Shown: piece after piece, positions 1 to 64,000 of the stretch
How the letters are laid out: each line of letters starts with the position of its first letter
How positions within the stretch are numbered: position 1 is the stretch's first letter
The notes under the pieces: generated by a model
What the model saw: only the letters and a program-made list of their open reading frames with translations
Told to the model about the DNA's origin: nothing
Database searches by the model: none
DNA from: a virus
Direction: 5' to 3' (one strand)
DNA: 64,000 nucleotides
Virus record (IMG/VR): IMGVR_UViG_3300017971_000008
Coordinates: 62,001 to 126,000 of that record
Made by a program: the position numbers and the translations under genes

Positions 1-93
1 GAGGTCTATGACCAGTTCTTTGAGGCCCCGTCCAAGGGAAAGTTCATTTGGTCCCATCTGAGGGGCAGGTACAATTACGAGAGGCTTGAGTAA
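1..93 (+). CDS. 3' end of an unidentified gene (partial)
   Basis: Frame 1 is open from the first base to a TAA at 91-93 and encodes the last 30 residues of a protein, ending in NYERLE. The stop overlaps the ATG of the fibre gene (TAATG), which indicates translational coupling. The fragment is charged and aromatic-rich (W, Y, F) but has no motif I recognise. Its position ahead of a fibre and the portal block would fit another structural gene or a terminase, but nothing visible decides between them. Confidence 0.7.
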   Translation, partial: EVYDQFFEAPSKGKFIWSHLRGRYNYERLE

Positions 94-3000
94 TGACCAC
101 AGTATACCCTGCCAGTAACTACCCGACCGCGCTGGACAGCTTCCTGCCGCGGCTCATTGACAATACTGATGAGGTCATAGTAAACCACCAGAACACTGGT
201 TTCGAGGCCATAGAAAACATCCAGGCCAAGCTCGGCATCGACGGAGATCCTATTGTCGGTCTTGGTGGCGTGTCTTTCGACCCAGCAGGTAAAGCGGCGA
301 ATCCTGGTGCGCCAGGGTCACCTACTTTATGGGTGGACAATTCTGGGGGTCCTGGGTTTCCTCTCAAGTACACTGATGACACAGGGGCTGTCCTTACTGT
401 TGGGGAGAGCAACTGGGACAGGTCTGGTACCAAGGTTTTCCCTGCTACGGCTGGAGACTATGCCGAGATAACGATTCCAGATACGACCAACACAGAAGCT
501 TTGAAGCTCATCCAGCAGGACGTGACCAACAACCCTGCTGTTCTGATAATCGATAATGCAGGAACAGGACCATCGGTCAGTTTGGAAGGATCTGGTTCCA
601 GGTCGGTGAACTCCGACAGTGCGGATTTGGAGATAACCACCACGACCAGCGGGGATGTGAAGGTGAATTCCGCAGGCGTGGTGACCTTTGAAGATCAGTA
701 CAAGGGAGGTTCTACTTATACAGGTGATTTCAGAGTCTCGGCCAGCTCTGCTGAGTGGGATACCTTTGAATCCAATATGAGTGGAGAAGTTTCTATACTG
801 GGTGGCATGAACACCCTGTACACTTTGATTTCCACCGAGGACATATGGGATAGGACTGGAACGGTAATTGATCCTAAGAATACAGGTGACACAGTTCAGT
901 TCAGTGCTGGAACAGTTTCATTGCCAGGTCTTGCCTTTGTAGGTGATCCTGATACCGGCATTTATCGTTCAGGCACAAACGAATTAGCTATTGCATCGGC
1001 TGGTCAACAGGTAGCGATGTTTGCCTCGGAGCAATTTTTACTTAACTCGGCTGAAGGAACGATCACCTTTGAAAATGATTCCAGTTTGACGGTGACGGCT
1101 GGCGACTGGGCTGTAGATGCAGTTGATATTGATATAACGGCGTCTGCTAATTTGGATTTGTCCGGTATTTCAAGTGTTGATATTGCATCATCTGGTGGTG
1201 GTGTAACTGTTATTGCCAGTGGGGATCGATTGTTTCTATCTGGTACAAACATCCAGTTGACAGATAGCTACAGACCGTCTTCTACGTATTCGGTTCCTAT
1301 TAAGTTGGCGAACGATACAGCCGAGTGGGATGCTTTTGAGGCTGATTTTGGGGAAGTATCCTTATTTAATGCCCTTGACCAACTTTATGATGCGGTAGTT
1401 GCCGAAGACATTTGGCAGGTAAATTCAAATGTCATTTCACCCCAGACAGCGGGTGATGGGCTTCTTGTTGACGCTTTGAATCAAAGTGTTTCACTGACAA
1501 GCAGTACGGATAATACTAGCCAAGCACTTGCTAGTATTAATGCCGTTTCTAAGAATGGTGCGGGAAGTGGACTAATTTTTGGAGTTCCACATGCTACCCT
1601 TTCTAGTTTAGTAGAAGTGGGTTCTACTGCTGATATAGGTTACACATGGGTTAAGGCTACAACTGAAGATGATGCAAAGGCCAGGGTAAATATTCGTGCT
1701 GAAGGTCATGCTGGAAATGCTGGTGAAATTGATGTCAATGTTGTGGCCGAGCATATTGATTATACGCAAACAGGTTCTCATGATGGTGGTGACGGTCAGG
1801 CGATTTTGACAGATACAGGTGCTTCCTGGGATATAAACAGGTTTGTAGGGTATCCTGTTCGTAATCTGACTGATGGCAGTTCTGGAACGATCACGGCCAA
1901 CACGGCTACAACTGTGACAGCTACTCTTAGTGGCGGGACTGATAATGACTGGGATAACGGGGATAATTATTCGATTGATTACGTGAGTCCGAACGATGCC
2001 TTAGTACAGATTCTTTCGACCACGGCAGGTACGGGCCAAGCGACCATGACGATAGATGCCGATCATGGTGTTTCGTCTGGTAGTGAATGGGCAATCACAG
2101 CGGCAGACGCCAGCGACAATATCCCGCTTCACATAATCCAGAACGATGTGACATCTTCGCCAAGGCCCAATGCGTTAAAGATTTCTGCGAACAATATTGC
2201 ACCGACAGGGGTTTGGAGTACGACTACAGGGTATGCAATTGAGATAGATGATTCGGTTGGTTTTGCGGGAATAGCGACAGGAGATCAGACTTTTTATTTC
2301 GGTGGGTATGCTACAGCAACCGAACGCACTATCGGGATGGGCATACAGGCCGAAGGTGTCGGTCATGCCAATGTCGATTTAGGTGCTATAGCACTAGATG
2401 GTTCTGAGGGAAATGCAGTTGCGAGACACACCGCAAATGTAGCTGATCTTGGCACAGGCAATGCAGTTGTTTTGTTGCAGGCAGTGAATGACGCATCGAC
2501 CGATCCAAGTCCAGCGGGAAAGAGTTTGGCTACCGCGCAGGTCAGGGCATATGGGGACGGTGAGTTTGCTGGCGTCGCTGAAGTACAGATCCTTTCAGAG
2601 CAGAGAGATGCAGGTGTAACTGAGGCGTCGAACATAAATATTCTGGCAAGTAATGCTGGTACGGATGGGGCGGCAACTGCGACAGTCGGGATTCAGGCAA
2701 AGACCGCGATTAATATTGGTACGGATACTTCAGGGGATTATGACGGTGATATTAATATTGGTACAGGTGCTTCAGGCTCAAGAGCAATCGCAATAGGGCA
2801 TATCACCAAAGCGGCAAACTTGGGATTGTATGCAGCATCAGTTTCTATGGGAACGCCCACCATTCAGTTGGTAATGGATGACGTAGGTGCTGGTTTAGAT
2901 ACTGCATTTGCTACCACAACATCCAGCTTTCCAGTTTGGGGAAGTTTTGCAGACCATGCACATGGAAATGCGCTTATATCATCACTGTCATTTACTGGTA

Positions 3001-6000
3001 GGGATAGTGCGAGTAATTTTGAAGGCTACGGTGCGATAAATGCTTATTGTGTAGATAACACTTCAGGGGATGAAGATGGTTCAGTACAGATTGTTACTGC
3101 CCAAAATGGAACAGTATTGGAAACAGCATTGTTTGCAACAGGCGTAACAATTACTGGTCGTGCTGATTCTAGCTTTACCATTGATGGAAATAATGCTGAT
3201 CAAAGAACATTAACTATAGCCACAAGTAATATAGGTTCTGGCAATGGCATTGTAAGCATAGATGCAAAAACACGTATTGATATTGGCACCAGCACTCATG
3301 CAGATTATCCAGCAAATATAAATATTGGGACTAATGTTCTTTCAGGCCAGAGAGACATCACAATAGGTCATGTGAGCAAGGTTGGAACCTTGACTTTGGA
3401 AGGTGCTGCGGTTGCCAGTAACAGTACGTGGGGTATCAATGCACCAGATGTCGCAAATGGTACACATGACGGTGGGGACGGTTCGGCTGTTCTAATCGAC
3501 AGTGGAGCATCGTGGACAGTAAATGCACTCGTAGGTCGATATGTTTTCAACGATACGGATGGAAGCTACGGTCTTATTACAGCGAACACAGCGACACAGA
3601 TAACGGCTACTCTTTCAGGTGGAACAGAAAACGATTGGGATGATGGCGACGGTTACTCATTAGATGCTACGTGCCTCACTTTGACCCAGGGCGATTCGGC
3701 CACGTATCCAAATGAGCGAAAAGCAGCTTTAACGATTCACAGTAATCCTGATTTGTCGGCTGGTGAGGCTCCGAGCACAGGTTACGGGATTCTGTTTGAT
3801 AATCCCGCTGGTGTAGGAAATTGGAATGGTGCTGGAGCGCAGAAGGGACAGAATTTCGCTTTCTTTGCGACTACCGACACGGCTTCACAGGATGTCACTT
3901 GTTTAGTTGGTGCTTTCGGTAATGCCGATTCAAACCATCTAGCGCATGTTCAGTCTTTGAGCAGATATGTTGGAACAGGGAATCCTGAAGCAAGGGCGTA
4001 TCTGTCATCCAGTGTTGAAGTTAGTGGGGCTGATACTCAGGCGATTGCAATTACGAGAGTATCTGCTGCAACGGATAGTGTTAATGATTTAAGTACAGCT
4101 TTGACGGAAATCAAAGCCCTGGTTGAAAATGCCAGTAATGATAGTGATCCGACCGTCGCAATAGCAGCGACAACGACTGGAGGTGGAACACCCACGATTA
4201 CTGTAGATGCTTCGGTTATTTCTATCGATGCAACGGATGATTCCAATTTCTCAATGGTAGCAACGGATGCTGGTACGAAAACACTATTGATCCATGCCGA
4301 CAATACCGGAGCAGGTGCTGGGATCATAAAATTGCAGGCACCATCAGGTGCCTTGTGGATGGATGGGTTAGGGGCTGTTTTTGGTCAGACTTCGGATCTG
4401 ACAGTGTTCCAAGTGAATTCTGATACGATTAACTTGAATTTCTCAGGTGATACTGATTTCGCCAACATGCAGGCTAATGACGCATCAAATCAAGAAATGC
4501 GTTTTACTGGAGCTAATGCCGGTGCTGGCGATGTAGATATTTTATTTAGTGCTGATGGTGCTACGAATTTTGATGCAAAGACAATTTCGATAGACGCAAC
4601 AGGGGTTGCAAATCTAAATGCTGGTGCGAGTTCGGATCTCACTTTGGGTGCCAGGGGCGCAACGATTACGCTGAACGAATCTGGTGACACAACGTTAGAT
4701 GGTGCGTTCACAGCTACCTCAATTATAGGTGCCTTGAATGAAGTAAAAGGTGAAGTGGTAGCAGAGTCACTTTGGGATCGTGCTGCTTCTATTTTATCGC
4801 CACAAAATGCAGGTGATGGGTTATCGATTGATGCTACTGTCGCTATTAGCCTTGAGTCAGATGTCAGTTCTTCTTTGAATGTCAATGGAAGCGATGCTGG
4901 CGATTTAACATTAACATTAAGTTCATCAAATACTGGTGCTGGTGACGGTCTTGTAAAGATAGATGCAGATCAAACAGTTTTCAATGGAACAGCGACACCT
5001 TTCGATTTTTCGGCACCACAGATTACTTTTGCTGGTGATACTGCATCGGGTGTTAGTAATGGTGGCTTTTCTAACGCGATTGCGATGTCTGTTGATGGTG
5101 GGAAGGGTTATTTTGTAATTGAGCGTGGAATAGGTGTTGCTGACAGTGTACAGATGGCTGTTACGAATACGGAAGTTGGTAATGTTACGTGGGGTTCGCT
5201 CCTTGATTATGTTCACGGTGTTGGTGAGGTTGGTAGGTTCCAATTAAATGGTTCAAGTGATGCAGGTCCATCAACGTACATATCTTACGGTTTAATGCAA
5301 GCAAACTGTGTTGACGATACAGATGGTGATGAAGAAGGAACGATAAGGTTGGGAACTACAATGGATGGTGTTTGGGGATGGTGGGGCGTTGAAGTTGGAG
5401 ATACCACAAAGATTGATGGTAAGACAGCAATCAATATAGGGACAAAAACAGGATCTACTTTTAATGCTGATATTAATATAGGAACAGATGCCAACAGCAC
5501 AAGAACGATCACAGTAGGTTCTGTGACTAGCAGTAAAGTCGATTACCTGTATCTCAGAGCAGATGATGTCCAGATAAATGCAGCGAATGAAATTCTGTTG
5601 CAGCAAGATACTAAAATATCTGATGGAAAAAATATTGTTCTGGATACAACTACAGGAACCAAAATAGGAACAGCTACTTCACAGAAATTAGGGTTCTTTA
5701 ACGCGACTCCAATAGTTCAGCCTAGTGCTTATACACAAACATATTCAACTGCTGATAAAACACATGCAGCTAGGACTGCGGCTGCGTTGACTGATAGTAT
5801 AAGTGGAAGTGTAGGAACGACACTTGCTGCTATACCTGATCCGTCAGACTCACCGGCAACGGCAGATGCTTTAAGAGATGATTTGGTTGCCAATGTGTTG
5901 CCTAAAATTAGGGATGCACTTTCTTCGATTGCGGATCAGGTAAACAAACTGAGAGATGATGGACTGGATACTTCTCAAGTTGTGAACGCCTTAATCGATG

Positions 6001-6029
6001 ATATTCAGGCTCTTGGTCTGGCGGGATAG
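93..6029 (+). CDS. giant repetitive fibre-like virion protein
   Basis: This 1,978-residue protein is rich in G, A, T, D, N and S and almost free of cysteine, typical of an extended beta-structured phage fibre. Internal repeats recur: an INIGT...DINIGT...ITIGH unit appears three times (near residues 870, 1070 and 1790). A DxGASW...ITANTATxxTATLSGGT unit appears twice (near 570 and 1135). A WDR-type unit ending PxxAGD recurs at least four times. A DPDTGIYRSG element near residue 288 resembles fibre repeats that precede intramolecular-chaperone fibres, but I see no S74 peptidase at the C-terminus. The last 100 residues are helical and could trimerise or attach the fibre. Base composition is more AT-rich in the second half, suggesting mosaic origin. 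A role as an adhesin is inferred from composition and size. Confidence 0.7.
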   Translation: MTTVYPASNYPTALDSFLPRLIDNTDEVIVNHQNTGFEAIENIQAKLGIDGDPIVGLGGVSFDPAGKAANPGAPGSPTLWVDNSGGPGFPLKYTDDTGAVLTVGESNWDRSGTKVFPATAGDYAEITIPDTTNTEALKLIQQDVTNNPAVLIIDNAGTGPSVSLEGSGSRSVNSDSADLEITTTTSGDVKVNSAGVVTFEDQYKGGSTYTGDFRVSASSAEWDTFESNMSGEVSILGGMNTLYTLISTEDIWDRTGTVIDPKNTGDTVQFSAGTVSLPGLAFVGDPDTGIYRSGTNELAIASAGQQVAMFASEQFLLNSAEGTITFENDSSLTVTAGDWAVDAVDIDITASANLDLSGISSVDIASSGGGVTVIASGDRLFLSGTNIQLTDSYRPSSTYSVPIKLANDTAEWDAFEADFGEVSLFNALDQLYDAVVAEDIWQVNSNVISPQTAGDGLLVDALNQSVSLTSSTDNTSQALASINAVSKNGAGSGLIFGVPHATLSSLVEVGSTADIGYTWVKATTEDDAKARVNIRAEGHAGNAGEIDVNVVAEHIDYTQTGSHDGGDGQAILTDTGASWDINRFVGYPVRNLTDGSSGTITANTATTVTATLSGGTDNDWDNGDNYSIDYVSPNDALVQILSTTAGTGQATMTIDADHGVSSGSEWAITAADASDNIPLHIIQNDVTSSPRPNALKISANNIAPTGVWSTTTGYAIEIDDSVGFAGIATGDQTFYFGGYATATERTIGMGIQAEGVGHANVDLGAIALDGSEGNAVARHTANVADLGTGNAVVLLQAVNDASTDPSPAGKSLATAQVRAYGDGEFAGVAEVQILSEQRDAGVTEASNINILASNAGTDGAATATVGIQAKTAINIGTDTSGDYDGDINIGTGASGSRAIAIGHITKAANLGLYAASVSMGTPTIQLVMDDVGAGLDTAFATTTSSFPVWGSFADHAHGNALISSLSFTGRDSASNFEGYGAINAYCVDNTSGDEDGSVQIVTAQNGTVLETALFATGVTITGRADSSFTIDGNNADQRTLTIATSNIGSGNGIVSIDAKTRIDIGTSTHADYPANINIGTNVLSGQRDITIGHVSKVGTLTLEGAAVASNSTWGINAPDVANGTHDGGDGSAVLIDSGASWTVNALVGRYVFNDTDGSYGLITANTATQITATLSGGTENDWDDGDGYSLDATCLTLTQGDSATYPNERKAALTIHSNPDLSAGEAPSTGYGILFDNPAGVGNWNGAGAQKGQNFAFFATTDTASQDVTCLVGAFGNADSNHLAHVQSLSRYVGTGNPEARAYLSSSVEVSGADTQAIAITRVSAATDSVNDLSTALTEIKALVENASNDSDPTVAIAATTTGGGTPTITVDASVISIDATDDSNFSMVATDAGTKTLLIHADNTGAGAGIIKLQAPSGALWMDGLGAVFGQTSDLTVFQVNSDTINLNFSGDTDFANMQANDASNQEMRFTGANAGAGDVDILFSADGATNFDAKTISIDATGVANLNAGASSDLTLGARGATITLNESGDTTLDGAFTATSIIGALNEVKGEVVAESLWDRAASILSPQNAGDGLSIDATVAISLESDVSSSLNVNGSDAGDLTLTLSSSNTGAGDGLVKIDADQTVFNGTATPFDFSAPQITFAGDTASGVSNGGFSNAIAMSVDGGKGYFVIERGIGVADSVQMAVTNTEVGNVTWGSLLDYVHGVGEVGRFQLNGSSDAGPSTYISYGLMQANCVDDTDGDEEGTIRLGTTMDGVWGWWGVEVGDTTKIDGKTAINIGTKTGSTFNADINIGTDANSTRTITVGSVTSSKVDYLYLRADDVQINAANEILLQQDTKISDGKNIVLDTTTGTKIGTATSQKLGFFNATPIVQPSAYTQTYSTADKTHAARTAAALTDSISGSVGTTLAAIPDPSDSPATADALRDDLVANVLPKIRDALSSIADQVNKLRDDGLDTSQVVNALIDDIQALGLAG

Positions 6030-6032
6030 GCG

Positions 6033-6425
6033 ATGACAGACGAAAGGACAGTTTTGACTTGTGATGCCTGTGGAGCGTGTTGTGTTGTTCAAGGCAAAGC
6101 GAACCACAAAGTCACTTTGCGTGGTGATGACAAGGGCCGATTGCCTGAAGAGGCTGAAGATTGGGTGATCGATGTTACCGATTATTTGCGGAGCGTAGGG
6201 TGCATTATTCGCAAAGAAAAAGTTGAAGGATTGAAGACTAAAGAAAATGCTGAAGGTTTAACTGTTTGTGTGGCTCTGGAGGGTATAGTCGGCAAGGATG
6301 CGAAATGTTCAATCCACGATGTAAAGCCTGTGTCATGTGCAGATTTTGAGTTGGACTTTGACGGATGTAACAAGTTTCGACGGATAGCCAGTCTACCAGA
6401 ATTGGACTTGGAGGTTCCATGTTAA
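6033..6425 (+). CDS. CxxCxxCC (YkgJ-like) metal-binding protein
   Basis: This 130-residue protein opens with Cys10, Cys13, Cys16 and Cys17 (CDACGACC). Further cysteines follow at 57, 79, 92, 102 and 112, with a CSIHDVKPVSC segment. This matches the YkgJ-type putative zinc- or iron-cluster-binding family, in which an N-terminal CxxxCxxCC-like cluster pairs with a C-terminal Cys-rich segment ending in a xxRPxxC-like turn. The biochemical role of the family is not settled. The gene starts 3 bases after the fibre stop and its end overlaps the next start by 7 bases, so it is in the same operon. It is an odd gene to find between fibre and head genes. It could act on the host or modify a virion protein. 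Confidence 0.65.
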   Translation: MTDERTVLTCDACGACCVVQGKANHKVTLRGDDKGRLPEEAEDWVIDVTDYLRSVGCIIRKEKVEGLKTKENAEGLTVCVALEGIVGKDAKCSIHDVKPVSCADFELDFDGCNKFRRIASLPELDLEVPC

Positions 6426-6910
6426 CCGTACTCAAATTCTTACCTGGGTTCCTGTGGGCTTTGCCAGTCTCTTTGTTGACCTGGATATTTTTCTGCATTC
6501 CGTATTACCTCAAGGGAGCTTTTGAAAAGGTCACTATGAGGAAGGATCTTTCGATTATCTGGGATGTGGCCAATGATTCCAAGTTCTACAAGAAGTCCAT
6601 GACTGGATGGTATGGGTTCGTTCTGGGGTGCAACATCGTTGTGGTGGATGTTCCCTCAAAAGATGATGATTGGTGGGCTGACCACTTGGACCATGAAACT
6701 ACACATGTGTATCAGAATTACATTTTCGGTATTTTGTTCTACGTGGTGTACCTGATTCATATGGCGTACCTGCTGGCTTTTTGTAAGGACAAACACTCCT
6801 ACCATGACAACTTCCTTGAGAGGTGGGCCAGGAAGTCAGCAGGGCAGCTTGTGGACATTCCCAGGGAGGACTGGATGGATGGTCCGAACGATAGATTTCC
6901 CTGGAATTGA
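6419..6910 (+). CDS. membrane protein with HExxH zincin-like motif
   Basis: This 163-residue protein has a hydrophobic N-terminal segment (about residues 5-30), a central soluble part with His92-Glu93-Thr-Thr-His96, and a second hydrophobic segment at about 100-121. HETTH fits the HExxH zinc-protease signature, and the following VYQ and nearby acidic residues resemble minimal membrane-linked zincins. No third zinc ligand is obvious, though Glu134 is a candidate. It overlaps the metal-binding protein upstream, so the two are probably co-translated. It could be a host-acting peptidase or a lysis or exclusion factor. It could also be a non-catalytic membrane protein in which HExxH is coincidental. 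Confidence 0.5.
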   Translation: MLTVLKFLPGFLWALPVSLLTWIFFCIPYYLKGAFEKVTMRKDLSIIWDVANDSKFYKKSMTGWYGFVLGCNIVVVDVPSKDDDWWADHLDHETTHVYQNYIFGILFYVVYLIHMAYLLAFCKDKHSYHDNFLERWARKSAGQLVDIPREDWMDGPNDRFPWN

Positions 6911-6931
6911 TTTTCTTGGGTATGGCTTGAA

Positions 6932-6966
6932 CCTTTTTTGGTATATTCACCTCTAAGGAGGTACGA
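6932..6966 (+). promoter_or_regulatory. candidate promoter and RBS before the head module
   Basis: The gap holds CTTTTTTGGTAT at 6933-6944, giving a TATATT -10-like box at 6942-6947, then CTCTAAGGAGG. The final AAGGAGG is a strong ribosome-binding site 8 bases before the ATG at 6970. The CTCTAAGG part resembles the downstream box of the candidate late promoters at 11266, 17252 and 27153, but no TTCCTA-like box lies at the matching distance. The same 12-mer CTTTTTTGGTAT occurs just before the gene at 57394. Confidence 0.35.
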
Positions 6967-6969
6967 GAA

Positions 6970-7326
6970 ATGACTGATGACAATGTAAACGAAGGTGCAG
7001 TTCCTACTCCTGAGGATCTGCGAAAGCCCAAAGAGGTTGAGGCCCCCAAGAAGCGGGAGCTTGTGGTCGAAGGTATGGAGGATGCCAGTTTGGCCGAGTT
7101 CAAGGCTGAGGCTGAGAAACTTGAAGCAGAGGTTTCGGAGCTTGAGGCAGGTGTTCTCAAGGAGAAGAAAGCCCGAGCCAGACTGATTCGCCGCAAGATG
7201 TCCATCATGGCCCCTGAATGCGAGTGCAAGACTTTTACCAGGGTGGGCGAGGCTGGTAACGGTCGGGTTCTGAGGTTGGAATGTGACGAATGCAAGATTC
7301 AGTATGCCGCAAGAGGGGAGCGATAA
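6970..7326 (+). CDS. coiled-coil protein with C-terminal zinc site
   Basis: This 118-residue protein has a charged, Glu- and Lys-rich middle (about residues 35-80) predicted by eye to be a coiled coil. The C-terminus contains CECK followed by CDECK about 20 residues later, a CxC...CxxC arrangement suited to one zinc ion. A strong AAGGAGG site precedes the ATG. It is the first gene of the head operon, just upstream of another small gene and the portal. That position would fit a small terminase subunit or head assembly factor, but I see no helix-turn-helix to support terminase. Function unknown. Confidence 0.6.
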   Translation: MTDDNVNEGAVPTPEDLRKPKEVEAPKKRELVVEGMEDASLAEFKAEAEKLEAEVSELEAGVLKEKKARARLIRRKMSIMAPECECKTFTRVGEAGNGRVLRLECDECKIQYAARGER

Positions 7327-7327
7327 C

Positions 7328-7915
7328 ATGGACAAAATTACTAACAGCAATCTGTCGGAAAAATGGGAAGCTTTGACTCGGATCGGTGATGCTCGGGTTG
7401 GAACTCCGAAGTTCAAGTGGAACATCGCCAAGAACAAATCCATACTGAAAAGCCACAGGGACGACTTGACGGAAGGTCTCAGCCAGGACCCGAAGTTGTC
7501 GGAATATAATAATGAGCGCCTTCAGGTTTATGACAAGTGGGCTATCAAGACAGTGACCGAGGCCAAGAACCCCGATGGTTCAGACGGCTCGACTACCCAG
7601 TATCGGGTACCGTCCGAGAACCTTGAAGCGTTTGAAGCTGATATCGAAAAGTTGAAAGAGCAGTACAAGGACGTTCTTGATGATGAAAAGAAACGCATCG
7701 CAGGTATCCCCGAGCTTCTGAAATCCTGTATCTCGGTTGAGTTCCACAAGATCAGGATGTCCACAGTGCCTATTGAGGATCTCAATTCCAATGATGTGGC
7801 CACCCTTTGGGAGCTTTGGGAGGATGACCTGGAGGACGTGGCCGATGAGGTTGAGTCCGAGGAAGCTGAAGTGGACCCTCCCGCGAAAGCCCCTAAAAAG
7901 AAACCTAAAAGCTAG
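7328..7915 (+). CDS. uncharacterised head-module protein, mostly helical
   Basis: I chose the ATG at 7328 because AGAGGGGAG sits 8 bases upstream and the start lies 1 base after the previous stop. An in-frame ATG at 7283 would overlap the upstream gene by 44 bases. The 195-residue product is charged and helical, with an acidic stretch at about 165-182 and a basic, Pro/Lys-rich tail. No family motif is recognised. Its place directly before the portal, and its length, would suit a portal-associated or small packaging protein. That is inference from order only. Confidence 0.6.
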   Translation: MDKITNSNLSEKWEALTRIGDARVGTPKFKWNIAKNKSILKSHRDDLTEGLSQDPKLSEYNNERLQVYDKWAIKTVTEAKNPDGSDGSTTQYRVPSENLEAFEADIEKLKEQYKDVLDDEKKRIAGIPELLKSCISVEFHKIRMSTVPIEDLNSNDVATLWELWEDDLEDVADEVESEEAEVDPPAKAPKKKPKS

Positions 7916-7924
7916 GAGTACCTG

Positions 7925-9736
7925 ATGGCGATATCCCCTGAGGAAGCAAAAGCGGCACGGGCGAGGCTCAATGCCTCAAGACCTAAGATTGTCAGCTCTA
8001 ATCCGCGGCAACAGCGACGGGACGTAGCAGCTTCTTTGCTTCCTGAGGGGGCCACTCTTAGCGTACCTGCGGGTCCTTCTCGACGTATGGGTACCTTTGA
8101 TCCTGCCTTGATGAGCAATTTCGTTGGTGGCGGTGGCGGTGGCCAGACTTTTCAGCACATGCAAAGGCCCTACCTTCCTGAGATCGAATCCCCGGATCGG
8201 ATACAGTACCCGACTGATCGCAGGATGGCGAACTATTATTGGAGGTTGTTTCACAAGTTCGATCCTGTGTTTGGTACCGCCATGGACATGTACTCCGAGA
8301 TGCTGGTTTCGGATTATGATGTGATCGTGGATGAAACCAAAGATAAAGAAATAAACGATACCGTGGACTTGATGTGTGAGAAGACGCACTTTCAGGAAAG
8401 ATGCCGCCAGATGGTGGTGCAGTACAATGTAATCGGTGAAGTGATTCCGCACACATTCTTTGATGAGGACTTAGGTATCTGGACGTATATCGCCATGCAC
8501 AACCCGGATTACATCGAAGTACAGGACTCGCCCATTATCGATATGGACCCGATCATCTCTTTTATACCTGATGACGCTCTCATAGAGCTTTTGTCGGATA
8601 GATCACCAGAGTCTATGGAACTCAGACAGTCCCTGCCCAGCGAGTTTGTGGCGAAGGTACTGGCCCGACAGCCTATCCGGTTGCAGAACTCAAACTGTTC
8701 TTTCATTGCCCGGAAGCTGAATCCTTACGATGAGAGAGGCACCTCCCTGGCGTCCAGGTTGTGGAGAATATGGATGGTGGAGGATGCGGTCTATGCTTCG
8801 ACGATAGCGACCTACCGGCGCCATGCGGCCCCTATCAAGGTGGCTAAATTGGGGGATGCCTCTACCAACTGGATACCCGAGCCTGAGGTAGAGGCCGAGC
8901 TGCTCTCGATGTTGAGCAGGATGGAAACAGATCCACAGGCGTGGCTTGTTTGGAACTATGGCATCCAGTTCGAGGCTTTTGGTACGACTGACAGGGCTGT
9001 CTCAATCAAAGGTGAGCATGATGTTATCGAGAAGGTGAAGCTCCTCGGGATGGGTCTTTCCAAGTCGTTCATGACGGGGGAGGTGACATACGCTAGTGCA
9101 AAGTCAGGTTTGCAGGTCTTTTTACGTAGGCTTTTGTCACTTCGTCAGTACCTCGAAGCTGTGTGGATCTATCCGAAATTCTTCAGGCCTATTTCCCTGG
9201 CGAATGACTGGATAAAGTCCAAGCCCAACGAGGTTGACCATGGTTACCGTGTGAAGAGGACTGCCCAGGAGCTTGAGGAGCAGAAGCTGATCATCATCCC
9301 CAAGCTCAAATGGCACAACAAACTGGACCCCGAGGTAGAGAGCGATGTGCTTCAGGCTTATCTCCAGATGGAAAAGTTCGGGTTCCAGGTATCGAAAGCT
9401 TCTGTCGGCGCCGTGGTGGATTTGGATTGGGAGAACGAACTCCGCAATTCCGCGGAGGAGTTCAAGAAGTCCAAGGAGATTGTGCAGGAGGTTCTCGGGC
9501 CTCAGATGGCCAATCAGTTCTGGATGGAGAAGGCCCCCAAGAAGCCTGGAGGGGCCGCTGGCGGCGGTGCGCCTCCTGGTGGCCCTGGTGGAGGGCAGAA
9601 GCCTCCTGGGGCGGCTGGAGCGCCTCCTGGTGGCCCTAAACCGGATGCAAGCGCACCTCCTGGGTCCGGTGAAGCCGGTGAGCCCGAGGGCGGCATCGAA
9701 AGCCCTGACCAGGGCGGTATGGGTGCTGACCTGTGA
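7925..9736 (+). CDS. portal protein
   Basis: This 603-residue protein matches the myovirus-type portal family by pattern. It has a basic N-terminus, then YYWRLFHKFDPVFGTAMDMY near residue 105, a long helical region with SKSFMTGEVTYASAKSGLQ near 380, and RLLSLRQYLE before a conserved FFRPISLAND-type segment. Portals form the dodecameric channel for DNA packaging at the head vertex. The last 70 residues are a low-complexity Gly/Pro/Ala tail in which an 18-base unit repeats exactly (9569-9586 and 9620-9637). Such a tail is not usual in the family and may be disordered in the tail-joining end. The stop overlaps the next GTG start. Confidence 0.85.
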   Translation: MAISPEEAKAARARLNASRPKIVSSNPRQQRRDVAASLLPEGATLSVPAGPSRRMGTFDPALMSNFVGGGGGGQTFQHMQRPYLPEIESPDRIQYPTDRRMANYYWRLFHKFDPVFGTAMDMYSEMLVSDYDVIVDETKDKEINDTVDLMCEKTHFQERCRQMVVQYNVIGEVIPHTFFDEDLGIWTYIAMHNPDYIEVQDSPIIDMDPIISFIPDDALIELLSDRSPESMELRQSLPSEFVAKVLARQPIRLQNSNCSFIARKLNPYDERGTSLASRLWRIWMVEDAVYASTIATYRRHAAPIKVAKLGDASTNWIPEPEVEAELLSMLSRMETDPQAWLVWNYGIQFEAFGTTDRAVSIKGEHDVIEKVKLLGMGLSKSFMTGEVTYASAKSGLQVFLRRLLSLRQYLEAVWIYPKFFRPISLANDWIKSKPNEVDHGYRVKRTAQELEEQKLIIIPKLKWHNKLDPEVESDVLQAYLQMEKFGFQVSKASVGAVVDLDWENELRNSAEEFKKSKEIVQEVLGPQMANQFWMEKAPKKPGGAAGGGAPPGGPGGGQKPPGAAGAPPGGPKPDASAPPGSGEAGEPEGGIESPDQGGMGADL

Positions 9737-10758
9737 AAGATAATTTCGACGCATTTTTTGTGGGGGATGGTTCCAGGGAACTCATGCTGGAGCAGACGCT
9801 CACCAAAAAGAAGCATTCTCTCGAATCCAAGGTACGCGAGAGACCTCACGCATCGCTTACCGGAGATACGCAGGATGGTGTCAGGTTTGAGGTAGTTGAC
9901 GATGTGGAGGATTACATTGTCAGCAGGATAGATATCTCAGGTGAGGATGGGTACCGGGATGCTTTCCTCATGGGTAAGAAAGAGGTCTATTCGAGATTCA
10001 ACTTCCTGGCGATCAAGTCGGCGGCTTTCCGTGGACGGGCGGTGAGAGAGGTTGATCTCATTCTGGAGGACAGCGATCTTCACATTATCGAGTACCTCAA
10101 GGAACATGTTAAAGACTACTATGCCGTAAGGTCAGTGGCCCAGCTCGTGGCTTACGAGAGCATGGGTATCTTCGATGTTATGTTCCAGGAACAGGATGGC
10201 TGCTCACTGTGTCTGGCTATGGGGGGCTCTATTCTGTACACTCGGAACCTGATTCGTGGCTTTACCTCGGGAGGCTTCCTGTCGCACCCCTACTGCGATT
10301 GCGCGTTTTTTCCGGTTATTCGCAGGAGTTCTTATCAGGGACTGCTCACACCTCATTTGAACCTTGATAGTGTGACTGTGAAGGGAACGCTTATTCACAA
10401 CCTTCCTATCGAGTATAAGTCAGACGAGTTCTATCAGATGTTGGTTGAGCTACCTTTTGATGAGATCAGTTTCGTGGACATGTGCGAGTACCGTAATTCC
10501 ATCCTGCTGGTGAAGGATGTGGACAACGTGGTTATACACTACAACGAAGATGAAGAGATTCTGTATATCCACAATGACTACATCGGTACTGCGGGGCCTT
10601 TTCAGTATGTTTCTGAGTACCTGAAGGCGGCAGCTCTCCCGGCGAAAGTATCTGTGTCGAACCTGGAGGGGCTGGAAAGGTACTATCTCGATGGGCGGAC
10701 TGTGGTATTATGGGAAGGTAGTTATTGGGACGCCGGGACCGGCGAACGTGTAAAATAG
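9733..10758 (+). CDS. MuF-like minor head protein
   Basis: The gene starts with GTG overlapping the portal stop, the classical portal-then-MuF order. In the 341-residue product, Cys157-x-x-Cys160 is followed by Phe-Leu-Ser-His185-Pro-Tyr-Cys188-Asp-Cys190 and FFPV. This is the CxxC...HPxCxC pattern that defines the Mu gpF / SPP1 gp7 head morphogenesis fold and is a likely zinc site. Proteins of this type are injected or sit at the portal interior. The C-terminal 150 residues are beta-rich and not part of the core family. In some phages such extensions carry toxin-like domains, but no known toxin motif is visible here. Confidence 0.75.
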   Translation: MKDNFDAFFVGDGSRELMLEQTLTKKKHSLESKVRERPHASLTGDTQDGVRFEVVDDVEDYIVSRIDISGEDGYRDAFLMGKKEVYSRFNFLAIKSAAFRGRAVREVDLILEDSDLHIIEYLKEHVKDYYAVRSVAQLVAYESMGIFDVMFQEQDGCSLCLAMGGSILYTRNLIRGFTSGGFLSHPYCDCAFFPVIRRSSYQGLLTPHLNLDSVTVKGTLIHNLPIEYKSDEFYQMLVELPFDEISFVDMCEYRNSILLVKDVDNVVIHYNEDEEILYIHNDYIGTAGPFQYVSEYLKAAALPAKVSVSNLEGLERYYLDGRTVVLWEGSYWDAGTGERVK

Positions 10759-10767
10759 GAGAAGATC

Positions 10768-10884
10768 ATGGGTTTCAAGAAAACAGGAGACGTAGGCAAG
10801 GTGGGTAAGCCGATTCCACTGGAGAAAGTTAACAAGAAGACCGGAAAAGCTCCGAAGAAGGTACCTCGGAAGCAAGGTAAGTAA
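10768..10884 (+). CDS. 38-residue lysine-rich small protein
   Basis: A short reading frame opens with ATG at 10768 behind AGGAGAAG and ends with TAA at 10882-10884, whose last base begins the next gene's ATG. The product has 12 Lys and 1 Arg in 38 residues and Gly/Pro-rich spacing (MGFKKTGDVGKVGKP at the start). The good ribosome-binding site and TAATG coupling on the downstream side argue that it is a real gene. It may bind DNA or the acidic scaffold inside the head, which is inference from charge and position. Confidence 0.6.
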   Translation: MGFKKTGDVGKVGKPIPLEKVNKKTGKAPKKVPRKQGK

Positions 10885-11201
10885 TGCGGTTTTTTCATGT
10901 GGGTTCATCGAGGGGCTCCGTTGCGCTCATCTATCACAGTTACCTGGACGGTCAATACTATTGCCGAACCAGGAGTGAATCCTTCAGGAAAGCCTTTGAT
11001 GCGGTGTGTGGCAGGTTGTTGAGCCGGTTTACCAGAGAGAACCGTAATCTTTATGCTTATTCGTTCGGGCCGGGTGACCAGGGCTGGGTGGACGCGGTGC
11101 TTGCAGAGGTGTGTAATGATGAATGGTCTTACGAGGAATTGGATGCCAGAAAGGTTACCGGTTCCTTTGACGATCTTGTCGAAACTTACCTTTCGGTCTA
11201 G
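10884..11201 (+). CDS. uncharacterised small protein
   Basis: This is a 105-residue protein whose ATG overlaps the previous stop (TAATG). It starts with a short hydrophobic and aromatic strand region (MRFFHVGSS) and ends in an acidic helical portion. No motif is recognised. It is the last gene before a clear promoter-bearing gap, so it closes the portal/MuF transcription segment. Confidence 0.6.
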   Translation: MRFFHVGSSRGSVALIYHSYLDGQYYCRTRSESFRKAFDAVCGRLLSRFTRENRNLYAYSFGPGDQGWVDAVLAEVCNDEWSYEELDARKVTGSFDDLVETYLSV

Positions 11202-11235
11202 TTTCTTATTCCGATGTAATTTTACAAATTACCTT

Positions 11236-11285
11236 TCAACTTAAATCCTCCCAAAAAAGTACATTTATAATGTCTCGTTAAGGGA
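11236..11285 (+). promoter_or_regulatory. candidate late promoter, copy A
   Basis: TATAAT lies at 11266-11271. CTCCCA lies 12 bases upstream, within a CTTAAATCCTCCCA stretch. AAGGGAAG begins 8 bases downstream. The arrangement matches copies B (17252) and C (27153), while no TTGACA is present at the -35 distance. It precedes the prohead protease/capsid segment. The sharing of three elements at fixed spacing across three gaps supports function. Direction is inferred from the genes. Confidence 0.6.
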
Positions 11286-11317
11286 AGAATAACATCTTCG
11301 TACCGTAACGAGGTATA

Positions 11318-12223
11318 ATGTCGTTTAGAAAAACAGCCCAGGTGCAATTCCTTGGTGTGCAACATAAAGGTTTATGGTCTAAGTCAGCTTCGCATTCAAA
11401 GTCTTCCTCGTTCTACATGGAAGAGGACGGCTCTATTGATGTTGAAGCTGCTCTTGATACCGTGGCAGACGCCTATCGGATAAGTCGAGACCCTCGAAAT
11501 TACCTTTTCATACCTCTCAGAGCAAACAGTGCCGACCGTCCCAACAACAACCTGGATGGCTGGGAACTGAACGAACTCCAAAGGTACGATGACATCGTCG
11601 GTGTTCCGGTATACCGAACCTATGATCTCAAACCTCATTTCGTGAACCACAATGCGGCAAACCTTACTTTGAGCCGCGGGGTAATTCTTGACAGCCACCT
11701 TAATACTCAGAACCCGGCAGACGATATGGTCAAGCAGGCTGTGTTCGAGGCAACAGGTAAAGAGGTTGACCGGGATATCTTTGTAGAGCTTCTGGTTGCA
11801 ATGGACACCACGAAGGACCCGGCTCTGGCCGAGGCCTATCGAAACGGTTCTGTAGACAGCTTTTCGATGGGTTGTGATGTTGTGGCAACCCAGTGTTCCG
11901 CTTGCGACAATGTAGCTACCAATGACTTTCAGCTTTGCAGCTGTGTTCGAGGAAAGCATTCCCGGATTCCCGTGGAGTGTCTTGATGGTGAGCGCAGACT
12001 GGCCTGGGAGAAGTGCATGGGCACTATTTTTCAGGAGATTTCAGCAGTAGACGACCCGGCTGATGAGACCGCTTTGGTTCAGGAGGGTATTCTCAAAGTT
12101 GCGGGTGCGAATGGTTTGAACAAACAGCAAATTCAGGAAGTAACCGCTTTTGTAGTACGGCATGCCAAGACTATGCCCGAGGCAGTGGCAGGTATTTTAA
12201 ACCAAGCTTTACAGGGTGGGTAA
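11318..12223 (+). CDS. putative prohead protease
   Basis: This 301-residue protein lies between portal and scaffold/capsid genes, where prohead proteases are found. A candidate catalytic His111 sits in HFVNHN and a candidate Ser183 in SVDSFSMG, reminiscent of the His...Ser-x-Gly pair of the herpes/HK97/T4 gp21 prohead protease fold. Immediately after the serine lies a Cys cluster (Cys186, 193, 196, 207 and 209, including CSAC and CSC) that could hold zinc. I recall this as a feature of a subset of myovirus proteases. Such enzymes degrade scaffold and trim capsid deltas and packaged proteins. Assignment rests on motif spacing and gene order, not on a full match. Confidence 0.6.
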   Translation: MSFRKTAQVQFLGVQHKGLWSKSASHSKSSSFYMEEDGSIDVEAALDTVADAYRISRDPRNYLFIPLRANSADRPNNNLDGWELNELQRYDDIVGVPVYRTYDLKPHFVNHNAANLTLSRGVILDSHLNTQNPADDMVKQAVFEATGKEVDRDIFVELLVAMDTTKDPALAEAYRNGSVDSFSMGCDVVATQCSACDNVATNDFQLCSCVRGKHSRIPVECLDGERRLAWEKCMGTIFQEISAVDDPADETALVQEGILKVAGANGLNKQQIQEVTAFVVRHAKTMPEAVAGILNQALQGG

Positions 12224-12227
12224 TCCA

Positions 12228-14168
<1,941 letters not shown>

Positions 14169-14197
14169 GTCCAAAAGAGAACTGGAAGGAGTGGATC

Positions 14198-14962
14198 ATG
14201 ACTATTGCTGATCCTCAATGGGAGGCTTATCAGAGTGGATTGCCCATCGGCATCGACCTGAAGCGTTCCGACATTGCCAGCAATCTCGGTACTTACGTGG
14301 TAAACAGATCTACCACGTTTCGAGCCGGGATGTTGGTGCAACTCAACAGTTCGCAGGAATTGGTTGTATGCGACGGCACTGCTCCGATGGGCTTTGCAAA
14401 GTACGATGTGGCAACTTCTCTTTATGAGACGGTTGTGGACGAGTACATCCAGCTGAATGGCGTCGTGGCGACCTCTCTTGCGAACGCAAACCTTTACGCG
14501 GGTTCCGGTATCCGCGTGTCCTCCGCAGCCCAGGGCGGCGGCACCACCTATGCGGTGACCACGGATTATACCGTGAGCGCCGTGAACGGTACGGTGACCC
14601 GTGTTGGCGGCGGCTCGATTACGGACGGTCAGTATGTGTATGTCACGTACATGTACGAGATTCCCAACTCGAAGATGCAATTCGAGGGTAAGAATTTCTG
14701 GAACGTCAACAACGCCATCGAGTACACCAATGCGCGGATGACGGTCATCACCGGCCAGAGCATCGTGTTCACCTCGCAGTACGACCCCTCGCGGGTCTAC
14801 GCGGTGGACTCGGTCGTTGAGGCAGGCGCGGTTGGCGACAACCTCGGCGGTCTCGTAACCCTAACCGGCGTGGGTGCAGGTCCGAATATCGGTACCGTAC
14901 TCCAGGTTCCCAGTGCTGCTGATCCCTTCATGGGTATCCGCATGTACGGGCTGCCGCAATAA
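14198..14962 (+). CDS. putative capsid decoration or head-stabilising protein
   Basis: The 254-residue product is beta-rich and Gly/Ser/Thr/Val-rich with few Lys residues, and contains VTRVGGGSITDGQYVYVTYM near the middle. It lies immediately before the major capsid gene with a good AAGGAGTG site 8 bases ahead of the ATG. Many tailed phages encode a decoration protein exactly here. N-terminal residues PLGIGID-like (GLPIGIDLKRSD) may be the trimerising or capsid-contact part. The assignment is from order and composition. Confidence 0.5.
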   Translation: MTIADPQWEAYQSGLPIGIDLKRSDIASNLGTYVVNRSTTFRAGMLVQLNSSQELVVCDGTAPMGFAKYDVATSLYETVVDEYIQLNGVVATSLANANLYAGSGIRVSSAAQGGGTTYAVTTDYTVSAVNGTVTRVGGGSITDGQYVYVTYMYEIPNSKMQFEGKNFWNVNNAIEYTNARMTVITGQSIVFTSQYDPSRVYAVDSVVEAGAVGDNLGGLVTLTGVGAGPNIGTVLQVPSAADPFMGIRMYGLPQ

Positions 14963-14978
14963 GAAAGGACGGAAGACT

Positions 14979-16280
14979 ATGGGAAATCCATACACAAGAG
15001 TCAGTCGTAAAAGTCGTCGTCCTGCCGTTCCTTCTCGTTCAGCGCGAAGGACCAGTAAGCCGCGTCGTCGCCCCATTACCGCAGCCCGTAAGCCGCGTCG
15101 TAAGCCTGCCGCAGCTCCCAAAAGGGGCCGTATGGCAGCGCGTCCGAAACGCCGGTTGACCTCCAAGAGGGATGAGGCTGTATTCGGTCGGGATGGTCAG
15201 TTCAATCCGCAACGATACGATTATGGTGGGTATGACCCCAAGCGTATTGCAAATGCGGTTGGCAATCGCAGACGCCCGATGTTCAACAGTCAGGGTGAGA
15301 TCAACGCCGACAACAAGCGCGATGCGCTGGTGCAGATCAAGCATCTGCTCGGTTCGGTTGGTCCCCGGCATCAGGACGCCCTGAGCCTGTACAATCCCAA
15401 CTCTCCCCAGGAGAAGATGAGCAAAGAAGCACGTAGGGATATCCTTGCTGCCGCGCTCACCGATCCTTCGGGTGCCGGTTGGCACGTTGTTGGTCAGGAA
15501 CTCGCTCTGCCGATCAAGCAGATCCTGGACTATGAAGGGTTCGCCCGGAAATGGTACCAGATCCGCGACCTCGCCCAAGGCGAACTGTTCCGCGTACCCG
15601 TGGATGTTCGTTCGGTGGCCTGGGTTGTCGGTCAGGACGGCCAGGTGCCCGAAGCACGGATCAAATCCAAGTGGATTACGCCGAAAGAGGATAAGATTGT
15701 TTCGTATCCCACCGTGGATATCGAGGACATCTACCACCTCAATTTCGACGTTCTGGACCGCGCCCAGGATACCGCCCGTCAGGAAATCGAGCTGGCTGAA
15801 GACAAGCTCGGCATCCTGCTGGCTGACGCCGCTTCGACCGCGCAGAACACCGTGACCACCTACTCGACTCTCGGTATCAACGCCCTTGAGGACGTTCGGT
15901 TCCAGGTTGAGAGGCACCGCCTCATGGTTGAGAAGTATTTCATCAACCGTGCGGAGCTTTCCGACATCATCAAGACCATGTCGGCTGCGGTGGACCCGGT
16001 TACCGAGCGTGAGTTGATCCTCGCGGGTCACATCGGCAACATCCTGAATGCCCAGATCCTGACTGCTGCCGGGACTGGCGTTGAGGAAGTGATTCCTGCC
16101 GGTACGTTCTACGCCACTACCGCCTCCGAGTACTACGGCGTGATGGGTATTCGCATGGACTTGTTCAGCGAACCCTTCAACAAGTACTCCCACATGGAAA
16201 CCGTTAAAGGCTGGGCCTTTGCGGAGATCGTGGGTTTCGCTTGCGCGAACTCGAAGGCCGTTGCCAAGGGTGTGAAGTAG
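14979..16280 (+). CDS. major capsid protein with basic N-terminal extension
   Basis: The ATG at 14979 follows GGACGGAAG, whereas an upstream in-frame start would run far into the decoration gene. The 433-residue product has a folded part from about residue 140 with LPIKQILDYEGFARKWYQI, a long helix near 265-300 and a C-terminal region with GVMGIRMDL. This fits HK97-fold major capsid proteins of SPO1-like and related myoviruses. Residues 1-64 contain 26 Lys/Arg and no Asp/Glu, which is exceptional for a capsid delta region. That part should face the interior and may be removed by the protease upstream. The gene is followed by a long hairpin. Confidence 0.8.
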   Translation: MGNPYTRVSRKSRRPAVPSRSARRTSKPRRRPITAARKPRRKPAAAPKRGRMAARPKRRLTSKRDEAVFGRDGQFNPQRYDYGGYDPKRIANAVGNRRRPMFNSQGEINADNKRDALVQIKHLLGSVGPRHQDALSLYNPNSPQEKMSKEARRDILAAALTDPSGAGWHVVGQELALPIKQILDYEGFARKWYQIRDLAQGELFRVPVDVRSVAWVVGQDGQVPEARIKSKWITPKEDKIVSYPTVDIEDIYHLNFDVLDRAQDTARQEIELAEDKLGILLADAASTAQNTVTTYSTLGINALEDVRFQVERHRLMVEKYFINRAELSDIIKTMSAAVDPVTERELILAGHIGNILNAQILTAAGTGVEEVIPAGTFYATTASEYYGVMGIRMDLFSEPFNKYSHMETVKGWAFAEIVGFACANSKAVAKGVK

Positions 16281-16312
16281 ACGATCTGGGGGTTTGGTTT
16301 TTGTTCCCTGGT

Positions 16313-16341
16313 GGGTGCGGTAGCCCCCCACTGCCGCACCC
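16313..16341 (+). terminator. 11-bp hairpin after the capsid gene, no U-tract
   Basis: GGGTGCGGTAG (16313-16323) pairs with CTGCCGCACCC (16331-16341) around a CCCCCCA loop, giving 11 pairs including one G-U. No run of T follows, so it is not a canonical intrinsic terminator. It may protect the capsid message 3' end or act as a partial or factor-dependent stop. The gap to the next start is otherwise featureless. Confidence 0.45.
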
Positions 16342-16390
16342 GCCGTATTAACCCCGTGCCTACCAGGTGCGGGAGGGTTAGGCGAGAGCC

Positions 16391-17212
16391 TTGTCGAATG
16401 GCCAACACAACAAAGTTTCAGTTCTTGATGTGGACAACCGGCATATTTCCTATACCAACCCGGCAAAGGCCCGGATATTGGTCAGGGATGGCAGGGCTAC
16501 CGTCTTCAACGCAAACCCATTCATCATAAAGTTGAATGGAGAGAAAAGGACGGACGAAATGAAAAGATTCAGAAAAGCAATCAAGAGCTTCACCGATTAC
16601 TTCAAAGAGGAAAGGGACGTGTATGTTCAGAACCTCTCCAATACCCAGATTTCCCTGGGATTCGGTGTGGCGCCAAACAACTCCTCGGCCCTTATCCCGG
16701 AGACCAGGAAGCCGTACAATCTGTCTCAGTACGTGCCTTTCAAGGATTTGAAGAATTCGGTGGATTTGCGGAAGATGCTGAACCGAAAACCTGCCACGCT
16801 CATTCTTCTGGAAGAGGAAGAGTACAACCAGTTCTATGAGGACCTGGCGGCTAAGAAAGGTACCACCGCGGACGAGGAGATCATCCAGGCCAATGAGGAG
16901 CAGCAGGCCCTGATGAATAGGTCTTCCTATGTGGAGCGCGAGAAGAAGGCTTCAAAGGATGCGGATGAGGCGGTGGAGGAAGAGATTAAAGAGGGTCAGG
17001 CGCCCGATCAGGAGCTGCCTGAGATGCCTCAACCCCGGATTATTGGTATGTGCGCTGATGACAAGCTGACGGCCACTGACTTCCTTGAGAGGTTGAGCAT
17101 GATGGATGATGCCGGTGACCTTTCCGATGCCGATTTCGAGTACCTCCAGAGTAATGCTCCCAAAAAGTCGGTTAAGAACTGGGCGGTTAAGCAGCTACAG
17201 TCTTCAGACTGA
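16391..17212 (+). CDS. structural-module protein with PLMP/RRXRR-like N-terminus
   Basis: The most upstream start is TTG at 16391, and a GTG at 16430 is possible. I prefer TTG because it keeps an N-terminal motif: VSVLDVDNRHISYTNPAKAR, then LVRDGRATVFNANPFIIKL (residues 9-46). This resembles the short domain with conserved PARAR...LLRxGKAxV...PFxIxL known from the N-terminus of IscB-type proteins, here without any nuclease. The remaining 225 residues are charged and helical with an acidic stretch near 190-215. The gene directly follows the major capsid gene. Role unknown. Confidence 0.6.
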   Translation: MSNGQHNKVSVLDVDNRHISYTNPAKARILVRDGRATVFNANPFIIKLNGEKRTDEMKRFRKAIKSFTDYFKEERDVYVQNLSNTQISLGFGVAPNNSSALIPETRKPYNLSQYVPFKDLKNSVDLRKMLNRKPATLILLEEEEYNQFYEDLAAKKGTTADEEIIQANEEQQALMNRSSYVEREKKASKDADEAVEEEIKEGQAPDQELPEMPQPRIIGMCADDKLTATDFLERLSMMDDAGDLSDADFEYLQSNAPKKSVKNWAVKQLQSSD

Positions 17213-17225
17213 TTTTTAAGGTACG

Positions 17226-17275
17226 CTTTAGTTTTCCTATACTGGATATTCTATAATATTCGTCTAGGGACAGTT
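17226..17275 (+). promoter_or_regulatory. candidate late promoter, copy B
   Basis: TATAAT lies at 17252-17257 with TTCCTA 12 bases upstream (17234-17239) inside CTTTAGTTTTCCTA, and AGGGACAG 8 bases downstream. It aligns closely with copy C at 27153. A second TATAAT at 17291-17296 sits only 12 bases before the next ATG and lacks the partner boxes. The gap has no other feature. Confidence 0.65.
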
Positions 17276-17307
17276 ATGTCCGTAGTTTGATATAATGGAG
17301 AGATGAT

Positions 17308-17754
17308 ATGACGACACCACTTTCAAACCCGCAAATAGTGACTTTAGACAAAAAGGGTGGCGCAGTACCCTTAGTCAGGATTTGGGACATACCTTACACG
17401 ATGCCTGTGAAGGACCTATCGATTTTTGTTACGTCCATGGGTAAACCTATGCCTGCCTCAGGGGTGGACTGGGACGTACTTTATGGAGGTACCTGGTCGG
17501 GTGGCCAGCCTTTCGCTTCGGGGTCTACTCTTACGGGTGGTGTCTCTCAGGCAAGCGGAAACCTGGGGGTTACTATCGATGAGATAGACGAGTACCTATA
17601 CACGGAAACAAAGATATTTCCGCCCAATGATCGACTGGGCTTGACGCCGCCGTATCGCGGACCCGCGGTATCTGTGGAGCTCGATAACCAGGCCGCGGCA
17701 GCGGTTACTCTGTTGGTGTTCTTTCTTGGGCGTCAGCTGGGGGATTACACCTAG
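17308..17754 (+). CDS. small virion-type beta protein
   Basis: The 148-residue product is Gly/Pro/Ser/Thr-rich with short hydrophobic strands and ends in a hydrophobic segment (AAAAVTLLVFFLGRQLGDYT). It has no charge clusters and no membrane-protein layout apart from that last strand. A GGAGAGATGAT site precedes the ATG. As first gene behind candidate promoter B it should be made late and in quantity. A minor capsid, decoration or neck role is possible, but no family is recognised. Confidence 0.5.
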   Translation: MTTPLSNPQIVTLDKKGGAVPLVRIWDIPYTMPVKDLSIFVTSMGKPMPASGVDWDVLYGGTWSGGQPFASGSTLTGGVSQASGNLGVTIDEIDEYLYTETKIFPPNDRLGLTPPYRGPAVSVELDNQAAAAVTLLVFFLGRQLGDYT

Positions 17755-17766
17755 AAGGAGGAAGCC

Positions 17767-18090
17767 ATGGACGGTTTACTTAATTTTTGTGTGGAGTACC
17801 GAATTGAGATTGCACTGCCCATCGTGGTGGCTGTTCTCATCAAAGCACTGAAGAAGGCATTCAAAACGTTCTTCACCAAGAACCATGTCGGGTTCAGGCT
17901 GATGTACTTCCTGCCGTTGATTTTAGGTATGCCTCTTGGTTTGTTGTTAACCAAATACCCAGTAGGTGATCGGCTCCTGCTTGGGGCAGCTCTAGGAGGA
18001 ATTTCTCACTTCATTTATAAATTCATTACAGTGGGAATTACCAGCAAGACCAAGGCGATCAAGAAGATGGAAGCCAAGCACGGTTCATAG
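17767..18090 (+). CDS. small membrane protein, holin candidate
   Basis: This 107-residue protein carries three likely membrane segments: about 13-27, 43-62 and 68-88. They are separated by basic loops, and the tail is strongly basic (SKTKAIKKMEAKHGS). Size, segment count and charged C-terminus fit class I holins. An AAGGAGGAAG site lies just upstream. Two single-span coiled-coil membrane proteins that look like spanins follow within 1.5 kb. A holin assignment is plausible but rests on topology only. Confidence 0.5.
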   Translation: MDGLLNFCVEYRIEIALPIVVAVLIKALKKAFKTFFTKNHVGFRLMYFLPLILGMPLGLLLTKYPVGDRLLLGAALGGISHFIYKFITVGITSKTKAIKKMEAKHGS

Positions 18091-18099
18091 GAGAAACTG

Positions 18100-18420
18100 A
18101 TGAAACATTCAGATTTTATTAAGGGTGTGAACAGGAATGTAGCCAAAACTCTTAAAGCACAAGAAGACTTGGAGAACGACCTGACAGAACTTCAGGAAAA
18201 GCTTATGCAAGTAGAGTCTAAGATGAATGCTGTTGAATTTGCTGTACGGCAGCTTAGAAGTTTGGCTCCAGATAGGATATCTGAAGTTGAAATGGCTAAA
18301 TCAGGTTGGGCTGACTCTGTGTCTCGATATTCGGATGATGCTTATTATTCTGTTGAGGATTTGCTTAATTTGATTATAGAAATACAACAGTTAGAATCTT
18401 TTAATCGTGGTGCGTACTAA
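18100..18420 (+). CDS. leader-bearing small coiled-coil protein
   Basis: The 106-residue product begins MKHSDFIKGVNRNVAKTLKA, closely resembling the N-terminus of the gene at 21566 (MRHEKFMKDVRRNAGRAVKG). Residues 20-60 are a heptad-like coiled coil, and the rest is acidic and helical. The shared basic leader on different bodies suggests a sorting signal. AGGAGAAACTG precedes the start. No enzymatic motif. Confidence 0.55.
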   Translation: MKHSDFIKGVNRNVAKTLKAQEDLENDLTELQEKLMQVESKMNAVEFAVRQLRSLAPDRISEVEMAKSGWADSVSRYSDDAYYSVEDLLNLIIEIQQLESFNRGAY

Positions 18421-18423
18421 GTA

Positions 18424-18819
18424 ATGCTGACTTTCTTCAAAAACATCGGTTCCTTTTTCAAGAGAGGGTATCGCTGGTGCAGGAAGAACACCGCACTGAC
18501 CTGGACGGTCATTGGTGGTCTTGTCATCGTCATCGTGTACATCGCTATGCGTAAGGGTGCCGATGCCATTGAGGTAGCTGGGATAATCAACAGGATTGCC
18601 AGACAGAAGATCAAGATAGCCGACATCAAGGACCAGATAAACGACCTGAAGGTGAAGAAGGCGGTTCTGGTGGAGAAGGACTCAGCAGCTGGTGAAAAGG
18701 TTGCGGTCATCGATAAGAAGCTGGAGAAGCTGGACAAGCAGCTCGTGGACTACAAGAATTCTGTGAAGGAAATGAGCGATAACGACAAGCTCAAGGAATT
18801 TGAAAGCCTGGGCTATTGA
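18424..18819 (+). CDS. single-span coiled-coil membrane protein, spanin-like
   Basis: This 131-residue protein has a basic, aromatic N-terminus (MLTFFKNIGSFFKRGYRWCR), one membrane segment at about 25-42, and then a long Lys/Glu/Asp-rich coiled coil to the end. An N-in/C-out type II layout with periplasmic coiled coil matches inner-membrane spanins of Gram-negative phages. The neighbouring gene at 19106 has a signal peptide and coiled coil and might be its partner. Alternative: a membrane-anchored assembly factor. Confidence 0.45.
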   Translation: MLTFFKNIGSFFKRGYRWCRKNTALTWTVIGGLVIVIVYIAMRKGADAIEVAGIINRIARQKIKIADIKDQINDLKVKKAVLVEKDSAAGEKVAVIDKKLEKLDKQLVDYKNSVKEMSDNDKLKEFESLGY

Positions 18820-18832
18820 ATAGGAGAAGACG

Positions 18833-19102
18833 ATGAGACTCAGAGGGTTATCGGATAAAGGTGTTTGCCGGATTTCCAAGAAGGTTGCGGCAAAAAAAGC
18901 GGTCAGTGATGATCAGACCTGGGACAAGATAGACTTTCTCGTAGAAATGTTGGGCAACGAGGAGTTCATTCTGGCCACCTACAAAGGTATGGGCAGAGAG
19001 GAAGCTGACAGCATGATCGATTTCCTGTTCCAGACCTATGACTTGGGTAGGGAGTGGGATATTCATACTGGGGCGGTAGATCCTGACGATGAGGACTACT
19101 AA
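18833..19102 (+). CDS. leader-bearing small acidic protein
   Basis: The 89-residue product starts MRLRGLSDKGVCRISKK, one of four closely similar leaders (others at 19555, 25019 and 25566). After the leader and a Lys/Ala linker the body is helical and ends very acidic (VDPDDEDY). An AGGAGAAG site precedes the ATG. The body has no motif I recognise. Confidence 0.55.
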   Translation: MRLRGLSDKGVCRISKKVAAKKAVSDDQTWDKIDFLVEMLGNEEFILATYKGMGREEADSMIDFLFQTYDLGREWDIHTGAVDPDDEDY

Positions 19103-19105
19103 GTC

Positions 19106-19555
19106 GTGAAGTTCCTCATCACCATATTCCTGGTCATATTTCTGCCGTTGGCGGGGGTGGCCGATGAGATCGACCGGGCATCGATAACCTACAAACAGAC
19201 CAAAGGTTATTTCTTCAAGCAGGAGATCGGTGACCGGATGCTCGTTGACCTCAAGGAGCTTCAGTTGGTTCGCGGGAAGGAAGCTCTGCTCCAGGAGAAG
19301 ATCGGGTTGCTCAACGAGAGGCTGGAACTCAAGGATTTGAATATCAAGACTTCAGAGGAGATAGCGGAGAAGTGGAAAGACACTCACGATGCTGAACATA
19401 CCCTCCGCATGGATGAACGAAAGTTCTATGAAAAGAAGCTGGCCGAGAAAGATGCCTGGTACAGGAGTCCCGCATTTCTGCTGATGACGGGGCTGATTAT
19501 CGGCGCTGGGTTGAGTATCGGTGTGGCCTTTGGAATAAATGAAGGGAAAGATTGA
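19106..19555 (+). CDS. secreted coiled-coil protein with C-terminal membrane segment
   Basis: The GTG start gives a 149-residue protein with a signal-peptide-like N-terminus (KFLITIFLVIFLPLAGVADE, cut likely after GVA). A coiled coil follows at about 50-115, with a hydrophobic Gly-rich segment at about 122-142. Layout resembles i-spanin or other envelope-spanning lysis proteins, though the C-terminal hydrophobic segment is unusual for a spanin. It lies close to the holin-like and single-span coiled-coil genes. Its stop overlaps the next ATG (TGATG). Confidence 0.45.
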   Translation: MKFLITIFLVIFLPLAGVADEIDRASITYKQTKGYFFKQEIGDRMLVDLKELQLVRGKEALLQEKIGLLNERLELKDLNIKTSEEIAEKWKDTHDAEHTLRMDERKFYEKKLAEKDAWYRSPAFLLMTGLIIGAGLSIGVAFGINEGKD

Positions 19556-20229
19556 TGAGACTCAAAGGAATTACAAGTAAGGGCATGCAGCGGGTCGCTA
19601 AGACTGTTAAGGGGCAGGGTTCCTCTCCTGTGGATGATTTGGAGAAGCACGGTACTGTCACCATTCAGTATCTTTATGGGGGTGGAGAGATTTCCATAAA
19701 TGAGATCGATGACAGCTTTTTCGTGCACGTTTCCTTCCCAGATGGAAAGTCTGAGGAGTTCGATGCTGATGTGGGTTCTACTAATGCAGAGGAAGTAGTT
19801 GACCGTGCTATGGGGGTCTATGAGGAAGGTCTGGGCGGTGCTTATGCTGAGGAAGGCTATGAGAGGTCTTTCGACTATAAGTGGCACGTATACGGTAGTA
19901 GTTCTGTCCTGCGAGTTGGTGAACGCTCGGACATTGGTAGACTTCTTAGTCGCGGCATTCATGCTGGGGGCTACGATGCCGCGTATGAGGGTGGTGACTG
20001 GGAATCGAATCTGGAGAGACGGTACGAAGAGGGGGGAGACTACTACGTAGAAGACGAGACTTTTGAAGCGGGTTATATCCTCGCTTTTATCCCTGGTAGT
20101 ACCGACAACTGGATGTGGGACGAGGATTATCTGGATGCTTGGAACGCATATGGGAAAGATGCCCAGGCTCTAGGAATTGCGGTAGATGACCCTTGGGAAG
20201 CCCAACAGGAAGATGATACGTGGGATTAG
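19555..20229 (+). CDS. leader-bearing protein of unknown function
   Basis: ATG at 19555 is chosen because TGATG coupling and the leader MRLKGITSKGMQRVAKTVKG match the sister genes. A TTG at 19552 would add one residue. The 224-residue product continues with GQGSS, a motif also seen in the 21566 gene, and a very acidic, Tyr/Trp/Gly-rich body that includes GGAYAEEGYERSFDYKWHVY and ends DDPWEAQQEDDTWD. I recognise no family. It may be a packaged protein, judging only from the leader. Confidence 0.55.
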   Translation: MRLKGITSKGMQRVAKTVKGQGSSPVDDLEKHGTVTIQYLYGGGEISINEIDDSFFVHVSFPDGKSEEFDADVGSTNAEEVVDRAMGVYEEGLGGAYAEEGYERSFDYKWHVYGSSSVLRVGERSDIGRLLSRGIHAGGYDAAYEGGDWESNLERRYEEGGDYYVEDETFEAGYILAFIPGSTDNWMWDEDYLDAWNAYGKDAQALGIAVDDPWEAQQEDDTWD

Positions 20230-20257
20230 TGTGATAGCAAAGCTAAGGAGATAAAAA

Positions 20258-20641
20258 ATGAGTAGCTTACTCACAATAGTAGGAACGCTCACGTTCCCAA
20301 CAGTAAAAGGTGGACCTGATACCAGTACGGTACTCGGTGCCCCCACAGTAACCCCGTCCTCATCTTCAGGACCACAACTGACCTACGAGGAGGGTGGCTC
20401 AAGCTCGTACCTCGTTGCGGTTGGTGCGCCTGTGGCCATCCCGTTCGGTACTTTGGCAAGTGCTGACGCGGTGTACGTGGGTTCTGACCAGGCGGTGGAC
20501 ATCGTTCTGGATGGCGGGTCCGAGAAGATAAGCCTTGCGGCTGACGGTTTCATCCTGCTTTCCAAGGCAGGTGTTGCGTCGATGACCGTTGAGGCCAACG
20601 CCGTGGATGCCAATGTGGTGGTGATTCTTCTGGGAGACTAG
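20258..20641 (+). CDS. beta-rich virion-type protein
   Basis: The 127-residue product is almost free of Lys and Arg and rich in V, A, G, S and T, with alternating hydrophobic strands (SLAADGFILLSKAGVASMTV). Composition resembles capsid decoration or neck proteins rather than enzymes. AAGGAGATAAAA precedes the ATG. No family is recognised. Confidence 0.5.
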   Translation: MSSLLTIVGTLTFPTVKGGPDTSTVLGAPTVTPSSSSGPQLTYEEGGSSSYLVAVGAPVAIPFGTLASADAVYVGSDQAVDIVLDGGSEKISLAADGFILLSKAGVASMTVEANAVDANVVVILLGD

Positions 20642-20644
20642 GGA

Positions 20645-21556
20645 ATGATAATCAATGCTGAACCAGGATTGGATGTCCCGAGCGTAGTGGACATGATTGA
20701 GGTCATGCGGCTCAACTCGAATCGCGTGGCCGATGTCACCTTACTGGATGAGAATGGAGACCCCCAGGACATTATCGAGGAGACTCCCGCATCGGGGCTT
20801 CCTCGGGGTGAACTTGATCTGGACATCACGGACATCGGCGGGACCTCCATCTACCAGGAGGACTACTACCCGCCTTCAGTAGGGATTCCCGCTGACCGCA
20901 GGATAGTCCACAACAGCACGGGCAAGTATTCCATCAAGGTGCTGCCCACTGACATTTCCACTAGCGGAACCTACCTATTCAACTGGCATGCCCGGTATGA
21001 CTCGGACTCCGAGGACATCTACCGCACCCAGGTCATGCAGGTGGTGTCACCGCGGGTCCTGTCGTTGTTACCGACCTTCAGACTGATTATTGATAAGAGT
21101 GTGAAGCGTGTAGTCCCAGAATCCATGTGTTTTTTAGGTTACAGCGATTCTCAACTGATCGTCTACCTCATGCAGGGTCTTTCATATATCAACAGCAAAC
21201 CGCCCTACCCTGTGTGGAACTACCTGGAGAACTACCCTATTGAGCAGTACTCGGACGTACTCATCAGGTCGGCGCTGTACATCGGGATCACCTCGCAGTC
21301 TTTGTTTGCGATAGACACCGATGTTCCTTCATACAATGACCAGGGTCATAGCTTTGTGCTTCAGCACTTTCAGGCGCTGAACACGATGTTGAACCAGCTT
21401 CGTGCGGAGCTGGACAAGCAGATACCTGATTTGAAGAAAAAGTTTGTGAGGTCCGGGACGGCCATGATCGAGACGCGGCTGGGGTACCTCTGGTACAACC
21501 TGATAGCCTCGTCGCCTTCAGGGTCCACGTTCAGGAATTACTATTTTAATAGCTAG
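20645..21556 (+). CDS. putative head-tail connector or neck protein
   Basis: This 303-residue protein has a beta-rich N-terminal half containing IYRTQVMQVV after a DSDSED turn, and a helical C-terminal half with long amphipathic helices (LNTMLNQLRAELDKQIPDLK). The combination of an Ig-like N-terminal part and helical bundle resembles neck proteins of several myoviruses, but I cannot name a family with confidence. The start lies 3 bases after the preceding stop. Confidence 0.45.
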   Translation: MIINAEPGLDVPSVVDMIEVMRLNSNRVADVTLLDENGDPQDIIEETPASGLPRGELDLDITDIGGTSIYQEDYYPPSVGIPADRRIVHNSTGKYSIKVLPTDISTSGTYLFNWHARYDSDSEDIYRTQVMQVVSPRVLSLLPTFRLIIDKSVKRVVPESMCFLGYSDSQLIVYLMQGLSYINSKPPYPVWNYLENYPIEQYSDVLIRSALYIGITSQSLFAIDTDVPSYNDQGHSFVLQHFQALNTMLNQLRAELDKQIPDLKKKFVRSGTAMIETRLGYLWYNLIASSPSGSTFRNYYFNS

Positions 21557-21565
21557 GAGAGACCG

Positions 21566-21859
21566 ATGAGACATGAAAAGTTTATGAAGGATGTGCGGAG
21601 AAATGCTGGCAGGGCTGTCAAAGGTCAGGGTGAATCCTGGGGGGATGTTGCCGACCAAAGTGCCGAACTTCAGGAGAAGTTTGAGGTTGCGTTGGACGAT
21701 GCTGCTCAGGCGTATGCTCGGTCTTTGCAGGAGTTCTCTAGCAGGGAGGACTTGGATGAGGCTCATGGTTTTGAGGGGTTCCTTGAAGACTATATGGCGA
21801 ATCATGATGTAGGGCAGGAGCTGCTGGATTGGATAGGGCAGTATTTGCGAGGTTATTAG
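21566..21859 (+). CDS. leader-bearing small acidic protein
   Basis: The 97-residue product starts MRHEKFMKDVRRNAGRAVKG followed by QGES, a class II leader shared with the gene at 18100 and the KGQG element shared with 19555. The body is short, acidic and helical with no motif. GGAGAGACCG precedes the ATG. Confidence 0.55.
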   Translation: MRHEKFMKDVRRNAGRAVKGQGESWGDVADQSAELQEKFEVALDDAAQAYARSLQEFSSREDLDEAHGFEGFLEDYMANHDVGQELLDWIGQYLRGY

Positions 21860-21877
21860 GAGACCTCACTGTAACCC

Positions 21878-22156
21878 ATGCCAACAGAACGAATAAAAGT
21901 GAACCTGTCTGACGCGGCTGACCTGGCCACGCAGAAGTTTTTCAAGCTGCTGGATGTGGCGTCCTGGGACACGTTGAAGAACAAGGTTCAAAGTCCTCCT
22001 GCGGGAGGCCGCGCTTCTCGTAAGCAGAGACTGGCCGAGGCCAGGAACCGGCAGGCTCAACTCTTCGGCGGTGAGCAAGCCGCCCAGGAGACCCCGGTGG
22101 GCGCATCTGACAAGACGATGGATGAGCTTGTCAAAGAGATAGTGGAGGGACTGTGA
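21878..22156 (+). CDS. uncharacterised small helical protein
   Basis: This is a 92-residue protein with an N-terminal helical part, a Pro/Gly/Arg-rich linker (PPAGGRASRKQRLAEARNRQ) and an acidic tail. It sits between two leader-bearing genes but lacks the leader itself. The stop overlaps the next start (GTGATG). A head-tail joining accessory role is possible, and no family is recognised. Confidence 0.5.
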   Translation: MPTERIKVNLSDAADLATQKFFKLLDVASWDTLKNKVQSPPAGGRASRKQRLAEARNRQAQLFGGEQAAQETPVGASDKTMDELVKEIVEGL

Positions 22157-22428
22157 TGAAGGTTCTGAGAGAGTTTAGAAAAACAGGTCAAGGTGCCTGG
22201 GCTATTAATCCAGAACATTTGAAGGATATGGAAGAGTTCTATGCTTCTTCTCTTGTCGCATCTTTACATGCTTTTGAAGAGATTTATCAGTTGGCTAAGA
22301 CTGCGGCTGATCCTGATGAGATGACCGATAAAATGGAGGCCCTGGCGACCAGCATGGAGGGTATGCCCGACATCTTGAACGAAATCACCATGCGGATCTG
22401 GAACGAGTATCTCAGGAATAACAGGTGA
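22156..22428 (+). CDS. small helical protein with leader-like N-terminus
   Basis: ATG at 22156 overlaps the previous TGA, and a GTG at 22153 is also possible. The 90-residue product starts MKVLREFRKTGQGAWAIN, which is basic and contains GQGAW, similar to KGQGES (21566) and KGQAAW (24209). The body is helical and acidic. I treat its membership of the leader family as possible rather than clear. Confidence 0.5.
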   Translation: MKVLREFRKTGQGAWAINPEHLKDMEEFYASSLVASLHAFEEIYQLAKTAADPDEMTDKMEALATSMEGMPDILNEITMRIWNEYLRNNR

Positions 22429-22432
22429 AATA

Positions 22433-23458
22433 GTGGACTGGTCTCGCGGAAACGGATGTAATGGACTTGGTACTGGTGCCGTGGGGTACTGGGGCAGGGA
22501 CATTTACATGCGTATCCAGGCTGACCAGCAGCATGCCAAGGAACGCGCACTTCTGATGAACCAGATTCAGGCTGGCGGGATGCGGTTCGACCTGTGGCAG
22601 GATGTGGAATCAGGTCAGCAATGTTCCTGCTACAAGGAGATCAATCGATCCGCCGATGACAAGTGCATGGCCTGCCATGGTAGAAGGTACGTTCCTGGCT
22701 ACCTCAAGTTCGGATACGAGACACTGTGGATGTCGGCGGTGGACACCGATGTCACTTTCACCAACACCGAGATAACCACCGAGTTCAAGTCCTCAAAGGT
22801 GGTTCTGTCCACAGGTTCCCTGAGTGGAACCGTGGAATCAGGTGACAAGGCCTTCAGCAGGACCGAGATAGGATCTGTTTGGGAGGCCGATGCCCAGACC
22901 TATATCAGGATAGCAGGTCAGTCGGATGTGACCGTGGAGTACTCTCTGGACTCGGGAGGTACCTGGTCGGGCATTTCAAACCTGGCCACGGCGAACCCAG
23001 CCTCAGGGGTGATTCGTTTCAGAGCCACTCTGACGCGCTCTACGGCAGCGATACTCTCTCCCTTGTTCGAGATAGTCAGGGCGAGGTATGCGACGATTCC
23101 TGTGGCGTCTGAGCAGCCTGACGGGACATTCCGCGTGGGGCCATGGGTGTTGCTGATGAAAAGCGTCCCGGTGGAGAAGAAGACGAAGAATGAACACGGT
23201 GACAGGATTAATCAGGATAATACTAAAATGTGGACTGCGGGTCTTTCCATGTTTGACTCTTCAATCGAGGTAGGTTCAACTGGAGAACTCATACGAAGCA
23301 AGCACACTGTTTTTAAGGCATTGGACGGGGTTCAGGCTGGAACTTTTTATGTCATGTCGGACTGGATGCTCAGTGATCCTTTTGGTATGATCATTGTCAG
23401 CCAGACGTTTACGGCGCGTATGGCCGATCCTTCCGGGCCGTACTATCTGATATGGTAA
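22433..23458 (+). CDS. virion or connector protein with N-terminal zinc site
   Basis: The GTG start gives a 341-residue product. A Gly-rich N-terminus leads to CSCYKEINRSADDKCMACHG (residues 64-83), a CxC...CxxC zinc ribbon, followed by a beta-sandwich region with STGSLSGTVESGDKAF and VTVEYSLDSGGTWSGI (carbohydrate-binding or laminin-like strand pattern). The last 100 residues are a second beta domain. Position suggests a head-tail connector or tail completion protein. Family not recognised. Confidence 0.5.
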   Translation: MDWSRGNGCNGLGTGAVGYWGRDIYMRIQADQQHAKERALLMNQIQAGGMRFDLWQDVESGQQCSCYKEINRSADDKCMACHGRRYVPGYLKFGYETLWMSAVDTDVTFTNTEITTEFKSSKVVLSTGSLSGTVESGDKAFSRTEIGSVWEADAQTYIRIAGQSDVTVEYSLDSGGTWSGISNLATANPASGVIRFRATLTRSTAAILSPLFEIVRARYATIPVASEQPDGTFRVGPWVLLMKSVPVEKKTKNEHGDRINQDNTKMWTAGLSMFDSSIEVGSTGELIRSKHTVFKALDGVQAGTFYVMSDWMLSDPFGMIIVSQTFTARMADPSGPYYLIW

Positions 23459-23462
23459 GATT

Positions 23463-23918
23463 GTGGCTATTTTAAATAAATTTTGTCCTAAGTGTGAGAT
23501 GACTAAATCTGTAAAATATTTTTATAAAAATGCTGCGGCTCCTGATGGCTTGGACTCGCGTTGTAAAGAGTGCACCAGTAAGCTTGATAAGGAGAGAAAG
23601 AGTAAGCTTAATTATCCTAGGAGAAAGGCCAAGTCGGGATCTGCTGTTGAGGCACTTGGTTGTACGGGAGAGGAGTTTCGTGTTTATTTAGAGGCTAAGT
23701 TTTACCCTCATCCAGAGACTGGAGAGGAGATGACCTGGAATAACTGGTCACAGACAGGTTGGCATATTGATCATATTGTTCCTCTTTCTTCTGTTGATCT
23801 TTCGGATGCAGCGCAGATGCTGAAGGTGTGCCATTATTCAAACACGCAACCTTTATGGATGGTGGAGAATTTAAGAAAAGGTTCTAAACTTTCCGATGTT
23901 GGGGGCGACGATGGTTGA
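23463..23918 (+). CDS. free-standing HNH endonuclease, one zinc finger
   Basis: The 151-residue product starts (GTG) with CPKC...CKEC, a zinc finger near residues 8-39. The HNH core HIDHIVPLSS is near residue 101 and NTQPLWMVENLRKG near 130, giving the two His and the Asn of the motif. The gene is clearly more AT-rich than its neighbours and lies between two structural genes. It is a mobile homing-type endonuclease rather than a phage function. It is a relative of the larger gene at 48976. No intron or intein is evident, since both flanking genes look intact. It ends 8 bases inside the next gene. Confidence 0.8.
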   Translation: MAILNKFCPKCEMTKSVKYFYKNAAAPDGLDSRCKECTSKLDKERKSKLNYPRRKAKSGSAVEALGCTGEEFRVYLEAKFYPHPETGEEMTWNNWSQTGWHIDHIVPLSSVDLSDAAQMLKVCHYSNTQPLWMVENLRKGSKLSDVGGDDG

Positions 23919-24186
23919 CCTTCAAGACAAAGAAAACCTCACCGTAAAAGACATCATAGAGGACAGTCTTCTGGTGTTTGAGGAGGTCCTTCCAGAGACG
24001 CAGGCCATACAGGACATAATGGCCGAGCATGGGGAGGAAGCGGGTCTTGGTGTAATCTATATGATAGTGGCCTTCTGTGCCCATGAAAAGTACATGCAGT
24101 ATAAGGAACAGGTGGCGAGAATACCTTCGGATACCGAAGCTCTGAAACCTTTTCCACATCTTAGGTTTAGAAGCTTGGTTAATTAA
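23911..24186 (+). CDS. uncharacterised acidic helical protein
   Basis: I start at ATG 23911 (MVDLQDKENLTV) overlapping the HNH stop by 8 bases. An ATG at 23896 is in frame but lies deeper in the HNH gene. The 91-residue product is helical and acidic, with VIYMIVAFCAHEKYMQYKEQ in the second half. No motif is recognised. The overlap suggests the HNH gene inserted precisely at this gene's 5' border. Confidence 0.5.
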   Translation: MVDLQDKENLTVKDIIEDSLLVFEEVLPETQAIQDIMAEHGEEAGLGVIYMIVAFCAHEKYMQYKEQVARIPSDTEALKPFPHLRFRSLVN

Positions 24187-24208
24187 ACCGATATGGTGAG
24201 GTGCTAAA

Positions 24209-24820
24209 ATGAGATTGAATATGAAACGTCTGGCCAGGGTTATCAGGGCCAATGGAGACGATGAAGAGAAATCGGAAAAGCCTTCCAAGAAGTGCAAACA
24301 GGAAGACATGATCAAGTTCCTCAAGGAGAACCCGAACCCCACTGATGAAGAGTTTCACGAGTGGGCTGAGGGCAACGGTTTCGATGTTCCAAGTGCAGAG
24401 GCCAAGATGTACGAACTGGCCACCATGTATGTTCGGATTCTGAGTGAGGGAAGGGCCGATGAGGATGGCATAGACTCGATTGATGTTGATCCTAAAGAGC
24501 TTGAGCTGGGAAAAGAGATCGAATTGGAACACATCGACGACGAGGATGTGTCCGAGGAGATTGCCCTGGACCATCTGGCCGAGATGCCTGACTACTACAC
24601 CGAGTTGAAGAAGATGGAGGAGAAGGGTGCTCGTCTGGTTAAGGGTCAGGCTGCTTGGAGTCACGTTCAATATCTTATTGGTCTTATTGAAAAGTATATG
24701 GATGACAGTGAAATGTTGGATGCTGTTTTGGATATTCTAGGGGTTCAGAGGTCTGAGGAAGTTCTGGAGAAGATTATTCAGACGCATCCATCACTTTCGT
24801 ATGAGCGAGGGGAGGGTTGA
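24209..24820 (+). CDS. DUF5661-like protein with extra helical tail and leader
   Basis: The 203-residue protein starts MRLNMKRLARVIRANG, a basic leader-like segment. Residues 35-140 contain NPTDEEFHEWAEGNGFDVP, EGRADEDGID, and IALDHLAEMPDYYTELKKME, a pattern I recall from the phage-associated DUF5661 family of unknown function. After this comes ARLVKGQAAW, which resembles the leader ends of sister genes, and a 60-residue helical tail. Codons in the tail are AT-richer than in the first part, which fits a fusion of two genes at an internal leader. Confidence 0.55.
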   Translation: MRLNMKRLARVIRANGDDEEKSEKPSKKCKQEDMIKFLKENPNPTDEEFHEWAEGNGFDVPSAEAKMYELATMYVRILSEGRADEDGIDSIDVDPKELELGKEIELEHIDDEDVSEEIALDHLAEMPDYYTELKKMEEKGARLVKGQAAWSHVQYLIGLIEKYMDDSEMLDAVLDILGVQRSEEVLEKIIQTHPSLSYERGEG

Positions 24821-25016
24821 GGGTTCTTTGCGTTTGACTGATTTGGATTTGTCTGATTTTAAAATGGAAAATGGAAGAGAAATCTTCGATTCAGACGAGA
24901 AGGTAAGATGTTTTGAGAAATATCTTCAAGAGAAAACGGAGAAGATTTTTAAGCAGTATCAAGAAGCTCATATGAAGGCGTTGGTGCTCTCAAAGTATAG
25001 GATTATAGGGGTGTAA
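24801..25016 (+). CDS. small basic/acidic helical protein, start uncertain
   Basis: ATG at 24801 overlaps the previous gene by 20 bases and would give 71 residues. An in-frame TTG at 24828 follows GGGAGGGTTGAGGG and would give 62 residues starting MRLTDLDLSDF, which fits the MRL-type leaders of neighbouring genes better. The rest is a charged helix. Reality of the gene is likely, because the stop abuts the next start, but modestly supported. Confidence 0.4.
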   Translation: MSEGRVEGSLRLTDLDLSDFKMENGREIFDSDEKVRCFEKYLQEKTEKIFKQYQEAHMKALVLSKYRIIGV

Positions 25017-25018
25017 GC

Positions 25019-25561
25019 ATGAGGCTCAAAGGGCTTTCAGATGCGGCTATGAGGCGGGTTGCTGCTCTTGATACCTGGCGTAACCTGGATTCAGACATCG
25101 AAGATGCACTTCAGCATCAGATGGTAGAGCTTGATTTACCCAATGGGGTACTGGACCCCAGCTTTTTTGATATTAAAAAGGTAGAGTCCTTTGACTACCG
25201 GGTACTCATGGAGAACTATGCCCCTGATGTATTCGGGGGATGGGGTTTTGGCGAGTTCTTGGAGTCTGGGTACTCTGCTGAAGAGATCGAGGATGAACTA
25301 GCTTCTTTTCGTGGAGATGATTGGGCTGGACTTGTGTTGAACGAGTGGCTTGTGGAGGGGTTCCCTGCGATAGTGGTGATCGACGGTTTTCCTGATGAGC
25401 TTTCTGAACACCTTGTTGATGAGGAACTTCAGGATTATGCTATAGTATTTAATGAGATTTCGGATGGTCGTGGACGGGCTTCGGCAGCTTATGGTTTTGG
25501 TATTGAGACACTCCCTGCTGTAATACTGACACCTAAAAACCTTTATGAAGGGGAATGGTAG
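25019..25561 (+). CDS. leader-bearing protein of unknown function
   Basis: The 180-residue product begins MRLKGLSDAAMRRVAALD, the clearest class I leader. The body is acidic with Trp/Phe/Gly-rich turns (DVFGGWGFGEFLESG), a hydrophobic strand (FPAIVVIDGFPDE) and a C-terminal ETLPAVILTPKNLYEGEW. This alternation looks like an alpha/beta enzyme or toxin-like fold, but no catalytic motif is evident. Placed directly before a nucleotidyltransferase-like gene with the same leader. Confidence 0.55.
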   Translation: MRLKGLSDAAMRRVAALDTWRNLDSDIEDALQHQMVELDLPNGVLDPSFFDIKKVESFDYRVLMENYAPDVFGGWGFGEFLESGYSAEEIEDELASFRGDDWAGLVLNEWLVEGFPAIVVIDGFPDELSEHLVDEELQDYAIVFNEISDGRGRASAAYGFGIETLPAVILTPKNLYEGEW

Positions 25562-25565
25562 ATGG

Positions 25566-25940
25566 ATGAGGCTCCAAGGTCTTTCAGATATGGCAGTGAA
25601 AAGAATAGCCATGAAGAATCTCACCGAGGCTCCTTTGAAAGGTTGGACTTTGAGTGAGGCACAGGACTTTTTGAGTGCTGTTAAGCCGATATTTGAGAGG
25701 TATGGGGTTGATTTAGAATTGGTTGGTTCCATAGAGTCTGTTGGTTCATCTGAACATGACTTGGACCTGGTTATGGGTACGCCTTCTGATGACATGGACG
25801 GGGCTTGGTTCGATGCTGTTGAGGCCGATCTTCTGCGGGAATTTCCAGGGGCGGTTATGGAAGGTAATATGTACGAACCTTTAGAGACTCTGCACCTTCC
25901 CGATGGACGGATAGTAGACTTTTTCTACGGGGAGGACTGA
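25566..25940 (+). CDS. leader-bearing nucleotidyltransferase-like protein
   Basis: ATG 25566 is chosen because it yields the leader MRLQGLSDMAVKRIAMKN. An upstream ATG at 25545 overlaps the preceding gene. In the 124-residue product, LELVGSIESVGSSEHDLDLVM (split as GS, a short loop, then SEHDLDL) matches the GS...DxD active-site pattern of minimal (MNT-like) nucleotidyltransferases. A later HLPDGRIVDFFY strand could supply the third Asp. Such enzymes transfer NMP to proteins, RNA or small molecules, and several belong to toxin-antitoxin pairs. The leader suggests the enzyme travels with the virion. Confidence 0.6.
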   Translation: MRLQGLSDMAVKRIAMKNLTEAPLKGWTLSEAQDFLSAVKPIFERYGVDLELVGSIESVGSSEHDLDLVMGTPSDDMDGAWFDAVEADLLREFPGAVMEGNMYEPLETLHLPDGRIVDFFYGED

Positions 25941-27106
25941 TGGCTGACGAAAACCTATATGACCGCGGTTACAAGGTTACGGAACCTTTCGACCCGAATG
26001 ATCCGCCGAAGTTCGGGCAGCTCGTAGAGACCACGAAAGATACCTTTGTCACTGAGCTGACCAATTACTTTGATTACCAGACCGCCAATGCGGCTGAGAA
26101 GCTAACTGAGACCCCCACCATCCAGAAGTTTGCTCTTGGCGCCGGTACAGGAGAGCAGACCCTCCAGGAGGTAGTCAACCTCATCATGTCGCATGCCGAT
26201 ACCGAGGATAAGTACCCCATGATCGCCGTGACTTCGGCCAGTTTCCGGGAAAGGAAGTTGGGCATCGGTTCGGCGCTCGTAATGCCCGTGCAGTACCCTC
26301 CGAGCATTGTCAGCACTGAGAAAGGTCCGTTTAACTTGACGGACGGCTGGACCTTGGAGATCAAGACCTGGCCTACAGGATTTTCGGAACCCGAAGTTAC
26401 TTCGACGATTACCTTTGCGAGTGCCTTGTTCGCGGATATTACCAACGTGACCGTGGAGGAACTCGTCAGCGCGATAAACCGTTCCCAGGCCCTGTACTAC
26501 CAGTTTAGCGTGACCGCGGATGGGTACCTCAGGATCTCCACAGGAGGCCCTTGTGCGGTACCGACTCCGAATTACATTGAGGTAACTGGAGGAGACGCCG
26601 ATTGTCTGCTGGCGCTGGGGTTCACTGTGGGCCAGTCGGATACGTACCTTAATACGTCCAATCCCCCCAAGAATAGGTACATGAGTGCTGGTGATCTGAC
26701 TGTGAATATCGATGTGGTTACTGACGATATCAATGTAAGAACGGAACTTTGTGACCTTGTACAGCATTTTTTCACGTTCTGGATAGAGCGCCGAAGGTAT
26801 CAGTTTATCGGAAGGTCGTATCGGGATCGGAGTATCGATCCTGAGGAATGGTGGCACATCGTTCTTCAAAGCCAGTTTAACTGGTCAGGAGAGCTGGCCA
26901 CTCCACGGCAGGGCGGAACCGAGCAGTATGACTACGTTTTCGCTAATCGAGGGTCTGTTCCCGTGTTGAGTACGGATGCTGTTGATCGCAAGGTTGTTAC
27001 ACCTCCTGTGTTCCTTGATAGGGACAAAATTGTTGAGGATGAGGCTGGTGTGATTCCCGCGGGTGATTATTTTCAGACTGACTGGACAAAGTACCCCGGA
27101 AGTTAA
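25940..27106 (+). CDS. putative tail-completion or sheath-terminator protein
   Basis: The 388-residue protein starts with ATG overlapping the previous stop (TGATG) and is the last gene before the sheath. Residues 129-227 hold a beta domain (long strand, then NVTVEELVSAINRSQALYYQ, then strands) that recurs in the sheath and in the 45354 protein. The C-terminal region with FFTFWIERRRYQFIGRSYRD and WWHIVLQSQFNWSGE resembles the ring-forming terminator part of myoviral tail-completion proteins. Assignment is from position and domain sharing. Confidence 0.5.
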   Translation: MADENLYDRGYKVTEPFDPNDPPKFGQLVETTKDTFVTELTNYFDYQTANAAEKLTETPTIQKFALGAGTGEQTLQEVVNLIMSHADTEDKYPMIAVTSASFRERKLGIGSALVMPVQYPPSIVSTEKGPFNLTDGWTLEIKTWPTGFSEPEVTSTITFASALFADITNVTVEELVSAINRSQALYYQFSVTADGYLRISTGGPCAVPTPNYIEVTGGDADCLLALGFTVGQSDTYLNTSNPPKNRYMSAGDLTVNIDVVTDDINVRTELCDLVQHFFTFWIERRRYQFIGRSYRDRSIDPEEWWHIVLQSQFNWSGELATPRQGGTEQYDYVFANRGSVPVLSTDAVDRKVVTPPVFLDRDKIVEDEAGVIPAGDYFQTDWTKYPGS

Positions 27107-27126
27107 TTTAAGATTTTAACCATCCA

Positions 27127-27176
27127 ATTTAATTTTCCTACAAACGACATTCTATAATCGTTCTCTAAGGGAAGCC
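27127..27176 (+). promoter_or_regulatory. candidate late promoter, copy C
   Basis: TATAAT lies at 27153-27158, TTCCTA at 27135-27140 (12-base spacing), preceded by TTTAATT, with AAGGGAAG 8 bases downstream. It is nearly the consensus of copies A and B. It sits 82 bases before the sheath ATG, so this would drive the tail operon. The rest of the gap has no other feature apart from a CAGGAGA ribosome-binding site before the ATG. Confidence 0.7.
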
Positions 27177-27239
27177 TTTTGCATTTGGTAATGGAGGGCT
27201 TTGAGCTTTTTGAGTGAATAGCAAACGCAGGAGAGATAA

Positions 27240-29681
27240 ATGGCCACTACATATGTTGACCCAGGTTCGTATATCCAACGGCGTAATGAGCCGGGTAGTA
27301 TTTCGGTGTCAAGTGACAGGAATTTGGCTATCGTTGCAATCGGCCCGAGGACGAAACGGGTAACTGATGAAGCCGTTATCCGTGGGAAGGTCTATGACGA
27401 GACTTTGACCGTTTCAGGTTCAAGCCCTTATGAGGCCACCCTCACGAATATCTGTGATCGAAATCGGAATAACGCCAAACTGTACATGAACGGGAACGAG
27501 GTACCCATTGGCAACTGGAGTTTCAACTCTGCGGCTGCTGTAGGGAATGATATCCCAGGAACCGATGTTGATACTTCTGTTAAGAAGAAATTCACTTTGT
27601 CAATGGATGGTAAGCCTGAAATTACTATTGATCTGACTTCTGGTGCCACTACTGCGCTTTCTGTTATAGCCTCTGACATCAACACGGCCCTGGCGGCAAG
27701 CCCAATTTACGGGGCGGCTTATGCTGCTGTGGCTACGGCTACTACTAAAGTCCTTACCATCACCTCCCCGCTGACCACCTCGGCATCGGATGTGAAGATC
27801 CTCCTCTCCTACGAGGATGATCTCGGTACCTACGAGGATGCGGCCAGCCTGATTTCGGCCACTGCCTGGAATCCCACCATGCTGTCGGGTTACCAGGCCC
27901 CCACGATTCTGACCATCGTGGATGTTTCTTATAGCTCCACGGCGACGTACACCATTGAGTACACCACGGTGGATGTGCTGGTGGACCCGCTGGCTTCTGC
28001 GGCGACCGGTACGCCTCTGTCGGACATTGCTCGGGTCGGTACTTATCCGGGTTCTGCCTCCTACCTCAAGAACACCGATTACGAGGAGACCGGTAACACG
28101 GTTGACTGGGATACTTCTGCATGGGTCAACTCGGATCTGGTGGGCACTGCGGGTACTTACAACATCACGGGTACCAATGACACTCTTCTCCTCGCAATCA
28201 ACGGAGGCGCACAGATCACCGTTACGCTGACCACAGGGGCTGCTCAGACCGCTGCGAACGTGGCCGAGGACATAAACCTTGCCCTGAACGCCAGCGCCGA
28301 TTACGGGCCGTTGTATTCGCACTGTGCGTATGTTTCTGGCGGTACTACCATCGGCATGACGGTTCCTGCTCCATATGCCAATTATCCTGTTGACAAGGGC
28401 GAATCCAGCATCGTGGTTTTCTACACTGTGGCGAACAATGCTTTCACGACTCTGTTCGGCATCCCGGCTGCGAGTCTGCCCTATGAGTCAAGGGGTGCAG
28501 GTAACCGTCCTGCGTTCGCAACGACTTACTATACCTCGTATGATCATGACCGAGATTCGGATGACTACAACAACCCGACAGCAGTGTACAGCGTGGATCA
28601 ACTGATTGATTACACTTCTCCTCTCACCTTGACGAACTACACTGTCAACAAGCTGGCCATTGCAGGTGAGCTTGTGTTCCAGAACAGGGCCTCGTCCTGT
28701 ATCCTGGTTCAGATTGATGATGAGACGGTACCCGGAACTCCGAGTACGGCTCAGATACGGGCGGCGATTGATGCCTGCGAAGAGAGCAGCTCCATTACGG
28801 AAATTGTGGTCATCGATACCAGCCTTGATTCGGCGGTATACCTGCAAAACCATGTATCGAACATGTCGTCCATGCTGAAGGGCAAGCCGCGACGTGGTTG
28901 GTATGGGATGGCCAGGGGTACGGAGATTGGAGATCCAGATACGCCTGATACCCTTATCTATCGGTCGAAGGTTACTTTACAGCCTGGAGCCACTTCTCAG
29001 GGCCGCGGACGCCAGATTCTGTGTGGGCCTACGGAGTATGACCGAATTCTCACTATGGAGGATGAGAGCGAACTCACCGTCCAGTTGGACGGTTCGTACA
29101 TGGCCGCGGCAGTAGCGGGGTATTTTACCTCACTCGGGAACCCGTCAGACGCCATGGTAGGCGACGAGATAGTCGGTTTTGAGATCCCGAACTTCGAGAC
29201 CTACCTGGACGGCGAACGTCATCAGCTGGCTGACAGTGGCGTCTTAGTGGTAACCATGCGCGGTGGTCGGGCTCTGATGCTCGATCCTCTCACTACTGAG
29301 GCAGGCGGTGGCAAGGTTGTGGGCTTCGAGGAGCCTCAGTCCACTGTGGCTGATGATGTTGTTACCAAGACCGTGAACAACACCCTGGACACCAATGTGA
29401 AGGGTATTGTACCTGACGATCTGGCCGACTTTATTTCAGACATCAAGACCTGGATCAAGCACTCGCTTGAAGCAGTCATCGAGGCCAAATATATCGCTCC
29501 GTACAGGAATCCCAATAACACGGTGAGGCCTCTCAATCCGAAAACAGATATTCAGGTTTTCCAGTCCGCCTCGGACCCCAGGACGTATACATTCAGGTAC
29601 TGGTACAACCGGAAGTACCCCGCCAAGAGGTTCTTCGGTGAGTACTCCGTGGATAACCCGTTTTGGGTGAGCAACACCTAA
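27240..29681 (+). CDS. contractile tail sheath protein
   Basis: The 813-residue product begins with YVDPGSYIQRRNEPGSISVS and ends with the sheath family pattern: VVTKTVNNTLDTNVKGIVPD, a helical ADFISDIKTWIK, YRNPNNTVRPLNPKTDIQVF and YTFRYWYNRKYPAKRFFGEY. It is longer than a typical sheath (about 500-700) because two beta domains are inserted near residues 115-190 and 304-390, each with an INxAL helix and a strand at its end. The sheath contracts to drive the tube through the cell envelope. A promoter-like element precedes it. Confidence 0.9.
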   Translation: MATTYVDPGSYIQRRNEPGSISVSSDRNLAIVAIGPRTKRVTDEAVIRGKVYDETLTVSGSSPYEATLTNICDRNRNNAKLYMNGNEVPIGNWSFNSAAAVGNDIPGTDVDTSVKKKFTLSMDGKPEITIDLTSGATTALSVIASDINTALAASPIYGAAYAAVATATTKVLTITSPLTTSASDVKILLSYEDDLGTYEDAASLISATAWNPTMLSGYQAPTILTIVDVSYSSTATYTIEYTTVDVLVDPLASAATGTPLSDIARVGTYPGSASYLKNTDYEETGNTVDWDTSAWVNSDLVGTAGTYNITGTNDTLLLAINGGAQITVTLTTGAAQTAANVAEDINLALNASADYGPLYSHCAYVSGGTTIGMTVPAPYANYPVDKGESSIVVFYTVANNAFTTLFGIPAASLPYESRGAGNRPAFATTYYTSYDHDRDSDDYNNPTAVYSVDQLIDYTSPLTLTNYTVNKLAIAGELVFQNRASSCILVQIDDETVPGTPSTAQIRAAIDACEESSSITEIVVIDTSLDSAVYLQNHVSNMSSMLKGKPRRGWYGMARGTEIGDPDTPDTLIYRSKVTLQPGATSQGRGRQILCGPTEYDRILTMEDESELTVQLDGSYMAAAVAGYFTSLGNPSDAMVGDEIVGFEIPNFETYLDGERHQLADSGVLVVTMRGGRALMLDPLTTEAGGGKVVGFEEPQSTVADDVVTKTVNNTLDTNVKGIVPDDLADFISDIKTWIKHSLEAVIEAKYIAPYRNPNNTVRPLNPKTDIQVFQSASDPRTYTFRYWYNRKYPAKRFFGEYSVDNPFWVSNT

Positions 29682-29716
29682 ATCGGAGAACTCTTTTAAG
29701 GTAGGGAGTAAAATAC

Positions 29717-30166
29717 ATGACCATTCCAAACACAGCTATCAGGGCATCGCATGCCGTTACCATCAGCGTTGATGGTGTTGTTGTCGGACTTATCCAGAGT
29801 TGGGCGCCTAACCAGGCTCGTCCTACCACAGCTGTTTATTCTCTGGAGGCGGACAGGGCCGGTGAAATTATCGAGCGCGTTCCAATGAACATCACCGGGA
29901 CGACGATCAATGTGAACCGGGTGGACTTTTATGCTCTTAGAATGGAGCAGGCCTGGGGTCCAAACTTCAACATCGTTATGCTGACGGATAGAGCCAACCC
30001 ACTGGATATTAAAGAGGCCTGGAAGAATCCTGACGGCTCAAGTCATGTTGGTGTTTATGAGGGGTGCTGGTTCACTTCTCTTGGCAGGAATCTTCCTGCG
30101 GACGGAGACAAAGTTGTTCGTGTGAACGCGGCTATTGATTACACGAATTACACAGAACTTCTCTAA
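29717..30166 (+). CDS. tail tube protein, copy 1
   Basis: The 149-residue product directly follows the sheath, the usual place of the tube gene. It is beta-rich with RASHAVTISVDGVVVGLIQS, AWGPNFNIVMLTDRANPLDI and FTSLGRNLPADGDKVVRVNA. These lines match the T4 gp19-like tube fold in size and order. It is 60% or more alike by eye to the next gene. The tube forms hexameric rings inside the sheath. Confidence 0.85.
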   Translation: MTIPNTAIRASHAVTISVDGVVVGLIQSWAPNQARPTTAVYSLEADRAGEIIERVPMNITGTTINVNRVDFYALRMEQAWGPNFNIVMLTDRANPLDIKEAWKNPDGSSHVGVYEGCWFTSLGRNLPADGDKVVRVNAAIDYTNYTELL

Positions 30167-30191
30167 TTTTCCGGGAGAGGTGATGAGCTAG

Positions 30192-30716
30192 GTGTCAATC
30201 CCCAAGACAAAGATCCGATCTTCCCATGCTGTCACCATAAAAGTAAACGGCATAACAGTTGGACTCATTCAGAGTTGGGCGCCGAACCAGGCAAGGCCCA
30301 CTACACCTTTGTATGAGATCAACTCGGCTACCTTGGGGGATATGCTTGAGCGCGTTCCAATGAACATCACAGGAACAACTATCAATGTGAATCGAGTGGA
30401 CCTTTACAATAACAGGATGGAACAGGCCTGGGGTCCTTTTTTCGATATCAATATGTTGACCGATCAGGCGAATCCTTTTGTGGTTAAGGAGCGATGGCAG
30501 AATCCCCAGCAGGAGTTGCCGAGTCCGTTTGATTTAGGTGGTTTTGTAGGGGATTTGGTAGGCGGTGCGCTATCACCTACGGTGACTGGAGAGGATTTAA
30601 CAATCGTTTATTCAGGCTGCTGGTTTACTTCTTTGGGAAGAAACCTGACTGCCGATGGTGATCGGGTAGTGCGTGTGAACGCCACAATAGATTATGTGAG
30701 GCACGATATTATTTAG
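30192..30716 (+). CDS. tail tube-like protein, copy 2
   Basis: The GTG start (GAGGTGATGAGCTAG upstream) gives a 174-residue paralogue of copy 1: RSSHAVTIKVNGITVGLIQS, AWGPFFDINMLTDQANPFVV and FTSLGRNLTADGDRVVRVNA. A 25-residue Gly/Pro-rich insertion near residues 97-134 is unique to it. A stretch of about 23 bases around the ERVPMNIT codons is identical in the two genes, so the duplication or conversion is recent. The second copy may cap the tube, form the baseplate end, or replace copy 1 in some rings. Confidence 0.8.
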   Translation: MSIPKTKIRSSHAVTIKVNGITVGLIQSWAPNQARPTTPLYEINSATLGDMLERVPMNITGTTINVNRVDLYNNRMEQAWGPFFDINMLTDQANPFVVKERWQNPQQELPSPFDLGGFVGDLVGGALSPTVTGEDLTIVYSGCWFTSLGRNLTADGDRVVRVNATIDYVRHDII

Positions 30717-30754
30717 AAAGGTACGAACCCCGCAAGGGAGTTACAACATGTCAC

Positions 30755-30771
30755 CCTGCTGACTGAGCAGG
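30755..30771 (+). other. small hairpin ahead of the chaperone gene
   Basis: CCTGCT (30755-30760) and AGCAGG (30766-30771) form a 6-bp stem with loop GACTG, followed by GAGAAGGGAG, the ribosome-binding region for the ATG at 30790. It could modulate translation of the chaperone relative to the tube genes. A single short stem is weak evidence. Confidence 0.3.
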
Positions 30772-30789
30772 AGAAGGGAGCGAAAGCTC

Positions 30790-31362
30790 ATGTCTGAAGA
30801 TCAGATGCCGGTGGACCCGGTGCAGGACCCGAAAAGTTTGTTGATTGATTTGGCGAAGGAAGCTGACGGCAAGTCGTTGGGGGATTTCTGTACACTGACG
30901 AAGGGCGGTAAGGACTTCAAATTTGAAATCCGACTTCCCAATGAGGAGGAGACGAACTGGTGTTTCAGGTACATGAACCCGGCAAACGTGGTAACGGTGG
31001 CTACGTCGCTTAAGCTGCCTAAGCTTGCCATTTCAATCAGAAGTATCAACACCATTTCCGTGGATAAGTTTTTCATGGACGAGTGGGAGGCGCTTCCTGA
31101 GTTTGATCGGCTGGAATACGAGGCCAAAAACAAGTTCGCTCAGAAGTATTTTACTGCGGAGCATATGATGCAGTTTCTGGGTCAGCGGTTTCCAGATTTT
31201 ATCCAGGAATTGTGGGAACTTTATGAAGTGCTGGATAAGCGCAGGCAGGAGGCCCAGGATGAATTGGGAAACTCATCAGGGGAAGATTCGGAGAAGGAAG
31301 AGAGCGAGAACTCGACCGAACCTTCCCAGCCTGGAGAGAATTCAGCAACCGAGCCCAAGTAA
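30790..31362 (+). CDS. tail assembly chaperone, short (G-like) form
   Basis: This 190-residue protein is between tube and tape measure genes, where lambda G/GT-type chaperones lie. It is hydrophilic, with a folded N-terminal two-thirds (FEIRLPNEEETNWCFRYMNP) and an acidic low-complexity tail after residue 155. Just before that tail, GGGAAAC at 31266-31272 is in the correct phase for a -1 slip. The -1 frame stays open into the next reading frame, so a minority of ribosomes should make a longer protein. These chaperones coat the tape measure during tail assembly. Confidence 0.8.
   Translation: MSEDQMPVDPVQDPKSLLIDLAKEADGKSLGDFCTLTKGGKDFKFEIRLPNEEETNWCFRYMNPANVVTVATSLKLPKLAISIRSINTISVDKFFMDEWEALPEFDRLEYEAKNKFAQKYFTAEHMMQFLGQRFPDFIQELWELYEVLDKRRQEAQDELGNSSGEDSEKEESENSTEPSQPGENSATEPK
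31266..31272 (+). promoter_or_regulatory. -1 frameshift slippery heptamer GGGAAAC
   Basis: Read in the zero frame the heptamer is G GGA AAC, the X XXY YYZ form (X=G, Y=A). Lambda G/GT uses the near-identical GGGAAAG. In the -1 frame no stop occurs from 31263 to 32010. Slippage would join 161 residues of the short form to 246 downstream residues, giving a 407-residue product. Confidence 0.75.
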
Positions 31363-32012
31363 AAGCCAGGGTTCTGGCGAAAAAAGGTGTGCTGATAAAT
31401 GACCCTCTTGTGAGGGAGATGAACGAGACTCAGTGGATGTTCGAGCTTGAGAGTCTCAGGCTCAGTGAGGAGGATCGGGTTAAGGAAATAAAAGAGGTTT
31501 TGGATGTATTCATGGCCTCGATGGCGAATATGCTGGGACTGGACCTGATGCCCTTTAGGGAGGAAGACGGGACGCTCAGACAGCCTACGCGAGAAGAGTA
31601 TATTCCATTGTCTCTGTTGGTAGCCCGTAGGGAATGGTTGAAGGAGCTTGGTGAGGCTATGCAGGAATTTATGGCCCAGGAACAGATTGCAGAGGAACTT
31701 GATTCTCCTCCTGCCGGTACTGTCACCTCTCTCGAAGAGTTAGAGGAGCTTGAGGCTCAACAGAAGGAAATTGAGATGGCGGGTGACATCGAATTTCCAG
31801 AGGATCAGGAAGACCTGCGTAAATTCATGAAATGGAATTCGCCGCGGAATAAGTTCATTCAAGATAATATTGTGTTGCCTCTGGAGGGCGAGGAAGCTCC
31901 TCAGACGCCCGAGGAGCCAGAGACGCCCCAGGTACAGGAGGTTGCTGTTGACGAGCCCGAGGAGTCCGAAGAGAGGCCTCCTGGCAGAAGGATGATAATA
32001 GACGATGCCTGA
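31272..32012 (+). CDS. tail assembly chaperone, frameshift (T-like) extension
   Basis: The open -1 frame encodes 246 residues. The first natural initiation codon is GTG at 31389, but no ribosome-binding site precedes it. Residues before that point (including RAQVKARVLAKKGVLINDP) are continuous with the rest, which fits translation only by frameshift. The body contains PLVREMNETQWMFELESLRL, an N-terminal pattern common in GT extension domains, followed by an acidic, Pro-rich tail. The end overlaps the tape measure start by 8 bases. Confidence 0.75.
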   Translation, partial: LIRGRFGEGRERELDRTFPAWREFSNRAQVKARVLAKKGVLINDPLVREMNETQWMFELESLRLSEEDRVKEIKEVLDVFMASMANMLGLDLMPFREEDGTLRQPTREEYIPLSLLVARREWLKELGEAMQEFMAQEQIAEELDSPPAGTVTSLEELEELEAQQKEIEMAGDIEFPEDQEDLRKFMKWNSPRNKFIQDNIVLPLEGEEAPQTPEEPETPQVQEVAVDEPEESEERPPGRRMIIDDA

Positions 32013-34401
32013 TGCCAGTTCATACATCCTGTCATTCGATTTCACCGATCTTATAACGGAGATTGGGGATGTCACTGGAGCCTATACTGATTTCGGAAAG
32101 ACAATCCGTGAATCTGTTGACGGGGTGAAGACCGACATCGAGTCCTTGAAGGGTCAGTTGGAGGGGGTTCAGGATACGACTCTGCAAACCTCCATGATTA
32201 TCGGCAACATGTACGAGTCTCAGCATATCGGGATGGTTGGGGTCTTGGCCGATTTGGACAAGTTTTCTGAGAAATCCAAGGAGATAGCTGCGAATTTTGA
32301 GAAGATTTCCGGGATTGACCTCAGCTCTTTGAAAGATCTTGGTGCCGCTGGAACCGGCAAGGACACCATTGCCGGTCGTATAGGGGATATTGATCCTGGT
32401 GCCGCTGCTGCACTTCGGGAGCAGGCTACTGAAGGTATTTCGGATGAAGCGGCACAAGCTGCACTGGACAAGGCCAAGGAAGCCGTATCAACGGCTAAGA
32501 AGGCTCTCGGGGAGGTAGAGAAGTCCGAAGAGAAGATACAAGGAACCATCAAGCGAACAGTTGCCTATGTAAGGAAGGAGATAGAAGAGGGTAAGAAGTC
32601 CATGGTAGGCACTCTAAAAGGCGCGATACCTGGCGGTGTCGGTGCTGGTGGCATCCTTACAGGGCTGGTAGCTATGATGGCTCTTGGGGTCGGGGAGGAG
32701 GCTCGTAAGGCCGCTGAACGCGGTGAGATGATCAACGTCTTCGAGGGACTGTCGGGTGAAGGGTTTATGAAGGCTGGGCGCAGGGCCGGGAAGGTATTTG
32801 CCGACTTTGCGGAAAATGCTCAGAGGCAACTTGGTATAGGTAGAAAAGAAGTTCAGACCATGGCCAAGGAATTTGTGGATGCCGGTTATACCGGTGAGCA
32901 GATGCTGAAGTCCTACGGTCAGACTTTTGATGAGGTAGGGACGGTCAACATCCCGACAGCTACACTCGCGTTGGATAAGTATTTCAACATGGCTGCTGGA
33001 ACCAGTGCCAAGAAAGTTAATGACCTGGTGGCTCAGTATGGTGACTCGCTTGGGGAAGCGGCCAGGAAGCAGATCGTTATCGGAATGGCGGCTCAACAGT
33101 CCGGGATGGGGATCAGCAAGTTCATTGACAGTGTGTACGCCGGGAGCCAGTCCCTGGTTCAATACGGGATTGATGTGGAGGATGTTGCGGCTTCCATGGG
33201 GGCCTTGCAGAAGCACTATGAAGCCATGGGGCTCGATAAGCAGTATGCGGGAGAGTTGGCCGCACGAGGAGTTAAAGGTGTGGCGGCAGGTATTGGTGGT
33301 GCTGGTGAGGGGATGAAGGCCGTTTTGGCCAGAGAGATGTACGGTGGTCAGGGTAAAGATTATTTTGAGATAATCCAGGAGTTTGAAGAAGGTTTCAGAA
33401 ATATAGCCAAGGGCGACAAGGACGTATTCGACAAGATGGTGCGCTCTCTGGGTACCGTTATGGATCAGATGGTTGGTCCCGAAGCCTCTAAGCGGTTCGC
33501 ATGGCTGCGGAAGATGGGGTTCAGTTCTGATGCCGCATCCAGTGCCATTGCGATGGTTGAGAAGCAGTTGCAGGGAAAGCCTTTGGAGAAGGCTTCAAAA
33601 GAGCAGATAGCCGCGTTCAAGAAAGCGTTTGCCATGGAAGGCACTCAGCTCTCAGCTCTCCAGCAGGCGCAAAACAAGCTGATAGATGGGATGGCAAATA
33701 TTGGTAAGGGGATCATGAAGATCCTGGCCGGTATTTTTGGAACATTGCTTATGGGATTGAAGGCTATACCTGCGTTTATTGCAGGTGTGATGGACCCTAC
33801 TAATCGGGACAAGATTTTTGCGAATATTTCTAAAAATATGGAAGGGCAATGGAATTTTTTGGCTGGTGGGCTTCAGGATGTAGGGAAGGGCTTTAAGGAT
33901 ATTGGTGAGGCGGGAAAAGCTTCAGAGATGGAGAAGATGCTAGGAGTCCTCAAGAAGGCGTGGACCGCGGATTTGACCGAAGGTGCCCCGTCTTTGACAG
34001 ATCGTGCTCTTGGTGCTGCTCAACCTATTTCTGATTTTGCTACCAAAGATGTTTTTGATTACCCGGCAGCTTTTACAAATGCTCTAATTTCTGGCCGTGC
34101 TTTTCAGGATGAATTACAGACGATCAGGGACGGCCAACGTGACCGGGACCTAGCTTTTAAGGAGCGTCTTGACAGTATAGTTAATTGGATAAAGCAGGAC
34201 GTTCTTTTAGTTGATCAACCAGATAAACGCACCATTAGCGAAGGTCCTCTTGGGCCTACAAAACCGCGTCAACCGGCTACGCCTCCTACAGGGGCTGCTG
34301 CTCCCGGTGTTCCCGGCGCTCCTCGGGTGGTACTTGTTAAAGGGGAAATCCCAGGTGACAAGTTAAAGCAATCGATTAACTCCCGGCCAGAGGTGAAATA
34401 G
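32005..34401 (+). CDS. tape measure protein 1
   Basis: The 798-residue product follows the chaperone by overlap. It is almost all helical and Ala/Gly/Lys/Glu-rich, with two hydrophobic stretches near 210-230 and 565-595 typical of tape measures. It is paralogous to the next gene over the central region (for example MINVFEGLSG...ANFVDAGYTGEQ against VINTVVTMYD...AFAEGGLSAES, and AQYGDSLGEAARK against ADYGKTLEEARE). The C-terminus is Pro/Ala-rich with APGVPGAPRV. Tape measures set tail length and are ejected ahead of DNA. Confidence 0.8.
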   Translation: MPDASSYILSFDFTDLITEIGDVTGAYTDFGKTIRESVDGVKTDIESLKGQLEGVQDTTLQTSMIIGNMYESQHIGMVGVLADLDKFSEKSKEIAANFEKISGIDLSSLKDLGAAGTGKDTIAGRIGDIDPGAAAALREQATEGISDEAAQAALDKAKEAVSTAKKALGEVEKSEEKIQGTIKRTVAYVRKEIEEGKKSMVGTLKGAIPGGVGAGGILTGLVAMMALGVGEEARKAAERGEMINVFEGLSGEGFMKAGRRAGKVFADFAENAQRQLGIGRKEVQTMAKEFVDAGYTGEQMLKSYGQTFDEVGTVNIPTATLALDKYFNMAAGTSAKKVNDLVAQYGDSLGEAARKQIVIGMAAQQSGMGISKFIDSVYAGSQSLVQYGIDVEDVAASMGALQKHYEAMGLDKQYAGELAARGVKGVAAGIGGAGEGMKAVLAREMYGGQGKDYFEIIQEFEEGFRNIAKGDKDVFDKMVRSLGTVMDQMVGPEASKRFAWLRKMGFSSDAASSAIAMVEKQLQGKPLEKASKEQIAAFKKAFAMEGTQLSALQQAQNKLIDGMANIGKGIMKILAGIFGTLLMGLKAIPAFIAGVMDPTNRDKIFANISKNMEGQWNFLAGGLQDVGKGFKDIGEAGKASEMEKMLGVLKKAWTADLTEGAPSLTDRALGAAQPISDFATKDVFDYPAAFTNALISGRAFQDELQTIRDGQRDRDLAFKERLDSIVNWIKQDVLLVDQPDKRTISEGPLGPTKPRQPATPPTGAAAPGVPGAPRVVLVKGEIPGDKLKQSINSRPEVK

Positions 34402-34404
34402 CGC

Positions 34405-37308
34405 ATGCTCGTTGATCTAAGACAGATTGAGGATGTTCAACGAAAGTTTACCGAACTTGGTCAAGCTATTTCCGAGATGACTGACAGAAGTGACGATCTG
34501 TTTCAGGAGACTCTTGGATCTTTTGAAGAGTACAAGGAAGTCGTTCTGACTTTTGTTTCTGGCGGTACTTTGGAGTCCTTGAAAGGGACAGCGGATGAGG
34601 TGGACCGCCAGCAGTTTGGGTTGGCTGGCGTTTATTCTGAGTTGTCTTCCGGCTCGAAGGAAGCATTTCGGGATTTTTCTGAAACCATGCAGGAGGGCCA
34701 GAAATGGTTCGATGGTGTGGGTGACGTAAGCAAAAAGGTTTCTAAGTCTGCGGCCAAACTTGAAGTATCGAAAGCAGGTAAGCAGGCCAAGATGGAATCC
34801 CGCGGAGAGGTAGCTAAAGGGAAGCCTAAAGAAGCCGGGAAGGACTCTTTGGCGACTCAGGAGATGAAAAGCCTCAAGTCCCAGGTTGGTGGAATGCTGA
34901 CCAGGTTGAAGCTTCCGGTACCTGGTAAGATTCTTGCCGGTAGCCTGGTTTGGATGGCCTTCGGGTTTCAGAGGGAGGATCGTCTACGCGCTCAGGCTGG
35001 GGAGGTCATAAACACAGTCGTTACGATGTACGATGGTGGCGTCAAGAGAATGGTCAACCAGGCCACTGAGTATATTGCTGGGTTACAGGAGAAGCTCCAA
35101 CTTTCATATGGGATTGCTCGAAGTGAGACTCAAGGAGTTCTTAAAGCTTTTGCTGAAGGTGGGTTATCCGCGGAATCCGCTATCGACAAAGTAGACAAGT
35201 CTCTCGGTATGGTGGGTGAGTCCAATGTGGCGTTCGCTCTTGCTATTGACAAGATGCAGGAGCTGGCTGGGGGTACTTCTGCCCAGCGAATGGTTTCCTA
35301 TATGGCGGACTACGGGAAGACGCTTGAGGAGGCGCGGGAGACCACAGGACAGCTTATAGCGGCTGGTAGAGAAAGCGGAATAGGTACTATGCAGTTTGTG
35401 AAGAATATTGAGACTGCTGCCGGTACGCTGAAACAATTCGGGTTCGATATTGATGAAGTGATAGATCTTTCCAGGAACCTCCAGGGGATGTTTGAGAAGA
35501 TGGGTGTTCCGAAACAGTTTGCCGGTCGGCAGGCGGCTCTCGGGTTGATGCAGATGGCATCCAGTATCGCAGGTATGTCAAACGAGTGGAAGATGATGGT
35601 GTCGGAGAAGATGTACTCCAAGGAGGGTCTTAAAGGTATCGAGGCCATCCAGAAGATGGAGGAGGGTTTTGTTAAGATCGCCAAGGGGCAGAATAAGGAC
35701 GAGTGGTTCGAGGTTATAAAATCTCTTCGGGAGATAGCCATGACTGCGGCCCAGGGGGATGAGACTCTAGCCAAGCATATTCTCAGAAAAGGTCTCGGCA
35801 TTCCGGTAGAAGGTGTGAACGCTATAGTAAAGATCGGGGAGTCCCTTGAGTCCGGTTCGTTCAAGCAGGCTGGAGATCTCTTGAAGAACCATATGAGCAC
35901 TCTTCAAAATTCGTTTCTTACCGAACGCCAACGTACCTCAAAATGGCAGCTCCATATGAATGAGTGGATGGACACCGTTGCGAAGCTCGGTCAGGGGATG
36001 CTTTCGGTGACTGTGAATATTTTAGCTACTTTGGTTGCGTTGACTCGGGCGCTTCCTCAGATGCTTATCAACTGGTGGAACGAAGATAAGGCTGCAAATT
36101 ACAGGATTGCCGATACCATCAAAGGCTTCACAGACGGTATGTCTGACAGCATGTCGAACATCGGGCGCGACCTTTTGGACTTGGCCTCAAAGGGCAAGGA
36201 AATGGGGATGGATGTTCTTGGGCCTGCTGCTCGGAATCTTGTAAAAGCTTCCAGTTTTGATCCGATGTCCACCGGTCCTGGGCCGTCTGCTCGTGGTCTT
36301 GGCGGGACGGAGCGAGGTAACATCCAACGTCAGTTTGAGACGCCTACGGGGACTACGCAGGTTCGGGTGGTTACGGTACCTGTACAGGTTGGCGGTGAGG
36401 GTGGAGCCTATGAAGTTCCTGTTGCTGAGATGTACGCTGGCGGTGAGGGTGGCGACGTTCGGCTCTCCGGGGAGACCGAGCAATGGGTTGGGGGCCAGCT
36501 GTCTTTTGTCACTACTGAAGTTGATCAGATGGGTAATATCGGCATCAGTCTTCAGGGTAACTGCCCTTCTTGCGGGTTGATTTACGGTGATGTTTCGATG
36601 ACCACGGAAGGTGTTCAGGGAAGTTCAGTGTTCAGTACGCAGGATGAGGAGACTCTGGCCAGAATGTTGCGGAGTGAGATGGGAACAGATGCGTTCGTGG
36701 GCGCACGAAAGACTGAAGCTGTAGGTATCGCGCATACCGTACTTAACAGAATGAAGTCAGGCCGAAAGAAATACGCAGGGAAGTCTCTTCATGATGTTGT
36801 GACCGGAGGTCATGGTTACGGAGAGCAGGTGGGTAGTTACAGACCTTATGCCACGGCAAGAAAAGCGACACCGGCAACCAGGAAACTGGCAAGGGAGATC
36901 TTATCTGGCCGTCATGCTGATCCGACAGGCGGGGCGACTCAATTTTATCATTCTACTGGTGGTAAGGGTTATGGCAAGAAGGGTAGTGCGCCGAGTGAGC
37001 GCACGGTTATGCCGAAGTTCACCAGGGAGAGCGCCAACACCTTTAATATAAACAATGCGTCCTTTTGGGGCTCTACCAGAAGCACTACTCAGAGGGCTGA
37101 GAACGCAGATGCCTGGAGAAAAAAGGAACACGAAAAGTATGCTGCTCGTAGAGGGTTCGATCCAAAAAGCCAGTTAAAAACTTATGAGCCCGGTGGTGGT
37201 TTGGATTTTGGCGTGGCGCAACAGCAGCCGCCACCAATGTTAGCCCGTCCTTCAGAAGGTCCTGAATCAGGACTTGACTGGCTGACTGGTGGGGAGGTTA
37301 CAGGATGA
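34405..37308 (+). CDS. tape measure protein 2 with SleB-like hydrolase domain
   Basis: This 967-residue paralogue of the preceding gene has the same helical body and hydrophobic stretches near 172-190 and 525-553. A CPSCG motif near residue 722 could bind metal. Residues about 745-880 contain LARMLRSEMG, then GIAHTVLNRMKSG and YRPYATARKATPATRKLARE. This fits the cell wall hydrolase family around SleB, which cleaves peptidoglycan, with Glu at about 757 as candidate catalytic residue. This supplies the virion-borne peptidoglycan hole-maker. The last 50 residues are low-complexity. Confidence 0.8.
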   Translation: MLVDLRQIEDVQRKFTELGQAISEMTDRSDDLFQETLGSFEEYKEVVLTFVSGGTLESLKGTADEVDRQQFGLAGVYSELSSGSKEAFRDFSETMQEGQKWFDGVGDVSKKVSKSAAKLEVSKAGKQAKMESRGEVAKGKPKEAGKDSLATQEMKSLKSQVGGMLTRLKLPVPGKILAGSLVWMAFGFQREDRLRAQAGEVINTVVTMYDGGVKRMVNQATEYIAGLQEKLQLSYGIARSETQGVLKAFAEGGLSAESAIDKVDKSLGMVGESNVAFALAIDKMQELAGGTSAQRMVSYMADYGKTLEEARETTGQLIAAGRESGIGTMQFVKNIETAAGTLKQFGFDIDEVIDLSRNLQGMFEKMGVPKQFAGRQAALGLMQMASSIAGMSNEWKMMVSEKMYSKEGLKGIEAIQKMEEGFVKIAKGQNKDEWFEVIKSLREIAMTAAQGDETLAKHILRKGLGIPVEGVNAIVKIGESLESGSFKQAGDLLKNHMSTLQNSFLTERQRTSKWQLHMNEWMDTVAKLGQGMLSVTVNILATLVALTRALPQMLINWWNEDKAANYRIADTIKGFTDGMSDSMSNIGRDLLDLASKGKEMGMDVLGPAARNLVKASSFDPMSTGPGPSARGLGGTERGNIQRQFETPTGTTQVRVVTVPVQVGGEGGAYEVPVAEMYAGGEGGDVRLSGETEQWVGGQLSFVTTEVDQMGNIGISLQGNCPSCGLIYGDVSMTTEGVQGSSVFSTQDEETLARMLRSEMGTDAFVGARKTEAVGIAHTVLNRMKSGRKKYAGKSLHDVVTGGHGYGEQVGSYRPYATARKATPATRKLAREILSGRHADPTGGATQFYHSTGGKGYGKKGSAPSERTVMPKFTRESANTFNINNASFWGSTRSTTQRAENADAWRKKEHEKYAARRGFDPKSQLKTYEPGGGLDFGVAQQQPPPMLARPSEGPESGLDWLTGGEVTG

Positions 37309-38096
37309 CAGATGTATCAAGACTTTATAACGCTTCGTCGAGTATACCGGATTACGCGGAGTATTTTGACAGGGCTCTTTCACCTTTTGAATCCATTGGA
37401 TTGCGGGTACCGTTCTATCTGACCTCCTCGTTGAGGAAGAGTCAGAAGCAGAAGGGAGTCTCCCTGGCGGTTAATCCTAATAACGTGTCTTTCAGGTCCA
37501 CGAAGAGGATCACCAAGAAGGATACCCAGGGCGGTAGTGTTTTTGTTCATTGGACGAATCGTCTGGGTCGGAACAACGACATTCTTCAGATCGAGTTCAC
37601 AGGTCAGACCGGAAACCTGAATCTGAGACGCGGTGGTTACAAGAAGGGCAATCCTATAAACGAGTTGGCCGGTAGGATCTACAAGGGGGTGGATTGGTTG
37701 AAGGAGAAACAGGCCGAGGCGGAAGCCGGTGGTTTGGCAGTCGGTATCGAGCAGGCTGGTTCTGCTAAGAAGATGGCCGGTGCGTACAAGCTGGCCAATT
37801 TTCACAATCTGCATTCGTTGACCAGAGAGCCTGTGAGAGACCCTTTGAGTGGGGCGCCTGTGTACTACTATATTGTGTACAGCTCTCCTTTGTTCGGGAA
37901 TACGATGGTGACTTTCATCGGCCACTTTGACCGGCCACTTGAGTTCACGGATTCCGCGGACCCTTCGCCGTTCAATGCTCAGTACTCTTTCGGGTTCACT
38001 GCTCAGAATTCATATCCCAGTTTTGATCTGCTGTATCCGGTTATTCTGGCAAATTTAGGGCGCGAGTTTATGAATGACTTGGAGGATGATCGATGA
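37305..38096 (+). CDS. putative tail-tube initiator or baseplate hub adaptor
   Basis: The 263-residue protein overlaps the tape measure stop. Residues 55-110 contain LAVNPNNVSFRSTKRITKKD, GGSVFVHW and LQIEFTGQTGNLN. This NPxxV...KR...GG...W...I.F.G.TG pattern is seen in XkdP-type and related baseplate proteins that begin tube assembly. No LysM domain is visible. The gene order (tape measure, this, hub, spike) supports a baseplate-centre role. Confidence 0.55.
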   Translation: MTDVSRLYNASSSIPDYAEYFDRALSPFESIGLRVPFYLTSSLRKSQKQKGVSLAVNPNNVSFRSTKRITKKDTQGGSVFVHWTNRLGRNNDILQIEFTGQTGNLNLRRGGYKKGNPINELAGRIYKGVDWLKEKQAEAEAGGLAVGIEQAGSAKKMAGAYKLANFHNLHSLTREPVRDPLSGAPVYYYIVYSSPLFGNTMVTFIGHFDRPLEFTDSADPSPFNAQYSFGFTAQNSYPSFDLLYPVILANLGREFMNDLEDDR

Positions 38097-40648
38097 CGGA
38101 GAGGAGTCCACTCGGTTCCCAGTACCTCGAAGAAGATGTACTTTCTAGTGGTACTATTTACCGGCCAGCTTTCCCGGCATACCGTGTGTTCATTTACGGC
38201 CAGGAAGTGACGGACGATGTTACGGCAGTTCGGGTGAATCAGTCTGGCGGTAGTGCTGAGAGGACCGCAGGTTCGTGTACGATTACGATGAACAACCATG
38301 ATGACCGTTATGTCATCACGCATGAGGATATGTATGAGATTGGTAAGATTGCCAGGGCGTTGAATCCGAATCAGGACGGGGAGCTGCTTGCCGATGAGTA
38401 TGATTCTTTGAACGAGTTTCAGTATCTAAATAAGGACATGTTCGCAACACTCGCGTCTGATCCTGCGCTGGGTATTCCGGGCACTGGAGTTTACTCCGAG
38501 GATGAGGAGCTGTTGAAAAGGTTGCGGGACTACAAAGAGGAGCAGCATACCAAGTTTGCTTTTGCTTATGATGCTCAGACTCCATGGAACGAGATTAAAA
38601 AAGCGGTTTTAGCGGACAAGCTTTCTTATGTTAGTAAAGTCAACAAAACCAGAGATGAGAGTGTTCTGAACCAGCAGGAGCAGCGGGATATCCACGATTA
38701 CCAGTACCAGGAAGGTGCCTGTATCTTTCACTCGAACGATCCTGTCAGGGTTGCTTTTAGAGATCCTTATGATTCCAGAATTTGGTACTGGATGTTTGCC
38801 GGGTTTGTGGATAGTTGTACCGAAGACGAGGATGTCAACAGGGATTCAAATATCACTATAACCTGTACCGATGTATCCAAGATGGCGCGATACGCACTCA
38901 TACAGCTAAGTACGGGTTTCATGGACCCGAATCTTGCCGATTCGGTTAGGCAGTCCCTTGCCAATGTGGCGTCTACCGGATACGTTCCGTTTCAATCAAT
39001 TTTTCAGGGTTTTGATATTTTTGAGGTGCTTGAGACCATATTTTTTGGTTCAGCGTCCACTCGCAAGGCCATTACTGAGACCAATTTGGCGCAGATTTCC
39101 TCGATGAATCTGGAGGATATGCGGAATTATATGATTGAGGTAATGGACAAGACCGAGGCTGAAGTTGATGCAGTGATGGAGACGGACTCTTCTTTGAACT
39201 TTGAGTTGTTCCCGACTCTTACGGATGCCTCGTACAAGACAGTTACAACTATGATTCAGGAGTTCAAGCAGGCCTCGAAACAAGTTGTTCTGGATCGGGT
39301 TGACCAATTGGGACTCCCTGCGGTTACCAGTCCGCGGAATGTTGCGTTCAAGCGCAAGGATCAGAAGATTGGTCTGCATTATTATTATTTCCAGTATGAC
39401 GATGTTGAGGCTGAATCTCGTGAGAAAATTAGAGGAGAGGGTATTCGTGATCTGAATCAGTGGAATGAGATACTGCATCATCGGGTAAAGCAAGATGACC
39501 TAGACACGATGCTTGCTCTTTATGGGGATATCGCAGAGGACGTGCTTGAACAGATCAAGACGAGCCCTGCGCTTGTGAAAACGGACAGCATAATTACCAT
39601 GATCGGAACGGATATCATGAACTTTCCGGTCGGTGGTGGGCGCGTGTTTTTCCTTACCCCAGCGACATTGAACACTAATTTGGGGGATGTATTCGAGCGT
39701 GGTTTTGGTGATCTTAGTTCGATGCACAGCCATTTCAAAGATAGGCTGACCTACATCTACGACATGGCAGAGCGCCTGGATTTCAGGTTTTACGCTACGC
39801 CTAGAGGTGACCTTGTGTTTGAGATGCCGTTTTATGATTTCAATCCTCGTGACTTTACTGGGGAGAAGTACGGGATCGCACCACATAGCGACGTAGACCA
39901 GACAACCCTTCCCGCATACAACGATTTGTTCAACAAAGCGTATGACGGAGCCTACGATGTTGAGGAGGTCAAGAAGTTAACCAGTGTGGTTTTTGAGACT
40001 GCTGTGAAGGACGCGGATCTCATGATCAGAGACTGGGACCAGGAAGCTGAGTTTGATTGGGGGCGTGCTTTCACTATTGAAGAACACGAGCAGCTTGGCT
40101 TCAGCAACACGTCTACCGACGAGGGGGTCGTGACTGTCTATCGGGCCAAGGGTAATTTCTTCAAGAATTTGCCCAATCCGTTCGAGCCCAAATTCCAAAT
40201 TGTAACTGCTCCTGAGCTTATACCTACTTTGGGCGGTCGTCCCTATGATGGAGGGACTGCCGGGTTTTTGGAGGGGGACGCCGCGGCTGAAGTTTTTGCT
40301 GCGGTACAGCTTAATCGGTTGAACGCCGAAGCCAGAAACATAGGTGTCCCTATTGTGGCTAATTTCGGGCTTATGACTAATCGTCCTCTCTTTTGGAGGG
40401 CGAAGAACTACAATGCCAATATAGTGAGTATGCAGCACAGCATTGTGTGGAACTCCAGTCTGGACACGACCGTGAATTTGAACCAAGTGCGTGGGTGGTC
40501 CGGTGAATATGATAGTGATGGCCAGCCGGTGTACAAACATTTTGGCGGTGATCGGGCTTTTAATTTAGCTAATATTTTGAAGACAGAAAAGGGTGAGGGG
40601 CAGAAATACCGAAAAGAACCCGGTAAAGAACAGGCTCCGAAGAGATAA
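38093..40648 (+). CDS. baseplate hub protein, gpD/gp27-like
   Basis: The 851-residue product overlaps its upstream neighbour. It opens with VFIYGQEVTDDVTAVRVNQS and SCTITMNNHDDRYV, then VRVAFRDPY...WMFAGFVDSCTEDED...NITITCTDVSKMARYAL. This is the beta-barrel pattern of hub proteins of the gpD / XkdQ / T4 gp27 group, which hold the spike. The central 400 residues are a large insertion of helical character. The hub normally trimerises. Located directly before an OB-fold spike gene, as expected. Confidence 0.7.
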   Translation: MTERSPLGSQYLEEDVLSSGTIYRPAFPAYRVFIYGQEVTDDVTAVRVNQSGGSAERTAGSCTITMNNHDDRYVITHEDMYEIGKIARALNPNQDGELLADEYDSLNEFQYLNKDMFATLASDPALGIPGTGVYSEDEELLKRLRDYKEEQHTKFAFAYDAQTPWNEIKKAVLADKLSYVSKVNKTRDESVLNQQEQRDIHDYQYQEGACIFHSNDPVRVAFRDPYDSRIWYWMFAGFVDSCTEDEDVNRDSNITITCTDVSKMARYALIQLSTGFMDPNLADSVRQSLANVASTGYVPFQSIFQGFDIFEVLETIFFGSASTRKAITETNLAQISSMNLEDMRNYMIEVMDKTEAEVDAVMETDSSLNFELFPTLTDASYKTVTTMIQEFKQASKQVVLDRVDQLGLPAVTSPRNVAFKRKDQKIGLHYYYFQYDDVEAESREKIRGEGIRDLNQWNEILHHRVKQDDLDTMLALYGDIAEDVLEQIKTSPALVKTDSIITMIGTDIMNFPVGGGRVFFLTPATLNTNLGDVFERGFGDLSSMHSHFKDRLTYIYDMAERLDFRFYATPRGDLVFEMPFYDFNPRDFTGEKYGIAPHSDVDQTTLPAYNDLFNKAYDGAYDVEEVKKLTSVVFETAVKDADLMIRDWDQEAEFDWGRAFTIEEHEQLGFSNTSTDEGVVTVYRAKGNFFKNLPNPFEPKFQIVTAPELIPTLGGRPYDGGTAGFLEGDAAAEVFAAVQLNRLNAEARNIGVPIVANFGLMTNRPLFWRAKNYNANIVSMQHSIVWNSSLDTTVNLNQVRGWSGEYDSDGQPVYKHFGGDRAFNLANILKTEKGEGQKYRKEPGKEQAPKR

Positions 40649-40650
40649 CT

Positions 40651-41946
40651 ATGGGTGGTCGTATTATAAAAGCCAATGCAAACTCCTTCAACGAAAGGCA
40701 GGAGAAGGAGGATGATTTCCTCAACCGCGTCCATCGTGCGGTGGTGACGGATGTTTTTGTTAATGAAGGTACGGCGAATGTTCTTTTCGAGCGTTTGCCT
40801 TACAACAGGAAAGTTACCTGGCCGCTGGTGGGTCTTTCAGTCCCTTCTTCTGCTGTAGGTTCTGATGTTAGCGCCACCCAATCTTCCTGGGGCCGCTACG
40901 TTCCTCAGAAGGGCGATATTATGCTTATCGCTTTCGGGAATGACGGGATCGCCTACGCCATTGGCTATCACGATATTGCTTATGGGAAGATGGATCAGCT
41001 GGACGAGGAGTATGAGTCTCGTGGAGGTATTGGCTGGGGTGATTCTTCCGGGCGCCCTACACTTAAACCCGGTGATTGGGATTTTAAGTCTTCCAGGAAC
41101 TCGAAACTATATTTGGGCGCCCTTGCGAAGCTGTCCAGCGGCCCTCACAGCGTTGTTCTGGACAAACCCAATGGAAACATCACGATTGCCTCTACCCTCC
41201 TTCACGGACGCTACGGGGAGGCCTCAGAGCTGCGGAGAGGTGGTGCTCGACGCAGGAAGCTGGCTTCTGATACCAGCGAGACCGAGATTTACAGTGCCCG
41301 TGGTCCCACGAGTGTGGCTCAAGAGGTCAATGATTCTGTTAAGTTTGGAACAGGTATTCCAGGTGGAACGGAGATAGCTCGGGAGGCCCTTGGAGATGTG
41401 ATTGATGAAGCCTTAGTTATGCCCATGCAGGGAGAAGCCGGTCAGTACGTCAGGAAGCTCCTCCAGCTCAAGGATCTGGCCGGAGCCTTGGATGTGTACC
41501 TAGAGAAGATAGACACGGCTGGGAACGCCGTGACAGAGGCTCAGACGGCAACCTTATTTTCCTGGGACACTCCTTTAGCGGCCTGGGAGGTGTCGAACCT
41601 CAGTACCAAGATTGAGTCCTCCACCTCCTGGGAGGTGTCCGCAGCCACTGTGAGCCTGTCGGCTACCGGTACAATGGACTTGGAAGCTACCGGGAATCTC
41701 TCTCTTTCGTCTGATGTCCAGGCCACACTGGATGCGGTGTTGGTGAAGTTGGGAGAGGCTGCCGCAGAACCTGTGGTGAAGGGTCAGACTTTTCTAGCTG
41801 CTTTACAGGTACTTCTTACTCAGATGTTGCTTGACTGGACTCTTTTGGCAGGCAGCATTGGTATTGGTACCAACTCGATGGCTGCAATACCTGTTTTTCT
41901 CGGTCAGCTTGAAACTTTCAAGTCGGTGAAGGTGAAAACGGAATGA
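40651..41946 (+). CDS. baseplate spike protein, gpV/gp5-like
   Basis: The 431-residue protein has an OB-fold-like N-terminal domain: VHRAVVTDVFVNEGTANVLF, then WPLVGLS and GRYVPQKGDIMLIAFGNDG, typical of gpV/gp5 N-termini. The C-terminal 120 residues (about 295-345) alternate short hydrophobic and polar residues (ATVSLSATGTMDLEATGNLS), consistent with a triple-stranded beta-helical needle. It pierces the outer membrane. The gene lies right after the hub. Confidence 0.7.
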   Translation: MGGRIIKANANSFNERQEKEDDFLNRVHRAVVTDVFVNEGTANVLFERLPYNRKVTWPLVGLSVPSSAVGSDVSATQSSWGRYVPQKGDIMLIAFGNDGIAYAIGYHDIAYGKMDQLDEEYESRGGIGWGDSSGRPTLKPGDWDFKSSRNSKLYLGALAKLSSGPHSVVLDKPNGNITIASTLLHGRYGEASELRRGGARRRKLASDTSETEIYSARGPTSVAQEVNDSVKFGTGIPGGTEIAREALGDVIDEALVMPMQGEAGQYVRKLLQLKDLAGALDVYLEKIDTAGNAVTEAQTATLFSWDTPLAAWEVSNLSTKIESSTSWEVSAATVSLSATGTMDLEATGNLSLSSDVQATLDAVLVKLGEAAAEPVVKGQTFLAALQVLLTQMLLDWTLLAGSIGIGTNSMAAIPVFLGQLETFKSVKVKTE

Positions 41947-41996
41947 ACTTTAGAGGACACAGAGAGTGCATGGTATCCTGTGGCAGGAGGTTTTAG

Positions 41997-42494
41997 GTGG
42001 CGACACCGACAAATATTCTGGCGACCTGTACGCTTAGGTGGATTTACGAGCAGGCTTCTGCCGTTCTGAAGCTCTTGAAGGCGTTCATCCTGGCTTTTAT
42101 TGCCTATATCGATTTGCAGATCGCTTTTCTCCGGGCACAGGCTGCTCAATGGGATTTGTTATCTAAGGCAGAGCAGGTTGCTTGGGAGCAGTTTGAGGAG
42201 ATTCTGAATACCATCAAGGACGAGATGCAGGCGCTTCCTCAAGGCCCGTTGCCTGAGATTTGTCCAGAGTTTTACAGAGAACTTGTGGAACCAACCAAAG
42301 AGCTTTATGAGGCAACTATTACAGGCCTCACGTATTTTAGAGAAAGCAACAAGGACATGCTGTCCTATATGGATGAGCTGGAGCAGGCGATTGCTTACTG
42401 GGAGGCTACCAAGGCTTTGATGGTGGCTACACTCACTGTAATAGATGACGCCTTGTACGCAGCCTTGATGCGCGAAGCGGAGGATGTTCCGTAA
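41997..42494 (+). CDS. helical baseplate-region protein
   Basis: The GTG start at 41997 follows CAGGAGG. The 165-residue product is nearly all alpha-helical with a hydrophobic Ala/Leu-rich segment near 20-50 (LLKAFILAFIAYIDLQIAFL) that could be a membrane or coiled-coil section. No known motif. Its position between spike and gp25-like genes suggests a baseplate or tail assembly role. Confidence 0.5.
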   Translation: MATPTNILATCTLRWIYEQASAVLKLLKAFILAFIAYIDLQIAFLRAQAAQWDLLSKAEQVAWEQFEEILNTIKDEMQALPQGPLPEICPEFYRELVEPTKELYEATITGLTYFRESNKDMLSYMDELEQAIAYWEATKALMVATLTVIDDALYAALMREAEDVP

Positions 42495-42934
42495 TGGCAT
42501 GGACCCACAAAATAGAGAACGGGGATCTGGTCAGGAATCGGGCGACGGGACAGTATGCCCGGTTGGAGGGCAAGGCCAAAGTAGAGCAAGACGTGGTCAA
42601 CACCATGTCCACAAATGTGCGTAGATCGACCGGTCTGGGAGCCGGTCTTGATGAGGCGGTGGGCGAGGACCAGAAAGACCCGGTTTCCGCGTATTCGTTT
42701 GTTCCACTTTTATTCGATTTCCAGACCCTGGTAAGTAGCGGAATGGAACGGTTGCGGAGGGCTCAAAGGGCCAAACAGTTCAGTCAGCGGACGGCTACTG
42801 AGCTTATTTACGATTTTTCACCTGTTCAGCTTTGGCCTGATTTGGAGGATACTCGGAATGTCAGGTGGAAGATCAATGTGAACACGGTTGACGGACGGGC
42901 CAGCTTCACTAAAAGCGGAACGTTTAGGAGTTAG
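42494..42934 (+). CDS. gp25-like baseplate wedge protein
   Basis: The start overlaps the previous stop (TAATG). The 146-residue product has the size and final strands (LWPDLEDTRNVRWKINVNTV) of small baseplate proteins in the gp25/XkdS class. It contains ERLRRAQRAKQFSQRT helices in the centre. It lies directly upstream of the J-like gene, the standard order for gp25-like genes. The full lysozyme-like motif is not evident. Confidence 0.5.
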   Translation: MAWTHKIENGDLVRNRATGQYARLEGKAKVEQDVVNTMSTNVRRSTGLGAGLDEAVGEDQKDPVSAYSFVPLLFDFQTLVSSGMERLRRAQRAKQFSQRTATELIYDFSPVQLWPDLEDTRNVRWKINVNTVDGRASFTKSGTFRS

Positions 42935-42937
42935 AAA

Positions 42938-44362
42938 ATGGTTATCAGCAAAGTTACTGCGACCGAGTATTCCACTATGATAGCTTCCGGGGTGAACCTG
43001 CGGGACAAGACGCTCGACACAAATATTGCGGCACACAGGGATATTTTTATTGATCCTGTTGCTGAGGTGTTCGAGGCTCAGAATGATCGTATTGTCTATC
43101 TTAGTAATCTCACGAGTTTGAGGAATGTGGAAAAGGTAGTACCTGATGATCTTGATAGCATCGCTTTTAACGAAGCGATGGTTCGCTGGGACGGTTCAAG
43201 TTCATTGGCGACCGTTACTTTTTCCAGGGTTCAGATCCCAACTTTCGATATCACGGTACCCGCCAATTTCCCTATTGCTACGTTGGTTGATCCCGCTACA
43301 GGAGTGTCGGTCACTTTCAGAACGGTAGAGACACGCACGTTGTTCTTTGCTTCCCCGGATGCTTATTACAACGCGGAGACGCAGAAGTACGAGCTTAATG
43401 TACTTGTCGCTTCGGTATCCAGCGGCACCGAGACTGAAGTGGGTGCGTACACTATTACTAATCCCCTTCGAGCCCTTTCAGGGTTTGACGAGGTGGCCAA
43501 TAAAGCTGCCACTACCTCCGGTCGTGGAACCGAGACTAATGTGGAGCTGTCCAAAAGATATCTTCTCCAGGTGGAGGGGAACAACTTGGGAACCCCGGCT
43601 GGTGCAAAGAAATGGGTTCTGGATAATTTCAGCAGTGCCGAAGATGTGTATGTGGTTTATGGAGAAGATGAGAACCTTACCAGAGACCAGACGGATGCTG
43701 GCGCTGTGGATATGTGGATTCTTGGTGAGTCTCCGGTAGAACTGACATATACTACAACCTATCCTGGGGTTGAGCAGCTAATAGCCACTACCAGGCAGCC
43801 TTTAATATCGGTTTCACAGGTATCCACTTCAGGCGGTATCATTTTTGTGGAGGGCACCGATTATGAGGTTGTTACAGGAGAGGGCGAGTACTCTTACAGC
43901 GCACGAGGATCAGATGGTATAAAGTTTCTGGCAGGTGGGAGCGCACCCGCGGCTCTCCAGGACCCCGTGTACATAGTCTATTCCTACAACTCACTCATTA
44001 CCACCCTGGACTCTTTTTTCACGCAACCTGAGTTCTACAGTATGGGTATGGACAAGCTGTTTCGTTGGGCGCAGGCGCAGCAGATCACCATTGAAGCCAA
44101 TCTCAAAGTGAGTGCTGGTAACCCGGACACGGTGAAGGCGAATGTCAGAACCGCCATCTTAACGTATATAAACGGGTTGAAGCTGGGAGAAAATGTTGAG
44201 GAGTTCGATATAGATCGAGAGGTAGGAAAAATTATCGGTGTGGACAACTTTGTGTATGTGACACTAGCGTACCTGGGAGGGACCGGCGTGAACGATTTAC
44301 CGATAACTCCGAACATGTATGCACGTTTGAACGAGGCTGATATTGTGGTGAATCTGGTGTAA
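42938..44362 (+). CDS. baseplate J-like wedge protein
   Basis: The 474-residue product carries the baseplate J family layout: a helical N-terminus, a beta domain with FDITVPANFPIATLVDPATG and VSSGTETEVGAYTITNPL, then GRGTETNVELSKRYLLQ and GTPAGAKKWVLDNF. The C-terminus has VKANVRTAILTYINGLKLGE and a conserved-type IIGVDNFVYV. J/gp6-like proteins form the wedge dimers joining baseplate and fibres. Confidence 0.75.
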   Translation: MVISKVTATEYSTMIASGVNLRDKTLDTNIAAHRDIFIDPVAEVFEAQNDRIVYLSNLTSLRNVEKVVPDDLDSIAFNEAMVRWDGSSSLATVTFSRVQIPTFDITVPANFPIATLVDPATGVSVTFRTVETRTLFFASPDAYYNAETQKYELNVLVASVSSGTETEVGAYTITNPLRALSGFDEVANKAATTSGRGTETNVELSKRYLLQVEGNNLGTPAGAKKWVLDNFSSAEDVYVVYGEDENLTRDQTDAGAVDMWILGESPVELTYTTTYPGVEQLIATTRQPLISVSQVSTSGGIIFVEGTDYEVVTGEGEYSYSARGSDGIKFLAGGSAPAALQDPVYIVYSYNSLITTLDSFFTQPEFYSMGMDKLFRWAQAQQITIEANLKVSAGNPDTVKANVRTAILTYINGLKLGENVEEFDIDREVGKIIGVDNFVYVTLAYLGGTGVNDLPITPNMYARLNEADIVVNLV

Positions 44363-44364
44363 TC

Positions 44365-45354
44365 ATGGCTTTATACAGCACCTTTAAATACGGGTCGGGG
44401 GTCTATTATGGGGTGTCCTCGCATCTTGACGCTATAAGCCCGGATACCGGGCCTTCCACTGGCGGGAATGCTTTTATCATTACCGGGGCCAATTTAGACC
44501 CGCAACAATGGGATGACGATTTTTTGGCTGGTAGCCTGGATTTGGCTAAATGGACTGACATTTCTTCAGGCAGTGGTTCTGTGTCTACAGGAGCTGATCA
44601 TCTTCAGATGGATACCGGGGCGACTCCAGGTTCGGTTGCGGGGATTGAGTCGGTGGCGGGGTGGACTGGTATCCAGGCAGAGGTACGAGCTTTTATTCCT
44701 GCGGTTACGGAATATCCTGATAGTTCGGCAGATGTGTTTGTGTACCAGCTCAGAATTGATGCAAATAATCATACGGTATTAAAGGTTACTCGTGGGAATG
44801 CCGGTGTTCTTACACTGACCTGCGAATCTACTATTGTCAGCACGGTGGTAGACACTTTCAGCACAACCTGGACTCCGGGTCTCTCCACTTTCAAGATTCT
44901 TCGTTATGGCGCGATTCTGTACTTCATAGCCAATGGAATTGTAATTCATACTTTTCGTGGATTTTCCGTGCTTCCCGTGTTTGTCAGGTTGTGGGCCGCG
45001 AATGATCCTGCGGTAGCCTATACGGCGTCTCCAACGGTGGAGTTATTCAAGTACCGTACTTTTGTGGTGTTCGGTGATCAGCCAGTTCATGATGTGACTA
45101 CCGTGTCCGATTATCGGATACGTGGTTTGGTTGTTCCCAGTGTGGACGAGAGGGGTGTTGAGGCCGCTTATGCCGGTCCTGTGGATCTTGCTATAGTGGG
45201 TGAGGGCGTTTTGAATGTTCCTGATGCTTATGAGTACTATTATTTAGATAGTCTCAGAGTGATAAACAGCACTCAGTCGGATGTGAAAATGTCTTTTATC
45301 AGCGATGACCAGATAAAGACCAAGACAGATATTAAGAAAGGTGTGGGTCTGTAA
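44365..45354 (+). CDS. baseplate protein with TIG and lectin-like domains
   Basis: In the 329-residue product residues 22-45 (ISPDTGPSTGGNAFIITGAN) match an IPT/TIG Ig-like repeat. The middle section, starting DDDFLAGSLDLAKWTDISSG, resembles concanavalin-type (DUF1349-like) lectin folds. The C-terminal part, around YYYLDSLRVINSTQSD, may attach to the baseplate. A carbohydrate-binding adhesin at the baseplate is inferred. TAATG overlap with the next gene. Confidence 0.55.
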   Translation: MALYSTFKYGSGVYYGVSSHLDAISPDTGPSTGGNAFIITGANLDPQQWDDDFLAGSLDLAKWTDISSGSGSVSTGADHLQMDTGATPGSVAGIESVAGWTGIQAEVRAFIPAVTEYPDSSADVFVYQLRIDANNHTVLKVTRGNAGVLTLTCESTIVSTVVDTFSTTWTPGLSTFKILRYGAILYFIANGIVIHTFRGFSVLPVFVRLWAANDPAVAYTASPTVELFKYRTFVVFGDQPVHDVTTVSDYRIRGLVVPSVDERGVEAAYAGPVDLAIVGEGVLNVPDAYEYYYLDSLRVINSTQSDVKMSFISDDQIKTKTDIKKGVGL

Positions 45355-48300
45355 TGGCATTTGAAGACGTATATCGGTACAACGAGCTGATTGATGGGGT
45401 TATCGGCGGTGATTTTTACAAGTCCCTCGGGATGGTCATACCTTACAGATCAGGGAACACTGAAATACGTCTTGAGACGAGTTCTCCTAATACGGAATTC
45501 GGTTTGTACTTGAACGAGGCCTTTTCTGGTACAGTCAGGTCTGATGCTCAGGGTAATGTGGTATTCAGTCGGCATTTCGATTTTGGTGAGTATGAAATTG
45601 CGTTGTTGAACAATGTTACGGGGCGCAGGCTCCCTTCCTGGGTCACTGTTCGGGATTACGCCATCTGGCTGGTTTCCTATGCAGAAGTCTTTGAATCCAT
45701 CGATGACAATATTCAGGAAGCTCAGGATGACCTTTCGATAGAGACCTCTACGCTCAACGGTATCGAGGATCATTTTGGAAAGGCCATTGAGACCTACAAT
45801 AATTTGGGTCAGGGCCTGGATGCCTACCGGAACATGATTCACGAGCTGCGTCTGGGTTATCGGAATTTCGGGGCGAGGTTCCGCGGACTTGAAACTGCGG
45901 TGGCCGCATTCACCCAGGTGCCTCCTTTCGGGTACACGCGGAGGATGTGGGGTCCGAACTGGTGGCTTAACCACTCAATGTCGAATAATTTCAGATTTTT
46001 GAAACGGTCGCATGCCATCTCATTTGCAGGTGCCGGTATCCCAGGTGTGCAGCTCGTGGAAGCGGAACCTGATGCTGAATCGTGGTATTTTTACACGTTG
46101 GACTATGATGCGGGTACGAACGAACTGACTTGGAATGTTGCAGGTACGCCTGGGCCAGCGGTTCCCGCAGCTGACGGTGTTTTATTTATACCTGGGCCTC
46201 CATCTCTCATGATAGCTCATATATTGGGTTTTGCTGGACCTTTTGCGATAACTGCAAGTGTAAATGACAGGCTTTACCTGAATGTCGATGATCTAGGTTC
46301 TATTGAGATATCGTTGACAACTGGTGGTGCTGTTCTTCTGGCTACGATAATAACAGACATAAACAACGCTTTGGTTGCTGATCCCCGTTACGGTGCCGGG
46401 TACGCAGCTTTTGCATCATCTTATAATTCCAAACTCTTATTGGAGTCTCCTCTTCCTGCTGCTGGTACGTCTGTAGTGCTTGAGCATGGTTCTCGCAACG
46501 CGGCTCCAGAGTTGTTTGGAATCAGGCCGAGAGATTTGGTTTATCATCGACCAGTTGCTGATGGTATCTATATAAAAAATATCGAAGGTGTTCCTGACCT
46601 GACTGGGAATGCTGAGATTGAATATGAGTATGACGGTAGTGTAGATCCTGTGACCAGAAGGCTTCGTTTCAGATCGAACGGTGCGGCATGGAGTGGTTGG
46701 CTCTCTATTACAGATCCTGGAGACTACTCTTTGACGGACGGAAATTCTGTCATTTTGACAGTGGGCTGTTTACTTGATTTGATGGAGGTTCTCTCATCTC
46801 CTTGGCCTGCGACCACGGTTTATTCATTTTCGATAGGTTATGGGCGCGTTCATAGGAACGTAGGCTATCAACAAGGACTTCGGGTTGTTTGTGATGCGGC
46901 CAGTCTTCCGAGCATAAATACTTCTGATACTGTTAACATTGTGGACGATGTTACTGCTGGACATCTTCTACACCCAGATGGCTGGTGGCTCGAAAATCCT
47001 GTAGGGGCTTTGGTTACCGCTATTAGTGCTAGTCCGAGTGTAATCACAGACAAGGCCGATCCCTTTGACCATGCTCCAGCTTTTATGTGGTTGATTGCAG
47101 AATTTGGTACTGAGACTCAATTAGAGATTAGGTCTCATGTTCTGAAACATCCTATGCCGCGTCCAGGCCCCCGCGGTTCCAACTATCCACAACGAAGTTC
47201 TGGTATGTTTTATGACTATGAAGGTTTTGAAGCTAAACTTTCTGGTTGGTTTTTGAGTAGTTTTGCAGGCGCAGCCACGGTTACTCCTGGATTTTCTTTT
47301 GATGGGGGTTCCACTTGGGTTGACGGTGCTCCTGTTGCAGTACCTGAAGACGCAGGTGCTCAACACTATGAGGAATTTGGGTACGCTGAGTTTGAGACCG
47401 TAATACCTCCTGGTGTTACTGATAATGGTATTCTGGCCAGGTTTGTTTTTGACAAAGCTTCCGGTGGCATGGCTTTCACTGTTGATGGGGTGAATGTCGG
47501 TGTGAATCTCATTTCGTCTACCTATCTGGGAAATGTCACTACTCCCAGGAGTAGGCACAGACAGAATTTTGGTGAGCTTGTGTGGCTCTGGGCACCTACT
47601 CCGTTGACCTTGACCGAGAAGGAGTATCTGGGGCTGCGGCATAAGAGGCCTTCGCTCAGGACTCCCGTGGCTGGGGTGGAGATTACCGTTGTTTCTGGTG
47701 ACACTCCAGCGGGTGTAGGGCGGCTTGAATATGAGTACAATCGGGTGGGCGATACGCGCAGGTTGCGTTGGATGTCTTATCAAAGCTCATTCGGTGCCTG
47801 GGTATCGATTCTCAGTGATGGTTCGTACACGCTTTTGTCGGCTGATGGGTCCAGTATCACCGTGTACGCTACAAGGGCGCTCTTACCGATTCTGACGGGC
47901 TCCCCTCCTGCGGTGACTACCTACAGGGATGTGACGATTACGGACCAGACAGTGAACCAGGGGCACGTCAGACGCATTTCAGCGGCACAGTCCTCGATAG
48001 ATGTTCTGGATGTGACTGAATACGATGTCAGCGGAGAGCCTACAAATCTGTACGGGGCCTTGACCGAGGCTGATTTCAGCGCAGCTGGATTGGTGAATTC
48101 AGATATTGAGCCAGCAGATCCGTTCAAAGAGTCTTTCGTGTTTCCTGAGTTTCCTCCACAGGAGGGTGAGATTCTGTCCTTTTCTCCTTCTGGGCCGAAC
48201 TGGGTGGCTACGTTGGATTACTATTCGGATGAGGACCAGACCAACACCCTTCTGTACGAGGATGGTTTGTTGGTTCCGAATGACTTGTGGTCGTTTTCTG

Positions 48301-48959
48301 CGGCGAATGAAATCACTTTGACCTCTTTTTCGGCTGGGGCTGAGTACACCGTGGATTACGGGCTTTTGTACCAGGTTACCACCGACCTCCTGGACCTGTC
48401 CGGGATTACTGTATCTGATTACATTTGGCTGGCCGACTACATGCTGTGGGACCGGATGGACAAGGTGCAGGACGCCTATGAGTCCGCGATTCCGGTTTAT
48501 TTCAACCCGAATAACGGGAGAGCTGGTTTGGTAGGAGAATCCGATCAGAATAAGGCCACGTCTTCTCTGGTTATCCAGGACGGGACTTCCACGATTATTG
48601 TGGCTCAGAGATACTGGAGATTTGTGGACGCGAAGACGATTGAGCTTGATTTGGCGCAGCTTGTTAGAGGTGCTCAGTATTTTCTTACCCATAATGAGCT
48701 TAGGGTGTACCCGGAGAGCAGGCTTACCTCGGTGTTCGAGCATCGTTCAGGTGCTACTGAACTCGCATGTCTGGCTGCCAGTTGGTCTACTGTTGAGCGA
48801 AACGAGAATGTGAGGAATGATCATGACTTTCATCAGTTGCGGTTGTCTGTTACAGGTATACGAGATTTGAGAGATTTTAGGATTAGGTCCCTGGTGTTGA
48901 AGGGGCTGCATGCCTTTGGGGCAAATGCGTGGGTTCCAGGTTTAACTGGTCCTGCCTGA
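45354..48959 (+). CDS. very large baseplate or tail-fibre attachment protein
   Basis: The 1,201-residue protein begins with a helical/beta section containing LETSSPNTEFGLYLNEAFSG. Near residues 300-385 it holds the INxAL-type beta domain seen in the sheath. Near 403-500 and 772-870 it holds two copies of another unit with LEYEYN...RRLRW and YTLLSADGSS. The N-terminal part of the tail spike at 49812 has a related unit. The C-terminal part repeats the pattern found in receptor-complex proteins. A structural link between baseplate and spike is inferred. Confidence 0.55.
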   Translation: MAFEDVYRYNELIDGVIGGDFYKSLGMVIPYRSGNTEIRLETSSPNTEFGLYLNEAFSGTVRSDAQGNVVFSRHFDFGEYEIALLNNVTGRRLPSWVTVRDYAIWLVSYAEVFESIDDNIQEAQDDLSIETSTLNGIEDHFGKAIETYNNLGQGLDAYRNMIHELRLGYRNFGARFRGLETAVAAFTQVPPFGYTRRMWGPNWWLNHSMSNNFRFLKRSHAISFAGAGIPGVQLVEAEPDAESWYFYTLDYDAGTNELTWNVAGTPGPAVPAADGVLFIPGPPSLMIAHILGFAGPFAITASVNDRLYLNVDDLGSIEISLTTGGAVLLATIITDINNALVADPRYGAGYAAFASSYNSKLLLESPLPAAGTSVVLEHGSRNAAPELFGIRPRDLVYHRPVADGIYIKNIEGVPDLTGNAEIEYEYDGSVDPVTRRLRFRSNGAAWSGWLSITDPGDYSLTDGNSVILTVGCLLDLMEVLSSPWPATTVYSFSIGYGRVHRNVGYQQGLRVVCDAASLPSINTSDTVNIVDDVTAGHLLHPDGWWLENPVGALVTAISASPSVITDKADPFDHAPAFMWLIAEFGTETQLEIRSHVLKHPMPRPGPRGSNYPQRSSGMFYDYEGFEAKLSGWFLSSFAGAATVTPGFSFDGGSTWVDGAPVAVPEDAGAQHYEEFGYAEFETVIPPGVTDNGILARFVFDKASGGMAFTVDGVNVGVNLISSTYLGNVTTPRSRHRQNFGELVWLWAPTPLTLTEKEYLGLRHKRPSLRTPVAGVEITVVSGDTPAGVGRLEYEYNRVGDTRRLRWMSYQSSFGAWVSILSDGSYTLLSADGSSITVYATRALLPILTGSPPAVTTYRDVTITDQTVNQGHVRRISAAQSSIDVLDVTEYDVSGEPTNLYGALTEADFSAAGLVNSDIEPADPFKESFVFPEFPPQEGEILSFSPSGPNWVATLDYYSDEDQTNTLLYEDGLLVPNDLWSFSAANEITLTSFSAGAEYTVDYGLLYQVTTDLLDLSGITVSDYIWLADYMLWDRMDKVQDAYESAIPVYFNPNNGRAGLVGESDQNKATSSLVIQDGTSTIIVAQRYWRFVDAKTIELDLAQLVRGAQYFLTHNELRVYPESRLTSVFEHRSGATELACLAASWSTVERNENVRNDHDFHQLRLSVTGIRDLRDFRIRSLVLKGLHAFGANAWVPGLTGPA

Positions 48960-48975
48960 TATGAGGAGTAGCTAG

Positions 48976-49815
48976 GTGGATGAGCAAAAGAAAAAGTGTA
49001 ATGTTTGTGAGGCTGTGTTGCTTTTATCTAATTTTTCTAAAGCTCCTACTTGCCGAGATGGCTATCGCGGTGACTGTAAAAAGTGTGTTGCTGCAAAGTA
49101 TCGTGTACGCAGAGCGAAGAAAAAAGAGAATTTTAAGAAACCTGATATGACTGGTTCCAAGAGGTGTACGCAGTGTGCTTTAGAAAAACCAGTAGCAGAT
49201 TTTTACTTTAAAGTGGAGTCCTCTGATGGTTTTGCTTCCCATTGTAAAGAATGTCAGGCTACTCTTAGTAGGTTGAATAAACAGAGCAAAGACCGACCGA
49301 GACGTGTTGTCGGGTTTAAGCTATGTAGTAAGTGCGGTCTTGAGAAGGCTGTGGAAGATTTCCCTTCTGTCAAGAGTTCTCCTGATGGTTTAGGTTGCCA
49401 GTGCAAGTGTTGTGGTCTTGATTATCAGTCTGATCGAAGACGCACCCATATCTTTACCAAGCTGTCTCATAGGTTGGATACTCGTGCGAGAAAACATAAA
49501 CCTCATATTGTTAAGTGTGGTTCGCCTCTTAAGTTTTTAGGCTGTACTATAAAGGAATTTGCGAAGCACCTAGAATCTTTATTTTTTGAGCATCCTCGTA
49601 CTGGGGATTTGATGGTTTGGGATAATTGGGGTCGTCATACGAAAGATGGTCCTAAGACTTGGCAACTCGACCATATAAAACCTTTGTCTAGTTTTGATCT
49701 GACTGATAAGGATCAACTTTCAGAGGCTTATCATTATACGAATATTCGGCCTTTGTGGGGAGAGTACAATTTGTCTAACCCCAAAAATATAGTTAGCAAA
49801 GAGGTAACACAATGA
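48976..49815 (+). CDS. free-standing HNH endonuclease, three zinc fingers
   Basis: The 279-residue product (GTG start after GGAGTAGCTAG) has three successive CxxC...CxxC fingers (CNVC...CKKC, CTQC...CKEC, CSKC...CKCC) in the first 160 residues. The HNH core is WQLDHIKPLSSF, with NIRPLWGEYNLSNP closing the motif. It is a larger relative of the gene at 23463. It is AT-rich and inserted just before the tail spike gene, overlapping its start by 4 bases (ATGA). It is a mobile homing-type nuclease. Confidence 0.85.
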   Translation: MDEQKKKCNVCEAVLLLSNFSKAPTCRDGYRGDCKKCVAAKYRVRRAKKKENFKKPDMTGSKRCTQCALEKPVADFYFKVESSDGFASHCKECQATLSRLNKQSKDRPRRVVGFKLCSKCGLEKAVEDFPSVKSSPDGLGCQCKCCGLDYQSDRRRTHIFTKLSHRLDTRARKHKPHIVKCGSPLKFLGCTIKEFAKHLESLFFEHPRTGDLMVWDNWGRHTKDGPKTWQLDHIKPLSSFDLTDKDQLSEAYHYTNIRPLWGEYNLSNPKNIVSKEVTQ

Positions 49816-52800
49816 CACAAGGAAGCCTGTACCCCGATGGTGTTTTAGTAGATCAGACGGCCCTGAGGCGTACCGAAACTACCAAGGCCGCAGAGATAAA
49901 GAGAAACAGGACGGATTTGTCCTCCAGGGGAATGTTTACGGGAGGGGAAATTACGGTCAACGCCACGGATGGCACTAGAATTGATGTGGCGCAGCTTTCT
50001 GGCTACGCTCCCAGCGGTGAGTATATCGAGACCACTAGCGATTACTACTCCATTGCGCTCGATGACTACACTCTGGCCGCAGTGAACTATGTGTGTGCGG
50101 TTTATACTGAGGCTAATGTAGGAGATCAGCCTCATGAGTCTGATGGAGAGGTTTATGCCGTTGAAGCCCAGATGGCATGGCGTATCCGAGTGTTTGAGGA
50201 ATCAGTATTTGATGCACTACCTGCAAGTGATACTAATCTGGCGAACGATGCCAAGGATCGGTGTCTGCTGATTGGAAAGGTGACTGCGAACGGGTCTGGG
50301 ATCGGCCTTACTACCTCGAACATTTTCAGTCCTACGGATTTTGATAACATCCTTTATTCAACGCCACAGGTTCTTTCCACTATTTCGGGTGTGACTATCA
50401 CCAAGGTATCCGCTGACACGGCTGTGGGTGACGGTACAGTGACGTTCGATGACACGGGCGCACCGACCTATACCTTAATGTGGACTCCTGCTGTAGGGGG
50501 TGCTGGGGCGGCTGTGCCGTTCACAGCGGACGGGGAGTACAACCTTTTGGATGGGTTGGGGAATTACATCACTGTGGTGGTGGCGGTCTCTCAGTTGCCC
50601 GTAATTGGAGGTTCTACGACCGAGACGGTCACGATTACGAATCTGTACAATCAGGATATTCCGCGGCATAGTGCGGATGACCTTCTACACAGGAACAAAA
50701 TCGGGACGGGGATCGTCACCGAGGTTAATCCGCATGGCATGAGTGTGGATGATCTCGAAGGTGTGAGCGTGGCCACGGCCATTCAGGAACATCAGGATGT
50801 TCAGCATTGTAATGGTATCTGGCGTGAATCATCTTCAAGCATTTTCGGTATGAGTCTGATCATCAATACACCTCCAGGAGGTGATACCTTGGTGGTTCAA
50901 CCACCAGCTACGAGTGATCTCTACTACATAAATGGTAGGAAGCTGAACACAATGGCTCCTACTAACATTTTGTTTACTCCTGCGAATTTCACAGCGGGGT
51001 TGCTCGGCTCCACGGTTAAGGAGGGTGCCAAACTCTATGAAGTATATGTTGATGATGATTCTGTTTTAAAGGTCAATTTAAGGACGGATACAAACGCTAC
51101 GCCAACACCAGCCAGAACCGTATCTGGTGTGTGGGTTATCGACATGTCGGATGACCATCCTGCTGGGGATTATGATCTTAAATGTGTCGTGACCGCGGGT
51201 CCTATTTACACCTTCACTTGGGGCTTGAACGGAGGTACTTCAGGCTTGCCTGTTGTGATTGATAACACGACTCCTCCTGGGGTGGGCGATGCAGAAGGGC
51301 AAGTTATACGCCTTTATGATGCCACTGGTGTGAACTGGATAGATGTGTATGTCAATAAATCGGTGTATGGTCCTAGTGCTGATGCCAGGTTACCTGTAGG
51401 GATAGCCACTTACACGGATACTCTGATCGTTCATGCACATCTGGATTATGACCAGAATATGAAAATCGGGTCGTTAATGTATTGGTGGGACATCAGTAGA
51501 GGCACTCTCGGTTGGTCCATCGATTTTGCCGGTGGAGGGGGAGATAGGCAGACAATAGACCGGAGACCCTGGGGGAACTTGTGTGCGGTTAACATAGCGG
51601 ATGAAGCACTACAACATATTGAGTATGATTCTGTTGACGAGCTTCATTACTCTGGGATTCTGTTTGCCAGAGATGAAATGAATGGTGGCTTTCATACAGA
51701 TGCCGATTTTACAGGTCTGGATTTTCCAGTGGGTGGCGGTTCTTATTATCTTCGCGGTAAGCGTATGGAGTCCGAAGGCAACAGCGGTCTTACTGTATAT
51801 GATGATTCGACTTCTCTGGTTTATGCAGATACTGAGGGTCAGATTGTGTCCATGAATATTGGAGCAGCTACTTCTTTTGGCAACGATGTACTTGAAGCTA
51901 TGAAGTGGGTTTTGGGGTCTTCCTATGAGCGTACTGCATCACCTGACATTCCTTATACCGCAGATGATCTGGACTATGCTGAAAAGGGGGTTCCTTTATA
52001 TGTAGTAACTGCGGCCAGCGGAAATATTACGCTATACTTCGATGTTTCTAGGAACGTAAACGGTCCAGTTGACCCGTGGTCGGTAGGTGGGCGCAGGGAC
52101 TATACCCCACTATCTATAGCTATATCTGACAAACCTCTAGCTGCTTTTGATTCCTTGAAAGCGGCTTTTCTACACGCCGATGTGATGCTTGACGGGGCTA
52201 ATGGTGTTGGTGGTCTTACTGTTAAGTTGATTGGGGATAGCTATATATTTGATGGTTTTCCGGTTACGCAGTCCTTGGGTATTGATGTGGGGGGTATTGG
52301 TTCATCTTCCACTGAATACCCAAGGGTTAGTATTTTGGGTACCTCTACTAGTGGTATGTGGATACTGGCTGGAAGAAATCGTGTATCTCGTGCCAATTTG
52401 GTTCCAACTCTGACAGATGGGGATAACGATTCCATCAGTATGCTCCTATCAGATCATTGTCTCGTGGACAGGGTAGATGCCAGTACCACTACTTTAGGCG
52501 TTGGTGTGTTGAATTTGCACAGAGTCTTTCAGGTCGATGGGGAATATGTGGAGATTCGTGGTTGTGTTATTGATACATCTGGTGGTGCTATCAATATCCT
52601 GTCTGGCTCTGATAATTGTTACATACACCACAACAAAATCAGCGGCGGCACACAGACTGACGTATCCTACGGGAGGTCTTTAGTTTACGCTGATACTGTG
52701 GAGATGTTTAAAGTTTCTGACAGCTATTTTGATTGCTCTCATCGTGATACCAATTTGAATCCTACTTATCCAATAAACATATTGAACAGCTCTGGTTGTA

Positions 52801-54542
52801 CTGTAGAAGGAAACACCATTTTTGCACAAAACGGATACGTACCTCCATCTGGAGTTCATGTAGAAATTAGCAGAAAAATGGATATCAACAACAACCGTAT
52901 CCTTGGTTACAACACAGTTCCAGATTTAAACCCAACTTCTGTATTACAGGGGAACGATGTTACTGGCGTTTATGTAGAAGAAAGTTCTGAGATCACCATT
53001 AGGAGTAATAAAATAGTTAATGTAGGAGGTGGTATTGTAGTTGCTCCAAGTTCAGTTAATGGGATAATTATTGAAGATAACCTTATAGATATGTTCTACT
53101 CTGGTGGAATAAGTGTGCTTGCTTCATATGTTGATACTGACAGGTCAGGTGTTGTGTCGAGAGTTAGCATCCTGAATAACAAAATAACCAGGGGAAGTAT
53201 GGTTTCTGGTTCTGTTGGTGGCTTTATGATTGGCATAGCTTTCACATTAGATTTTTTCACATTACCTAGCATATCTCGTGTCGAAGATATTCGGATAGAA
53301 GGTAACAGTATCAGTTGGTTGGTCAATACAGAACAATCTTACAGTGATACCCGATGTATTTCTGTTAATTTAAGTGGCGGGAGTGCTGGTGATACGCCTA
53401 TTATTGCTGGACTGTCCATTTGTGATAATGTCATAGAGAACATAGAGGCTACTGATAAGATATACGGAATTACTGTGCCTCTTAAATTTAATCTGTCTTC
53501 CGATCCCTCTTCATTTTCCATATGCAGAAACACCATAGATGCCGATCCAACTTCTGTGACTAACGAGTTTTTCGGAGTCTATGCGTTTTTCGATACTTCA
53601 GTTAGCGGTGGCGAATACCTAAATATTGAAGCCGCAGAAATTAATGATAATGGAATTCGTGCAGAAAGTTCTGCCATGGGTGCGGCCACTGGCATTTTTA
53701 TGGGTGCGGGGCTTAGTTGCACTCTGTCAGGTAACACGATTAAGCTTAATGATGGTACCAATGGCATAGGTATCAAAAATTATTGTGATAGATCTTTAAT
53801 TAGCAATAACCATATTGATGGAAGAGTGGCTGAAGGGATTATTCTGGGTAGTCTTTCTGGTGGTGCGGATTATTCTCCATCTGACCAAACAGTTCAAGGT
53901 AACACAATAAGAGAAGCTGACCATTACGGTATTCGGTGCATTGACGGACCTGCACCTCGTTGGTTAACCATTTCAGATAATGATATTCATATTACTTTTA
54001 ACGTTACAGGTATAGATGGGGATTCTGGCATCTATATAGGGGATAACGCCACAGAGTTTTCAATTCTTGGTAATAGGATTTGGATGTTGTCGGATACCCC
54101 GGCCACTGTTAGTGAATACATTTACGGTATCATGGTTGGTGCAGACCATAGAGGTAGTTGGACCGTAGCCAGCAACGATGTGTTCAGGGACATACTTACG
54201 ATAGCCAAGAATGGTGAATACCACGGAATACATATAGATGATACCTCTTGGGGAGGCACTCGCGGAACACTCAACAACAATACTTCGACTGTTCGTTCGT
54301 TATCAACTGGCGCACCAACTACTAATGATTTTGCTCTCTGGCTCGGTAATATGGTTGCTACCAATAATGTAATTGTTAATGGTGTTGGAAATGTTTGTGC
54401 TGCGTATCTTATGAATCTTGCTGGTGCAGAATGGGCACCGTATTACCTTGGTGCTATCTGGAATGTTGTACTAGCACAGACCACTTCTTATATTAACTTT
54501 GCGGATGTTTGTAGTGGTGGTTACACTCCTACTGCATTCTAA
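49812..54542 (+). CDS. beta-helical tail spike protein
   Basis: The 1,576-residue product has an N-terminal adapter (residues 1-120, SLYPDGVLVDQTALRRTE) that fits virion-attachment domains. A repeat shared with the 45354 protein lies near 185-278, and from about residue 800 to 1450 there is a right-handed parallel beta-helix. Repeated rungs there have the form xxIxxNxIxxxxG (IEGNSISWL, IIEDNLIDM, CTVEGNTIFA). Such spikes bind and often cleave surface polysaccharide, but no catalytic residues can be named. The helix part is AT-richer than the adapter, suggesting exchange of receptor specificity. Confidence 0.75.
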   Translation: MTQGSLYPDGVLVDQTALRRTETTKAAEIKRNRTDLSSRGMFTGGEITVNATDGTRIDVAQLSGYAPSGEYIETTSDYYSIALDDYTLAAVNYVCAVYTEANVGDQPHESDGEVYAVEAQMAWRIRVFEESVFDALPASDTNLANDAKDRCLLIGKVTANGSGIGLTTSNIFSPTDFDNILYSTPQVLSTISGVTITKVSADTAVGDGTVTFDDTGAPTYTLMWTPAVGGAGAAVPFTADGEYNLLDGLGNYITVVVAVSQLPVIGGSTTETVTITNLYNQDIPRHSADDLLHRNKIGTGIVTEVNPHGMSVDDLEGVSVATAIQEHQDVQHCNGIWRESSSSIFGMSLIINTPPGGDTLVVQPPATSDLYYINGRKLNTMAPTNILFTPANFTAGLLGSTVKEGAKLYEVYVDDDSVLKVNLRTDTNATPTPARTVSGVWVIDMSDDHPAGDYDLKCVVTAGPIYTFTWGLNGGTSGLPVVIDNTTPPGVGDAEGQVIRLYDATGVNWIDVYVNKSVYGPSADARLPVGIATYTDTLIVHAHLDYDQNMKIGSLMYWWDISRGTLGWSIDFAGGGGDRQTIDRRPWGNLCAVNIADEALQHIEYDSVDELHYSGILFARDEMNGGFHTDADFTGLDFPVGGGSYYLRGKRMESEGNSGLTVYDDSTSLVYADTEGQIVSMNIGAATSFGNDVLEAMKWVLGSSYERTASPDIPYTADDLDYAEKGVPLYVVTAASGNITLYFDVSRNVNGPVDPWSVGGRRDYTPLSIAISDKPLAAFDSLKAAFLHADVMLDGANGVGGLTVKLIGDSYIFDGFPVTQSLGIDVGGIGSSSTEYPRVSILGTSTSGMWILAGRNRVSRANLVPTLTDGDNDSISMLLSDHCLVDRVDASTTTLGVGVLNLHRVFQVDGEYVEIRGCVIDTSGGAINILSGSDNCYIHHNKISGGTQTDVSYGRSLVYADTVEMFKVSDSYFDCSHRDTNLNPTYPINILNSSGCTVEGNTIFAQNGYVPPSGVHVEISRKMDINNNRILGYNTVPDLNPTSVLQGNDVTGVYVEESSEITIRSNKIVNVGGGIVVAPSSVNGIIIEDNLIDMFYSGGISVLASYVDTDRSGVVSRVSILNNKITRGSMVSGSVGGFMIGIAFTLDFFTLPSISRVEDIRIEGNSISWLVNTEQSYSDTRCISVNLSGGSAGDTPIIAGLSICDNVIENIEATDKIYGITVPLKFNLSSDPSSFSICRNTIDADPTSVTNEFFGVYAFFDTSVSGGEYLNIEAAEINDNGIRAESSAMGAATGIFMGAGLSCTLSGNTIKLNDGTNGIGIKNYCDRSLISNNHIDGRVAEGIILGSLSGGADYSPSDQTVQGNTIREADHYGIRCIDGPAPRWLTISDNDIHITFNVTGIDGDSGIYIGDNATEFSILGNRIWMLSDTPATVSEYIYGIMVGADHRGSWTVASNDVFRDILTIAKNGEYHGIHIDDTSWGGTRGTLNNNTSTVRSLSTGAPTTNDFALWLGNMVATNNVIVNGVGNVCAAYLMNLAGAEWAPYYLGAIWNVVLAQTTSYINFADVCSGGYTPTAF

Positions 54543-54554
54543 TACCTATCGATA

Positions 54555-54583
54555 TTGACAGCCAAATTCTGTCGTGATATTTC
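54555..54583 (+). promoter_or_regulatory. sigma-70-type promoter P1, before the regulator gene
   Basis: TTGACA at 54555-54560 is followed after 17 bases by TATTTC (54578-54583). The extended TATTGACAG element is also found at P2 and P3. It lies 23 bases ahead of the ATG at 54606, with AAGGAGG as ribosome-binding site. This looks like a host-recognised early promoter. Confidence 0.6.
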
Positions 54584-54605
54584 TGTATACAAGGAGGACT
54601 TTATC

Positions 54606-54998
54606 ATGCTCAAGGACGAATTGACCGCCGAGCTGAGAAATTTAATGGTGCGTGTGATGTCGAAGCGAAAGAGTGCCTGGACCGTTGAGGACCTGGTGGT
54701 GAGGATGAAGAAAGCCGCGACGAACAAGCCCGAGGTCCGTAAAAACATCACCAGCAATATGTTGGGCAACAACTTGCGGGTGTTGAAGAAGAGTGGTGTG
54801 GTTTCGGATTACAAAGATACTAAAGGTGTTCGGATGTGGACCATCGTTGACCCGACCCATCGAGAGGAGCCTCCTGTGAAGATGGTTATTTCTTTCCCGA
54901 AGAAGACTCATGCCGCACTTTCTCAGACGGCAAACTATCAGGAGACCACCAAGAATCAGGTTGTGGTGGACGCTGTTCAGAAGCATATCGGAACCTGA
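54606..54998 (+). CDS. winged-helix plus ribbon-helix-helix regulator
   Basis: ATG 54606 follows AAGGAGG. An upstream in-frame start lies inside the promoter. The 130-residue product has a winged-helix N-terminal part (about 5-82, ending RMWTIVDP). Residues 91-128 (VKMVISFPKKTHAALSQTAN, then TKNQVVVDAVQKHIG) fit a ribbon-helix-helix DNA-binding dimer. Two different DNA-binding domains on one small protein is unusual. It heads the rightward early module and may control the CTGAAAC-type sites downstream. Function as repressor is inferred. Confidence 0.65.
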   Translation: MLKDELTAELRNLMVRVMSKRKSAWTVEDLVVRMKKAATNKPEVRKNITSNMLGNNLRVLKKSGVVSDYKDTKGVRMWTIVDPTHREEPPVKMVISFPKKTHAALSQTANYQETTKNQVVVDAVQKHIGT

Positions 54999-55013
54999 CC
55001 TATCCTGGGTATA

Positions 55014-55042
55014 TTGACAGGTTTCTAAAATAGTCTTAAAAT
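55014..55042 (+). promoter_or_regulatory. sigma-70-type promoter P2, before the lipoprotein gene
   Basis: TTGACA at 55014-55019 and TAAAAT at 55037-55042 with 17-base spacing is close to the consensus. TATATTGACAG extends the -35. A GTTTC half-site overlaps the spacer. The lipoprotein ATG at 55078 follows with GGGAGGTGACT as ribosome-binding site. Confidence 0.65.
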
Positions 55043-55077
55043 TATAGGTGGATGTGCAGGTTTACTGGGAGGTGACT

Positions 55078-56052
55078 ATGCGTATTTACCTTTTTGTTGG
55101 TATGCTCTTGGCAGGGTGTTCTTTAGGCCCTACAGGCGAGGTTTACCTGGAGGACGAACTTGGAGGAGAGGTTCAAGATGGGGATGGGGCTTCTGACATT
55201 TTTGCTCAAGTGTTTGACGCTGAGGATGATTCTGGGACTGGGGATCGTCATGACGGGGGTCGTTCAGGTGGTCGTGACAGTGGTGTACTTGAAGACGCGG
55301 GAGCAGAGGATGCTGGAACTGACTTCGATGGTGGGAATTCTTCTGGTGACGCTGGCGGCTCTGATGGTGACACTGACATAGATGTTGATGCAGACGCCGA
55401 TGTGGATGCCGATTCAGATTCAGACAGTGACACTGACTCGGATGCTGATCCTCCATGCCCGTATAAGTGTGGTTCGGATTGTTCTGATTGGGGCGCTGAC
55501 CCTCTTCCAGGTTACCATTGTGATTTGGGTACTTGTTGTGACACTGGTATACCTTGGGACTGCGATCCTTCGATTATTGGAACCACGACTCGGATCTGGC
55601 ATGAGGAGACCTACCTTTGCTGGGACCGCGACTTTTTCACTGCTACTTTGTCTGAAGCTTTGGCTACGTGTGCTGCGGAAGGTGAAGGTTGGCGCGTACC
55701 GACAATTACTGAGTTAAGGAAGATAGTTGACAACTTCGGTACGTGCGATGACTTGATGTTTTCTCAGGGAGAATGTTTGGTTTCGGAGCAGTGTACTGCT
55801 TATGAATGTTTGGTGGAGGAGGACTGTGACTGCGATGCGTATAATCCTTATGGGTATTGTCGTTATAAGGATTCTTCTCCTCTAATCAGTGGACCTGACT
55901 GCTACTGGCATGCTGATGGTTCCATGACCCCAGTTACCACCCTATTAACTGATTACATATGGACGTTGGATTTCAGGCACGGCACTATCGAACCTGTGAA
56001 CGCCCTCACCGAGGTCCTTCAGTGGCACTGTGTAAAAGATGGCCCAACCTGA
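55078..56052 (+). CDS. cysteine-rich surface lipoprotein with Asp-rich linker
   Basis: ATG 55078 follows GGGAGG. An upstream in-frame start lacks a ribosome site. The 324-residue product has a very short signal with lipobox LLAG-Cys14. It then has a low-complexity Gly/Asp linker (19-125, with alternating Asp and Ala/Ser/Thr at 98-124), and a C-terminal domain with at least 18 Cys residues and GEGWRVPTITELRKIVDN near residue 205. The last motif resembles DUF1566-type (Lcl-like) domains. Lipoproteins of this style are common in Myxococcota. In a phage it could block superinfection or alter the host surface. Confidence 0.65.
   Translation: MRIYLFVGMLLAGCSLGPTGEVYLEDELGGEVQDGDGASDIFAQVFDAEDDSGTGDRHDGGRSGGRDSGVLEDAGAEDAGTDFDGGNSSGDAGGSDGDTDIDVDADADVDADSDSDSDTDSDADPPCPYKCGSDCSDWGADPLPGYHCDLGTCCDTGIPWDCDPSIIGTTTRIWHEETYLCWDRDFFTATLSEALATCAAEGEGWRVPTITELRKIVDNFGTCDDLMFSQGECLVSEQCTAYECLVEEDCDCDAYNPYGYCRYKDSSPLISGPDCYWHADGSMTPVTTLLTDYIWTLDFRHGTIEPVNALTEVLQWHCVKDGPT
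55365..55448 (+). repeat. Asp-rich coding repeat
   Basis: The stretch codes for alternating Asp and Ala/Ser/Thr/Val in the lipoprotein with a 6-base period (GAx followed by a variable codon). The period is imperfect, so the repeat is old or under selection for the protein. Such Asp runs often bind calcium or act as spacers. Confidence 0.8.
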
Positions 56053-56110
56053 AACTTTTTAACCTCCATATATTGACAGGCTCCTGAAACTATGAAATAA
56101 AGGGTTTCAG
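56049..56110 (+). promoter_or_regulatory. promoter P3 with CTGAAAC operator-like sites
   Basis: TATTGACAG (TTGACA at 56073-56078) leads a promoter whose best -10, AATAAA, is 17 bases downstream. CTGAAAC occurs at 56049-56055 and 56084-56090, and GTTTCAG at 56104-56110, so the last two form a 7-bp inverted repeat (13-base gap) across the expected -10 and start site. Position over a promoter suggests an operator. Confidence 0.5.
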
Positions 56111-57240
56111 TGAGCGATTTTTTGAAAGGTTTAAAATGTTGGCGATGTGGAGAACTTCTGAGGGAACGAAAGGCCGACTACACAACATCCAAAGTGTTGA
56201 TGTGTGTCAACAGAAGTTGTCCAAAGCCACCTAAAAAAGGAGAGAGTGACATGGGTGCAAGTTTTGTATGTGAAGGTTGTGGAAAGGTCTACAAGGAGAA
56301 GACATGGCTCGATAAGCATGCGGACAAGTGTCCTGCTTTGAAGCAGCCTGCTGCGGCTCCGAAGACCAAGAAAGCCCCGAAAACCAAAAAGGCCTCGAAG
56401 GCTGAGAAGGCCCCCGCTGCGAAGCCTCCGACCTACAAGGCCCCGGAGTCCAAAGTTGGCCCCACGCCGCCTGCGGCGACCCCGCCGAAGCTTACCGAGA
56501 TCCCCATAGGTTCTGAGCTGATGCTCGATGGCGGTGTCTGGTGGCAGGACCCGGCCACGTTTCAGTGGGCGACGGCAACGGCTGTGGAGACCAAGGTCAA
56601 GGTTCAGCGTCGAGAGGTTCAGGACTCCGTGACCTTCCTGATGTGTCAGGCCGAGGGCAGCGAGGTTCTCTGGTCCATCGAGGAGTACCGAGTTCTGGAT
56701 GGCGAGATGCAGATCCTGCGTATTCCGGGTGCGGTGATTCCTACACCTCCGGTCGCGCCTCCTCCGGGTAAGTCGGCTGTGACCGAGGAGGAAGAGGCCA
56801 AGGCTGCGGTGATTGAAGCCTACCGTGAGGCGGCTGAGGAGTTTGTCAGTGCGAAGGAAGCCAAAGCCAAGGCTGAGTCGAAGATGAAGAAGGTTGACAA
56901 GGATAACCGTCCCATTATCGAACAGTTCGCCCGTGATTTCGGTGCGGAGTCGGACACCGGCAAGAAGGACTTTAAGATTGTTGATTACGGGTTCTCCAAC
57001 CATTTGGTTCGGGTTGCTGGGAAGTCTTCTGTCAAGCGCGACGAGAAGTCCATTGTTGAGTGGTGTCTCAAGAACGGCCACACGGAATGCCTCACCCAGC
57101 GGCTGAACGTCGAGGTCTGGGATGCGCTCAAGAGCGCCGGTATCGTTCCGCAGGAGTTCATTTCCGAGGTTGAGGAGCCGATTGAGGGCAAGGACAGGTT
57201 CAGTCTTTATCTCAAACGCGCTGACGAGGACGACGAGTAG
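56110..57240 (+). CDS. zinc-ribbon protein of unknown replication role
   Basis: GTG 56110 opens a 376-residue product with a zinc ribbon (CWRCGELL...MCVNRSC, residues 10-38) and a second finger CEGCGKVYKEK...H...C near 55-75. An in-frame ATG at 56251 behind a strong AAAAGGAGAG site would drop the ribbon, so two products are possible. Residues 80-125 are a Lys/Pro/Ala-rich linker. The C-terminal 170 residues contain VTEEEEAKAAVIEAYREAAE and ERLNV-type strands and may bind DNA. It is in the replication cluster; family not recognised. Confidence 0.6.
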   Translation: MSDFLKGLKCWRCGELLRERKADYTTSKVLMCVNRSCPKPPKKGESDMGASFVCEGCGKVYKEKTWLDKHADKCPALKQPAAAPKTKKAPKTKKASKAEKAPAAKPPTYKAPESKVGPTPPAATPPKLTEIPIGSELMLDGGVWWQDPATFQWATATAVETKVKVQRREVQDSVTFLMCQAEGSEVLWSIEEYRVLDGEMQILRIPGAVIPTPPVAPPPGKSAVTEEEEAKAAVIEAYREAAEEFVSAKEAKAKAESKMKKVDKDNRPIIEQFARDFGAESDTGKKDFKIVDYGFSNHLVRVAGKSSVKRDEKSIVEWCLKNGHTECLTQRLNVEVWDALKSAGIVPQEFISEVEEPIEGKDRFSLYLKRADEDDE

Positions 57241-57300
57241 TTGGTTTTCCTTCCTGACGAGTTCAGGCGTTATCAACGGCGTCAGTGGCTCATCTCTTTC

Positions 57301-57313
57301 CTGAAACGTTTCA
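57301..57313 (+). promoter_or_regulatory. palindromic TGAAACGTTTCA site
   Basis: TGAAACGTTTCA (57302-57313) is a perfect 12-base palindrome, and with the preceding C it again reads CTGAAAC followed by GTTTCA. It lies in the gap before the nuclease-glycosylase gene. The gap also holds a weak hairpin from CTGACG (57254-57259) and CGTCAG (57280-57285), and CTTTTTTGGTAT at 57373-57384. Confidence 0.5.
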
Positions 57314-57393
57314 TTATCCCGTTTTTGATACTATTTTACATATTTCTTTGCGTGACTATGCACGAGTAGGATCTTTTTTGGTATCTTCCGTGT

Positions 57394-58929
57394 ATGGCGA
57401 TTTTACTCATAGACGGGAATCCTCTCATATGGAGGGCCTACCACACGGTAGGTTTGGACAATGAGGGTGTACTTCGTGGCATAGTCAGTACCGTATTCAA
57501 ACTCATAGAACAGTTTGGTAACAGCCCTGCTCTGGTTTTCTGGGATTCAGGTCGTTGTCGGTGGAGGAGTGCCGTGTACCCGGAGTACAAAGGTGCAAGG
57601 TCTAAACGTCGAGAGGACCAGGATGAGGAGGAGCTTGAGGAGGTATTCAGGCAAACCGATGTTGCCAAGAAGTTTATCGGTGACCTCGGGGTACGTCAGA
57701 TACAGGTTCGTGGGGTTGAAGCTGATGACCTGATAGGTTGGTTCTCTTCATATCTGTCCGAATCCTTTCAGTACCATACGATTATCTGCACTACAGATAA
57801 GGACCTTTGGCAGTTGGTATCCGGGCGTCAGGTGTCTGTTTACGATGTTATCAAGAAGGAGCAGGTGGATGGCGACTCGGCTGGAGCGTCTTTCGGGGTG
57901 GCTCCGCATCTGATACCTGCTTTCAAGTCCCTGGTGGGTGACTCCTCGGACAGTATTCAGGGTGTAAAGGGTATAGGCCCCAAAACTGCCAGGACTCTTT
58001 TGGGCGAGTACGGAGACCTTTCAGGTATTCTGGATAACCAGTCCGAACTCATGAAGTCCAAGCGGACGGCGGCTATTTTTGACAATTTAGAGCAGTTGAA
58101 CCTGGCTTGGCGCCTCGTTACCTTGTCGAGCCACAGGGAGATGCGCTGGTGTCTGAATGACCGGGAATCTGCGGAATTTGTGCAAGTTTTGAACAAAGAG
58201 GTGAAAAGAGAGCCTCTAGGTGCCCAGGTGGCTGCGGAAAGGCTTGGATTTATGCCGCCAGAGCAACCAGGGGCCTCTGTGCTGTCCTCGGAGGTAATGT
58301 CAGGTATGAGCAGCTTCGTACAGAAGGAGAGCGAGGAGGGGCTCGGTACGCTTCCCTCACTGGATGTTCTGATTGGTGAGTGCAATCAGTGTGCGCTTCG
58401 TGGATGTTGCAGCACCTACGGCCCAACCCTTCCTCAAGGGTATGATGATGTAGAGATCATGATTATCGGGAGGAATCCCGGATATGATGAGCTGCTCGAA
58501 GGGCGACCTTTTGTGGGTCGTGCTGGAGAACGTTTGGACCGGTTTCTGGATGATGTAGGGCTGACACGGCGCGAGGTCTGGGTGACTAACACCTGCAAGT
58601 GCTATTCTGAAGGTAACCGGCCACCCTCTTACGGGGAGATCATGGCATGTTCTCGGTACCTGAGAGCTGAGATCAGCATCATCAAGCCGAAGTTCATCAT
58701 GACCTTCGGGAACGAGGCCATGTCCATGGTGACGCCTCATGGAAGTAATGTGACGGGTCACTGTGGGACGATATTCGATAATCCTCATGGGTTGCTGCTG
58801 GACATGGACATCCAGGCAAAGGTTGCCGTGTGCGTCCACCCTTCCGCAGCCCTGCGATCCGCAAAGAGTGAGACTGAGATGAACTACTGCGCTGAGAAAG
58901 TGCGCGAACTTTTGGAGAGTGTGAAATGA
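57394..58929 (+). CDS. fusion of 5'-nuclease and Fe-S uracil-DNA glycosylase
   Basis: This 511-residue protein joins two DNA-repair enzymes. Residues 1-290 are a flap-endonuclease/T5-type 5'-nuclease: Asp7 (DGNP), Asp51, Glu109-Asp111-Asp112 (VEADD), Asp135/Asp137 (TTDKD), Asp183/Asp186 and a helix-3-turn-helix GVKGIGPKTA (190-199). Residues 325-511 are a family 4-like glycosylase: Cys330-x-x-Cys333 with Cys403 and Cys419 as cluster ligands, GRNPGYDE (359-366), GRPFVGRAG (370-378), TNTCKC and motif HPSA (482-485). No clear ribosome-binding site precedes the ATG. The fusion could couple uracil removal to RNA-primer or flap processing. Confidence 0.85.
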   Translation: MAILLIDGNPLIWRAYHTVGLDNEGVLRGIVSTVFKLIEQFGNSPALVFWDSGRCRWRSAVYPEYKGARSKRREDQDEEELEEVFRQTDVAKKFIGDLGVRQIQVRGVEADDLIGWFSSYLSESFQYHTIICTTDKDLWQLVSGRQVSVYDVIKKEQVDGDSAGASFGVAPHLIPAFKSLVGDSSDSIQGVKGIGPKTARTLLGEYGDLSGILDNQSELMKSKRTAAIFDNLEQLNLAWRLVTLSSHREMRWCLNDRESAEFVQVLNKEVKREPLGAQVAAERLGFMPPEQPGASVLSSEVMSGMSSFVQKESEEGLGTLPSLDVLIGECNQCALRGCCSTYGPTLPQGYDDVEIMIIGRNPGYDELLEGRPFVGRAGERLDRFLDDVGLTRREVWVTNTCKCYSEGNRPPSYGEIMACSRYLRAEISIIKPKFIMTFGNEAMSMVTPHGSNVTGHCGTIFDNPHGLLLDMDIQAKVAVCVHPSAALRSAKSETEMNYCAEKVRELLESVK

Positions 58930-59465
58930 CAGACGAAGAAAAGGTAGCGGAACCGGAGAAACCTGCTTCACGGATTTCTATATCCCCGACGAACACTGAG
59001 TTAGAACCTCCTCACAGGTATCACTTACCGGATGAGCGTCCGAGCAGGACTGTAGGGTTCACGATCTACCCTCCGAATGAGGAGGACCCGAAAGGTGATC
59101 CGCCTCCTCCTGTAAAAGGTACTTTTGTCGTGGGTTTCTATCCAGACAAGACTCCTGGGGAGCTCTTTGTGCGCGTTGAGAAGGAGGGCTCCGAGGTTCA
59201 TGGTTGGGCGGATTGCTGGGCCATTGCAGTTTCTTTGCTGCTTCAGTACGGCATTCCCCCCACGAAGATCTATGAGAAGTTCATGTGGCAGAACTTCAAA
59301 CCTCAAGGTCTGACCAACAACCAGGCCGCTTTCACCTGCAAGTCGATAATCGATCTCATCATGAAGTGGATGTCGAAGAACCTCCCGCCCACGGCCAAAG
59401 TGGAGTCTCCCGAATCTGCCGAGTACGAGGCTATCATTGAGTCTGTGGTGGGGGGCGACGAGTGA
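58926..59465 (+). CDS. stand-alone TSCPD (NrdJb-like) protein
   Basis: The start overlaps the previous stop (ATGA). In the 179-residue product, residues 65-150 read GELFVRVEKEGSEVHGWADC and LLLQYGIPPTKIYEKFMWQN, then SIIDLIMKW. This is the TSCPD pattern (GTPGEIFI...KEGS...G...D.FA.A.SL.LQYG..L) of NrdJb and the C-terminus of B12-dependent ribonucleotide reductases. Such domains bind metal and support nucleotide reduction. The catalytic reductase is not in this window. The first 60 residues are Pro-rich. Confidence 0.7.
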   Translation: MTDEEKVAEPEKPASRISISPTNTELEPPHRYHLPDERPSRTVGFTIYPPNEEDPKGDPPPPVKGTFVVGFYPDKTPGELFVRVEKEGSEVHGWADCWAIAVSLLLQYGIPPTKIYEKFMWQNFKPQGLTNNQAAFTCKSIIDLIMKWMSKNLPPTAKVESPESAEYEAIIESVVGGDE

Positions 59466-59890
59466 GAATCGTTCTTCAGATCGGATACCTGAAGTCTATG
59501 GGGTATCGGAAGTACGGTCAGTCTGTCAGGGCGTTCATAAATGATGAGGAATGTTCCTGGCAGGATGATACCGGAAAATATATTTCATCTAAAGTTGACG
59601 CCAGCAAAGGTTTGCTCTGGTATCTTTGGTCTGGAGAGGCAGAGCCCGAAGACGTTATCCGGGTGGAGGTGAAGACTTCAGTTGTAGGTGCCGGTCCCGA
59701 TGAAAACAGGACATTTGAGGCACTGTATTACGTTGATGCGGGTGCCCCTGTTCGGGAGATTGAGGTAGCTGGAGTTGGTCACAAGAGGTATCCGCTTCTT
59801 AAAGGGAGGTTGCGGAAGATGGGTTCGGTTTCCGAGAGCGATAAGCGGGAATCGGAAATTTCGGAGTTCATGGAGGACGAGAGCTTCTGA
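59462..59890 (+). CDS. uncharacterised beta-rich protein
   Basis: The GTG start overlaps the TSCPD stop. The 142-residue product has strands typical of a small beta-barrel (MRIVLQIGYLKSMGYRKYGQ at the start, then VIRVEVKTSVVGAGPDENRT) and an acidic Ser/Glu-rich C-terminus. The family is not recognised. Overlaps with both neighbours (GTGA before, TGATG after) put it in the replication operon. Confidence 0.5.
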   Translation: MRIVLQIGYLKSMGYRKYGQSVRAFINDEECSWQDDTGKYISSKVDASKGLLWYLWSGEAEPEDVIRVEVKTSVVGAGPDENRTFEALYYVDAGAPVREIEVAGVGHKRYPLLKGRLRKMGSVSESDKRESEISEFMEDESF

Positions 59891-61704
59891 TGCTGGACAT
59901 CTACATGCGGGACAAAAAGTATTTCGTGACCCTTGATCAGAGTCATGAACATTACGGACGCGCCTACATCATCCTGAAGTCGATGTTGACTACCAAGGAG
60001 CAGCAGGATGGGAGGACTTTTTCTATCGGGTATGAAGATCTCCCGTTTCTGAGGAAGAAGATGATTTCGTTTGGGTTGCTGCCCTATTGCACCATTACCG
60101 AGGAAGCTCACCAGTTCGGGGAGTGGCTTCAGTCGTGCAGGGACTATGAGGCTGCTTTAAAATCAGGTTCCCACGATGCCCAGACTCTCAGTCTCCTGGA
60201 GGGGAAGCTGAAAAACCCGTTGTACGCGGACCAGGTTACTGCTGTGTCCTATCTGCTTTATAAAGGCAGTGCGGGTCTGTTTGACGATATGGGATCGGGC
60301 AAGACCCTTATTAGCCTTGCGGTGGCGGCGGCTCTGGGAGACCAGGTTAGGCGCACCCTTGTGATTTGTCCGCACAACGTAATATTCGGGTTCCTTCGTG
60401 AGATAAACAAGCACACCTATTTTAAGGGAATTGCAGTGCCGTCCGGTCGGAAGACTTCAGTGAAGTTCCTTCAAGACGCTATGCAGGATGACTGGGATTT
60501 TCTGCTTGTGCATCCTGAAAACCTGATAGGGATTAAGAAAGACGTTTATGGGTCTTTGACAGAGTTTCTCAGTCAGCAATGGTTCGATATGATCATTTCT
60601 GACGAGTTTCATATGTACAAGAACCTGAGTGCCAAGCGTACAAAATGTGTTTTGAAGCTAATGAAGGATATTAGAAATCGGGAGGGTGGCTATCCTCGAT
60701 GTATTCCGATGACCGGTACGCCGATTTCGGAAACTCCTGTGAATGCCTATACCATCTTGAGGTTGTTGAGTTTCGATCAGATGCCGCATATTACCCGGTT
60801 TGAGAATTATTACTGCGAGAAGCGGACAGTTCAGTTCGGGAAAGGTGGCCCGGTTGCCAAGAAGGTTGTAGGTTTCAAGAATCTGGATGAGTTGAAGGCC
60901 AGAATAGAGCATGTTTCCATACGTCGAACCAAGGATGACATGAAAGGTTTTCCCGATAAGATAGAGGTCATTCGGGATATAGAGCTTACAGGACGCCAGA
61001 AGGTTTTGTACAAGGCTATTTGCGGGGAAGTGGTTGCCGAGTTGGGGTTATCGACTCGAATAAACCTGATGTCCTTTCTACAAAACAGTAATTCTGTGCT
61101 GCGTCTCAGGCAGTTGATGAATCACCCTAATCTTTTGAACGAGGAGGGTGAGTCCGCAAAGTACAAGGAAATCGATCTTATCCTGGACGAGCTGTTTACC
61201 GACCCGGAGGCGAAGGCGGTTATCTGGACCGCGTATAGGCAGTCGGCGCAGAATCTCTATGAGAGGTATAAGAGCCTTTATGGGGCAGTCAAAATCATTG
61301 GCGGTATGAATGAGGCTGTTTTTGAGAGGACGGCTTATGAATTCGAGAACCAGGACGCTCCTCGGGTGGCTGTCTGTACCGCGGAAAAGGCTGGTACCGG
61401 CACAGACTTTCTTGCCAGGGCGAGAACGGCCATCTACACAGATCGGCCACACTCGTATGTTTTGTATAAGCAATCGATGGATCGTATTCACCGAAGGGTA
61501 ACGTCTTCCAACAACCCAAATCAGTTGGATCGCATACGGGCTCAACCGGCGACACTGATTTTCCTGGATGTGGTGAACTCCGTGGATGCCCTGGTTCGGG
61601 ACCAGCTGATGGGCAAGCAGGATGTCGCCCAGGCGATGACCACCGGGAACCAGAAACTTGTAGAGATCGGCAGGGCCGATTTATTGAAGTATTTTAAGCT
61701 ATGA
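59890..61704 (+). CDS. SNF2-family helicase/ATPase
   Basis: The 604-residue product has Walker A FDDMGSGKTL (131-140, GSGKT 135-139), a DEFH Walker B (238-241) in place of DEAH, MTGTPISETPVNAY as motif III, and motif VI region AEKAGTGTDFLARA...SMDRIHRR. N-terminal 110 residues are an extra domain of unknown role. SNF2-like ATPases translocate on double-stranded DNA. In phages they are linked with replication or repair. The gene overlaps the upstream stop (TGATG). Confidence 0.85.
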   Translation: MLDIYMRDKKYFVTLDQSHEHYGRAYIILKSMLTTKEQQDGRTFSIGYEDLPFLRKKMISFGLLPYCTITEEAHQFGEWLQSCRDYEAALKSGSHDAQTLSLLEGKLKNPLYADQVTAVSYLLYKGSAGLFDDMGSGKTLISLAVAAALGDQVRRTLVICPHNVIFGFLREINKHTYFKGIAVPSGRKTSVKFLQDAMQDDWDFLLVHPENLIGIKKDVYGSLTEFLSQQWFDMIISDEFHMYKNLSAKRTKCVLKLMKDIRNREGGYPRCIPMTGTPISETPVNAYTILRLLSFDQMPHITRFENYYCEKRTVQFGKGGPVAKKVVGFKNLDELKARIEHVSIRRTKDDMKGFPDKIEVIRDIELTGRQKVLYKAICGEVVAELGLSTRINLMSFLQNSNSVLRLRQLMNHPNLLNEEGESAKYKEIDLILDELFTDPEAKAVIWTAYRQSAQNLYERYKSLYGAVKIIGGMNEAVFERTAYEFENQDAPRVAVCTAEKAGTGTDFLARARTAIYTDRPHSYVLYKQSMDRIHRRVTSSNNPNQLDRIRAQPATLIFLDVVNSVDALVRDQLMGKQDVAQAMTTGNQKLVEIGRADLLKYFKL

Positions 61705-62822
61705 GAAATCTTTTGTTGATGAATAGGATGTTGGACCGGGATACGGGCATCGTATTGCCCGATGGCCGTGTGTACAAGCCTATCTATAATTATGGGTTTT
61801 CCAGGGAGTCCATGAAGGGTGTTTTTGAGGTCTGCCACCAGGTATCTTCGCAGATGTGGGGTTATTTTGGTTATAGTGGGCTTATTTCTCCCTGGCAGGA
61901 TGATCCTGATCCTCGGGCACAGTTTAATTTTCAACAGAAGACTATTTTGTCCTTGATGAAGTTTCTTGAGGATGAAGACATCGATCTGTGGTCGTATTGC
62001 GTCCTGGTTTGCGCTGTATCGGACTACACGCGGTACGAGAGGCCTGCTCTCCTGTTTGGGCAACGAACCCATCGCAGCTGGATGAAGAAGCTCAGAAAGC
62101 ATGCTGGGAGCCGTCAGAGGGTAAAGGATGTTGCTACTTTCATGTTGAGGTTTATTGAACTCCAGGTGGAGCATCGAGGTGTGGCCCAGGTCAGGATCAA
62201 AAACATTCTGGGCACCGAGGTTGGTGGCCGCAAAAAGGCTTTTATTACTTATCACAGGATAGCGGATCGCATAAAGCAGATGGTGGAGCTGGAACTGGAC
62301 TGGCTCGACTGGCTTGCGCTGAAGGTGAGGAATTTCCTGGATTTCCGACCGAAGGAGATGCCTCTAATCAAGATGATAGTAAACTTCAACAACCTGGACC
62401 CGGATATGAATGCGCTCAGACGGAAGATGGATGACCGTTGGCGGGAGATACGGGAGTTCCTGAACCTATCTGATTCCTGTGAGTTCCCGGATGGCTACAT
62501 CCCGAAGGGGTGGGTGCCCTCAAATGATGATTTCAAGGACTCCAAGAATATTGCCAGGATACGTGGTGATGGTTTTTATTTCTATCCGAACGGTGAGCAG
62601 CGTAGAGGCAAGAGGCACTATGCCTCCAATACCTATTTCGGGATAAGGTGTGACCCAACGAATTTTCACATGTTCCGTAAGGACTGGCACAAGACTTCGC
62701 TGCTCACATCCAGACCGAAGTGGGAGGAGTACAGGGACTACGCTATTTCTCCTGGGAGATGGGACGAGAAAGGTGAACCGGACAAGCCATGGGGCAGGAA
62801 AGTGAAGTGGAGGACACGATGA
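61701..62822 (+). CDS. uncharacterised replication-module protein
   Basis: The 373-residue product is mostly helical. It has a charged central part including KMVELELDWLDWLALKVRN, and its C-terminal 100 residues are rich in Arg, Lys, Tyr and Trp (NGEQRRGKRHYASNTYFGIR). ATG overlaps the helicase stop. The basic tail suggests nucleic-acid contact. No catalytic motif seen. Confidence 0.5.
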   Translation: MRNLLLMNRMLDRDTGIVLPDGRVYKPIYNYGFSRESMKGVFEVCHQVSSQMWGYFGYSGLISPWQDDPDPRAQFNFQQKTILSLMKFLEDEDIDLWSYCVLVCAVSDYTRYERPALLFGQRTHRSWMKKLRKHAGSRQRVKDVATFMLRFIELQVEHRGVAQVRIKNILGTEVGGRKKAFITYHRIADRIKQMVELELDWLDWLALKVRNFLDFRPKEMPLIKMIVNFNNLDPDMNALRRKMDDRWREIREFLNLSDSCEFPDGYIPKGWVPSNDDFKDSKNIARIRGDGFYFYPNGEQRRGKRHYASNTYFGIRCDPTNFHMFRKDWHKTSLLTSRPKWEEYRDYAISPGRWDEKGEPDKPWGRKVKWRTR

Positions 62823-63226
62823 CAAATGAAGAATATATCAAACTGGTGTTGGAGACGGAGAGCATTGATATTAGTGCCATTCAGGAGCGTCTTGGCGACC
62901 CGCAGGTGGTGAGGCTCGTGCATGCGGCTATGGGGATGGTCACTGAGGCGGGAGAACTTCTGGATATGCTCAAAAAGCATTTGTTCTATGGCAGGGAGCT
63001 GGATCTTGTGAACGTGGAGGAGGAACTTGGGGATTCTTTATGGTATCTCGGTTTAGCGGTGGACGATATGCGGGAGATGGGTTACGACACCAGCATTGAA
63101 CAGATCCAGGAAAAGAATATTGCCAAGTTGAGGAAACGCTATGGGGAGAAGTTTTCTAAGGACGCTGCGCTGACCCGAGACCTGGATGCGGAGAGGAAAA
63201 TTCTCGAAGATGGACCTCAAGACTGA
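62819..63226 (+). CDS. MazG-like nucleotide pyrophosphohydrolase
   Basis: ATG 62819 overlaps the preceding stop. The 135-residue product has the all-alpha NTP pyrophosphohydrolase pattern: TEAGE with Glu43/Glu46, NVEEELGDSLWYL with Glu69 and Asp72 as the ExxD pair, and a closing NIAKLRKRYGEKFS. It hydrolyses NTPs to NMPs and PPi and may clean the nucleotide pool or lower ppGpp in the host. An upstream in-frame ATG at 62789 is less likely. Confidence 0.8.
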   Translation: MTNEEYIKLVLETESIDISAIQERLGDPQVVRLVHAAMGMVTEAGELLDMLKKHLFYGRELDLVNVEEELGDSLWYLGLAVDDMREMGYDTSIEQIQEKNIAKLRKRYGEKFSKDAALTRDLDAERKILEDGPQD

Positions 63227-63926
63227 GCTACTGTCGGAGTGTGACCGGTGCGGCCACACCGGGGTGATCGGTACGGAGCTGTGTGAGTGTTCGTACAGGT
63301 TCAGGGCACTCAATCGCATGGTGTATACGGGGTTTAATCTGAAGACCTCGAAGCTCGTTTCGGGTGACTATCATATTCCTGAGATAGAGTCCGGTGAGGA
63401 GTATCTGGATTACTATCTGGACAATCCTGAAGCGGTTGAGAAAAGTGGTCTAGGTCTTTATCTTTATTCCAGGGAGAAGGGCCGTGGAAAAACCACTCTG
63501 GCGCATCGGCTAGTGTTCCAGGTGGCCAGGTATTTTGCCCACACGTCCAGGTACAAGCGAGATCGAAATTATGCGTTTGAGCGTACCGACAGGTTTTTGG
63601 CCGATAAAGATTCCGGTCTGTGGAAATCTTCTTTCTATGTACTTGATGACCTCGGCGCCGAGGACGGTTCCGCTTCCTGGACGAGGAAGAAAGCTCTTTC
63701 AGCATTTCAAGAGCTTCTGCATTTCAGGAGAGACAATCAGTTACCAACGATAATCACCTCGAACTATGAACCTTCAGATTTGTCACGCCTGTATGATGGG
63801 GTGCTGGATTCCCTTTTGGAGATATCGCCTGATGGATACCTGGGAGGTGTCATGTTCCGTCAGGTTGAAATAGGCGGCGGGGAAGACTTCAGACTGTCTA
63901 AAGAGGAGAGCGCATGGCCTCTGTAG
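63210..63926 (+). CDS. DnaC-like helicase loader
   Basis: ATG 63210 is chosen, and an ATG at 63186 is also in frame and has no better ribosome site. In the 238-residue product a zinc site (Cys11, Cys14, Cys25, Cys27) precedes a AAA+ core: Walker A REKGRGKT (88-95, with KG in place of the usual GxxG), Walker B FYVLDDLGAED (142-152), sensor 1 IITSNYEPSD (181-190). This is the DnaC/IstB layout. It loads the DnaB helicase, whose gene follows with a 13-base overlap. Confidence 0.75.
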   Translation: MDLKTELLSECDRCGHTGVIGTELCECSYRFRALNRMVYTGFNLKTSKLVSGDYHIPEIESGEEYLDYYLDNPEAVEKSGLGLYLYSREKGRGKTTLAHRLVFQVARYFAHTSRYKRDRNYAFERTDRFLADKDSGLWKSSFYVLDDLGAEDGSASWTRKKALSAFQELLHFRRDNQLPTIITSNYEPSDLSRLYDGVLDSLLEISPDGYLGGVMFRQVEIGGGEDFRLSKEESAWPL

Positions 63927-64000
63927 TTTCTGTTATGGACATTGAGGTTGAGGCTGAGTTTCTGGCTTCTGTGCTGCGCGGTTCCAAGTGTATTGATCGC
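63914..64000 (+). CDS. DnaB-like replicative helicase, N-terminus (partial)
   Basis: ATG 63914 behind AGAGGAGAGC starts 29 residues reading into the right edge. VMDIEVEAEFLASVLRG matches the start of the DnaB N-terminal domain (NIEAEQAVLGALL-like). Its place after a DnaC-like loader supports this. The rest is beyond the window. Confidence 0.65.
   Translation, partial: MASVVSVMDIEVEAEFLASVLRGSKCIDR

Follow-up and report, generated by a model that had tools for sequence, protein, structure and literature searches.

Small proteins encoded between the head and tail genes of this virus share a basic N-terminal leader on unrelated bodies. The window analysed here is a stretch of 64,000 nucleotides, bases 62,001-126,000 of a 157,936-base IMG/VR virus record (here G000). 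The leader is conserved across related phages and comes in two interchangeable types. Its genes lie among late genes, its bodies are acidic, one of its cargoes in a relative is ArdA, and a genuine head protease is encoded nearby. In the absence of virion proteomics, the leader is likely a capsid-targeting signal for injected proteins, T4-like in function and different in sequence. An earlier note, made from the sequence alone, had proposed such a signal; its observation holds and extends further than first noted.

The earlier note had reported alike starts on ORFs 18833, 19555, 25019 and 25566, and the start coordinates of all the ORFs it named were correct. With a PSSM built from the four reported leaders, we scored every possible start in the whole record, 5,047 over the two strands. 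Sixteen ORFs, on the + strand only, reached about 39-54 bits, and the next-best non-seed start had 4.4 bits. The seed set included two junk starts, and their 29-32 bits are a result of training on them. Profile-free clustering of N-termini recovered the same 16 ORFs (type A, core motif G[IL][STP]Dx[GA][LMIV]xR[IV]A) together with five more that form a second family (type B); the same clustering of shuffled N-termini gave 0 clusters. The four reported starts are real type A leaders, and the related form claimed for 18100 and 21566 is type B, with three further members outside the window. A 17th type A copy (45917) was detected with a core profile of 12 positions. The 16 clustered ORFs lie in three groups, at 11.5-13.6, 46.7-50.4 and 80.8-87.6 kb of the record, and two of the three are outside the head-tail gap.

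Type A leaders in the window are carried by 18833..19102 (+, 89 aa; MRLRGLSDKGVCRISKK), whose body family is kept with the leader in G008, G009, G014 and L054; by 19555..20229 (+, 224 aa; MRLKGITSKGMQRVAKTVKGQ followed by G); by 25019..25561 (+, 180 aa; MRLKGLSDAAMRRVAAL), which has an acidic body without known relatives; and by 25566..25940 (+, 124 aa; MRLQGLSDMAVKRIAMK). The body of the last is predicted by modelling to be like a pol-beta-type nucleotidyltransferase. In the structure model residues 1-22, the leader, are unstructured, and the PDB matches were pol beta, lambda, mu and Cid1 (lowest E 0.02, probabilities reaching 0.99). Scanning with the single protein of window 25940 returned 0 relatives. 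Type B leaders begin 18100..18420 (+, 106 aa; MKHSDFIKGVNRNVAKTLKAQ and a coiled-coil-like body), where the leader ends LKAQ/E (slash at the leader end), and 21566..21859 (+, 97 aa; MRHEKFMKDVRRNAGRAVKGQ followed by G). The KGQG said to follow the leader was confirmed for 19555 and 21566.

The weaker versions claimed for two further ORFs fared differently. The protein of 24209..24820 (+) has a degenerate leader by sequence (MRLNMKRLARVIRAN) before a DUF5661 body (PF18905, E 2.2e-13), whose orthologues in three other records (G002, G012, L064) bear a type A leader. Its KGQAAW, however, is not the same element as the leader-end KGQG, because it sits well beyond the leader, around residue 145. 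The leader of the 90-aa ORF 22156..22428 (+) was not supported: it has no core, only KTGQGAW at residues 9-15, and was absent from the PSSM, core-profile and profile-free clusters; no body homologue was found when one was looked for. ORFs 25566 and 24209 had no match among annotated phages. Within the leader gap there is also a cysteine-rich HNH-like ORF (23463-23918), related to another in G000 (110976); both are likely homing endonucleases.

Searches with the major capsid protein (14979..16280, +; PHROG 2522, E 7.3e-62) gave 80 related viral loci, of which several were fetched in full. The core profile found 84 core-leader ORFs (G000, G002, G005, G008, G009, G011, G012, G014, L053, L054 and L064), so that the leader occurs, always on the coding strand, in at least eight related phage records besides G000. 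Next to no leader ORFs were found with this profile in three distant relatives (G003, W01, G016). Independent lineages are fewer than records because some leader-bearing records may be close kin (one protein of L064 is 75% identical to that of G012), and the leaders are partly related by descent, so that the counts are not independent. A tblastn search with the leader against 50,697 annotated phage records gave 0 matches, and a strict DNA pattern searched against 2.9 million viral contigs hit only three, all in the already known lineage. The leader alignment was too variable for a scan of the whole collection. The leader-bearing phages are uncultured and their host is unknown. One relative (L127/L054, QMZE01000009.1) was binned in an Archaeoglobales MAG, which is either a hint of the host or a binning error.

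The claim that the bodies differ completely was confirmed, as the 23 leader proteins of G000 represent 23 body families. Taken together, the 84 core-leader ORFs, the type B ORFs and window 24209 give 90 leader proteins in 77 body families, and within any one genome no body is repeated. In G008 the leader precedes a complete ArdA anti-restriction protein, with position 1 of Pfam ArdA at residue 28 (E 5.8e-34). Two plasmid ArdA proteins begin without the leader, which in G008 is an added N-terminal extension. The DUF7249 body has a type B leader in the phage of the window (..RTAQ/EKGYQGW) and a type A leader in G005 (..VKAQ/EEGYQGW), with the junction just before the same AQE. Other cargo families are DUF5662, a ParB-like domain and a weak match to the McrBC-inhibitor family (E 2.7e-4). 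All 84 core-leader bodies are net negative, with a median charge per 100 residues of -15.3 versus -1.9 in the comparison set, 1,064 other small ORFs from these genomes (p 2e-40). ADP-ribosyltransferase-like motifs (YHATP, FHTT) were seen in bodies of G011 (24112, 24792, 27833, 22368), G009 (24893, 25678), G012 (85465) and L071 (9350). Such cargo is only suspected, from the motifs and one weak KptA match; a model of L169:1146-1601 had pLDDT 38 and did not confirm the fold.

The claim that selection acts on the leader holds at the protein level, since several synonymous codons are in use, and vary freely, at its conserved residues. The targeting proposal of the earlier note would have been refuted by homologues that keep the body and lose the leader, and this was mostly not what we observed. 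Seven families of small stand-alone bodies are common to different phages and have members with the leader (degenerate in 24209), and their leader is mostly retained, in some cases in divergent form. Divergent leaders are found in L074, L071 and G014_86095, and a probable orthologue of the DUF5661 protein in G011/L081 has no recognisable core. The other exceptions are bodies fused in much larger proteins, as several cargo bodies recur leaderless within large multidomain ORFs of relatives. A 672-aa ORF of G011 joins the C-terminal body of window 19555 (residues 169-221) to that of G000_13526, and the segment before them resembles, as judged by eye, a conserved 203-aa G000 protein (148287). This suggests that fusion can replace the tag, because both bodies are joined behind the 148287-like segment.

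The prohead protease-like gene that had been pointed out upstream is a head-maturation protease (11318..12223, +; PHROG 18299, E 4.3e-30), with His111, Asp125 and Ser183 invariant in 56 relatives, and is the candidate leader processor. It is followed by a scaffold-like charged protein (12216..14168, +), the candidate leader receptor, which aligns with the scaffold-like region of distant relatives. The portal protein is encoded at 7925..9736 (+; PHROG 16240, E 1e-72). The head-tail gap runs from the major capsid protein to the tail genes and includes 20645, which weakly matches a family of head-tail connectors; leader genes occupy accessory slots between late head genes. The scaffold-like gene is separate in G000 and fused to the protease in distant relatives without leaders. 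Leaders were present at 7 of 12 loci with this split and at 0 of 22 fused loci (Fisher p 1.5e-4). This contrast is no more than suggestive, since the counts were collapsed by eye and phylogeny confounds them.

Cleavage near KGQ-G was the weaker part of the original proposal. Of the 84 leaders, 55 have [AG]Q close to their end, where 6.1 are expected and the maximum in 1,000 draws was 13. This is about nine-fold enrichment despite variable spacing; roughly one leader in three has no [AG]Q. RAQ/E, similar to the leader end, is present in the scaffold of several relatives, and neither the major capsid protein nor the protease was found to have [AG]Q at a conserved site. We also weighed DGQ/FN in the capsid protein as a cut site and set it aside for lack of conservation. 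Cleavage after [AG]Q is plausible and unproven, and we would not lean either way. The leader itself is basic and amphipathic (helix moment 0.50 versus 0.29 when shuffled).

Targeting to the capsid for injection is the best reading because of the late-gene location among head genes, the ArdA cargo with its added leader, the acidic bodies, the confirmed head-maturation protease, and the precedents in T4 and P1. Packaging, scaffold docking, cleavage and injection are all inferred. Late in infection, the short basic amphipathic helix would dock its protein on the scaffold core as the prohead forms, and the head protease would then probably cut the leader off after [AG]Q. The acidic cargo would remain within the head and enter the host with the DNA, where it would disarm host defences or alter the host. 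Docking on the scaffold is an inference, to which the lack of leaders at loci with a scaffold-protease fusion lends some support. Several points stand against this reading: virion proteomics are lacking, the cargo is acidic where the internal proteins of T4 are basic, some leaders lack [AG]Q and the capsid protein and protease have no conserved site, the leader counts are not independent, and most leader-gene groups of G000 are outside the head-tail gap.

The strongest alternative is targeting without processing, in which the leader leads proteins to the head or portal and stays uncut, with [AG]Q as the end of the helix. The leaders without [AG]Q and the lack of a conserved site in the capsid protein and protease speak for it. 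The enrichment of [AG]Q despite variable spacing speaks against it, as does the fact that types A and B have little in common except this end, where the DUF7249 swap joins. We consider an uncut leader less likely than not, though a serious possibility. It is unlikely that the leader localises newly made proteins to DNA, membrane or a replication compartment of the infected cell without packaging. A basic amphipathic helix would suit this role, and packaging has no direct evidence. However, leader genes are interleaved with late head genes, ArdA-like cargo is most useful at DNA entry, and the same bodies occur in large polyvalent-like proteins. Descent from a single family with a conserved N-terminus and a remainder diverged beyond recognition is very improbable. 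Leaders within one genome are alike and tandem, and some leader DNA is nearly identical. Against this, the bodies belong to distinct known families (ArdA, DUF5661, DUF5662, DUF7249, NTase-like), plasmid ArdA has no leader, one body bears two leader types, and nearly identical G011 leader DNA sits on unrelated bodies. That the leader is really an element of the DNA (promoter, ribosome site or recombination site) which happens to be translated is largely ruled out. Four or five G011 genes have near-identical leader DNA, suggesting that a stretch was copied, but there is no conservation upstream of the leaders, many synonymous codons encode the conserved residues, and similarity across phages lies at the protein level.

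Capsid targeting of tagged, injected cargo is already known from T4, whose relatives have at least ten internal proteins recognised by a signal sequence (PMC12373910). After packaging, the T4 proteins are trimmed by the head protease; once injected, they inhibit restriction enzymes. As in T4, a short N-terminal sequence is common to otherwise unrelated, fast-changing small proteins from accessory loci, and a head protease is encoded near the leader genes. Anti-restriction cargo is matched by the G008 ArdA, in a relative and not in the window. An anti-restriction protein is most useful if delivered together with the DNA. The T4 leader is MKTYQEFIAEA, whereas the leader here has about 20-26 residues of other sequence. 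The two are not homologous by our core profile, on which T4 IPI, IPII and IPIII score -9 to -18 and members at least 18. Cleavage in T4 is at the T4 site, whereas the leader end here is [AG]Q, and there are many more cargoes per genome. By eye, type B (MKHSDFIK) is faintly like the T4 leader.

In phage P1, the N-terminal 30 residues of DarB direct this anti-restriction protein, or a reporter, to the capsid; that study found no consensus common to the P1 Dar proteins (PMC9024508), whereas here one motif is common to many. In SPN3US and phiKZ, the giant-phage head protease cuts N-terminal propeptides from head and ejected proteins (PMC10052503, PMC13282480). Some propeptides have only 20-24 residues, but most are long (111-254 residues) and cut after AxE, and the relevant sections of these papers describe no shared leader. 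Polyvalent proteins, proposed to be delivered with the DNA (PMC5512222), have overlapping cargo domains (Ard proteins, ParB-like, NTase), and some bodies here are fused in large proteins. Similar cargo here is, in contrast, mostly split into separate small tagged proteins. The window proteins are not multi-effector polypeptides, being small with at most one recognised domain each; only G011 24792 and the large ORFs of relatives depart from this pattern.

Other shared segments were observed in these phages. ORFs of 40-54 aa just upstream of the protease (L055:4809, L065:5498, L105:3320, W01 55105) have a protease-like start, M[SA]FKKTG..., possibly a third shared N-terminal signal. Dozens of tiny ORFs in G002 (IMGVR_UViG_3300018080_000001, reverse orientation; about 1-15 kb and 153-169 kb), L026, L033 and L034 have a common start, MK[TIY]xGK...; 25 form one cluster, with diverse bodies and many SVRNSVWDSV-type repeats. 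G002 110128, 111637 and 112050 have near-identical starts (MKFSEFCKKVEAP) followed by repeats (QNQTPEICMAAVKQNG), and their start is by eye like T4 MKTF.EF. A segment of about 32 residues (YWxxYFxEYGKMWIRDIPRRI) is present, twice in some, in otherwise unlike proteins (G000 147107, 148921; G002 143779; G003 11858, 15765; W01 31281, 35420).

Within the reach of our searches, this system is new in its sequence, lineage and scale, in its acidic cargo and in having interchangeable leader types. In a bolder reading, which we hold to be as likely wrong as right, this phage lineage has an address code of at least two interchangeable leader types that delivers a large, rapidly exchanged set of separate effectors instead of polyvalent fusions, and the code exists only where the scaffold gene is separate from the protease. 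If capsid targeting is true, the leader would be a sequence handle for picking injected proteins from raw genomes, and the 77 body families, most without known relative, would be candidate anti-defence or host-takeover proteins. T4-style tagged cargo would then extend, more abundantly, to a further lineage of large phages, with a possible new packaging signal.
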